Below are positions 1 to 32,974 of a stretch of 32,974 bases of DNA, piece after piece (position 1 is the stretch's first letter; each line of letters opens with the position of its first letter). A program made the position numbers and the translations under genes. Location of the stretch: contig NZ_MCGB01000095.1 in the NCBI RefSeq assembly GCF_001699815.1, forward strand, positions 1 to 32,974, given 5' to 3'. The notes below the pieces were generated by a model, which did no database searches, was not told where the DNA came from, and was given only the letters and a program-made list of their open reading frames with translations. The stretch comes from Ralstonia pickettii (GTDB lineage: Bacteria; Pseudomonadota; Gammaproteobacteria; Burkholderiales; Burkholderiaceae).

Positions 1-830
1 TGCAGCAGGTCGCCGGCTTCGGCTTCCAGGTCGACCAGCGTATCGGCGTACAGCCGATCGACCGCAGCGGCATGCACGCACAGGCGCGGCGGCAGTTCGG
101 CCATGTCGGGCCGAAACGCGCCAACCGCAGCGATGAAGTGATGCGCGCCCCAGGCGTACCCGGCCGGGTGGCCCGGATCGCCCAAATCAGGGAGCACCGG
201 TTGCGATGACGGTGTTGCCGTGACGACCAGCGGCGCCTGCGGCAGCACGGCACGGGCAGCATCTGCCACGCCCGCAGCGTCGCCGCCCGCTAGCGCCGTG
301 GCGTCCATGCCGAGCGCGCGCGCGTAGCCCGCCAACCCATCCGCGCTGTCAGCCGTGCGGGCGATGATCGTGACGCGTCGTGTGCCGAGCCCGAAGCGGA
401 AGGCTTCCAGGTGCGCGCGCGCTTGGGCACCGGCGCCGATCAGCAGCAAATCCCCGGCCGGCTCAGGCGCCAGCAAGCGCGCCGCCAGCAACGACACGGC
501 TGCTGTTCGGTGCGCGGTCACGGTCGGGCCATCCAGCATCAACCGGCGTTCGCCGGTGCGGGCGTTCATCACCACCACCTCGCCGTGAATGGCCGCCAAG
601 CTCTGGGCGGGGTTGTGCGGGTGCACGGTGATCATCTTGGTGATGGCGATGTCGTCATTGGACGCCGGCATCAGCAGCAGACTGCCGGAGCCCGCCACGG
701 GCATCACGAGCCGCGCGGGCGCCTGGGCACGGCCGGCGCGTGCATCGCGCAGCACCTGCGCGATGGCATCGGCCAACGCGGCATACGGCAAGCGGGCCGC
801 CGTGGTGGCAGCGTCGAGGGTCTGCAACAT
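1..830 (-). CDS. Ornithine cyclodeaminase / mu-crystallin family protein, likely delta(1)-pyrroline-2-carboxylate reductase (C-terminus cut by window edge)
   Basis: The reading frame opens at an ATG whose first base is 830 and stays open to the left edge, giving about 276 codons of a family usually 310-320 residues long. Only the C-terminal tail is missing. Family features seen are an N-terminal stretch with TKMITVHPHN, then DGPTVTAHRTAAVSLLAARL, then a Rossmann dinucleotide loop LLIGAGAQARAHLEAF, and a C-terminal VGAFRPDMAELP. The last motif is typical of members that reduce cyclic imino acids such as pyrroline-2-carboxylate with NAD(P)H rather than true ornithine cyclodeaminases. That substrate assignment is inference. 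A GAGAG ribosome-site-like stretch precedes the start. It lies 35 bp downstream of the YhhN gene on the same strand and is probably co-transcribed with it. Confidence 0.85.
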   Translation of the reverse strand, partial: MLQTLDAATTAARLPYAALADAIAQVLRDARAGRAQAPARLVMPVAGSGSLLLMPASNDDIAITKMITVHPHNPAQSLAAIHGEVVVMNARTGERRLMLDGPTVTAHRTAAVSLLAARLLAPEPAGDLLLIGAGAQARAHLEAFRFGLGTRRVTIIARTADSADGLAGYARALGMDATALAGGDAAGVADAARAVLPQAPLVVTATPSSQPVLPDLGDPGHPAGYAWGAHHFIAAVGAFRPDMAELPPRLCVHAAAVDRLYADTLVDLEAEAGDLL

Positions 831-865
831 GGGGCTCTCGCAGCGGAAGAAACGTCGGACAGACC

Positions 866-1630
866 TTATGCCGTGGCGCGGCGCGCGGGCGGCGTACGGC
901 GCGTGAGCAATCCCGCACTGATGAGAAGCTGCGCAGCGGCGTAGCTCCACCAGATGGCCAGCTCATGGTCGGTGAACGGAAAGACGAACACGCTGATGCC
1001 GATCATCGCATCCGACGCTGCAAAGGCAAGCGCGCCCCAAGCTGTCAGCGGACCAGGCAGGCGCGCCAGCAATGCCGCGCACACCATCGCCGACAGCACG
1101 AGCATGTAGGCGATCACCGGCCCCTTCAACTCACCCAGGCCCGGCCAGTACCACAGCAGCATGCCGATGGCCACGCCGATCATCACGCCGACACCGATCA
1201 TGCGGATGGCCGATGACACGCCACGCAGCCCCACCAGCACCCGCAGGTAGCACAAGTGCGCCAGCAAGAAGCAGCCCAGGCCGGCCATGAACGAAAACGA
1301 CAGCCACGGCAGCGCAAGCCACAGATCTCCCATCGCAGAGAACCCCATGGCGCCGATCAGCCAGCGCCGCTCGCGCGGAATCTCGTGTAGCGAGGCGGCG
1401 CGCGCCAGCAGCAACGCCATGAGCATTTTCCACAGCGGCTGCGCGACGATGCGACCGACCAGCGGGGTGCCGGGCGGTACGTCCACGGCCACCATGGTCA
1501 GCATGCCGCCGTAGGTCACGCCTGCCACGGCAGCGGCGACCCACCACGCGCGAACCCGTGCCGGCATGCCGTAGCCGCCTGACAGATGCGCCGGCGCGTG
1601 CGCCGGATGCGTGGTGTGTCCTTCAACCAT
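866..1630 (-). CDS. YhhN family membrane protein (lysoplasmalogenase-like)
   Basis: A 254-residue, very hydrophobic protein with about eight predicted membrane segments. It carries the landmarks of the YhhN/TMEM86 family: a GDLWLAL segment after helix 3 (the GD motif), FLLAHLCYLRV, YMLVLSAM, an ASDAMIGI segment (the SD motif) and a final AAQLLISAGLL helix. Eukaryotic members hydrolyse the vinyl-ether bond of lysoplasmalogens; the substrate of bacterial members is less certain. The ATG start is supported by a GGGAGAC ribosome site about 5 nt upstream. It is the first gene of a probable two-gene unit with the cyclodeaminase-family gene. The N-terminal 28 residues before the first helix are polar and could indicate a somewhat later true start. 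Confidence 0.8.
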   Translation of the reverse strand: MVEGHTTHPAHAPAHLSGGYGMPARVRAWWVAAAVAGVTYGGMLTMVAVDVPPGTPLVGRIVAQPLWKMLMALLLARAASLHEIPRERRWLIGAMGFSAMGDLWLALPWLSFSFMAGLGCFLLAHLCYLRVLVGLRGVSSAIRMIGVGVMIGVAIGMLLWYWPGLGELKGPVIAYMLVLSAMVCAALLARLPGPLTAWGALAFAASDAMIGISVFVFPFTDHELAIWWSYAAAQLLISAGLLTRRTPPARRATA

Positions 1631-1722
1631 CGTGGTCTCCCGCCCAAGAGAGGCGATTCATATCAGCAAGGGATGTCGGCTTGCAGCGTGACACGCCGCG
1701 CACCCTGGCGCAAGGCGCGAAT

Positions 1723-2199
1723 CTACCCACCAAGGTGGGATAGCGGCAACGCGCCATCCCGCTTCAAGGCCGTCAGTACGATATTGGAACGTACATTGTC
1801 CACACCCGGCACACGCATCAGCTTGCGCATGACGAATTCCGACAGCGCGGGCAGATCGGGCACCACCACGCGCAGCATGTAGTCGGCGTCGCCCGCCACC
1901 GAATAGCACTCCTGCACCGCGTCGAGCAGGCTGATCTCTTCATGAAAGCGTTCGACGATGGCGTCGCCGTGGTGCGCCAGCTTGACGCTCGCGAACACCG
2001 TCACGCCCAGCCCCAGCCCGGTCGGCGAGAGCACCACCCGGTAGCCCTCGATCACGCCTTCCGATTCAAGCCGCGCCAGGCGCCGCCCGACTTGGCTGGC
2101 CGACAGGTGGACTTGCTCCGAGAGCTGCTGATGCGTCGCACGGCCATCGCGCTGAAGGGCCGCCAGCAGAGCCAGATCGAAGGTATCAAGCGAAATCAT
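1723..2199 (-). CDS. Lrp/AsnC family transcriptional regulator
   Basis: A 158-residue protein with the normal length and order of the family: an N-terminal winged helix-turn-helix (residues about 1-60, with LDTFDLALLAALQRDGR and the recognition helix around LSASQVGRRLARLE) followed by an RAM/AsnC ligand-binding domain (about 65-145, with the EECYSVAGDADYML-like segment seen here as QECYSVAGDADYMLRV). Such proteins bind amino acids and form octamers or dimers on DNA. It is divergent from phhA with 138 bp between the two starts. That suggests, without proof, that it senses an aromatic or other amino acid and controls phhA-phhB. An AGGAGA ribosome site sits 6-7 nt before the ATG. Confidence 0.92.
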   Translation of the reverse strand: MISLDTFDLALLAALQRDGRATHQQLSEQVHLSASQVGRRLARLESEGVIEGYRVVLSPTGLGLGVTVFASVKLAHHGDAIVERFHEEISLLDAVQECYSVAGDADYMLRVVVPDLPALSEFVMRKLMRVPGVDNVRSNIVLTALKRDGALPLSHLGG

Positions 2200-2239
2200 G
2201 CACGTCTCCTGCGTTCACAAGCGGCATTCTGCATGATTT

Positions 2240-2274
2240 CCGCAAACTAGGCGCAATGGATCGCCGTTTTGCGG
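2240..2274. promoter_or_regulatory. Inverted repeat in the lrp-phhA intergenic region (candidate operator)
   Basis: CCGCAAA at 2240-2246 is repeated in reverse complement as TTTGCGG at 2268-2274, 21 bp apart. An inner GGCG/CGCC pair lies between them. The site falls between the divergent regulator and phhA, where an Lrp-type protein would be expected to bind. Lrp-family sites are degenerate, so this is only a candidate. Confidence 0.35.
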
Positions 2275-2337
2275 GCAACCCGCGTGGCCCCGCCCATACA
2301 CTGGCCGGACTCTGATTGCACGAGATCGACATTACAA

Positions 2338-3282
2338 ATGGCCATCGCAACCACCGCCCCCGATGCAGCGCAAAACGCCGCCCCGGCCGGCTTCAACGGC
2401 ACCCTGACCGATAAGCTGCGTGAACAATTTGCCGAAGGCCTGGACGGCCAGACGCTGCGCGCTGATTTCACCATGCAGCAGCCGGTGCACCGCTACACCG
2501 CTGCCGATCACGCAACGTGGCGCACGCTGTACGACCGGCAGGAAGCGCTGTTGCCGGGCCGTGTCTGTGATGAATTCCTGCAAGGCCTGTCGACGCTGGG
2601 CATGAGCCGCGATGCCGTGCCGTCCTTCGACCAGCTCAACGAAACGCTGATGCGCGCCACCGGCTGGCAGATCGTCGCGGTGCCGGGCCTGGTGCCCGAC
2701 GAAGTGTTCTTCGATCACCTCGCCAACCGCCGCTTCCCCGCAAGCTGGTGGATGCGCCGCCCCGATCAGCTCGATTACCTGCAAGAGCCGGATTGCTTCC
2801 ACGACATCTTCGGCCACGTGCCGCTGCTGATTAACCCGATCTTTGCCGACTACATGGAAGCCTACGGCAAGGGTGGCCTGAAGGCCGCGCGCCTGGGCCA
2901 GCTCGACATGCTGGCGCGCCTGTACTGGTACACAGTGGAATTCGGCCTGATCCGCACGCCGGCCGGCCTGCGCATCTACGGCGCGGGCATCGTGTCGAGC
3001 AAGAGTGAATCGGTGTACGCGCTGGATTCGGCGAGCCCGAACCGCATCGGTTTCGACGTGCGCCGCATCATGCGCACGCGCTACCGGATCGACACGTTCC
3101 AGAAGACCTACTTCACGATCGACAGCTTCGAGCAACTGTTCGATGCCACACGCCCGGACTTCACGCCGCTCTATCAAGAACTCGCCGCGCTGCCGACCAT
3201 CGGTGCGGGTGATGTGATGGAAGGCGATGTGGTGCTGAACGTCGGAAACCGCGAAGGTTGGGCAAACACGGCGGACATCTGA
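2338..3282 (+). CDS. phhA: Phenylalanine 4-monooxygenase (phenylalanine hydroxylase)
   Basis: Converts L-phenylalanine to L-tyrosine in the cytoplasm, using O2, non-haem iron and a tetrahydropterin. The 314-residue product is the single-domain bacterial form without the N-terminal regulatory domain of animal enzymes. The iron facial triad is visible: His155 and His160 in DCFHDIFGHVPLL and Glu201 in WYTVEFGL. The ATG at 2338 was chosen over an in-frame TTG at 2269 because the extra 23 residues look like translated leader. No strong ribosome site is visible, only a GAGA about 12 nt upstream. phhB follows 60 bp later and regenerates the pterin cofactor. The divergent Lrp-family gene is the likely regulator. 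Confidence 0.95.
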   Translation: MAIATTAPDAAQNAAPAGFNGTLTDKLREQFAEGLDGQTLRADFTMQQPVHRYTAADHATWRTLYDRQEALLPGRVCDEFLQGLSTLGMSRDAVPSFDQLNETLMRATGWQIVAVPGLVPDEVFFDHLANRRFPASWWMRRPDQLDYLQEPDCFHDIFGHVPLLINPIFADYMEAYGKGGLKAARLGQLDMLARLYWYTVEFGLIRTPAGLRIYGAGIVSSKSESVYALDSASPNRIGFDVRRIMRTRYRIDTFQKTYFTIDSFEQLFDATRPDFTPLYQELAALPTIGAGDVMEGDVVLNVGNREGWANTADI

Positions 3283-3342
3283 GCGCAGATCGTTGCGCGC
3301 TGACTATACTGCGCGCATTCAAGACAGAACTTCGCACCCATC

Positions 3343-3648
3343 ATGATGCCGACCCTGAACGAAGACCAACGCAAGGCCCTTTTTGCCGAAGTGCCCGGCT
3401 GGACGCTGCAGAGCGAGCGCGATGCCATCCAGAAGACCTTCACCTTTGCCGACTTCAACGCCGCGTTCGGTTTCATGACGCGCGTGGCGATCAAAGCCGA
3501 GCAGATGAATCACCACCCGGAGTGGTTCAACGTCTGGAATCGCGTGGACATCACCTTGTCCACACACGATGCGAACGGGCTCACGCACCGTGACGCCGAT
3601 CTCGCACGCTTTATCGAGCAGGCCGCAAAAGGCACAGGCGCGAAGTAA
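3343..3648 (+). CDS. phhB: Pterin-4a-carbinolamine dehydratase (4a-hydroxytetrahydrobiopterin dehydratase)
   Basis: Dehydrates the 4a-hydroxy-tetrahydropterin released by phenylalanine hydroxylase, so the cofactor can be re-reduced. The 101-residue protein shows the family signature MNHHPEW (His57, His58) and the later [11 protein letters not shown] segment that supplies a further active-site His. Two tandem ATG codons (3343 and 3346) are possible starts, and no clear ribosome site decides between them. It follows phhA by 60 bp on the same strand. A TATACT hexamer at 3305-3310 in that gap resembles a -10 box, but no convincing -35 partner is seen, so simple co-transcription is favoured. Confidence 0.95.
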
Positions 3649-3666
3649 TCACCGCAATGCTGGCGC

Positions 3667-3894
3667 TCAGCCCTGTGTGGCTGCGCGCCACGCCTCATAC
3701 GCCGCCCGCGCCTTGTCGCCCAATTGCTCAGGGGCGATGCGGGTGGCGCCTTGTACAATCATCAGCGCATACGGCTTGGCCAGCGCCGACGCCTCGGCAC
3801 ACAGCCGCAGTTCCTCGCCTTCGGCGGGCGAACGGGCACGCCAGAAATTGATGGCGGCCTCCAGATCGGTGATGTTGAGCAGGGCATCGGTCAT
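3667..3894 (-). CDS. DUF3717 family small protein
   Basis: A 75-residue protein with the sequence pattern of the DUF3717 family, whose function is unknown: ITDLEAAINFWRARSP near the N-terminus, then EELRLCAEASALAKPYALMI and a C-terminal AYEAWRAA. No membrane segment or signal peptide is visible, so it is probably a small cytoplasmic helical protein. The ATG at 3894 begins just before the conserved region. An in-frame GTG at 3933 would add 13 residues (AIGIIWQRYNAR) that look like untranslated DNA, so the shorter form is preferred with moderate confidence. It is divergent from the response regulator at 3982 and convergent with phhB. Confidence 0.8.
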   Translation of the reverse strand: MTDALLNITDLEAAINFWRARSPAEGEELRLCAEASALAKPYALMIVQGATRIAPEQLGDKARAAYEAWRAATQG

Positions 3895-3981
3895 CCGCGC
3901 ATTGTAGCGCTGCCAAATGATGCCGATCGCCACGATTTCGCCCTTGTTGTCCTTTTCCGCCCCGCACTCCGGATCGAGTCA

Positions 3982-4692
3982 ATGCGCATCCTGCTGATTG
4001 AAGACGACCGCGCCATCGCCAGCGGCATCCATGCCGGACTCACGCAAGCCGGGCATCGTGTGCAGGTCGTGCACGACGGTGTCTTCGCCACTGAACAACT
4101 TGCCAGGCAGACACACGACCTGGTGATCCTCGATCTTGGGCTGCCCGGTATCGACGGCATGACGCTGCTGTCGCAGTTTCGTGCGCGCGATCGCGTGACG
4201 CCCGTGCTGATCCTGACCGCCCGCGACGGCCTGCTCGACAAGGTGAACGGCCTGAACGCGGGCGCGGATGATTACCTGCTCAAGCCGTTCGAGATGCTCG
4301 AACTCGTGGCTCGCGTGGGCGCGTTGCTCCGCCGTCGCGGTGATCCGACCGAACCCGCCGCGCGCCCTGACATCCTGGTCGGACGGCTGCGCATGAGCGG
4401 AGTGGAGCGGCGCATCTTTGTCGACGCCGCCCCGCTGGAACTGTCGCCGCGCGAATTTGCCGTGCTGGAGTTGCTGATGCTGCGCCAGGGCCGCGTGGTC
4501 AGCAAGGTGCAGTTGCAGGATCACCTTGCGAGCTTTGGCCACGCCATAGGCGAAGCCAGCCACGACGTGGTGGGTGACACGGCCATCGAAGTCTATGTGC
4601 ACCGCGTGCGCCGCAAGATCGAACATTCAGAGGCGGAGATCGTCACGGTGCGCGGCTTCGGCTATTTGCTGCAGGCACGCGCGGCGGCGTAG
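3982..4692 (+). CDS. OmpR/PhoB-family two-component response regulator
   Basis: A 236-residue transcription factor with a receiver domain (residues 1-115) and a winged-helix DNA-binding domain (about 130-232). The phosphorylation machinery is complete: acidic Asp8 and Asp9, phospho-acceptor Asp51 in VILDLGLPGIDG, Thr79 and Lys101 in LLKPF. The C-terminal domain contains LSPREFAVLELLM, the recognition-helix region IEVYVHRVRRKI and the terminal RGFGYLL. The open frame extends upstream, but MRILLIEDD is the canonical beginning. The region between domains resembles QseB/PmrA/TctD-type regulators. The kinase starts 9 bp after its stop, so the two form an operon. The signal and regulon cannot be read from this sequence. 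Confidence 0.93.
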   Translation: MRILLIEDDRAIASGIHAGLTQAGHRVQVVHDGVFATEQLARQTHDLVILDLGLPGIDGMTLLSQFRARDRVTPVLILTARDGLLDKVNGLNAGADDYLLKPFEMLELVARVGALLRRRGDPTEPAARPDILVGRLRMSGVERRIFVDAAPLELSPREFAVLELLMLRQGRVVSKVQLQDHLASFGHAIGEASHDVVGDTAIEVYVHRVRRKIEHSEAEIVTVRGFGYLLQARAAA

Positions 4693-4701
4693 TTCTCGTC
4701 C

Positions 4702-6375
4702 ATGTTCAAGCGCCACCGTCCCGCCTCGTCGTCGGCTTCAGCACCTCCGGCCAAGGGTGGCAACGGTGCCGTCAGCCTGCGCCTGCATCTGTTGCGTGCG
4801 CTGGCGACACCGCTGTTTGGCCTGATTGTGGGAACCGGCGCGCTATCGTACTGGCTGGCGGCGCACTACACCGCGCAGGTGTTCGATCGCGCTTTGGTGG
4901 GTGTGGCCAACACGCTGGCCGAGCAATTGCGCATCGCTGGTCCGCATGTGCCGGCGGCCAAGCTCTACGACATCGCACTGACCGCCCAAACACTCGTCCA
5001 GAACAGCGGCGAAGACCGCATCTACTGGCGCATTTCCGGCCCCGCAGGCACACTGGTCGGGCGCGACACGCCGCTCGGCTACGGCTCAGGCCAGGTTCGC
5101 ATTGGCGAGGCGCGCGTGTTCTACAGCTGGATCGACGGCAAGCAGGTACGCGCCGTCCATCTGCTCGTTCCGGGTGTGAGCGCGGAGGTGCCCAAGCCGC
5201 GCTCGCCGCGCCAGCCTGCGCCGCCCGACCCCGAAGACGACGTTACGCGCCCCGCGCTCGCGCCCACGCAGGCGCAGACGGCACCGGCGTTCAATCCGTC
5301 CAACCCGCCCGATGCCATGCAGGCCGAAGGCGGCATCGTCGTGGAAGTGGCGGAGCTGCTGGACCATCGCGATACGGCCGCCAAGGAAGTGCTGCTGTCG
5401 GTGTCGATTCCATTGATCGTGCTGCTGGCGATTGGCGGGCTGATTCTTTCACTCGTGCTCAAGGAAGAGCTGCAGCCGTTGCAGACGCTGGCCGACACAC
5501 TCAACAAGCAGAGCGCTCGATCAGTGACGCCGCTGCCGCCGGAATTAGCAGAACACGTGCCAGCCGAACTGCAACCGCTCATCAATGCGATGAACGCGCT
5601 ACTCGCCCGGCTGCGCGACGCACTCGAAGCGCAGCGCACGTTCATCGCAGACGCGGCACATCAACTCCGCACGCCGCTGACCGCGTTGAAGCTGCACGCC
5701 GATCGCGCTGTCGACGCCAAGACATTGGACGACGCCCGCCCCGCGCTGCTCGAGCTGCAATCGGGTGCCAACCGCGCGGTACGTCTATCGAACCAGTTGC
5801 TCACGCTGGCGCGTGCCGAGCCAGGTATGACGCTGGACCAACTGGGCACGCCCATGCGCGTCGATCTCGTCTCGCTGGCGTTCGATACCGGCGCCGAATG
5901 GGTGCCGCGCGCGCTTGCACGCGGGCTGGACCTGGGCTTCGAGGCCTGGCCGCAGGAAGCCACGTCGCCGGGTTCGTTGCAGGCCCCGGTGCTGGCCAAC
6001 GTGCTGCTCCTGCGCGAAGCCATCAACAACCTGCTCGACAACGCCATCAAATACGTGCCGGCCGGCGGACGCGTGACCTTGCGCGCCGGCATGGAGGCCG
6101 ACGCGACGTCCCAGTGGTGGGGGGTCGTCAGTGTGGAAGACAATGGCCCGGGCATTCCACCCGAGCGGCGCGGTGAAGTATTCCAGCGTTTCTTCCGAGG
6201 GGATGCGGATCACCGCCCGGGACAGCCGCAAGGCAGCGGTCTGGGCCTGGCCATCGTGCACGACATCGTCCGTCTGCACGGCGGCACCGTCGCCATCGAT
6301 GATGCGATTGCGCGCGACGGCACCCGCGTGATGCGCTTCGTGTTGCGCCTGCCGCTGGCAAGCGAATCCGTCTGA
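4702..6375 (+). CDS. Sensor histidine kinase, TctE-like
   Basis: A 557-residue inner-membrane kinase, partner of the adjacent regulator. A first membrane helix lies at about 31-52 and a second at about 230-253, with a periplasmic sensor between them resembling the TctE-type N-terminal sensor (2CSK_N). Then come a HAMP-like linker, the dimerisation and phosphotransfer helix with His320 in ADAAHQLRTPLTALK, and an ATPase domain with N box INNLLDNAIKY (Asn443, Asn447), G1 VEDNGPGIP and G2 GSGLGLAIV. The sensor contains an unusual proline/alanine-rich stretch (residues about 164-205) just before a strand that reads GGIVVEVAELL. TctE relatives often respond to carboxylates, but no transporter is adjacent, so the ligand is unknown. 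Confidence 0.93.
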   Translation: MFKRHRPASSSASAPPAKGGNGAVSLRLHLLRALATPLFGLIVGTGALSYWLAAHYTAQVFDRALVGVANTLAEQLRIAGPHVPAAKLYDIALTAQTLVQNSGEDRIYWRISGPAGTLVGRDTPLGYGSGQVRIGEARVFYSWIDGKQVRAVHLLVPGVSAEVPKPRSPRQPAPPDPEDDVTRPALAPTQAQTAPAFNPSNPPDAMQAEGGIVVEVAELLDHRDTAAKEVLLSVSIPLIVLLAIGGLILSLVLKEELQPLQTLADTLNKQSARSVTPLPPELAEHVPAELQPLINAMNALLARLRDALEAQRTFIADAAHQLRTPLTALKLHADRAVDAKTLDDARPALLELQSGANRAVRLSNQLLTLARAEPGMTLDQLGTPMRVDLVSLAFDTGAEWVPRALARGLDLGFEAWPQEATSPGSLQAPVLANVLLLREAINNLLDNAIKYVPAGGRVTLRAGMEADATSQWWGVVSVEDNGPGIPPERRGEVFQRFFRGDADHRPGQPQGSGLGLAIVHDIVRLHGGTVAIDDAIARDGTRVMRFVLRLPLASESV

Positions 6376-6391
6376 ACGGCGGACCTTCGGC

Positions 6392-6931
6392 TTACTTCTT
6401 CTTGGTCTTCGCGGGCGGCGCCAGCATCGTGCCGCGGCACCTCTTCGCGCCGCAGCGGCAAGCAAACTGTTCCTTCAGTGCCTTGGTCTGCCGACCTTCG
6501 ATGACGAGGCCGTAGTCGTAGAACAGCTCTTCGCCAGGTTCGATATCGCGCAGCGCATGAATGAACACGCGACCATCCTCTTCCCGCGCTTCGCAGTTCG
6601 GCTTGCAGGCGTGGTTGATCCAGCGCGCGCGGTTGCCGCCGAACTTGGCGTCGATCACGCTGCCGTCTTCCAGGCTGAAGTAGAACGTGTGATTCGGATC
6701 GGACGGGTCATGCGGATGGCGGCGCAGTGCCTCCTTCCACGTGATGTGCTCGCCCTTGTATTCGATGATCTTCTTGCCGCGTGCGATCGCGACCACAGCA
6801 TAGACACCACGTCCGTGCACACCAGATTCACGCACCTCAATGCGATCGCGGCGGCGCAGTTTGGCCGGCGCTTCCGGCGTGGGCGAGGACTCAGCCAGAG
6901 CCGGTGCGGCATCAGGGGACGTGCGTGTCAT
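6392..6931 (-). CDS. SET-domain protein, probable protein-lysine methyltransferase
   Basis: A 179-residue protein with a compact SET domain (about 29-145): GVHGRGVYA at the start, FYFSLEDGSVIDA, the S-adenosylmethionine and pseudoknot motif NHACKPNC at 106-113, and ELFYDYG at 135-141. It is followed by a post-SET zinc cluster (Cys158, Cys160, Cys165 in CRCGAKRC). The ends are disordered, with a Pro/Ala-rich N-terminus and a lysine-rich PAKTKKK tail. SET enzymes are common in eukaryotes but also occur in proteobacteria; the bacterial substrate is generally unknown. It is convergent with the kinase gene (16 bp apart) and divergent from hupB across a 634-bp gap. No good ribosome site is visible before the ATG. 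Confidence 0.9.
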   Translation of the reverse strand: MTRTSPDAAPALAESSPTPEAPAKLRRRDRIEVRESGVHGRGVYAVVAIARGKKIIEYKGEHITWKEALRRHPHDPSDPNHTFYFSLEDGSVIDAKFGGNRARWINHACKPNCEAREEDGRVFIHALRDIEPGEELFYDYGLVIEGRQTKALKEQFACRCGAKRCRGTMLAPPAKTKKK

Positions 6932-7229
6932 GAGGAAATGGCGCGGTAAAGCGAAACAAGAACGTCGATCAACGAAGCCGTGAGCCTACACCAAAAGCAT
7001 GGCTTCTCGACATGTGCCGCAACCCCATGTCGTCCCACCAATGTGGATAACCCGGCCTGCAGCTGTGGATAACTACCGGCAAAGGCTGTTGGCTGTCTGT
7101 GGCTGCCCTGTCGACGGTGTGGGCACAAGTGACGGGGTTGCCAGTCGGGCGGTCGGAAAAATCAGCAAGCTATCCACCTGAGGACACACGCGGTACCCTC
7201 GGTTTTGCGTGCAACAAGTGCTTGAACAT

Positions 7230-7312
7230 AAAGCGCTTTTTCCACTTATCCACAGAAACTATCCACCGTTATCTACTACTACTATCTGTATACATAAGAA
7301 AAAAGGTAAACC
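7230..7312 (+). repeat. Direct repeat copy 1: DnaA boxes plus CTA trio element
   Basis: This segment is repeated in the same orientation at 30524-30602. An unbroken 38-nt block (7260-7297) is identical to 30554-30591. The flanks also match: AAAGCG at the left end and GTAAACC at the right end. The two forward DnaA boxes have the same 13-bp spacing in both copies. No transposon ends or target duplications are visible, so it is not an insertion sequence. Confidence 0.9.
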
Positions 7313-7369
7313 AACCGATCGACTTGCGTCGAACCTATCTACGAGCAGACAAGCCAACGGCAAACCAGG

Positions 7370-7392
7370 ACATCAATCGTCAACATTGATGT
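7370..7392. promoter_or_regulatory. Perfect inverted repeat upstream of hupB (candidate operator)
   Basis: ACATCAAT at 7370-7377 and ATTGATGT at 7385-7392 are perfect 8-bp arms around a 7-bp centre. The site lies about 175 bp before the hupB start and about 60 bp right of the trio element. Its shape suits binding of a dimeric regulator, but no family can be assigned. Confidence 0.45.
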
Positions 7393-7419
7393 GATGGGAT
7401 CGCCTCGCAACGTAGGCCC

Positions 7420-7444
7420 CATGCGGGTTTGCGGAACCCGGATG
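7420..7444 (+). other. Hairpin in the hupB leader
   Basis: CATGCGGGTT at 7420-7429 pairs with AACCCGGATG at 7435-7444 with one mismatch around a 5-nt loop. It is not followed by a T run, so it is not a classical terminator. It could be an RNA structure in the 5' untranslated region if transcription begins further upstream. Confidence 0.35.
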
Positions 7445-7565
7445 CCAGGCGCGGTTACAAAGCTCACGTGCCGGCGCTGTTCGCATGCCGGTATCATGTC
7501 GCCCTTGGAGCCATCCCCCGGACGCTCTGTTGTGTGTTTTATCTACTCTTGAAGGGAGTCAAGCA

Positions 7566-7844
7566 ATGACGAAAACCGAACTGATCGACGCCATCGCCAG
7601 CGGCGTAGACGGTCTGACCAAGGCCAAGGCAGAGCAGGCACTGAACGTGACGCTGCAAGCCATCATGGAATCCGTTGGCAAGGGCGATGCGGTCAGCCTC
7701 ATCGGCTTTGGTACCTTCAGCCAAGGTGAGCGTGCCGAGCGTATGGCCCGCAACCCGCGCACCGGCGAAGAAATCAAGGTCGAAGCGGCCAAGACGGTCA
7801 AGTTCAAGGCCGGCCAGAAGTTCAAGGACGCTGTCAACGCCTAA
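7566..7844 (+). CDS. hupB: DNA-binding protein HU-beta
   Basis: A 92-residue histone-like nucleoid protein with the complete HU fold: helical N-terminal MTKTELIDAIA, the strand segment DAVSLIGFGTF, and the flexible DNA-bending arm with ARNPRTGEEI (the intercalating proline motif RNP), ending KFKAGQKFKDAVNA. HU compacts the nucleoid as a dimer and assists DnaA-driven strand opening at oriC in E. coli. An upstream in-frame ATG at 7485 would add 27 unrelated residues. The start at 7566 has a good GGGAG ribosome site about 8 nt upstream. The leader is long and contains the DnaA-box module and two inverted repeats. Confidence 0.97.
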   Translation: MTKTELIDAIASGVDGLTKAKAEQALNVTLQAIMESVGKGDAVSLIGFGTFSQGERAERMARNPRTGEEIKVEAAKTVKFKAGQKFKDAVNA

Positions 7845-7865
7845 GGCAATGACGACCCTGGCGTG

Positions 7866-7880
7866 ACCAGCCGGGCTGGT
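7866..7880 (+). terminator. Possible hairpin terminator after hupB
   Basis: ACCAGC/GCTGGT forms a 6-bp stem around CGG 21 bp after the hupB stop, and a second perfect hairpin (GCATGC, loop GATT, GCATGC) lies at 7897-7912. Neither has a T tract, so intrinsic termination is uncertain. Confidence 0.3.
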
Positions 7881-7988
7881 TAGCGCCAACGACGTGGCAT
7901 GCGATTGCATGCGTGAATCGACCGCAGCATTGGCATACCACGTCGGAAGGCCTGTCTCCCCGTCAGGCCATCCCTTCTCCCCTCTTTC

Positions 7989-8936
7989 ATGTCCCGCCCT
8001 TTCCTGCGCAATTCGCTCGCTCTGCGCATTGCCCTGCCGCTTGTCTTGATCGCACCGGTCTTCTGGTTTGCCGGTTGTGCGACGCCGCCTGCGCGCCCGC
8101 AAGCCGAACCGCTGCCCGACAACGAAGTCGTGCAGACGCGCCCAGGTGCCACGCCGCGCGAAAAGATGATCGAGATTGCCCTGACCGAATGGGATCGGTG
8201 GGGGCGCCAGGTGGTGCGCGTGGGGCGCGACGATACGTATTGCGTGGCAGGTGGCGGTTTTCCTGACCAGCCGCAAGGCCGTTGGCTGACACCCGACGAC
8301 CCCACGCCCGCCCCGTCCGATGAAGAAAGCGGTACCGACATGCCGCTGCCCAAGGCGGTTGCCGCGCCTGCTGCACCAGCCCAGGCACCCTGTCTGCGTT
8401 ATCCGGACGGCACGGGCGGCGAAGCCACCGCGCGCGGCTGCATGCTGGCCAAGCGCTACTGGGGCATCGTCGGCAAGACACCGACCTGCCAGCAGTTGAC
8501 CACCGGCGGCTGGGCGTGGTCTGCGGTGTTCATCTCGTGGATCATGCGCAAGGCCGGCTTGCAGAACGATCAATTCCTGACGGGCGCCACGCACGCGGAA
8601 TACGTGACCGATGCGCGCGACCATCTGCTCAAGCATCCCGCCTTCGTGCTCGAACGCACGCCGGCCGTGCCACGCCCGGGCGACCTCATCTGCACCGCAC
8701 GCGGGGCCGACCGCTTCATGACGGATCCGGCCGAGATCCAGGCCGGCAGAACGCCCATGCACTGCGATCTCGTTGTCGAGGTGGACCCGGTGCGCCATGA
8801 AGTGAAATCGATTGGCGGCAACGTGCAGCAATCGGCTTCGATGAGCATCACCGAGTTGAACGAAGCCAACCAACTTGATCCGTACACGAATTCGGTCATG
8901 CAGTGGTTGGTGATCCTGCGTAACCAGCTGCCCTAG
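7989..8936 (+). CDS. DUF2272-type lipoprotein with a CHAP/NlpC-like domain
   Basis: A 315-residue predicted lipoprotein: a hydrophobic signal segment (about 10-28) ends in the lipobox FAGC with Cys30. A proline-rich linker lies at about 100-135. The domain from about 140 to the end shows GGWAWSAVFISWIMRKAG, then RPGDLICTARG, then HCDLVVEVD and a GGNV turn. This is the order of the Cys-His amidase (CHAP/NlpC) fold, but the usual catalytic Cys is replaced by Ser178, with His258 in the second position. It resembles DUF2272 proteins, whose function is not established. Peptidoglycan association is inference. No ribosome site is evident, and the gene follows hupB by 144 bp. Confidence 0.8.
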   Translation: MSRPFLRNSLALRIALPLVLIAPVFWFAGCATPPARPQAEPLPDNEVVQTRPGATPREKMIEIALTEWDRWGRQVVRVGRDDTYCVAGGGFPDQPQGRWLTPDDPTPAPSDEESGTDMPLPKAVAAPAAPAQAPCLRYPDGTGGEATARGCMLAKRYWGIVGKTPTCQQLTTGGWAWSAVFISWIMRKAGLQNDQFLTGATHAEYVTDARDHLLKHPAFVLERTPAVPRPGDLICTARGADRFMTDPAEIQAGRTPMHCDLVVEVDPVRHEVKSIGGNVQQSASMSITELNEANQLDPYTNSVMQWLVILRNQLP

Positions 8937-8958
8937 CAGACAGCGGATGTAACGTGGT

Positions 8959-8986
8959 TTGACGTCCGACGCAAATTCATTAACAT
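8959..8986 (+). promoter_or_regulatory. Possible sigma-70 promoter before the aldolase gene
   Basis: TTGACG at 8959-8964 and TAACAT at 8981-8986 are separated by 16 bp. They lie 63 bp upstream of the class II aldolase start. The -35 box is close to consensus (5 of 6) and the -10 box is weak (4 of 6). Confidence 0.4.
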
Positions 8987-9048
8987 GTGAATTACTAAAG
9001 CGCCGGCAGCCCGACCGGCGCATGGCCCCTGCGATCAGGAGACAGGTC

Positions 9049-9873
9049 ATGACGGTGTTTTCGCTTTCGCCCGATTCCGGTTCGGACATCCAAGCCCATC
9101 GCCCGACCTGGTGCGGCCCAAGAGAATGGGGGGCGCGCGTGAAGCTGGCGGCGTGCTATCGCATCTTTGCGCAGCTGGGCTGGACCGAACTCATCTACAA
9201 CCACATCACGCTGCGCCTGCCACCCGAAGATGGCAGCGCCGACGATGGCGGCCCGCATTTCCTCATCAACCCGTTCGGCCTGACCTATGCAGAGGTTTGC
9301 GCGTCGAACCTCGTGAAGATCGACCTGCAGGGCAATGCGCAGCGCGCGCCGGGTCAGCCGGACTGGCCCGTCAACCCGGCCGGCTTTACCGTGCATGCCG
9401 CCATTCATGCGGGTATTCCGGGTGCGCATTGCGTGATGCACACCCACACGACCGCCGGCATGGCCGTCGCCTGCGCGCGCGATGGTCTGTCGATCAGCAA
9501 TTTCTATGCGGCGCAGTTGCACGGCAAGGTCGCGTATCACGACTTCGAGGGCATCACCGTGCATGCCGATGAAGGGCCGCGCCTGGTCAGGAACATCGGT
9601 GACAAGCCCGCGGTCATCTTGCGCAACCACGGGCTGCTGGCTTGGGGCGATTCGATTGCGCGGGCGTTTGCGGTGCTGTGGCTGCTCAACCGCGCATGCG
9701 ACATCCAGCTCGCTTCCACATCGATGGGCCCGGTGTTGGAGATTCCCGAAGCGATTGCGCGCAACTGCACGCGCGATTCGCTGCAGTTCAACCCAAACTT
9801 TGGCGCAGGCGAAGATGTGTTCGCAGCACTGATGCGCACCATCGACCGCATCGATCCTTCTTTCCGAACCTGA
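9049..9873 (+). CDS. Class II aldolase/adducin family protein
   Basis: A 274-residue cytoplasmic protein of the fuculose-1-phosphate aldolase / adducin head fold. The zinc-binding histidines are visible as His131 and His133 in MHTHTTAGMAV and His194 in LRNHGLLAWG. Upstream is the family segment GWTELIYNHITLRLP and a FLINPFGLTYAEV stretch. Family members cleave phosphorylated sugars or act on other carbonyl substrates; none can be assigned here. The ATG at 9049 is preferred over an earlier TTG because CAGGAGAC lies just upstream. The ketopantoate-reductase-like gene begins 4 bp after the stop, so the two are co-transcribed and may act on one pathway. Confidence 0.9.
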   Translation: MTVFSLSPDSGSDIQAHRPTWCGPREWGARVKLAACYRIFAQLGWTELIYNHITLRLPPEDGSADDGGPHFLINPFGLTYAEVCASNLVKIDLQGNAQRAPGQPDWPVNPAGFTVHAAIHAGIPGAHCVMHTHTTAGMAVACARDGLSISNFYAAQLHGKVAYHDFEGITVHADEGPRLVRNIGDKPAVILRNHGLLAWGDSIARAFAVLWLLNRACDIQLASTSMGPVLEIPEAIARNCTRDSLQFNPNFGAGEDVFAALMRTIDRIDPSFRT

Positions 9874-9877
9874 TCAC

Positions 9878-10855
9878 ATGACACGCATTTGCATCGTGGG
9901 CGCCGGCGCTGTCGGCGGCTATCTTGGCGCGAAGCTCGCGCTGGCAGATCAACCGGTCAACGTGCTGGCGCGCGGTGCGACGCTTCAGGCATTGCGAGCC
10001 GAAGGACTGCGCCTGACCGAAGAAGGCAATACACGGTCTGTGCCGGTGCACGCGAGTGACGACGCGCGCGCGTTCGGTGTGCAGGACGTCGTGATCGTTG
10101 CTGTAAAAGCTCCCGCCATGGAAAGCGTGGCGCAAGGCATTGCTCCGCTCATCGGCCCCGAGACCTGTGTGGTGGTGGCGATGAACGGCGTCCCATGGTG
10201 GTTCTTTGATCGGCACGGGCCGCTGGAAGGCCTGCGCCTGCAATCGGTGGATCCACACGGACGCATTGCGCAGGCCATTCCAACGAAGAACGTACTGGGT
10301 TGCGTGGTGCATCTGACGTGTTCAACGGCGGCACCAGGACACGTACGTCATGGGTTCGGTAAGCGATTGATTCTTGGCGAACCCGCAGGCGGCACCTCAT
10401 CACGCCTGGATGCACTCGGTGCGCTCTTTGAACGCGCTGGTTTGCAGATCGAACGCAGCGAAGCCATTCAACGCGATATCTGGTTCAAGCTGTGGGGCAA
10501 CATGACGATGAACCCGGTGTCGGTGCTCACGGGCGCGACGTGCGATCGCATTCTCGATGATCCACTGGTCAGCGCGTTTTGCCTCGGCGTCATGGAAGAG
10601 GCCAAAGCAATTGGTGCACGCATCGGCTGCCCGATCGAGCAGAGCGGCGAAGAACGCAGCGCGGTGACGCGTCAACTCGGCGCGTTCAAGACGTCGATGC
10701 TGCAGGATGCAGAGGCCGGACGCGGCCCGCTGGAGGTCGATGCGCTGGTGGCGTCGGTGCGGGAGATCGGCCAGCATGTGGGCGTGCCGACGCCGCAGAT
10801 TGATGCCCTGCTGGGTCTGGTGCGCCTGCACGCCCAGACCCGCGGGCTTTACTGA
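9878..10855 (+). CDS. 2-dehydropantoate 2-reductase family protein (ApbA/PanE-like)
   Basis: A 325-residue NADPH-dependent reductase. The N-terminal Rossmann loop reads GAGAVGGYLGAKLA. The C-terminal helical domain has the conserved substrate region FKLWGNMTMNPVSVLTG and a late LEVDALV segment, matching the Lys, Asn and Glu positions of the ketopantoate reductase family. True PanE makes pantoate for coenzyme A synthesis, but many paralogues of this family reduce other 2-oxo acids. Tight coupling to a class II aldolase (4 bp) suggests a catabolic or accessory 2-oxo acid pathway, so the panE symbol is withheld. It ends 13 bp before a convergent Sel1-repeat gene. Confidence 0.88.
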   Translation: MTRICIVGAGAVGGYLGAKLALADQPVNVLARGATLQALRAEGLRLTEEGNTRSVPVHASDDARAFGVQDVVIVAVKAPAMESVAQGIAPLIGPETCVVVAMNGVPWWFFDRHGPLEGLRLQSVDPHGRIAQAIPTKNVLGCVVHLTCSTAAPGHVRHGFGKRLILGEPAGGTSSRLDALGALFERAGLQIERSEAIQRDIWFKLWGNMTMNPVSVLTGATCDRILDDPLVSAFCLGVMEEAKAIGARIGCPIEQSGEERSAVTRQLGAFKTSMLQDAEAGRGPLEVDALVASVREIGQHVGVPTPQIDALLGLVRLHAQTRGLY

Positions 10856-10868
10856 AGAGAACGCCGCA

Positions 10869-11672
10869 TCACGGCGCGAGCGCAGGATGCTTCAGCGCAT
10901 GTGCCGTTTCAATCCACTGCTGGTGATACGCGGCATCGTCGCGCTTGAGACCCAGTTCGCCGTTCTGATACGCCATCGCCAGAGCTTGCACGGCCTCCGG
11001 CAATTCGTGCTCGGCGGCGTCCTGGTACAACGCCAGCGCGCGGGCTTCATCGCGTGGCACACCATCACCGTCGCGGTAGGCATTCGCCAGCATGAACATC
11101 GCTGCCGGAATCTCGTGGCGGGCAGCACGATCAAACCAGTGTGCAGCCTGTGTTGTGTCGACAGCCGTGCCGTAGCCGCTGCGATACATCACGCCCAGGT
11201 AGTACGCCGCGGCCGCGTCGCCCTTGTCAGCGGATTGACGCAGCAGGCGCAGCGCGCGCGGGTAGTCGCGTTCCACACCGCCGGTACCGAGCAGCAGCGC
11301 CTTGCCCAGCGATAACTGCGCACGTGGGTCGCTCGATGCAGCGGTTTCAAGCCAGCGCATCCCTTCGTTCCGCAAGGCGCCGTCGTGCGCGCTGAGCAAG
11401 GCTTCGCCCAACGCTGACTGCGCCGGCACGGAGCCGCTGCGTGCGCGCTGACGCAATTGCTGCAGCGCCTCGGGCTCCATCGCTTGCACGACCATTGCGC
11501 GCCACGATTCCAGCTGCGTGGCATCGACGGCGGGTGCCTGGCGCGCATGCGACAGCCAACCGCCTGCCGCCACGATGATCGCCAGCGCGGCGGCCACGGT
11601 GAGCATCGGCACCGATTGTCGCGGAGATTCCATGGCCGGTGCACCCGCCCATGCGGAACGAAGAGATGGCAT
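10869..11672 (-). CDS. Sel1-like repeat (tetratricopeptide-type) protein, membrane anchored
   Basis: A 267-residue protein with one N-terminal membrane segment (about 23-41, TVAAALAIIVAAGGWL) and then a series of Sel1-like repeats. Repeat signatures include AQSALGEALLS, AQLSLGKALLLGTGGVERDYPRALRLLRQSADKGDAAAAYYLGVMY and AAMFMLANAYRDGDGVPRDEARALALYQDAAEH. Sel1 repeats form a superhelical scaffold for protein contacts, so it probably presents a periplasmic binding surface. The partner is unknown. An AGGAG ribosome site precedes the ATG at 11672; a second ATG at 11633 is also possible. It follows the nucleotidase gene by 13 bp on the same strand, which suggests one operon. Confidence 0.85.
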   Translation of the reverse strand: MPSLRSAWAGAPAMESPRQSVPMLTVAAALAIIVAAGGWLSHARQAPAVDATQLESWRAMVVQAMEPEALQQLRQRARSGSVPAQSALGEALLSAHDGALRNEGMRWLETAASSDPRAQLSLGKALLLGTGGVERDYPRALRLLRQSADKGDAAAAYYLGVMYRSGYGTAVDTTQAAHWFDRAARHEIPAAMFMLANAYRDGDGVPRDEARALALYQDAAEHELPEAVQALAMAYQNGELGLKRDDAAYHQQWIETAHALKHPALAP

Positions 11673-11685
11673 CGTCGGCTCCTGC

Positions 11686-13740
11686 TTACTGCGTCAGGTC
11701 GATCTGGTACACCGCCAAGCCCTTGCCCGAACCGTCATCCGCAGCCACCTGTGTGACGTTGGTGATGCCGGCGGCCGTGGCGTTGGCCAGCTTGTTGGGC
11801 GCAGAGGTGAACTGCACCTGCGCCACCGAGCTCGCCAGCTTCGTGAAGCGCCAACTGCGCTGCGAGCCGTTCGTCGCCCGCTTCACGCTGCCGATCTTCT
11901 TGATGTAGCTGATCAGCACGTCGCGGTTGGCATCGGGCGACGCGTAGATCGTCTTGCTGCCATCCAGGCCCGGGAAGTTGCCGCCGCCGCTTGCGCGGTA
12001 GTTGTTGGTCGCCACGATGAACTGCGCTGCCGGGTCGAGCGCCACGCCCTTGTACATCAGGTTCTTGATGCGGCTGCCGACCGGCTGCGTGACGTCAATC
12101 TCATACGTCAGGTCCGGCGTGGTGAACATGTCGAAGTTGTAGCCTGGGAACGTGCTCACCAGCTTCTGCACCGTCGCCTGCGTCGGGTCGATGGTGTTGA
12201 AGCGCTTGGCTGCCGTTTCCAGCCAGTTCTTGATGTCGGAGCCCGCCACCTTCACGGCGTAGACCGTGTTCGGATACAGATACAGGTCGGCTGCGTTGTT
12301 GATCGCCAGCGGGCCGGCTGCAACATCGGTGAAATCCGTACCGCCGCCAAAGCCGCTCTTGAACGGCGCGCTCACCGACAGCACCGGCAGCGACGCGTAC
12401 TGCGGCAGGTTCGCCTGGATGTACGCCGACACGTAATCGGCCTGCGCCTGGTTCACGATCTCGATTGCGCCCGGGTCGCCCACGTCGGCAAAGTACGTGC
12501 TCATGTTGAAGTCGGTGCTGCCCACCGGCGTCTTCACGTAGTTGATCGTCGCCTGGTGTTCGGTGGCGATGGCGGCCGAGACCGTCGGGTCGGCCGCTAC
12601 GTACGTCTTGTCGGCGTTCTGAATCGAGCGCGCTTCCACCGTGGTCTGCGTCTTGTCCACGGCCCAGTTCGTGCCGTTGAACGTCAGGCCCAGCTTGATC
12701 ACGCCGAGGTGCTTGCCCCAGTAGTTGGCCATCACAGTCGGCACGCCGTTCACGGTGCCGGCCACCTTGTCCACACCCGGCAGGTTGAACTGGCTGACCG
12801 TGCTCTTTGCATCCGGGAAGAGCTGGTGCGAGTGGCCGATCAACATGGCGTCGATGCCCGGCACGGTGGACAGCCACCAGCTGCCGTTTTCCATCGTCGG
12901 CGAATACGTCGAGTTATCCAGCCCACCGTGCGAAATCGCGACCACCAGGTCGGCGCCCTTTGCGCGCATCTCGGGGATGTACTTGGCCGCCGTTTCCTTG
13001 ATGCCGACGGTGTAGACCTTGCCGTCGAGCCAGCGCTTGTCCCAGCTCGTGATGGTGGGCGGCGTAAAGCTGATGATGCCGACCTTGACCGGCGCGCTGA
13101 TCGTGCTGCCATCCGGCGCCGTGGCCGTTACCGTCTTGGTGATGATCGTGTACGGCTGGAAGAGCGGCGCGTTGGTCTTCGCGCTCACCACGTTGGCCAG
13201 CACCTGCGGGAAGGCCGGGCCTGCGCATTTCTGCTGCGTGGCCGGATCGGGCAGGCCATCGACGTTGAACGTATTGCCCGTGACCTGCGACAGATACGGC
13301 AGGCCATAGTTGAACTCGTGGTTCCCGATACCGCCGCCGTCGTACTTGGCGGCGTTCATTACCTTGTAGATCGCCAGCGTCTGGTCGCAGGTGATGGGGC
13401 TCACCATGGCCTGGTAATCCGACAGCGCGGTGCCCTGGATGGTGTCGCCGTTGTCCAGCAGCAGCGTATTCGGGAATTGCGTGCGCGCCTGATTGATGAG
13501 CGTCGCCACGCGCTCGAAGCCGAGCGAATTGTCGGCAGCAAGCTTGAAGTAGTCGTACGACAGCACGTTGGTGTGCAGGTCGGTCGTTTCCAGCACGGCC
13601 AGCGTGGCCTTGGTGCCCGCGGGGGCAGCGCTGGCGGCAGGCGTGGTCGGAGTATCGTCGCTGCCACCACAGGCAGCCAGCGACATCGACAAGAAAACAG
13701 CAAGCGGCAACGCCGCCGAACACAATGGTCGGACTCGCAT
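11686..13740 (-). CDS. cpdB: Bifunctional 2',3'-cyclic-nucleotide 2'-phosphodiesterase / 3'-nucleotidase (CpdB-like lipoprotein)
   Basis: Hydrolyses 2',3'-cyclic nucleotides and then 3'-nucleotides outside the cytoplasm, allowing use of RNA breakdown products. The 684-residue product has an N-terminal metallophosphatase domain with the dimetal motifs ETTDLHTNVL (Asp54, His56), LLDNGDTIQG, GIGNHEFNYG (Asn140, His141) and GHSHQLFP. A C-terminal 5'-nucleotidase domain follows. The TTD-x-H...SYDYFKLA pattern fits CpdB rather than UshA. The signal sequence ends in LAAC (Cys24), so it is a predicted lipoprotein, unlike soluble periplasmic E. coli CpdB. The ATG at 13740 has GGAGAA just upstream; an upstream extension of 43 residues is rejected. 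The Sel1 gene follows. Confidence 0.9.
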   Translation of the reverse strand: MRVRPLCSAALPLAVFLSMSLAACGGSDDTPTTPAASAAPAGTKATLAVLETTDLHTNVLSYDYFKLAADNSLGFERVATLINQARTQFPNTLLLDNGDTIQGTALSDYQAMVSPITCDQTLAIYKVMNAAKYDGGGIGNHEFNYGLPYLSQVTGNTFNVDGLPDPATQQKCAGPAFPQVLANVVSAKTNAPLFQPYTIITKTVTATAPDGSTISAPVKVGIISFTPPTITSWDKRWLDGKVYTVGIKETAAKYIPEMRAKGADLVVAISHGGLDNSTYSPTMENGSWWLSTVPGIDAMLIGHSHQLFPDAKSTVSQFNLPGVDKVAGTVNGVPTVMANYWGKHLGVIKLGLTFNGTNWAVDKTQTTVEARSIQNADKTYVAADPTVSAAIATEHQATINYVKTPVGSTDFNMSTYFADVGDPGAIEIVNQAQADYVSAYIQANLPQYASLPVLSVSAPFKSGFGGGTDFTDVAAGPLAINNAADLYLYPNTVYAVKVAGSDIKNWLETAAKRFNTIDPTQATVQKLVSTFPGYNFDMFTTPDLTYEIDVTQPVGSRIKNLMYKGVALDPAAQFIVATNNYRASGGGNFPGLDGSKTIYASPDANRDVLISYIKKIGSVKRATNGSQRSWRFTKLASSVAQVQFTSAPNKLANATAAGITNVTQVAADDGSGKGLAVYQIDLTQ

Positions 13741-14081
13741 GAACTTCTCCCTGAAGTCTATTTTTGGTATGCGAACTACGGACTGCGGAATGCGATTGCT
13801 GCTGAAGCGAATGACAAGCAGACGCGCACGCAAAACCGGGGGAACCGTTTGCGCAACGCGAGAGGACAACAGACTGGACCGGGGGGCTCAGAAGCGAAGA
13901 AGTATCGAAAGCGCGCATGACGATGCCGTGACCGTCGGATGACATTTGCGCGTGGCGCCCGCCATGCGGAGATCGGCGCCGGCTGTGCGTCTCAGCCGGG
14001 TGGCCGATCGGCGGCTTCAAAAAATTCAAGGCGCTTCGTCAACAACGTTAGAATGAGCCCATTTTTCCGCGTAGCCGTTCT
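13741..14081. other. Intergenic region between divergent cpdB and minC
   Basis: This 341-bp region holds no convincing gene. It must contain the promoters of two divergent units. The only partial match I can point to is the weak minC promoter at 14025-14054. No repeat or strong inverted repeat stands out. Confidence 0.6.
14025..14054 (+). promoter_or_regulatory. Possible minC promoter
   Basis: TAGAAT at 14049-14054 matches the -10 consensus at 5 of 6 positions. A weak TTCAAG lies 18 bp upstream at 14025-14030. It is 27 bp before the minC ATG. Confidence 0.35.
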
Positions 14082-14876
14082 ATGTCCCAGAAGAAAGCGC
14101 CGCTGTTCGAGATCCGCAGCGGCACCGTCGATGCCCTGCTGCTGTCGCCGCGCACCGCCGACATGGACGCCCTGGCCGCCGAACTCACGCGACGCTTTGC
14201 CGACACGCCGGAGTTTTTCTCCAACGACGTTATCGCCATCGATGTGCGCCGCCTGGCGGAAGACGAGCGCCTGCCCATCGACCGTTTGGTGGAGACCTTG
14301 ACCGCGCTGCGTGCCCGTGCGATCGGCGTGGTTGCCAGCCCTGAACAGGCCGGGTGGGCCCAAGCCTTTGGCCTTCCGCTGCTCGATAGCCACGGCCGCC
14401 GCCCGCGTGGCGGAAATGACGCCAAAGATGCCGACCGCAATGACGCGCAGGACGCACAGGGTGCGCCCGAGCACGCCCAGGCCGCTGAAGCCCCCGCCTC
14501 CACTTCCGCTATTCCTCCCGCCGATGCCGCGGCTATGCAGCCCGGCACAATGATCGTCGATCGCCCGCTGCGTTCGGGCCAGCGCATCTATGCGCGCGGC
14601 GACCTCGTCGTGCTCGATCTGGTGAGCGACGGCGCCGAGGTGATCGCCGAGGGCAACATCTACGTGTATGCCTCGCTGCGCGGCCGTGCGCTGGCAGGTG
14701 TGAAGGGCAACCTGGACGCGCGCATCTTCTGCACGTGCCTGGAGCCCCAACTGATTTCCATCGCCGGCATCTACCGCACCGGCGAAACCCCGTGGCCCGA
14801 CGCCTACGCCAGCAAGCCTGCGCAGGTCCGGCTCGCGGACAACACGCTGGTTTTCGAACCGTTGCGGATGAAGTGA
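14082..14876 (+). CDS. minC: Septum site-determining protein MinC
   Basis: Inhibits FtsZ polymerisation away from midcell, guided by MinD. The 264-residue protein has the MinC N-terminal FtsZ-inhibiting domain (about 1-105, [19 protein letters not shown] and [14 protein letters not shown]). A long acidic, alanine-rich linker (about 118-155) follows. The C-terminal beta-helix domain (about 156-264) has [28 protein letters not shown]-like [20 protein letters not shown] and [20 protein letters not shown]. This is the MinD-binding and dimerisation part. It is the first gene of minCDE. No clear ribosome site is visible. Confidence 0.97.
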
Positions 14877-14920
14877 CGCACCCCGTGCGCCGAGCGATTT
14901 AACTTACAGAGTTACGAGCC

Positions 14921-15742
14921 ATGACCAAGATCATCGTAGTCACCTCCGGCAAGGGCGGCGTCGGCAAGACGACCACCAGTGCGGCGTTTTCCGCCGGCCT
15001 TGCGCTGCGCGGCCACAAGACCGCCGTCATCGACTTCGACGTCGGCCTGCGCAACCTCGACCTCATCATGGGCTGCGAGCGCCGGGTCGTGTATGACCTG
15101 ATCAACGTGATCCACGGCGAGGCCAACCTGAACCAGGCCCTCATCAAGGACAAGAAGTGCGAAAACCTCTTCATCCTCCCCGCCTCGCAGACGCGCGACA
15201 AAGACGCGCTCACGCGTGAAGGCGTCGAGAAGGTGATCGAAGGCCTGAAGGAAATGGGCTTCGAATATATCGTCTGCGATTCGCCGGCCGGTATCGAGTC
15301 GGGTGCGCTGATGGCGATGTACTTTGCCGATGAGGCCATCGTGGTGACGAACCCGGAAGTCTCTTCCGTGCGCGACTCCGATCGCATCCTGGGCATCCTG
15401 TCGTCCAAGTCGCGCCGCGCGGTGGAAGGCAAGGAGCCGATCAAGGAGCACCTGCTGCTCACGCGCTACAACCCGAAGCGCGTGTCCGAAGGCGAGATGC
15501 TGTCGCTGACCGACATCCAGGAAATCCTGCGCATCAAGCTGATCGGCGTGATTCCGGAATCGGAAGCTGTGCTACAGGCGTCCAACCAGGGCACGCCCGC
15601 CATCCACATCGAAGGCTCCGACGTGGCGAATGCCTACCACGACGTGATCGATCGCTTCCTGGGCAAGGAGAAGGAACTGCGCTACGTCGAATACAACAAG
15701 CCGGGCTTCCTGCAGCGCCTGTTTGGCGGCAGCGGTAAATAA
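14921..15742 (+). CDS. minD: Septum site-determining ATPase MinD
   Basis: A 273-residue ParA/MinD-family ATPase that recruits MinC to the membrane and oscillates with MinE. The deviant Walker A motif [10 protein letters not shown] (residues 9-18, signature Lys11) and the switch motifs [12 protein letters not shown] and [12 protein letters not shown] are present. The C-terminal amphipathic membrane-targeting helix is seen as [10 protein letters not shown] within the last 15 residues. It starts 44 bp after minC and is followed 14 bp later by minE, in the standard operon order. The length and all motifs are normal. Confidence 0.98.
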
Positions 15743-15756
15743 GGAGACGCACATTC

Positions 15757-16011
15757 ATGTCGATTCTGTCTTTCCTGCTCGGCGAGAAGAAGAAGACTGC
15801 AAGCGTTGCCAAAGAGCGCCTGCAGATCATCCTCGCCCATGAACGTACCGCCAGCGGTGCGCCCGCCGACTACCTGCCCGCGCTGCAACGCGAGCTGGTG
15901 GCCGTGATTTCGAAGTACGTGAAGATCGGCAACGACGACATCAAGGTCAACCTCGAGCGCCAGGACAACCTGGAAGTGCTTGAGGTGAAGATCGAGATTC
16001 CGCAGGCCTGA
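15757..16011 (+). CDS. minE: Cell division topological specificity factor MinE
   Basis: An 84-residue protein that stimulates MinD ATP hydrolysis and confines division inhibition to the poles. The N-terminal membrane and MinD-binding part ([30 protein letters not shown] is split here as SILSFLLG then [14 protein letters not shown]) is followed by the C-terminal dimerisation domain [18 protein letters not shown] and [11 protein letters not shown]. An AGGAG ribosome site lies about 10 nt before the ATG. It is the last gene of minCDE and ends 7 bp before the convergent citrate-synthase-like gene. Confidence 0.97.
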
Positions 16012-16018
16012 TCGCGCC

Positions 16019-17251
16019 TCAGCGCGCACGAATGATGCGGCCCGCCGGTGCCTCCAGCGCGGCCGGCATCGGCCCCACATAGGCGGCTCTCGGGCGGATC
16101 AACTGCCCCGCCGCGCGCTGCTCCAGCGCGTGCGCAATCCAGCCTGCCGTACGCCCAGCGGCAAACAGGCCAAAGCCTGAACCTGCCGGCAGCCCGAGCA
16201 CACGCCGGGTGGCCACCAGCGCGAAATCCACCGATGGCCCATCACCGGTCAATCCGGCCACGGCATCCATCACCGTTTGCAGCCGCTTGCGTACCGCACC
16301 CGTCTTCGGCAAGTGTGCCAGGATCGCTTCCGCCCGCGGGTCGGCATGGCGATACAGCGGGTGGCCAAAGCCCGGCAGCGTATCGCCGCGATCCAGCCGA
16401 CGACGCAAAGCCGTTGCCACGGAGCGCTTCCCTTCCAGCTCGCTGAGCAATGCCTCCACGCGCGCCGTGGTGCCGCCATGCCGGCCACCGGAGAGCGCAG
16501 CCAAGCCCGCACTGACCACGGCGCCCAGGCTGGCGCCGGTCGATGCAACCACGCGCGCCGCAAAGCTCGAGGCATTGAGTTCGTGATCGGCGCACAGCAC
16601 CAATGCGACGCGGATGGCCTCGGCGGCGTGCGCGTCAAGGTTCCATGCCTGCTGGCATTGCAGATGCACGGGTGCGGTGTCGGGCTTGCGGCCGAGCATG
16701 GCGGCAAACACGACGCGCAGCAGCGCACCGGCATCGCGCGCCGTACGTGCGGAGTCCTGCCGCCACGCGGCCTCGTCCAGCGCCGGCAAGGCAAGCGCGC
16801 ATAGCGCCATGCAGCGTTGGCGGATATCCGCGTCTTCCAACGACGCAAGGGCCGCGTACCAGCTCTTCGGCAACACCGGCGCGGGCACCTTGAAGGCAAC
16901 CCCTTCCTCGCATTGCCACAACCGCGCCGCAACGGTTTCCAGCGTGGCGCGTTCGGCCAGTTCCAAGGCGGGCACGCCCCGATAGAACAACCGCCCGTGA
17001 TCGATGAGTGTGATGGCCGATTCCATGACGGGCAGACCCCAGTCCAGCGCATGGCGCACCACCTGACGCGGGCGCCGTCCGCCGGAACGCTGATCGGCCA
17101 GCCGAGCCACGTCGGCCTCGCGGTAGCGGCTGCCGCGTCCGTCGGGCGACGGATACGCCGACAGCAGCCCGCGGCTTACATAGGCGTACAGCGTGGGGCG
17201 CGAGACGTGCAGGCGCTCGGCGGCTTCGGCGGCGTTGAGGTAGGTGGTCAT
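16019..17251 (-). CDS. Citrate synthase family protein with an N-terminal helix-turn-helix
   Basis: A 410-residue fusion. Residues 1-52 form a MerR/excisionase-type winged helix-turn-helix (LNAAEAAERLHVSRPTLYAYVSRG, then SRYREADVARL). The rest is a citrate-synthase fold with its catalytic set apparently retained: His223 in DHELNASSF, the GGRHGGT loop at His258, His297 in GFGHPLYR and Asp342 in VDFALVA. Citrate synthases join acetyl- or propionyl-CoA to oxaloacetate. The DNA-binding domain suggests either a metabolite-sensing regulator or an enzyme with autoregulation. The ATG at 17251 is chosen; an upstream TTG at 17290 adds 13 residues. It is divergent from a CoA-transferase gene, which hints at a shared acyl-CoA pathway. 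Confidence 0.88.
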   Translation of the reverse strand: MTTYLNAAEAAERLHVSRPTLYAYVSRGLLSAYPSPDGRGSRYREADVARLADQRSGGRRPRQVVRHALDWGLPVMESAITLIDHGRLFYRGVPALELAERATLETVAARLWQCEEGVAFKVPAPVLPKSWYAALASLEDADIRQRCMALCALALPALDEAAWRQDSARTARDAGALLRVVFAAMLGRKPDTAPVHLQCQQAWNLDAHAAEAIRVALVLCADHELNASSFAARVVASTGASLGAVVSAGLAALSGGRHGGTTARVEALLSELEGKRSVATALRRRLDRGDTLPGFGHPLYRHADPRAEAILAHLPKTGAVRKRLQTVMDAVAGLTGDGPSVDFALVATRRVLGLPAGSGFGLFAAGRTAGWIAHALEQRAAGQLIRPRAAYVGPMPAALEAPAGRIIRAR

Positions 17252-17308
17252 CGGGAGGTGGTCATCGGGGCCGGATGAAGTGGACGGCAATCGAGGTTGA
17301 TCAGTCTA

Positions 17309-17320
17309 GTCAATGTTGAC
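17309..17320. promoter_or_regulatory. Inverted repeat between the citrate-synthase-like and CoA-transferase genes
   Basis: GTCAA and TTGAC flank a 2-bp centre at 17309-17320. A longer, weaker palindrome (TGATCAGTCTAGTCA) lies immediately to the left at 17299-17313. These lie in the 92-bp divergent promoter region, so they are candidate sites for the helix-turn-helix citrate synthase or another regulator. Confidence 0.35.
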
Positions 17321-17343
17321 GCTATCGGCGGCGCGGGACTGTA

Positions 17344-18807
17344 ATGGCCGCACCTTCCTTGCCGAGCCCCGCCATGCCGTCACCCGTTGCTGATGTGGTT
17401 GATCCTTCCATGCAGATCGTCAGCCCCGCTGGCGCACTCAGCCAGTTGTGGACCGTGCTCGGCCAGCCCGCCGATGTGCTGTTGCGCGCCACACTCACGG
17501 GCGCTGAGCCGGCGCTGCCGTCGTCGTTTGCGGTGGGCACGCTGGCGCAGAGCACCATTGCTGCTGCCGCCCTCGCTGCTGCGCAGGTCGACACGTTGCG
17601 CAGCGGGCGACAGCAAACCGTATCGGTCGACATGCACCACGCCGCGCTGGAATTCCGCTCCGAGCGCTACTTCCGCGTCGAAGACCAGTTGCCGCCGGAG
17701 CCGTGGGACAAGATCGCCGGGCTCTACCGCTGCGGCGATGGCCGTTGGGTGCGTCTGCATACCAACTTTGCGCATCACCGTGACGGTGTGCTGAAGTTGC
17801 TCGGCTGCGCGTATGACCGGGACGCAGTGGCCGCCGCGCTGAACCAATGGAAGGCCGAAGCGTTTGAAGAGGCGGCGGCGCAGGCGGGCATGGTCGTCAC
17901 CGCCGCGCGCACGTTTGAAGAATGGGACGCGCACCCGCAAGGCATTGCCGTGGCAGCGCAGCCGCTGATGACGATCGAACGCATTGGCGATGCGCCACCG
18001 CAGCCGCTGCCGGAGCATGCCGACGGCCGCCCTCTCTCCGGCGTGCGCGTGCTCGACCTCACGCGCGTGATTGCCGGCCCGGTCTGCGGCCGGACGCTGG
18101 CCGCGCATGGCGCCGACGTGCTGCTCGTTACAGCGCCGCATCTGCCTGCCATTCCGCCGCTGGTGATCGACACCGGGCGTGGCAAGCGCTCCGCGCAGCT
18201 TGACCTGCGCGACGCGGCCGGTGCCACGCAACTCCACACGCTGCTGCGCGACGCCGATATCTTCGTGCAGGGTTATCGGCCCGGTGGCCTGGCTGCGCTG
18301 CAGTTTGGTCCGGAGCAGGTTGCCGCGCTGCGCCCCGGCATCGTCTACGTGAGCCTGTGCGCATACGGCTATGACGGCCCCTGGGCCAATCGCCGAGGTT
18401 TCGATTCACTCGTGCAGACCGCCAGCGGCTTCAACTGGGCCGAAGCGCAGGCAGCCGGCGATGCCAAGCCGCGCCCGCTACCGGCACAGGCGCTGGACCA
18501 CGGCGCTGGCTACCTGATGGCCGCCGGTGCCATGACGGCACTCGGGCGGCGCATGACCGAAGGCGGCAGCTGGCACGTGCGGGTGTCGCTTGCGCAGACG
18601 GCGCACTGGCTACGCAGCTTCGGCCGTATTACCCACGGCTTCGATGCGGCTGACCCGCGCTATGAAGATATCGGCGCGTATCTGGATACCGCGCCTTCCG
18701 GCTTTGGCGCGCTCACTGCGCTGCGTCACGCGGGGCGGCTCTCCGATACGCCGCCGCACTGGACGCTGCCCAGCGTGCCGCTGGGGACGCATCCCGCGCG
18801 GTGGTAG
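17344..18807 (+). CDS. Family III (CaiB/BaiF-type) CoA-transferase, with halves in unusual order
   Basis: A 487-residue protein. Residues from about 233 show the normal start of a family III CoA-transferase: LSGVRVLDLTRVIAGPVCGRTLAAHGADVLLV, then DIFVQGYRPGGLAALQFG and GIVYVSLCAYG. The catalytic aspartate region follows as GFDSLVQTASGF (Asp354). Residues 1-225 resemble the C-terminal half of the same family: VDMHHAALEFRSER, KIAGLYRCGDGRWVRLH and TFEEWDAHPQG. The halves therefore appear in reverse order, or a second half-domain is fused in front. The family moves CoA between carboxylic acids. The substrate is unknown. It is divergent from the HTH-citrate synthase gene. Confidence 0.85.
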   Translation: MAAPSLPSPAMPSPVADVVDPSMQIVSPAGALSQLWTVLGQPADVLLRATLTGAEPALPSSFAVGTLAQSTIAAAALAAAQVDTLRSGRQQTVSVDMHHAALEFRSERYFRVEDQLPPEPWDKIAGLYRCGDGRWVRLHTNFAHHRDGVLKLLGCAYDRDAVAAALNQWKAEAFEEAAAQAGMVVTAARTFEEWDAHPQGIAVAAQPLMTIERIGDAPPQPLPEHADGRPLSGVRVLDLTRVIAGPVCGRTLAAHGADVLLVTAPHLPAIPPLVIDTGRGKRSAQLDLRDAAGATQLHTLLRDADIFVQGYRPGGLAALQFGPEQVAALRPGIVYVSLCAYGYDGPWANRRGFDSLVQTASGFNWAEAQAAGDAKPRPLPAQALDHGAGYLMAAGAMTALGRRMTEGGSWHVRVSLAQTAHWLRSFGRITHGFDAADPRYEDIGAYLDTAPSGFGALTALRHAGRLSDTPPHWTLPSVPLGTHPARW

Positions 18808-18867
18808 CATTCGCGCCTACCGTTTTCTCCGCCCGCGCCTGATACTCCGGGCGCACATGGCCCGCCG

Positions 18868-19725
18868 ATGCTCAGTTACCGCCACGCCTTCCACGCCGGC
18901 AATCACGCCGATGTCCTCAAGCACGCCGTGCTTGTGCAGATGCTCGATTACCTCACGCAGAAGGACAAGCCGTTCTGGTACATCGACACGCACGCCGGTG
19001 CCGGCCTCTACGCGCTGGACCACGAATGGGCGCAGAAGAAGGCCGAATTCGATACCGGCATCGGCCCTTTGTGGCGCGCGGCCGCAGGCGGCGAAACGCT
19101 GCCGCCGCTGCTCGATGCCTACCTCGACCAGGTGCGCGAACTGAACCCGAACGGCGAACTCAGGCACTACCCTGGCTCGCCGTGGCTGGCGTGGCAGATG
19201 CTGCGCGACGCCGATCGCCTGCGCCTCTTCGAGCTGCACAGCTCCGAAATCAAGGTGCTGTCCAACAACTTCCGCGGTGCAGGCCGCAAGGTCATGCTGT
19301 ACGACGGCGATGGTTTTGCCGGCATCAAGGCGATCCTGCCGCCGCCGCCGCGCCGTGCGCTGGTGCTGATCGATCCGTCCTTCGAAGACAAGCAGGATTA
19401 CGCCCGCACCGTGCAATCGCTGCAAGACAGCCTGCAGCGCTTTGCGACCGGCATGTATGCGGTCTGGTATCCGCTCGTACAGCGGCGCGAAGCCGCGCAA
19501 TTTCCCTCGCGCCTGAAGCAGCTGCGACCGGCGGACTGGCTGCACGTTACGCTCACCGTGAAGCATCCGGTTGAGGGTGGCCTAGGCTTGCACGGCAGCG
19601 GCATGTTCATCGTCAACCCGCCGTGGACGCTGAAGGCGCAACTGCAGGAAGCCATGCCCACGCTGGTGCGCCTGCTTGGTCAGGACGACGGCGCCAAGTT
19701 CATGCTGGAAGGCGAATCCAGTTAA
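18868..19725 (+). CDS. rlmJ: 23S rRNA (adenine(2030)-N6)-methyltransferase RlmJ
   Basis: Methylates A2030 of 23S rRNA using S-adenosylmethionine. The 285-residue protein begins with the diagnostic MLSYRHAFHAGNHADVLKH, followed by the nucleotide-binding region YIDTHAGAGLY. The catalytic loop reads DPSFE (about 169-173), a variant of the DPPYE of E. coli RlmJ. Then come GMYAVWYPL and GLGLHGSGMFIVNPPW. Length and order match the family. The start is fixed by the conserved N-terminus, although no ribosome site is obvious. It stands alone between the CoA-transferase and ppk2 genes. Confidence 0.95.
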   Translation: MLSYRHAFHAGNHADVLKHAVLVQMLDYLTQKDKPFWYIDTHAGAGLYALDHEWAQKKAEFDTGIGPLWRAAAGGETLPPLLDAYLDQVRELNPNGELRHYPGSPWLAWQMLRDADRLRLFELHSSEIKVLSNNFRGAGRKVMLYDGDGFAGIKAILPPPPRRALVLIDPSFEDKQDYARTVQSLQDSLQRFATGMYAVWYPLVQRREAAQFPSRLKQLRPADWLHVTLTVKHPVEGGLGLHGSGMFIVNPPWTLKAQLQEAMPTLVRLLGQDDGAKFMLEGESS

Positions 19726-19730
19726 GCCTT

Positions 19731-19748
19731 CGGGCGGCGTGACGCCCG
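19731..19748 (+). terminator. Possible hairpin terminator after rlmJ
   Basis: CGGGCG and CGCCCG form a 6-bp GC stem around a 6-nt loop just after the rlmJ stop. No T tract follows, so termination is uncertain. Confidence 0.3.
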
Positions 19749-19865
19749 CATGTCACTCCCCTGCCACGTGCCCGTGCTACCTAGTCGGGCTTAGACTTGT
19801 ACTGCGTTGCCCAAGCGCGGCGCCCCTCTCGGCAATATCCGCAAGATCGGCAGGAGCAACACACC

Positions 19866-20768
19866 ATGAGCGAACGCGACGCAGCCCGGCAGGCGCGCCT
19901 GCAGGAAGACCTCCTCGACACGCTTGATGAAGAGCTGGAGATGGAAATCGACGACCACCTGCTCGGCGGGGGCGAAGGCATCAGCGATGAAGCGCGCGAA
20001 ACCCGGCGCATGTACTTCCGCGAGCTGTTCCGCCTGCAAGGCGAACTCGTCAAGCTGCAGGACTGGGTGATCGAGACCGGCCACCGCCTGGTGGTGATCT
20101 TCGAAGGGCGCGATGCCGCCGGCAAAGGCGGCGCCATCAAGCGCATCACGCAACGGCTGAACCCGCGCGTGTGCCGCGTGGCCGCGCTGCCGGCGCCCAC
20201 CAACCGCGAACGCACGCAGTGGTACTTCCAGCGCTACGTGGCGCACCTGCCCGCCGCCGGCGAGATCGTCCTGTTCGACCGCAGCTGGTACAACCGCGCC
20301 GGCGTCGAGCGCGTGATGGGCTTCTGCACCGACGAGGAATACGAAGAGTTTTTCCGCTCCGTGCCCGAGTTCGAAAAGATGCTGGCACGCTCCGGCATCC
20401 AGATCGTCAAGTACTGGTTCTCGGTCACGGACGAAGAGCAGGAAGTGCGGTTCCAAAGCCGCATCGACGATCCGCTCAAGCAGTGGAAGCTCAGCCCGAT
20501 GGATCTGGAAAGCCGCCGCCGCTGGGAAGCCTATACGCGTGCCAAGGAAGTGATGCTCGAGCGATCGCACATTCCCGAATCGCCGTGGTGGGTGGTGCTG
20601 GCCGACGACAAGAAGCGCGCCCGCCTGAACTGCATCCACCATCTGCTGGGCCAGGTGCCTTACCACCCGGTGCCGCATTCGCCGGTGCTGTTGCCCGAGC
20701 GCGTGCACCATGCGGAGTACATCCGCCACCCGGTGCCGGAAGAGATGATCGTGCCGAACGTGTACTGA
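19866..20768 (+). CDS. ppk2: Polyphosphate kinase 2 (PPK2 family)
   Basis: Transfers phosphate between inorganic polyphosphate and nucleotides. The 300-residue product has an acidic helical N-terminus (about 1-45) and one PPK2 domain. The Walker A motif is EGRDAAGKGGAIKRI (about 80-94), the Walker B/lid region is LFDRSWYNRAGVERVMGF (about 136-153), followed by FEKMLARSGIQIVKYWFSV and DPLKQWKLSPMDLESR. A single domain with this pattern fits class I PPK2, which favours nucleoside diphosphates; the exact substrate is inferred. The ATG at 19866 has CAGGAGC upstream and replaces an earlier in-frame start. A strong terminator follows, so it is a single-gene unit. Confidence 0.94.
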   Translation: MSERDAARQARLQEDLLDTLDEELEMEIDDHLLGGGEGISDEARETRRMYFRELFRLQGELVKLQDWVIETGHRLVVIFEGRDAAGKGGAIKRITQRLNPRVCRVAALPAPTNRERTQWYFQRYVAHLPAAGEIVLFDRSWYNRAGVERVMGFCTDEEYEEFFRSVPEFEKMLARSGIQIVKYWFSVTDEEQEVRFQSRIDDPLKQWKLSPMDLESRRRWEAYTRAKEVMLERSHIPESPWWVVLADDKKRARLNCIHHLLGQVPYHPVPHSPVLLPERVHHAEYIRHPVPEEMIVPNVY

Positions 20769-20795
20769 TCAGCCGGTACCTCCCGTCAGCGAAAG

Positions 20796-20824
20796 AAAGG
20801 GCGGCCTGCGCGGTCGCCCTTTTT
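20796..20824 (+). terminator. Rho-independent terminator of ppk2
   Basis: AAAGGGCG (20796-20803) pairs with CGCCCTTT (20815-20822) across an 11-nt loop, and the right arm runs into a T tract of five. It lies 28 bp after the ppk2 stop. Confidence 0.85.
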
Positions 20825-20997
20825 CCGTCAATGCGCGTTCAGACGTTCAGAAGAGCGCGCGGAACAGGCAGTGCAAGCCGCCTGCCTGCGCGATCCATGC
20901 GGGCAACGCCACCCAGGCTGCGCGCGGTTTTCATTGCGTCCTGGAGCCATTGGCTGCCCTCGTTTCGTGTCGAATCCGTGTCCGTTGATTGCCCAAA

Positions 20998-21285
20998 TTA
21001 CACCGTCGGGCGGATCTCAAAACCCGGTACGGGCGCCTCATGATCGCCCGTGATTACGTCCAGTTGCGTGACCTGGGCGCTGTCCGGCCCTTCCCACATC
21101 CATTCCCGCATGCTCAGCACATTGGCCTCGGGGCCGGCCAGGAAGGCCTCGACGGCGCCGTCGCGGCGATTGCGTACCCAGCCGCGCAGACCCAGCAGGC
21201 GGGCGCGCTGGACACACGCGGCGCGATAGCCCACGCCCTGCACACGGCCCTGTACGGTAATGATCACTTGCGCAATGACGGCCAT
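20998..21285 (-). CDS. acyP: Acylphosphatase
   Basis: A 95-residue enzyme that hydrolyses acyl phosphates. The signature GRVQGVGYRAACV carries the catalytic arginine (the Arg after Tyr), and the second motif GLRGWVRNRRDGAVEAFLAG carries the catalytic asparagine. The ATG at 21285 has GGAGAC about 8 nt upstream; an upstream start at 21333 would add 16 atypical residues. It is convergent with ppk2 and divergent from the ABC permease. The 276-bp divergent region holds two palindromes. Confidence 0.93.
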   Translation of the reverse strand: MAVIAQVIITVQGRVQGVGYRAACVQRARLLGLRGWVRNRRDGAVEAFLAGPEANVLSMREWMWEGPDSAQVTQLDVITGDHEAPVPGFEIRPTV

Positions 21286-21353
21286 GGCGGGTCTCCGAAG
21301 CAACCGGGCGATGTGTTGGATAAAACATGACAAACCGGCGCTGTCGTATCTCT

Positions 21354-21374
21354 GTCACATTTCTGGAATGTGAC
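21354..21374. promoter_or_regulatory. Perfect inverted repeat (candidate operator) between acyP and the ABC transporter
   Basis: GTCACATT (21354-21361) and AATGTGAC (21367-21374) are perfect 8-bp arms around TCTGG. The site lies 69 bp upstream of acyP and 188 bp upstream of the permease start, and resembles a dimeric regulator site. Confidence 0.55.
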
Positions 21375-21377
21375 GTC

Positions 21378-21388
21378 GTCAGACTGAC
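21378..21388. promoter_or_regulatory. Second short palindrome beside the 21354-21374 site
   Basis: GTCAG and CTGAC flank a single A. Its position 3 bp from the larger inverted repeat suggests a tandem or composite binding region. Confidence 0.35.
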
Positions 21389-21561
21389 AACCGCGCGGCG
21401 GGCTCTGACGTTACGCAAGGTAAACTAGGCGGCTTGCCGCCGGGTGCCAAGCAACGCTTTCGCAAAGCACCGCGCCCAGCCCCGCACGCCATGTATTGCG
21501 CCTCGGCCCAGGCCTTGAGGCGCCCAAATTTCGTCCGCGGTTTCCGTCCCGGTTATCCAAG

Positions 21562-23346
21562 ATGCAGCAGAACGACAACGAAACCACCATCCGGGGCCGC
21601 TTGGGTACCACCTTCGGTACCAACCTTGGCGTCAATTTCGGCAACCTGCTGACGGCGCCGCCCAACCGGTTTGACCTGGCGCTGCTGCCGATCATCCTGG
21701 CCGCCATCGTGCTCGTGGCGTATGCCGCCAAGCAGATGAACGTGCCCTACACGCCCGGCGAACATCTGGACGTCAGCCTCGACGTCATTGAACTGCCTTA
21801 TTACCTGCTGCGCACCAGCATCCGGATGCTGCTGGCGCTGGGCGCGTCGCTGGCGTTCTCGTTCGCGTTTGCGGCCATCGCCTCCAAGAACCGCACGGCC
21901 GAGAAGGTGATGGTCCCGGCGCTGGACATCCTGCAATCGATTCCGGTGCTGGGTTTCCTATCGATCACGGTCACGGGCTTCATTGCGCTGTTTCCGGGCA
22001 ACCTGGTGGGCGTGGAGTGCGCGGCCATCTTCGCCATCTTCACGTCGCAGGCGTGGAACATGGCGTTCTCGTTGTACCAATCGTTTCGCACCATCCCGAT
22101 TGACCTGGAAGAGGCGGCTACGGTGTTCCGCCTGTCGAAGTGGCAGCGGTTCTGGCGCCTGGAAGTGCCGTTCGCCATGCCGGGCCTGCTGTGGAACATG
22201 ATGATGTCGATGTCGGGCGGCTGGTTCTTCGTGGTCGCGTCGGAAGCCATCTCGGTGTCGGGCCACGACATCAAGCTGCCGGGCATCGGTTCGTACATCT
22301 CACTGGCGATCCAGCAGCAGAACCTGCCGGCCATCGGCTGGGCCATCCTGGCGATGCTGATCGGCATCATCCTGTACGACCAGCTGCTGTTCCGCCCGCT
22401 GATTGCCTGGGCGGACCGTTTCCGCTTCGACGCGATGTCGTCGGAGCGCGAGCCGCAATCGTGGCTGCTTGACCTGCTGCGCCGCTCCGAGTGGGTCAAG
22501 GCGCTGCTTGAGCGCACCGCCGCGCTGGCCGAGCGCACGCTTTCCTGGGGTGCCGAGCGCACGCGCCCCACCGCGGCCGGCGGCAACGGATTCCTGCCGC
22601 GCTTCCCGTGGTCGCACCGCGTGGCCGATGTGATCATCATCCTGGCCGCGCTGGTGGCGGTGGCGCATGTGCTGCAGTTCGTGCGCTCCGAGGTGGGCTG
22701 GGCCGAGGTCGGCCACGTCTTCTGGCTCGGCTTCCTGACCATGGTGCGCGTGATCCTGCTGATTGCGCTGGCTGCGCTGGTCTGGGTGCCGATCGGCATT
22801 CGCATCGGCCTGAACCCGAACGTGGCCCGCATCGCCCAGCCGGTGGCGCAGTTCCTGGCGGCGTTCCCGGCCAACCTGATGTTCCCGCTGGCGGTGATGC
22901 TCATCGCGCGCTTCGCGCTCAACCCCGAGATCTGGTTGAGCCCGCTGATGATTTTCGGCACGCAGTGGTACATCCTGTTCAATGTGATTGCCGGCGCCTC
23001 GGCCATCCCGACCGAACTGAAACTGGCCGCCCGCAACTTCGGCCTGCGCGGCTGGCTGCTGTGGAAGCGCTTCCTCATCCCCGCGGTGTTCCCCAACCTG
23101 CTCACGGGTCTGGTGACGGCCGCCGGCGGCTCATGGAACGCCAGCATCGTCTCCGAATACGTGTCCTGGGGTGATCGCACGCTGGTGGCAACGGGCCTGG
23201 GCAGCTACATCGCCGAGATGACGGCCAAGGGCGACTTCCCGCGCATTGCGCTCGGGATTGCCGTGATGAGCCTGTTCGTGGTCGGCTTCAACCGGCTGCT
23301 GTGGAACCGCCTGTACGACATCGCCCAAGAGCGCACCCGCCTGTAA
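21562..23346 (+). CDS. ABC transporter permease, NitT/TauT type, two fused permease domains
   Basis: A 594-residue inner-membrane protein made of two BPD-type permease domains in tandem, each with about six membrane segments. Each has an EAA-type coupling loop facing the ATPase: EEAATVFRLSKWQRFWRLEVPFAMPGLL in the first half (split, positions about 193-220) and AARNFGLRGWLLWKRFLIPAVFPNLL in the second. A polar linker of about 80 residues joins the halves. Relatives carry nitrate, sulfonate or bicarbonate, but the substrate cannot be read here. The ATG at 21562 begins MQQNDNETTIRG; an upstream start adds 22 unlikely residues. The ATPase gene follows 76 bp later. No periplasmic binding protein gene is adjacent. 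Confidence 0.88.
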   Translation: MQQNDNETTIRGRLGTTFGTNLGVNFGNLLTAPPNRFDLALLPIILAAIVLVAYAAKQMNVPYTPGEHLDVSLDVIELPYYLLRTSIRMLLALGASLAFSFAFAAIASKNRTAEKVMVPALDILQSIPVLGFLSITVTGFIALFPGNLVGVECAAIFAIFTSQAWNMAFSLYQSFRTIPIDLEEAATVFRLSKWQRFWRLEVPFAMPGLLWNMMMSMSGGWFFVVASEAISVSGHDIKLPGIGSYISLAIQQQNLPAIGWAILAMLIGIILYDQLLFRPLIAWADRFRFDAMSSEREPQSWLLDLLRRSEWVKALLERTAALAERTLSWGAERTRPTAAGGNGFLPRFPWSHRVADVIIILAALVAVAHVLQFVRSEVGWAEVGHVFWLGFLTMVRVILLIALAALVWVPIGIRIGLNPNVARIAQPVAQFLAAFPANLMFPLAVMLIARFALNPEIWLSPLMIFGTQWYILFNVIAGASAIPTELKLAARNFGLRGWLLWKRFLIPAVFPNLLTGLVTAAGGSWNASIVSEYVSWGDRTLVATGLGSYIAEMTAKGDFPRIALGIAVMSLFVVGFNRLLWNRLYDIAQERTRL

Positions 23347-23422
23347 GAACAGGCTCCTGATCCTACTGCGCACCCCGATCTTGAGCACGTTCTAAGACGA
23401 CCTTATTTAGCTGAGAACACAC

Positions 23423-24796
23423 ATGGTTACCACCAGCACCCATAGCCCGAGCGCTGAAAGCGTCATGGAGCTGCGCGGCGTCTCGAAGATCTTCCGCACC
23501 GCAGACCACACCGACCGTGCCGTGCTCGAAGGCCTGGACCTCAACCTGCGCCAGGGCGAGATCGTCGCCATGCTCGGCAAGTCGGGCTCGGGCAAATCGA
23601 CGTTGCTGCGCATCATGGCGGGCCTGGTGCGCGCCGATCGCGGCCAGGTGCTGTTTCGCGGGCGCGAGTACAGCGGCCCTGTGCAGGGCATTGCGATGGT
23701 GTTCCAGTCGTTTGCGCTGTTCCCGTGGCTGACGGTGCAGCAGAACGTGGAGCTGGGCCTGGAAGCGCAAGGTGTGCCCAAGGCCGAGCGTGAGGAGCGG
23801 GCCGAACAGGCCATCGACCTCATCGGCCTGTCGGGCTTCAACAGCGCCCTGCCGCGCGAACTCTCGGGCGGCATGCGCCAGCGAGTGGGCATTGCGCGCG
23901 CGCTGGTGACCGAACCCGACCTGCTGCTGATGGACGAAGCGTTCTCGGCGCTCGACGTGCTGACCGGCGAAAACCTGCGCGACGAAATGCTCGACCTGTG
24001 GGAAGACCGCCGCACCAATATCAAGAGCATCCTGATCGTCTCGCACAACATTGAAGAGGCGGTGATGATGGCGGACCGCATCGTCATCCTCTCGAGCGAT
24101 CCGGGGCGCATCCGCGCCGAGGTGCGCGTGCCGTTCCCGCGCCCCCGCAACCGAGATTCCGCCGCGGTGCGCAACCTTATCGACGAAGTGTATGGGCTGA
24201 TGACATCGCCGGAGCGCGTGGGCGTGCATGTGGGCGTGGAGCCCGCTGCCGAGCAGCTTGCCTACCGCCTGCCCGATGCCGAGATCGGCCAGATGGAGGC
24301 CATTCTGGACCTGCTGGTCGAAGCGCCGTTCAACGGCCGCGCCGACCTGCCGCACCTGGCAGAAGAAGCCGGCGTGACCGACGACGACCTGCTGCCCGCC
24401 TGCGAAGCGCTGGCCCTGCTGCAACTGGCCACCATCGAGCGCGGCGACATCATCGTCACGCCGTTCGGCAAGACCTACATGGAAACCGAACCGCCCGAGC
24501 GCAAGGTGCTGTTCGGCCAGAAGCTGCTGGAGCGCGTGGCCCTGGCCGCGCACATCCGCGCCGAGCTGGAAGCCAACGAAGACGGCGAGATCCGCGAAGA
24601 GCATGTGCTGCGCGAGCTGGAGGCGTACCTCAAGCCCGAAGAAGCCGAGCGCGTGCTCAAGATCGGCATCGAATGGGGCCGCTACGGCGAGGTGTACGAG
24701 TACGTATACAACACCGGCATGCTCACCCTGCCCCGTGAAGAGCGCGAGGAACGCGAAGAGCGTGAGGCGCAGGACGATGGGGATAACGCGCAGTAA
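23423..24796 (+). CDS. ABC transporter ATP-binding protein with C-terminal AAA-associated domain
   Basis: A 457-residue ATPase for the preceding permease. The nucleotide-binding domain (about 14-270) has Walker A GKSGSGKST (52-60), Q-loop MVFQSFALFPWLTV, signature LSGGMRQRVGIARAL (from 147) and Walker B LLLMDEAFSALD (167-178). This resembles the TauB/SsuB/NrtD group. The C-terminal 170 residues are an added domain (MEAILDLLVEAPFNGRADLPHLAEEAGV, winged-helix-like, then a highly charged tail) matching the AAA-associated C-terminal domain. It may sense a ligand or control transport. The gene ends just before a strong terminator, which closes the transporter operon. Confidence 0.92.
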   Translation: MVTTSTHSPSAESVMELRGVSKIFRTADHTDRAVLEGLDLNLRQGEIVAMLGKSGSGKSTLLRIMAGLVRADRGQVLFRGREYSGPVQGIAMVFQSFALFPWLTVQQNVELGLEAQGVPKAEREERAEQAIDLIGLSGFNSALPRELSGGMRQRVGIARALVTEPDLLLMDEAFSALDVLTGENLRDEMLDLWEDRRTNIKSILIVSHNIEEAVMMADRIVILSSDPGRIRAEVRVPFPRPRNRDSAAVRNLIDEVYGLMTSPERVGVHVGVEPAAEQLAYRLPDAEIGQMEAILDLLVEAPFNGRADLPHLAEEAGVTDDDLLPACEALALLQLATIERGDIIVTPFGKTYMETEPPERKVLFGQKLLERVALAAHIRAELEANEDGEIREEHVLRELEAYLKPEEAERVLKIGIEWGRYGEVYEYVYNTGMLTLPREEREEREEREAQDDGDNAQ

Positions 24797-24819
24797 GGAC
24801 ACGTTGCCGCTGACGTCAG

Positions 24820-24845
24820 AAGAGCCGCTCGATGCGGCTCTTTTT
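24820..24845 (+). terminator. Rho-independent terminator of the ABC transporter operon
   Basis: AGAGCCGC (24821-24828) and GCGGCTCT (24834-24841) form a perfect 8-bp stem around TCGAT, followed by TTTT. It lies 24 bp after the ATPase stop. Confidence 0.9.
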
Positions 24846-24987
24846 CATAGTCGCTACCGTTTGTAACCCCCGTCAACGCCACCGCGAACCACGCCGTTTT
24901 GCGTGTGCGGGCATCGACTCTCGCAAGCCCGCCCGCTCCGGTCTTCCCCCGTCTGCCGTCCTTTGCCGCCCCGCCCCGGAGGTTGAA

Positions 24988-25950
24988 ATGCGTCGCGCTT
25001 ACCTTCGAACGTTGTTCGCTCTTTCGCTGGCCGTCGGCGCAGGCTTCGGCTTGGTGCATGCGGCCCGCGCCTGTGAGATTCCCGCACCCGTCCAGACGAT
25101 CGATCCCCCCGGCTTTTACGACGACGCAGCCGGCTACGCGCGCGACGTAAAACCGATGCGCAATTTCATCGCGCAACTCAACGCGTCAGCCGACAAGGGC
25201 GATTGGACGTGCGTGCTGAGCCAGCTTCGAACCTGGGCCGATGCCGATGCGCTGATGGGCAAGATTTCCGGCTATCAGGGCCACTACGAACGATCGTGGG
25301 CCGGAACGGATTTCGCCATGGTGCTGCTGCGTATGCCAAGCGACATCCGCAAGCGAAACCAAGCGCAGCTCGACGCGATTGCACCGTGGCTCGAACGCAT
25401 TGCGATCGCCACCCGCAACGCCGAGGCGATCAATCATCTGCATAACAATCTGGTGTATTGGGCCGGCCTCAACCTGATTGCCATCGGCACCGCAACCGAC
25501 AACAGCGACCTGATCAACTCCGGACTCCTGCGCATTCGCGAGGGCATCCGCGATATCGGCCCGGACGGCGCGCTCGCACGCGAGGTCAAGCGCGGGGACC
25601 GTGCGCTGCACTACCACACGTTCGCGCTCATTCCGCTGGTGTTTGCCGCCGAGCTGGTGCAGCGGCGCCATATCGACCTGTACCGGGAGAACGGCCACGC
25701 CATCGGCCGCCTGGCGAACCTTGTGATCAATGCGGTGGTTGACCCGGCGAGCTTCGAAAAAATCACGCCGATCAAGCAGGCGCTGTTTCCATGGACCCTC
25801 CAGGATGAGTTGTGCTGGATGGAGCCCTACTACGCCCACGTGCGAGACCCGAGGCTGCCTGCGTTGATTGCGCCGCGCCGCCCATTCTCTGAATGGAGGC
25901 TCGGCGGCAACGTTACGGCGGCGTGGGGCGCCGAGCTGCCCGGCCATTGA
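24988..25950 (+). CDS. Alginate-lyase-family exported protein with altered active-site motifs
   Basis: A 320-residue protein with a Sec signal (hydrophobic 9-24, cleavage near VHA or ARA) and an alpha/alpha-barrel of the AlgL family. Family landmarks are CVLSQLRTWADADALMG (about 75-91), HNNLVYWAGLNLIAIG (152-167) and REVKRGDRALHYHTFALIPL. From memory, active AlgL enzymes read N-N-H-x-Y-W and Y-H-x-Y at these places. Here the histidine is Leu155 and the second tyrosine is Phe212. The protein may be inactive on alginate or act on another polyanion. The ATG at 24988 has a strong GGAGG 5-6 nt upstream, and the terminator at 24820-24845 excludes longer starts. Confidence 0.8.
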   Translation: MRRAYLRTLFALSLAVGAGFGLVHAARACEIPAPVQTIDPPGFYDDAAGYARDVKPMRNFIAQLNASADKGDWTCVLSQLRTWADADALMGKISGYQGHYERSWAGTDFAMVLLRMPSDIRKRNQAQLDAIAPWLERIAIATRNAEAINHLHNNLVYWAGLNLIAIGTATDNSDLINSGLLRIREGIRDIGPDGALAREVKRGDRALHYHTFALIPLVFAAELVQRRHIDLYRENGHAIGRLANLVINAVVDPASFEKITPIKQALFPWTLQDELCWMEPYYAHVRDPRLPALIAPRRPFSEWRLGGNVTAAWGAELPGH

Positions 25951-26029
25951 GAGGGGCCGGTGTTGTGTGGAATCCCGCTACCCACAAGCGCACAATCACC
26001 ACCTCCGCCCCCCACCGCCAGGATCCCTC

Positions 26030-27079
26030 ATGAGAAGGCTCTCGACCGTCGGCTTGTTGCGCCGCCTGTTCCGCGTTGTTTCCGTCATGGCGCTGATCTC
26101 CGCGCCCGCATCGGCGCAGCAAATCGTCAGCGATCTCTCGGCACAACCCACCGGCCGCATCCACTTCAACAGCGTCACCCCCAAGAGCAAATGGGAGCTG
26201 GTGCATCGCAAGTTCGCCAAGACGCCCACGCCCGTCTGGGGCACGTTGTACCTGCCCGAGAACCTGCAGGGCCCGGTGCCAGCGATGGTGATCTCGCACG
26301 GCTCGGCCGGGCCGCAGCAGAAAGACGTCGACCGGTGGGTGCGGCTGTTCAACCAGATGGGCATGGCCGCGTTCGTGGTGGATTCGTTTGGCCCACGCGG
26401 CATTGCCAATACGATGGACAACCAATCGCAGTTGAACCCCGCCGCCAACGACGCCGATGCCCTGTTCGCGCTCAAGCTGCTGAGCACCGACCCGCGGATC
26501 GACCCGAAGCGCATCGGCCAGATCGGGTTCTCGCGCGGCGGTGGTGTGTCACTGGACATGACGCTCGACGCGTTCCGCAAAGGCGTCATCGATGACGACA
26601 CGCGGTTTGCAGCGCTCATCGGCTTCTACCCCGGGTGCTCGGCGCTCTGGTGGGAGATCCCGCCGCCACCGCTGACCGGCGCCCCGCTGATGCTCGCGCT
26701 GGGCGAGAAAGACGACTACACACCCGCGCAGTTCTGCCGCAACGCCGCGGAGATCATGCAGCGTGATGGGCAGACCGTGGAGATGCACGTGTACCCCGGC
26801 GCGTATCACGACTTCGACAACACGCGTGCGTACTTCAAGTACTTCCCAGGTGCGACTACGGCGCGCGATTGCCCGCAGACCCTGATCGACGTGCAGCACG
26901 ATGCGTACTACCGGCTGCCAGGCGGCGAGAAGTACGCCAACCTCCAGGCCATGCAGGCCGACTACACGCGCTGCACCACCCGGGGTGTCTCCACTGGCGC
27001 CAACCTGGAGCAAGCCAAACGCGCCGAGGCCGACGTCAACGCGTTCCTGGTGAAAGCCATGGGCCTGTCGCCGCGCTAA
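26030..27079 (+). CDS. Dienelactone hydrolase family exported protein
   Basis: A 349-residue alpha/beta hydrolase with an N-terminal signal peptide (about 1-29, ending APASA). The catalytic triad is visible: nucleophile Ser168 in GFSRGGG, an aspartate at Asp228 or Asp229 in GEKDDY, and His260 in GAYHDFD. The oxyanion region ISHGSAGP lies at about 88-95. Members of this family hydrolyse esters or lactones; the substrate is unknown. Position after the AlgL-like gene (79 bp, same strand) suggests both act in the periplasm on related carbohydrate or ester material, but this is weak evidence. AGGA precedes the ATG. A longer upstream frame overlaps the previous gene and is rejected. Confidence 0.85.
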   Translation: MRRLSTVGLLRRLFRVVSVMALISAPASAQQIVSDLSAQPTGRIHFNSVTPKSKWELVHRKFAKTPTPVWGTLYLPENLQGPVPAMVISHGSAGPQQKDVDRWVRLFNQMGMAAFVVDSFGPRGIANTMDNQSQLNPAANDADALFALKLLSTDPRIDPKRIGQIGFSRGGGVSLDMTLDAFRKGVIDDDTRFAALIGFYPGCSALWWEIPPPPLTGAPLMLALGEKDDYTPAQFCRNAAEIMQRDGQTVEMHVYPGAYHDFDNTRAYFKYFPGATTARDCPQTLIDVQHDAYYRLPGGEKYANLQAMQADYTRCTTRGVSTGANLEQAKRAEADVNAFLVKAMGLSPR

Positions 27080-27095
27080 TGTAGCAATCTCTACA
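27080..27095. promoter_or_regulatory. Inverted repeat upstream of chrB (candidate operator)
   Basis: TGTAG and CTACA flank a 6-bp centre immediately after the preceding stop codon and 39 bp before the chrB start. ChrB-type regulators act on palindromic promoter sites, so this is a reasonable candidate. Confidence 0.45.
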
Positions 27096-27133
27096 ACATT
27101 GCAGCGGTTGTGACGCACGCCTATGCTGCCGTC

Positions 27134-28096
27134 ATGACCGCCTCCCCCGATTCCTGGTTGTTGCTGATCGTCAGCCTACCCACCGCCCGCGCCACCGCGC
27201 GCATGCGTATCTGGCGCGCCATCAAGGCGATCGGCTGTGCGGCGTTGCGCGATGGCGTCTACCTGCTGCCTGCGCGTGCCGAGCATGCGGCACAGCTCAA
27301 CGAGTTGGCAGACGAGACGCTGCAGGAAAACGGCCAGGCATGGGTGCTGCGCGTGCAAGCCGGCGATGCGGCGGAAGACGCGGCCTACCGCGCCCTGTTC
27401 GACCGCACGCCAGACTACGCAGAATGGCTGGCCGAGCTGTCTGAGGCGCGCAAGACGCTCCCCGACCTGCCCACCGCCGAGCGCAACCGGCTTCTGCGCC
27501 GCCATGCCCGCGCCTACGAAGCCATCCGCAAGATCGACTTTTTCTCCAATGAAGCGACCGTGCGTGCCGATGCGCAATGGCGCGACTTTGCTGCGGCGGC
27601 CGAAGCCACACACTCGCCGGGCGAACCGCGTGCCGCGGCGGGCGACATCCCCCGGCGTGATCCCACGCAGCACCAGGGCCGCCTGTGGGCAACCCGCCGG
27701 CACCTGTGGGTGGACCGCGTTGCCAGCGCTTGGCTCATCCAGCGCTTCATCGACCCGCACGCCCGGTTCCTGTGGCTCGACAGCCCGGCCGATTGCCCAG
27801 CAGAAGCGCTAGGTTTCGACTTTGACGGTGCCACCTTTACGCATGTTGGCGAGCGCGTTTCGTTCGAGGTGCTCATCGCCAGCTTTGGGCTCGATGACAA
27901 CCCGGGGCTCGCGCGGCTGGGCGCCATGGTGCATGCGCTCGACGTGGGCGGCGCGGCCACGCCTGAAGCCGGCGGGTTCGAAGCCATCCTGGCGGGCGCC
28001 CGCAAACGGCTGGCAGATGACGATGCGTTGCTCGCAGAGATCGGCACCGTGCTCGACTCGCTGTACGTGCATTTTTCCGGCAGCCGGAAACCCTGA
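27134..28096 (+). CDS. chrB: Chromate resistance protein ChrB
   Basis: A 320-residue chromate-responsive protein found with ChrA transporters; in other bacteria ChrB acts as a chromate-sensing transcriptional regulator. The N-terminal domain (about 1-155) shows SWLLLIVSLPTARATARMRIWRAIKAIGC and LRDGVYLLPA. The C-terminal ChrB domain (about 180-315) shows WATRRHLWVDRVASAWLIQRFIDPHARFLWL and FTHVGERVSFEVLIASFGL. The ATG at 27134 is preferred over a GTG 24 bp earlier. The chrA gene begins 26 bp after its stop. A short inverted repeat sits in the promoter region. Confidence 0.93.
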   Translation: MTASPDSWLLLIVSLPTARATARMRIWRAIKAIGCAALRDGVYLLPARAEHAAQLNELADETLQENGQAWVLRVQAGDAAEDAAYRALFDRTPDYAEWLAELSEARKTLPDLPTAERNRLLRRHARAYEAIRKIDFFSNEATVRADAQWRDFAAAAEATHSPGEPRAAAGDIPRRDPTQHQGRLWATRRHLWVDRVASAWLIQRFIDPHARFLWLDSPADCPAEALGFDFDGATFTHVGERVSFEVLIASFGLDDNPGLARLGAMVHALDVGGAATPEAGGFEAILAGARKRLADDDALLAEIGTVLDSLYVHFSGSRKP

Positions 28097-28122
28097 CGGC
28101 TTTCACCCATGACAGGCAACTC

Positions 28123-29295
28123 ATGAACCTTGCTCCCGAACGCCCCACCTACACGCTGCGGCAACTATTGCTGTATTTCCTGCGGCTTGGCGCGCTCGGC
28201 TTTGGCGGCCCCGTTGCGCTGGCAGGCTACATGCGCCGCGACCTGGTGGACACCCGGCAGTGGATCACCGAGGCCGACTACAAGGAAGGTCTTGCGCTCG
28301 CCCAGCTCGCGCCGGGGCCGCTGGCCGCGCAACTGGCCATCTACCTGGGCTATGTGCACTACCGAATCGTCGGCGCCACGCTGGTCGGCCTTGCGTTCGT
28401 GCTGCCTTCGTTCCTGATGGTGGTGGCGCTGGGCTGGGCTTATGTACGCTTTGGCGGGCTGACCTGGATGCAATCGGTGTTCTACGGCGTGGGTGCCGCA
28501 GTGATCGGCATCATCGCCATCAGCGCGCACAAGCTCACCACCAAGAGCGTCGGCAAGGACAAGCTGCTGTGGGCCGTCTACCTGTTGCTGGCGGCGGTGA
28601 CGGTCGTGACTGAATCCGAGGTGGCCTGGCTGTTTCTGGCGGCGGGTGTGCTGGTGTGGTTCTGGCGCGCACCGCCCAGGTGGCTGCGCCAGGGCCGCAT
28701 GAACGCGGTGGCCGCCGCCCCGGTTGCCGCGGCCAGCGGCATGCTGGGCACGCTCGACTGGCCGCTGCTCTCGCAACTTGGTGCGTTCTTCGCCAAGGCC
28801 GGTGCGTTCGTGTTCGGTTCGGGGCTGGCCATCGTGCCGTTCCTCTACGGCGGCGTGGTCACGGAGCACCACTGGCTCAACGAAAAGCAGTTCGTCGACG
28901 CGGTGGCCGTGGCGATGATCACGCCCGGCCCGGTGGTCATCACCGTCGGCTTTATCGGCTACCTGGTGGCGGGCCTGCCCGGCGCATGCGTGGCTGCGCT
29001 TGGCACGTTTCTGCCCTGCTACCTCTTCACCATTCTGCCGGCGCCGTACTTCAAGAAATACGGCAAGCTGCCAGCCATCCTTGCTTTTGTCGATGGCGTA
29101 ACAGCAGCGGCCGTGGGCGCCATTACTGGCGCGGTGATCGTGCTGGCCAAGCGCTCCATCGTCGATGTGCCGACGGCGCTGCTGGCCGTGGCGACGGTGT
29201 TGCTGCTGGTGAAGTTCAAGAAGCTACCCGAGCCGGTGATCGTGGCGGGGGCAGCGTTGCTTGGCTTGGGGCTGTATCCGCTGCTGCATCGATGA
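28123..29295 (+). CDS. chrA: Chromate transporter ChrA
   Basis: A 390-residue inner-membrane chromate efflux protein of the long, two-domain CHR type. Each half begins with a characteristic glycine-rich helix: LGALGFGGPVALAGYMRRDLV in the first (split, about 21-41) and AGAFVFGSGLAIVPFLYGG in the second (about 226-244). Both are followed by Gln- or Pro-rich loops (QLAPGPLAAQLAIYLGY and AMITPGPVVITVGFIGY). About ten membrane segments are predicted. It forms an operon with chrB. No chrC or chrF gene is next to it. Confidence 0.95.
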   Translation: MNLAPERPTYTLRQLLLYFLRLGALGFGGPVALAGYMRRDLVDTRQWITEADYKEGLALAQLAPGPLAAQLAIYLGYVHYRIVGATLVGLAFVLPSFLMVVALGWAYVRFGGLTWMQSVFYGVGAAVIGIIAISAHKLTTKSVGKDKLLWAVYLLLAAVTVVTESEVAWLFLAAGVLVWFWRAPPRWLRQGRMNAVAAAPVAAASGMLGTLDWPLLSQLGAFFAKAGAFVFGSGLAIVPFLYGGVVTEHHWLNEKQFVDAVAVAMITPGPVVITVGFIGYLVAGLPGACVAALGTFLPCYLFTILPAPYFKKYGKLPAILAFVDGVTAAAVGAITGAVIVLAKRSIVDVPTALLAVATVLLLVKFKKLPEPVIVAGAALLGLGLYPLLHR

Positions 29296-29317
29296 CACAA
29301 CGCGCCCGGGCGTGACC

Positions 29318-29623
29318 TCATTTCCACTGGGTGCCGATCTCCGCCAACCCCGCCTTTTGCAGGTCCTCGGCACTCATCGCAATACGGAACTCGCAGTCTG
29401 CGTTGAACAGCAGAAACCACGGCTCGGCCAACGCTGGTATGTGCGAGGCCGATTCCACATTCACGATGAGCACCGCGCCGCGGTGGCCGCTCTGCTCGGT
29501 GAAGTAGACAGCTTCGGGCTTGCACTCGGCCATCACGCGCGGAATCAACTCGGCGATGGAGCCATCGCGCACATAAGTGTTGAAGGGTTCGTGCGGAATC
29601 CGCACGTTGACGAGCATGCGCAT
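29318..29623 (-). CDS. Conserved small protein of unknown function
   Basis: A 101-residue protein beginning MRMLVNVRIPHEPFNTYVRDGS, with central KPEAVYFTEQSGHRGAVLIVNV and C-terminal EPWFLLFNADCEFRIAMSAEDLQKAG. This pattern is familiar from proteins often labelled pantothenate synthetase-like or hypothetical in Burkholderiaceae and Bradyrhizobium, but I see no pantothenate synthetase motif. It looks like a small ferredoxin-like alpha/beta barrel domain. Function is not assigned. An AGGAGG ribosome site lies about 7 nt before the ATG; an upstream start at 29674 is rejected. It is convergent with chrA. Confidence 0.75.
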   Translation of the reverse strand: MRMLVNVRIPHEPFNTYVRDGSIAELIPRVMAECKPEAVYFTEQSGHRGAVLIVNVESASHIPALAEPWFLLFNADCEFRIAMSAEDLQKAGLAEIGTQWK

Positions 29624-29738
29624 GGTTTGCCTCCTGGATGATGGCCAAGGCAAGCGCCGCGACAAAGCCGCCACGGCCGCGCATGGCCGAACACCGTAGG
29701 TATAGAACGGGCGCCGCGTTCGCGTTATCAGCCTTTGG

Positions 29739-29756
29739 CTAGGCGAGATGGCCTAG
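29739..29756. other. Hairpin in the gap upstream of the LprI-like gene
   Basis: CTAGGC and GCCTAG form perfect 6-bp arms around GAGATG. No T tract follows. It lies about 100 bp upstream of the LprI-like gene and may be a regulator site or RNA structure. Confidence 0.3.
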
Positions 29757-29855
29757 AGGCCAGGATGAGGGCACGCAGCATCCACGCCCCGTGCGGCACG
29801 GGAAGACTTTTCCTACCATGGCAACCACCCCGCCGTAAAAACGATGAGGTATGCA

Positions 29856-30314
29856 ATGGCCCTTCCCACGCACACCCGCCAGACCTGCCCAACACACGAT
29901 CCCGCCGCCCAGCGTATGCGCGGGGTCGTACGTACGCTATTCCTTGCGGCCGCGCTGCTGCCCCTGGCCGCCTCGGCTGCCGACCCCATCGACGACGCGC
30001 TGGAGCAATGCCTGAAGACCCCGCGCGGCGAGACCACGGCCGGCATGACCGAGTGCACGCACACCGCCTACCAAGCCTACGACCGGCAGATGAACACGCT
30101 GTATCAGGCCGTGATGCGCAAGTCCGACCCCGTATCGCGCGAGGCCATCCGCAACGCGCAGCGTGCGTGGCTCGCCTATCGAAATGCCCAGAAGGCGGCC
30201 GACAATGCGCCGTGGCGGGCAGACAGCGGCTCGATGGCGAGCCCCGATATCGAAGGGCTGAACGTCGAGGCAATCCGGGCGCGCATTGCGGAGTTGGAGT
30301 ACTACCCGCACTAG
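29856..30314 (+). CDS. LprI / DUF1311 family secreted protein
   Basis: A protein of up to 152 residues whose C-terminal part has the LprI-like (DUF1311) pattern: an early Cys in LEQCLKTP, TAGMTECTHTAYQAYDRQMNTLYQAVM, and the hallmark LRNAQRAWLAYRNAQ seen here as IRNAQRAWLAYRNAQKAAD. Named members inhibit lysozyme; others are uncharacterised. A secretion signal is clear from an internal ATG at 29916 (MRGVVRTLFLAAALLPLAASA), which would give a cleaner N-terminus. The ATG at 29856 has a GAGGT ribosome-like site, and 29844 is also possible, so the start is uncertain. It lies between chrBA and the second DnaA-box region. Confidence 0.75.
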   Translation: MALPTHTRQTCPTHDPAAQRMRGVVRTLFLAAALLPLAASAADPIDDALEQCLKTPRGETTAGMTECTHTAYQAYDRQMNTLYQAVMRKSDPVSREAIRNAQRAWLAYRNAQKAADNAPWRADSGSMASPDIEGLNVEAIRARIAELEYYPH

Positions 30315-30523
30315 TCGGGCGTCAAGAACTCCGCTGTGGACAACTCACCCTCCCCCTGTGAATAACTCCAGGGACAAGCGTGTTGGTTCTCCGGGGTCAG
30401 CAGGCAGACAGCACGGGAACAACTTCCCACCGGGTCGACAGGGTGAGACGCGATGCCCCCGACTCATCCACGCGAAAGCACACGCTGTCCGGTGGGTTGT
30501 CCGTTCTGCAAGCCGTTGATACC

Positions 30524-30602
30524 AAAGCGGTTTTGCTGCTTATCCACAGGACTTATCCACCGTTATCTACTACTACTATCTGTATACATAAAGAAGTAAA
30601 CC
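30524..30602 (+). repeat. Direct repeat copy 2: DnaA boxes plus CTA trio element
   Basis: Same orientation as 7230-7312. The block 30554-30591 is identical to 7260-7297. The second DnaA box here is a better consensus (TTATCCACC) than in copy 1 (CTATCCACC). No transposon features are visible at the ends. Confidence 0.9.
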
Positions 30603-30616
30603 GATAAACCCTCTGT

Positions 30617-30631
30617 CGGGCATCGAGCCCG
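30617..30631 (+). other. Short GC hairpin right of the second trio element
   Basis: CGGGC and GCCCG flank ATCGA, 15 bp after the end of the repeat. No T tract follows, so its role is unclear. Confidence 0.25.
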
Positions 30632-30777
30632 TGGCTGGGTTGTGGGTAAAGCCGCCTGCAGGGCAGGCCATGGGTGATGCAGCCACCGAACGCCTCCGCC
30701 CAATCTCTCGCGCAATAGCGTCAAGTGCCTCCCAAGTTGTTCCCGACATCACGGGCTGCTCGTCTTGCTGCCGCCAT

Positions 30778-30801
30778 ATATTTCGAATATATTGGAAATA
30801 T
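30778..30801. promoter_or_regulatory. 24-bp inverted repeat overlapping the arsR start (probable ArsR operator)
   Basis: ATATTTC and GAAATAT form the outer arms and AATATATT the centre, symmetrical except for one G/G pair of positions. The right arm runs over the likely ribosome site and into the ATG of arsR at 30800. AT-rich interrupted palindromes at the start of the operon are typical ArsR/SmtB sites, which supports autoregulation. Confidence 0.75.
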
Positions 30802-31123
30802 GGAAGAAAACGACGCTATACGATCCCTCGCCGCGCTGGCCCATGGCATTCGCCTGCAAGTGTTTCGCATGCTGGTAGTTGCGGGGCCAACAGGTCTGAC
30901 TCCGGGCGCGATTGCCGAACAGCTCGACGTGCCGGGCGCCACGCTGTCATTCCACCTCAAGGAGCTGACAGCCGCGCGCCTGGTGACGCAGGAGCGCGAC
31001 GGCCGCAACCTGATCTACCGCGCGGCTTATGACCACATGAACGCCCTGCTGGGCTTCCTGACGGCCAACTGCTGCCAGGGCGAAGCCTGCCTGGAAGCCA
31101 ACGCCGCCGCCTGCAAATGCTGA
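30800..31123 (+). CDS. arsR: ArsR family arsenic-responsive repressor
   Basis: A 107-residue winged helix-turn-helix repressor released from DNA by As(III). The helix-turn-helix reads LTPGAIAEQLDVPGATLSFHLKELTAARLV (about 33-62, shown in two parts in the family alignment). Metal-site cysteines lie at the C-terminus: Cys91, Cys92 and Cys97 in NCCQGEAC, plus Cys105 and Cys107 in the tail CKC. A vicinal pair plus a third cysteine near the C-terminus resembles the As(III) site of Acidithiobacillus-type ArsR rather than the E. coli helix-4 CxC. It is the first gene of arsR-arsI-arsC-aqpS and its start overlaps a 24-bp palindrome. Confidence 0.93.
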   Translation: MEENDAIRSLAALAHGIRLQVFRMLVVAGPTGLTPGAIAEQLDVPGATLSFHLKELTAARLVTQERDGRNLIYRAAYDHMNALLGFLTANCCQGEACLEANAAACKC

Positions 31124-31135
31124 AGGAGCATCCCC

Positions 31136-31624
31136 ATGAAACGATTCCACGTCCATGTCCACGTTGACGACCTGAGCAAGAGCATCGCCTTCTACTCCAA
31201 GCTGTTTGCAGCTGAGCCGACGCGTGTGGAAACCGATTACGCCAAGTGGATGCTGGATGACCCGCGCATCAACTTCGCCATCTCGACGCGTGGCAGCGCC
31301 GCGGGCGTGGACCATCTTGGCTTTCAAGTCGATGACGCTGCCGAGCTGGCCGAACTGAAGGCCCGCGCCGAAGCCGCAGACATGGCCCTATTGGACGAAG
31401 GCGAAACCACCTGCTGCTATGCCCGCAGCGACAAGCACTGGATTACCGACCCCCAGGGCATCGCCTGGGAACACTTCCATTCGCTCGGCAACATCCCGGT
31501 ATTCAGCGAAGACAACAAGGAAGAAGCCGCGACGGAAAGTTCTGCCTGTTGCGCACCGCGTGCCCCGAAAGGCAAGCCGATCGGTATCGCAGTGAAATCC
31601 GACGCCGGCTCATCCTGCTGCTGA
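31136..31624 (+). CDS. arsI: ArsI/CadI-family vicinal-oxygen-chelate dioxygenase (C-As lyase)
   Basis: A 162-residue protein of the vicinal oxygen chelate fold. ArsI cleaves the carbon-arsenic bond of trivalent methyl- and aryl-arsenicals to release As(III). Candidate iron ligands are His5 or His7 in FHVHVHVDD, His60 in VDHLGFQV and Glu112 in IAWEHF. The substrate-binding cysteine pair is Cys93-Cys94 in TTCCYARSDKHW. An added C-terminal tail (about 120-162) carries two more Cys-Cys pairs (SACC and SSCC), which may bind or hand over As(III). It starts 12 bp after arsR with AAGGAGC before the ATG. CadI naming is the alternative for this family. Confidence 0.88.
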   Translation: MKRFHVHVHVDDLSKSIAFYSKLFAAEPTRVETDYAKWMLDDPRINFAISTRGSAAGVDHLGFQVDDAAELAELKARAEAADMALLDEGETTCCYARSDKHWITDPQGIAWEHFHSLGNIPVFSEDNKEEAATESSACCAPRAPKGKPIGIAVKSDAGSSCC

Positions 31625-31639
31625 CAGCGAATCGAACCC

Positions 31640-32134
31640 ATGGCCACCAACGTCCTCATCCTCTGCACCCACAACTCCGCGCGCAGCGTGCTGAGCGAAG
31701 GGATGCTCAACCATTGGGCCAAACAACTCGGCAAAGACGTGCGCGCCTACAGCGCCGGCAGCGCACCGAGCGGCCGCCTCAACCCGTTCGCCCTGGAAGC
31801 CCTCACCAACGCAGGCATCGACACCACCGGCTACCGCAGCAAGAGCTGGGACGAATTCGTTGCCGACGGCGCACCGCAGATGCGCATCGTCATTACCGTG
31901 TGCGACAGCGCCGCAGCGGAAGCCTGCCCGTACTGGCCCGGCAGTCCCGTGAAGGTGCATTGGGGCTATGCCGACCCCTCAAATGCCACGGGCGGTGGCG
32001 AAGGCAAGCGCCAGGCCTTTGAGCTGACACGCCAGGCCATCGGCTACCGCATGCTGCAGTTGCTGGCCCTGCCGCTGGACACGCTCAGCAACGCCGAGCT
32101 GCAGGCCGCGCTGGAACGCATTGCACAGGCCTGA
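31640..32134 (+). CDS. arsC: Arsenate reductase ArsC, low-molecular-weight phosphatase type
   Basis: Reduces arsenate to arsenite. The 164-residue protein has the phosphatase-type anion loop CTHNSARS (Cys9) near the N-terminus, the segment YSAGSAPSGRLNPFALEAL, then the redox region TVCDSAAAEACPYWPG with Cys88 and Cys96, and a late DPS...GEGKRQAFELTRQ segment. Three spaced cysteines fit the thioredoxin-coupled class, in which electrons pass through an internal disulfide; the exact reductant is inferred. It begins 15 bp after arsI and is followed 5 bp later by the channel gene. Confidence 0.92.
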   Translation: MATNVLILCTHNSARSVLSEGMLNHWAKQLGKDVRAYSAGSAPSGRLNPFALEALTNAGIDTTGYRSKSWDEFVADGAPQMRIVITVCDSAAAEACPYWPGSPVKVHWGYADPSNATGGGEGKRQAFELTRQAIGYRMLQLLALPLDTLSNAELQAALERIAQA

Positions 32135-32139
32135 GCACC

Positions 32140-32847
32140 ATGGTCGAACTGCGTAGCCGGCTCACCGCCGAAGCCCTGGGTACAGCATTGCTGCTGGCCA
32201 TCGTGATCGGCTCCGGGATCATGGCCGAGCGCCTGGCGGGCGGAAACGTCGCCATCGCGTTGCTCGCCAACACAGCCGCCACGGTGGGCGGCCTCTACGT
32301 CCTGATCGAAGCCTTGGGGCCCGTCAGCGGCGCGCACTTCAATCCGGTGGTCAGCGCGGTCATGGCGGCCCGTGGCGAGCTGCCCGGCGCTGCCCTGCTG
32401 CCGTACATCGTTGCGCAAATGACGGGCGCGGTGCTGGGCGCATGGCTCGCGCACGCCATGTTCGACATGAGCCTCCTGCAGTTGTCCACCAAGGTGCGCA
32501 GCGGCACGGGGCAGTGGATTGCCGAGGCGGTGGCTACCGCCGGCCTGCTGCTGGTTATCCTGCGGGCGCCCAACGGGCGGGCCGCGTCGATGGTGGCGGC
32601 GTACATCGGCGCGGCGTACTGGTTCACGGCGTCGACGTCGTTCGCCAACCCGGCGGCCGCGTTCGGGCGCATGTTCAGCAACAGCTTTGCCGGCATCGCG
32701 CCTGGCAGCGTGCCGGGGTTTGTGCTGGCCGAATGCGCGGGCGCCGGGCTCGGTATGCTGCTGCATCGCGTGCTTGAGCCCCGCTTTGCCGCAAGCGGCC
32801 ATCCCAACGTCATCGAATCGTCGGGCGAGCATCCGCCGCGGCCGTAA
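32140..32847 (+). CDS. aqpS: Aquaporin/glycerol-facilitator family channel, AqpS-like
   Basis: A 235-residue MIP channel with six membrane segments and two pore loops: first loop HFNPVVS (Asn68-Pro-Val) and second loop FANPAAAFGR (Asn170-Pro-Ala). In ordinary aquaporins the second motif is followed by a conserved selectivity-filter arginine; here that position is Ala173, which would widen the pore. In Sinorhizobium meliloti, AqpS in an ars operon releases arsenite made by ArsC. Position as the fourth gene after arsC (5 bp) supports that role here. No arsB or acr3 pump gene lies in the visible operon. Confidence 0.88.
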   Translation: MVELRSRLTAEALGTALLLAIVIGSGIMAERLAGGNVAIALLANTAATVGGLYVLIEALGPVSGAHFNPVVSAVMAARGELPGAALLPYIVAQMTGAVLGAWLAHAMFDMSLLQLSTKVRSGTGQWIAEAVATAGLLLVILRAPNGRAASMVAAYIGAAYWFTASTSFANPAAAFGRMFSNSFAGIAPGSVPGFVLAECAGAGLGMLLHRVLEPRFAASGHPNVIESSGEHPPRP

Positions 32848-32891
32848 CGCTTGAGGGTGCCGGCGCCCACTTCCCCCTCTCCATCACGCTT

Positions 32892-32907
32892 GCGCCACGC
32901 GTGGCGC
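32892..32907. repeat. 16-bp perfect palindrome after aqpS
   Basis: GCGCCACGCGTGGCGC is a perfect 16-bp palindrome 45 bp after the aqpS stop. It could be an operator or a hairpin at the end of the operon. No T tract follows. The remaining 127 bp to the window end hold no gene that I can support. Confidence 0.4.
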
Positions 32908-32974
32908 GTACTACTCTTGACGAGGCCCTGCGTCGCGCGTTTCCTGCGGTGTACGGCCCGATCTGCAGGCTGCT

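Follow-up and report, generated by a model that had tools for sequence, protein, structure and literature searches.

DnaA-trio modules near the HU gene and elsewhere in the probable origin zone of Ralstonia: a proposed oriC-type element of Burkholderiaceae and its further copies

Two DnaA-box modules in the window

The analysed stretch of DNA (the window) spans 32,974 nucleotides and constitutes contig C95 (NZ_MCGB01000095.1) of the 5.24 Mb, 113-contig assembly of a Ralstonia pickettii genome (G000; GCF_001699815.1). Between a gene for a SET-domain protein (6392–6931, minus strand; PF00856, E = 5.4e-24) and a gene for a hupB-like HU protein (7566–7844, plus strand; PF00216, E = 1.1e-29) lies a compact module (module 1, 7042–7312), from which the former gene diverges and downstream of which the latter is located. 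The left edge of the module is formed by two perfect inverted DnaA boxes (7042–7050 and 7064–7072, minus strand), followed on the plus strand by a degenerate box, CTATCCACC, read from the sequence (7170–7178), a perfect box, TTATCCACA (7246–7254), and a weak tandem box with two mismatches, CTATCCACC (7259–7267). The 5-nt spacer GTTAT (7268–7272) separates the weak box from four DnaA-trios, CTA ×4 (7273–7284, plus strand; 3'-GAT-5' ×4 on the other strand), and these are succeeded by an AT-rich stretch to which no strand is assigned (7285–7312), a putative unwinding element that contains GTATAC (7288–7293) and GTAAAC (7306–7311). The inverted boxes and the forward box are perfect, and both GTATAC and GTAAAC are present, in 16 of the 16 Ralstonia orthologues.

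A first-pass annotation of this DNA had proposed the two perfect reverse boxes at 7042 and 7064, forward boxes at 7170 (degenerate), 7246 (perfect) and 7259 (near), the 5-nt spacer, the four CTA triplets and the AT-rich tract; all of these can be read directly in the sequence, and the description is accurate base for base. It is incomplete, however, as a second module, at 30335–30601, was overlooked. The annotated absence of a nearby dnaA also holds, given that the gene is not found on contig C95 and is located on contig C86. Likewise, the proposed fit to the DnaA-trio model appears sound, with the order of elements agreeing with the published search model: a box pair, a spacer and at least three 3'-GAT-5'-type trios with a middle A follow each other on one strand, and, in accordance with the published trio rules, the better box lies upstream of a weak box with two mismatches and a 5-nt spacer.

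Module 2 (30335–30601) starts with the inverted boxes TTGTCCACA and TTATTCACA (30335–30365, minus strand; one mismatch each) and has a core (30540–30601) nearly identical to that of module 1. Both the box scan and the sequence place a perfect DnaA box at 30540–30548 and a tandem box, TTATCCACC, at 30553–30561; four DnaA-trios (30567–30578, plus strand as the two boxes) and an AT-rich stretch (30579–30601, no strand assigned) follow. The latter contains GTATAC (30582–30587) and GTAAAC (30596–30601), both retained in all 14 module 2 orthologues. Altogether, the window contains 13 DnaA boxes with at most one mismatch, compared to 2.16 expected, a number reached in none of 100 shuffles, so that the boxes are clustered beyond chance, as in an oriC. 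A search for a box followed by CTACTACTA yielded four matches at two places, 7247–7284 and 30541–30578, and none in 100 shuffles. The AT-rich element adjoining the boxes, another attribute of oriC, is likewise recognizable by sequence and conservation.

According to profile tests, module 2 has an LprI-family gene on one side and a gene for a helix-turn-helix regulator on the other. The latter opens a set of genes directly after the module (30725–32847), including also glyoxalase-family, low-molecular-weight phosphatase-family and aquaporin-family genes, which we take to be an arsenic-operon-like set. Between the two modules, at 14082–16011, lies a min cluster in which MinD is recognized by ParA/MinD family profile matches; its neighbours are presumably MinC-like and MinE-like proteins.

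A three-copy family in Ralstonia and its spread in Burkholderiaceae

When the DNA around module 1 was searched in 61 genomes, matches were found in 19, including all 16 Ralstonia. A sequence-only profile built from 11 cores (R1) detected three copies in 14 of the 16 Ralstonia genomes and two copies in the remaining two, which are incomplete drafts (88% and 90% complete). In the genome of the window, the third copy resides on contig C39. In the shared unit of approximately 260 bp, inverted boxes and a forward pair of boxes precede four trios and an AT-rich stretch; four [CT]TA trios are present in all 46 module copies read. Module 3 is oriented oppositely to modules 1 and 2.

In four near-complete genomes, every module copy is located on the dnaA-bearing contig, and modules 3, 1 and 2 lie, in this order, at about −378, −236 and −212 kb from dnaA in G008, −390, −242 and −210 kb in G009, −376, −224 and −197 kb in G010, and −382, −243 and −219 kb in G006, all under the assumption that the contig ends join at dnaA. 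No such assumption is needed for G005, where modules and dnaA share one contig and the respective distances are 378, 235 and 203 kb.

The mean pairwise identity of the cores is 0.94, 0.97 and 0.92 for modules 1, 2 and 3 (16, 14 and 16 orthologues, respectively), compared to 0.79, 0.67 and 0.59 for the remaining aligned stretch of the same sets. Beyond the unit, identity declines markedly at modules 2 and 3; on the far right side of module 3, some of the low values arise because the fetched pieces end there. The flanks of module 1, which sits between two genes, are conserved too. Within the genome of the window, the interiors of modules 2 and 3 are 69% alike, and those two are 57% and 55% alike to module 1, respectively. 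Module 3 lacks GTATAC in all 16 copies and has GTAAAC in only three.

Module 1 can be traced beyond the genus. In G008, a gene block extends from module 1 (−320 to −234 kb); it recurs next to the module in G171 and, in pieces, in G026 and G030, the three genomes representing genera other than Ralstonia; this shared gene block identifies module 1 as the orthologous copy. In G026 and G030, the module is separated from dnaA by ~84 and 161 kb, respectively. More broadly, R1 matches 124 of the 150 Burkholderiaceae genomes (E up to 0.001; some matches are weak). Of the 26 family genomes without a match, 20 were listed, and 19 of these are 0.2–2.7 Mb in size. In the 2.0 Mb genome G142, the match lies directly after dnaA. 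Contig C1 of G117 (genus g12) carries four R1 matches, three of which are at 21.6, 84.9 and 87.7 kb; almost every other member of this genus has one.

A search with the SET protein provided 80 named loci out of 254, and 59 of the 80 contain an R1 match (E up to 0.01; 69 rows); the 21 others belong largely to other families, with Roseateles and Rubrivivax as examples. Of the nine named loci with the SET proteins most similar to that of the window (L196–L204), seven are labelled Ralstonia and two Burkholderiaceae bacterium. A match is present in each of the 39 loci L205–L243, 36 of which are named Cupriavidus, and the distance between core and SET gene is at most about 1 kb in 37 of the 39 and ~4 kb in two. 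For C. metallidurans CH34, which is absent among these 80 of 254 loci, a skew switch has been reported ~90 kb from dnaA, beside a 213-nt stretch with three perfect DnaA boxes (PMC2864759). The location of the module beside the SET gene in Cupriavidus is reminiscent of this arrangement, although the pertinent part of that report names no trio or module.

Landmarks and strand composition

Several landmarks place the modules in a plausible origin zone. Using search patterns that we take to represent parS and dif, we found parS-like sites (at most one mismatch) at −264 to −262 kb in G008, −276 to −275 kb in G006 and 196–198 kb in G012, that is, 27–33 kb from module 1, and at 12–15, 26–28 and 44–46 kb from the module in G030, G026 and G171, respectively. 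No such site was detected in the window, or near dnaA in the scanned stretches of G008, G006, G030 and G026. In G008, gidA and module 1 are 27 kb apart; in G030, the distance from this gene to a module is 12 kb. A dif-like site, putatively dif itself, was found in all six Ralstonia genomes and in neither of the two other genomes searched; in the four near-complete Ralstonia genomes, its antipode precedes dnaA by 281, 214, 161 and 155 kb. Thus, the module zone is near parS-like sites and gidA and roughly opposite the dif-like site, as is characteristic of oriC. In G026, 16S genes are located at 19 kb (minus) and 282 kb (plus) and are directed away from the module, and none of the listed 16S genes lies between module 2 and dnaA in G006, G008, G009 and G010, making them uninformative there. 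By contrast, the KOPS motif GGGNAGGG shows left-arm polarity from module 2 to dnaA (14 versus 2 in G008, 25 versus 4 in G006), which disagrees with the composition switch described below and counts against an origin at the modules.

In the three genomes of other genera, the strand-composition switch is at or close to the module. Cumulative GC skew turns at ~161 kb in G030, where the stretch spans both sides of dnaA, and at 80–90 kb in G026, where it begins at dnaA. The orientation-corrected GC3-skew change point is at 163 kb in G030 (5–95% range, 154–165; modules at 161.7/162.2), at 88.5 kb in G026 (29–101; module at 85.0) and, in a G171 stretch that excludes dnaA, at 286 kb (quartiles, 276–300), about 13 kb from the module at 298.2. 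In Ralstonia, raw or simply corrected skew proved a weak guide when used alone: the simple change point of G008 falls near dnaA, at +7.6 kb, with a 5–95% range of about 330 kb (−203 to +128 kb), and that of G006, in a stretch which ends at the contig end just before dnaA, falls at −183 kb (−239 to −28).

Because of this weakness, a logistic classifier was trained instead on the codon-position composition of genes, using 18 far-arm G008 samples (281 genes) labelled by the dif-like site. Out of 20 far samples, training excluded one at 150 kb and another at 1.50 Mb, which lies closest to dif. The cross-validated AUC was 0.825 and the sign was correct in all 18 held-out far-arm windows. The best single switch is at −206 kb in G006 (module 2 at −218), at 259 kb on contig C30 in G012 (module 2 at 252) and at −141 kb in G008, 71 kb to the right of module 2. 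Relative to these optima, the log-likelihood drops by 1.1, 2.2 and 5.9 at module 2 (G006, G012 and G008, respectively), by 11.2, 17.9 and 19.8 at module 1 and by 66, 62 and 64 with module 3 as the sole switch; given that genes are non-independent, these drops are not probabilities. Hence, module 2 matches the Ralstonia switch better than module 1 does. The dnaA gene is rejected as the switch by 104 log units in G006 and 48.8 in G008, with none of 1000 bootstraps falling within 20 kb of it; for module 2, the share of bootstraps within this distance is 44% (G008), 88% (G006) and 54% (G012). At a high penalty, the one switch left is closest to module 2 in G006 and G012, and with the penalty lowered, G008 shows an additional switch at −209 kb. 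The lower penalties further delineate, within the right-arm DNA of two Ralstonia species, stretches with the composition of the left arm (G008, −177 to −141 kb; G006, −157 to −134 kb), perhaps reflecting an old inversion. The first 40–60 kb to the right of module 3 score −0.18 to +0.35 in G008, G006 and G012, compared to −0.26 to −1.46 for ten held-out far-left G008 windows. We conclude that the window probably lies in the origin zone of Ralstonia, with module 2 nearest the composition switch.

Origin, control site or promoter

The explanation that we consider probable is that module 1 is an oriC-type element orthologous to the origin of Burkholderiaceae, and that modules 2 and 3 are further, selected copies maintained throughout Ralstonia. 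This reading builds on anatomy, conservation, copy number, landmark positions and the approximate location of the strand switch. The first-pass annotation had left the choice between a true origin, a second origin and a DnaA-binding control site. The first seems to fit best, considering the family-wide core, its position at or near the switch in G030, G026 and G171, and the rejection of dnaA; because Ralstonia has three modules, the other two options may still apply to individual copies. The fuller GGGNAGGG count and the wide interval in G026 weigh slightly against the origin reading, including its multi-origin form considered below.

In the mechanism that we envisage, DnaA would bind the boxes at both module edges, and the forward box pair would load it across the 5-nt spacer onto the CTA trios, whereupon the adjacent AT-rich stretch would open and admit the helicase. 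Freshly replicated origins may be labelled by methylation at GTATAC and GTAAAC, a role that GATC has in E. coli. The basal unwinding system described for B. subtilis and H. pylori (PMC8287927) involves the same box, a weaker tandem box nearer the trios, a short spacer and 3'-GAT-5' trios. Unlike those origins, the modules, known here from sequence, lie tens to hundreds of kilobases from dnaA and occur in three copies in Ralstonia. The origin region of B. cenocepacia c1 is described as combining DnaA boxes, an AT-rich block and GTWWAC/CACAG methylation, with base-frequency gradients starting in the predicted origin region, although the exact oriC is termed uncertain (PMC4948915, PMC7364216); CACAG methylation, in contrast, is reported to be absent in R. 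solanacearum.

It is conceivable that replication starts at dnaA (or hemE) and that the modules are DnaA-titrating or -reactivating control sites akin to datA or DARS, but we regard this as unlikely. The dnaA promoter region does carry an inverted pair of perfect DnaA boxes (L001, 757–785), as for dnaA self-regulation, and a similar pair lies in an intergenic region near −290 kb in G008 (L061, 16361–16383), which, judging by position, is likely the hemE/priA locus and agrees with the published hemE oriC prediction. Moreover, Gao 2015 (PMC4403523) lists both dnaA and hemE as oriCs in a predicted double origin of R. pickettii 12D, the GGGNAGGG polarity switches near dnaA, and so does the simple skew of G008. 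However, neither locus has trios or an AT-rich element like that of module 1, and both were rejected as oriC candidates on this ground. The comparison with the dnaA intergenic sequence advised in the first-pass annotation therefore recovers the shared inverted box pair only; with trios and AT-rich element missing, that region is a poor comparator. In addition, the classifier rejects dnaA as the switch, and in G030 and G026 switch and module coincide. The 12D prediction shares with the multi-origin reading considered below the idea of more than one origin on a Ralstonia chromosome, and differs in that none of the three modules is named in the relevant part of that study. The datA and DARS control sites are DnaA boxes without an unwinding element, and none is required there. 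The modules, in which an AT-rich stretch follows the boxes, keep their trios in all 46 copies read. As an aside, G006 has 11 PF00308 matches, including, besides dnaA, ten equal-scoring 304-aa DnaA-domain frames, which are probably transposase helper ATPases.

Much less probable still is that the GTWWAC sites and the AT-rich stretch are simply promoter elements of the SET and HU genes. In the methylome study of R. solanacearum, the region between the SET and HU genes is one of five loci at which several methylated GTWWAC sites are conserved; it is read there as promoter control, with three such sites overlapping predicted −35 elements (PMC5390034). Yet the same core recurs at modules 2 and 3, away from SET and HU genes, and in G030 it sits between other genes, with the trios and box order retained.

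Compatible with the preferred reading, and to our judgement evenly balanced, is the proposal that one module only (module 2, or else module 1) serves as the origin, the others being regulatory decoys or dormant back-ups. Such a division of labour is consistent with the high-penalty switch being closest to module 2 in G006 and G012 and with module 3, without GTATAC throughout, differing in a likely control feature. Conversely, all three modules keep the opening anatomy, and the composition immediately right of module 3 is near neutral rather than left-arm. Near-neutral composition is what converging forks would leave, although a local inversion would look alike. More tentatively, Ralstonia might possess natural multi-origin chromosomes, in which two or three complete DnaA-dependent origins, within a span of about 155–180 kb, are active in the same cells and module 3 is under different control. 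E. coli strains with two or three origins have been engineered and grew (PMC7174701).

In the open-licence PMC literature, we found no experimental origin mapping for Ralstonia or Cupriavidus, and the published predictions cited here put origins at dnaA or leave them uncertain. The oriC-type module offers a precise, testable candidate oriC for a large family, and the conserved methylated GTWWAC sites gain another likely role. Ralstonia becomes a genus that allows a direct test of the one-origin rule for bacterial chromosomes; the use of more than one module, if true, would be very unusual for a bacterium.
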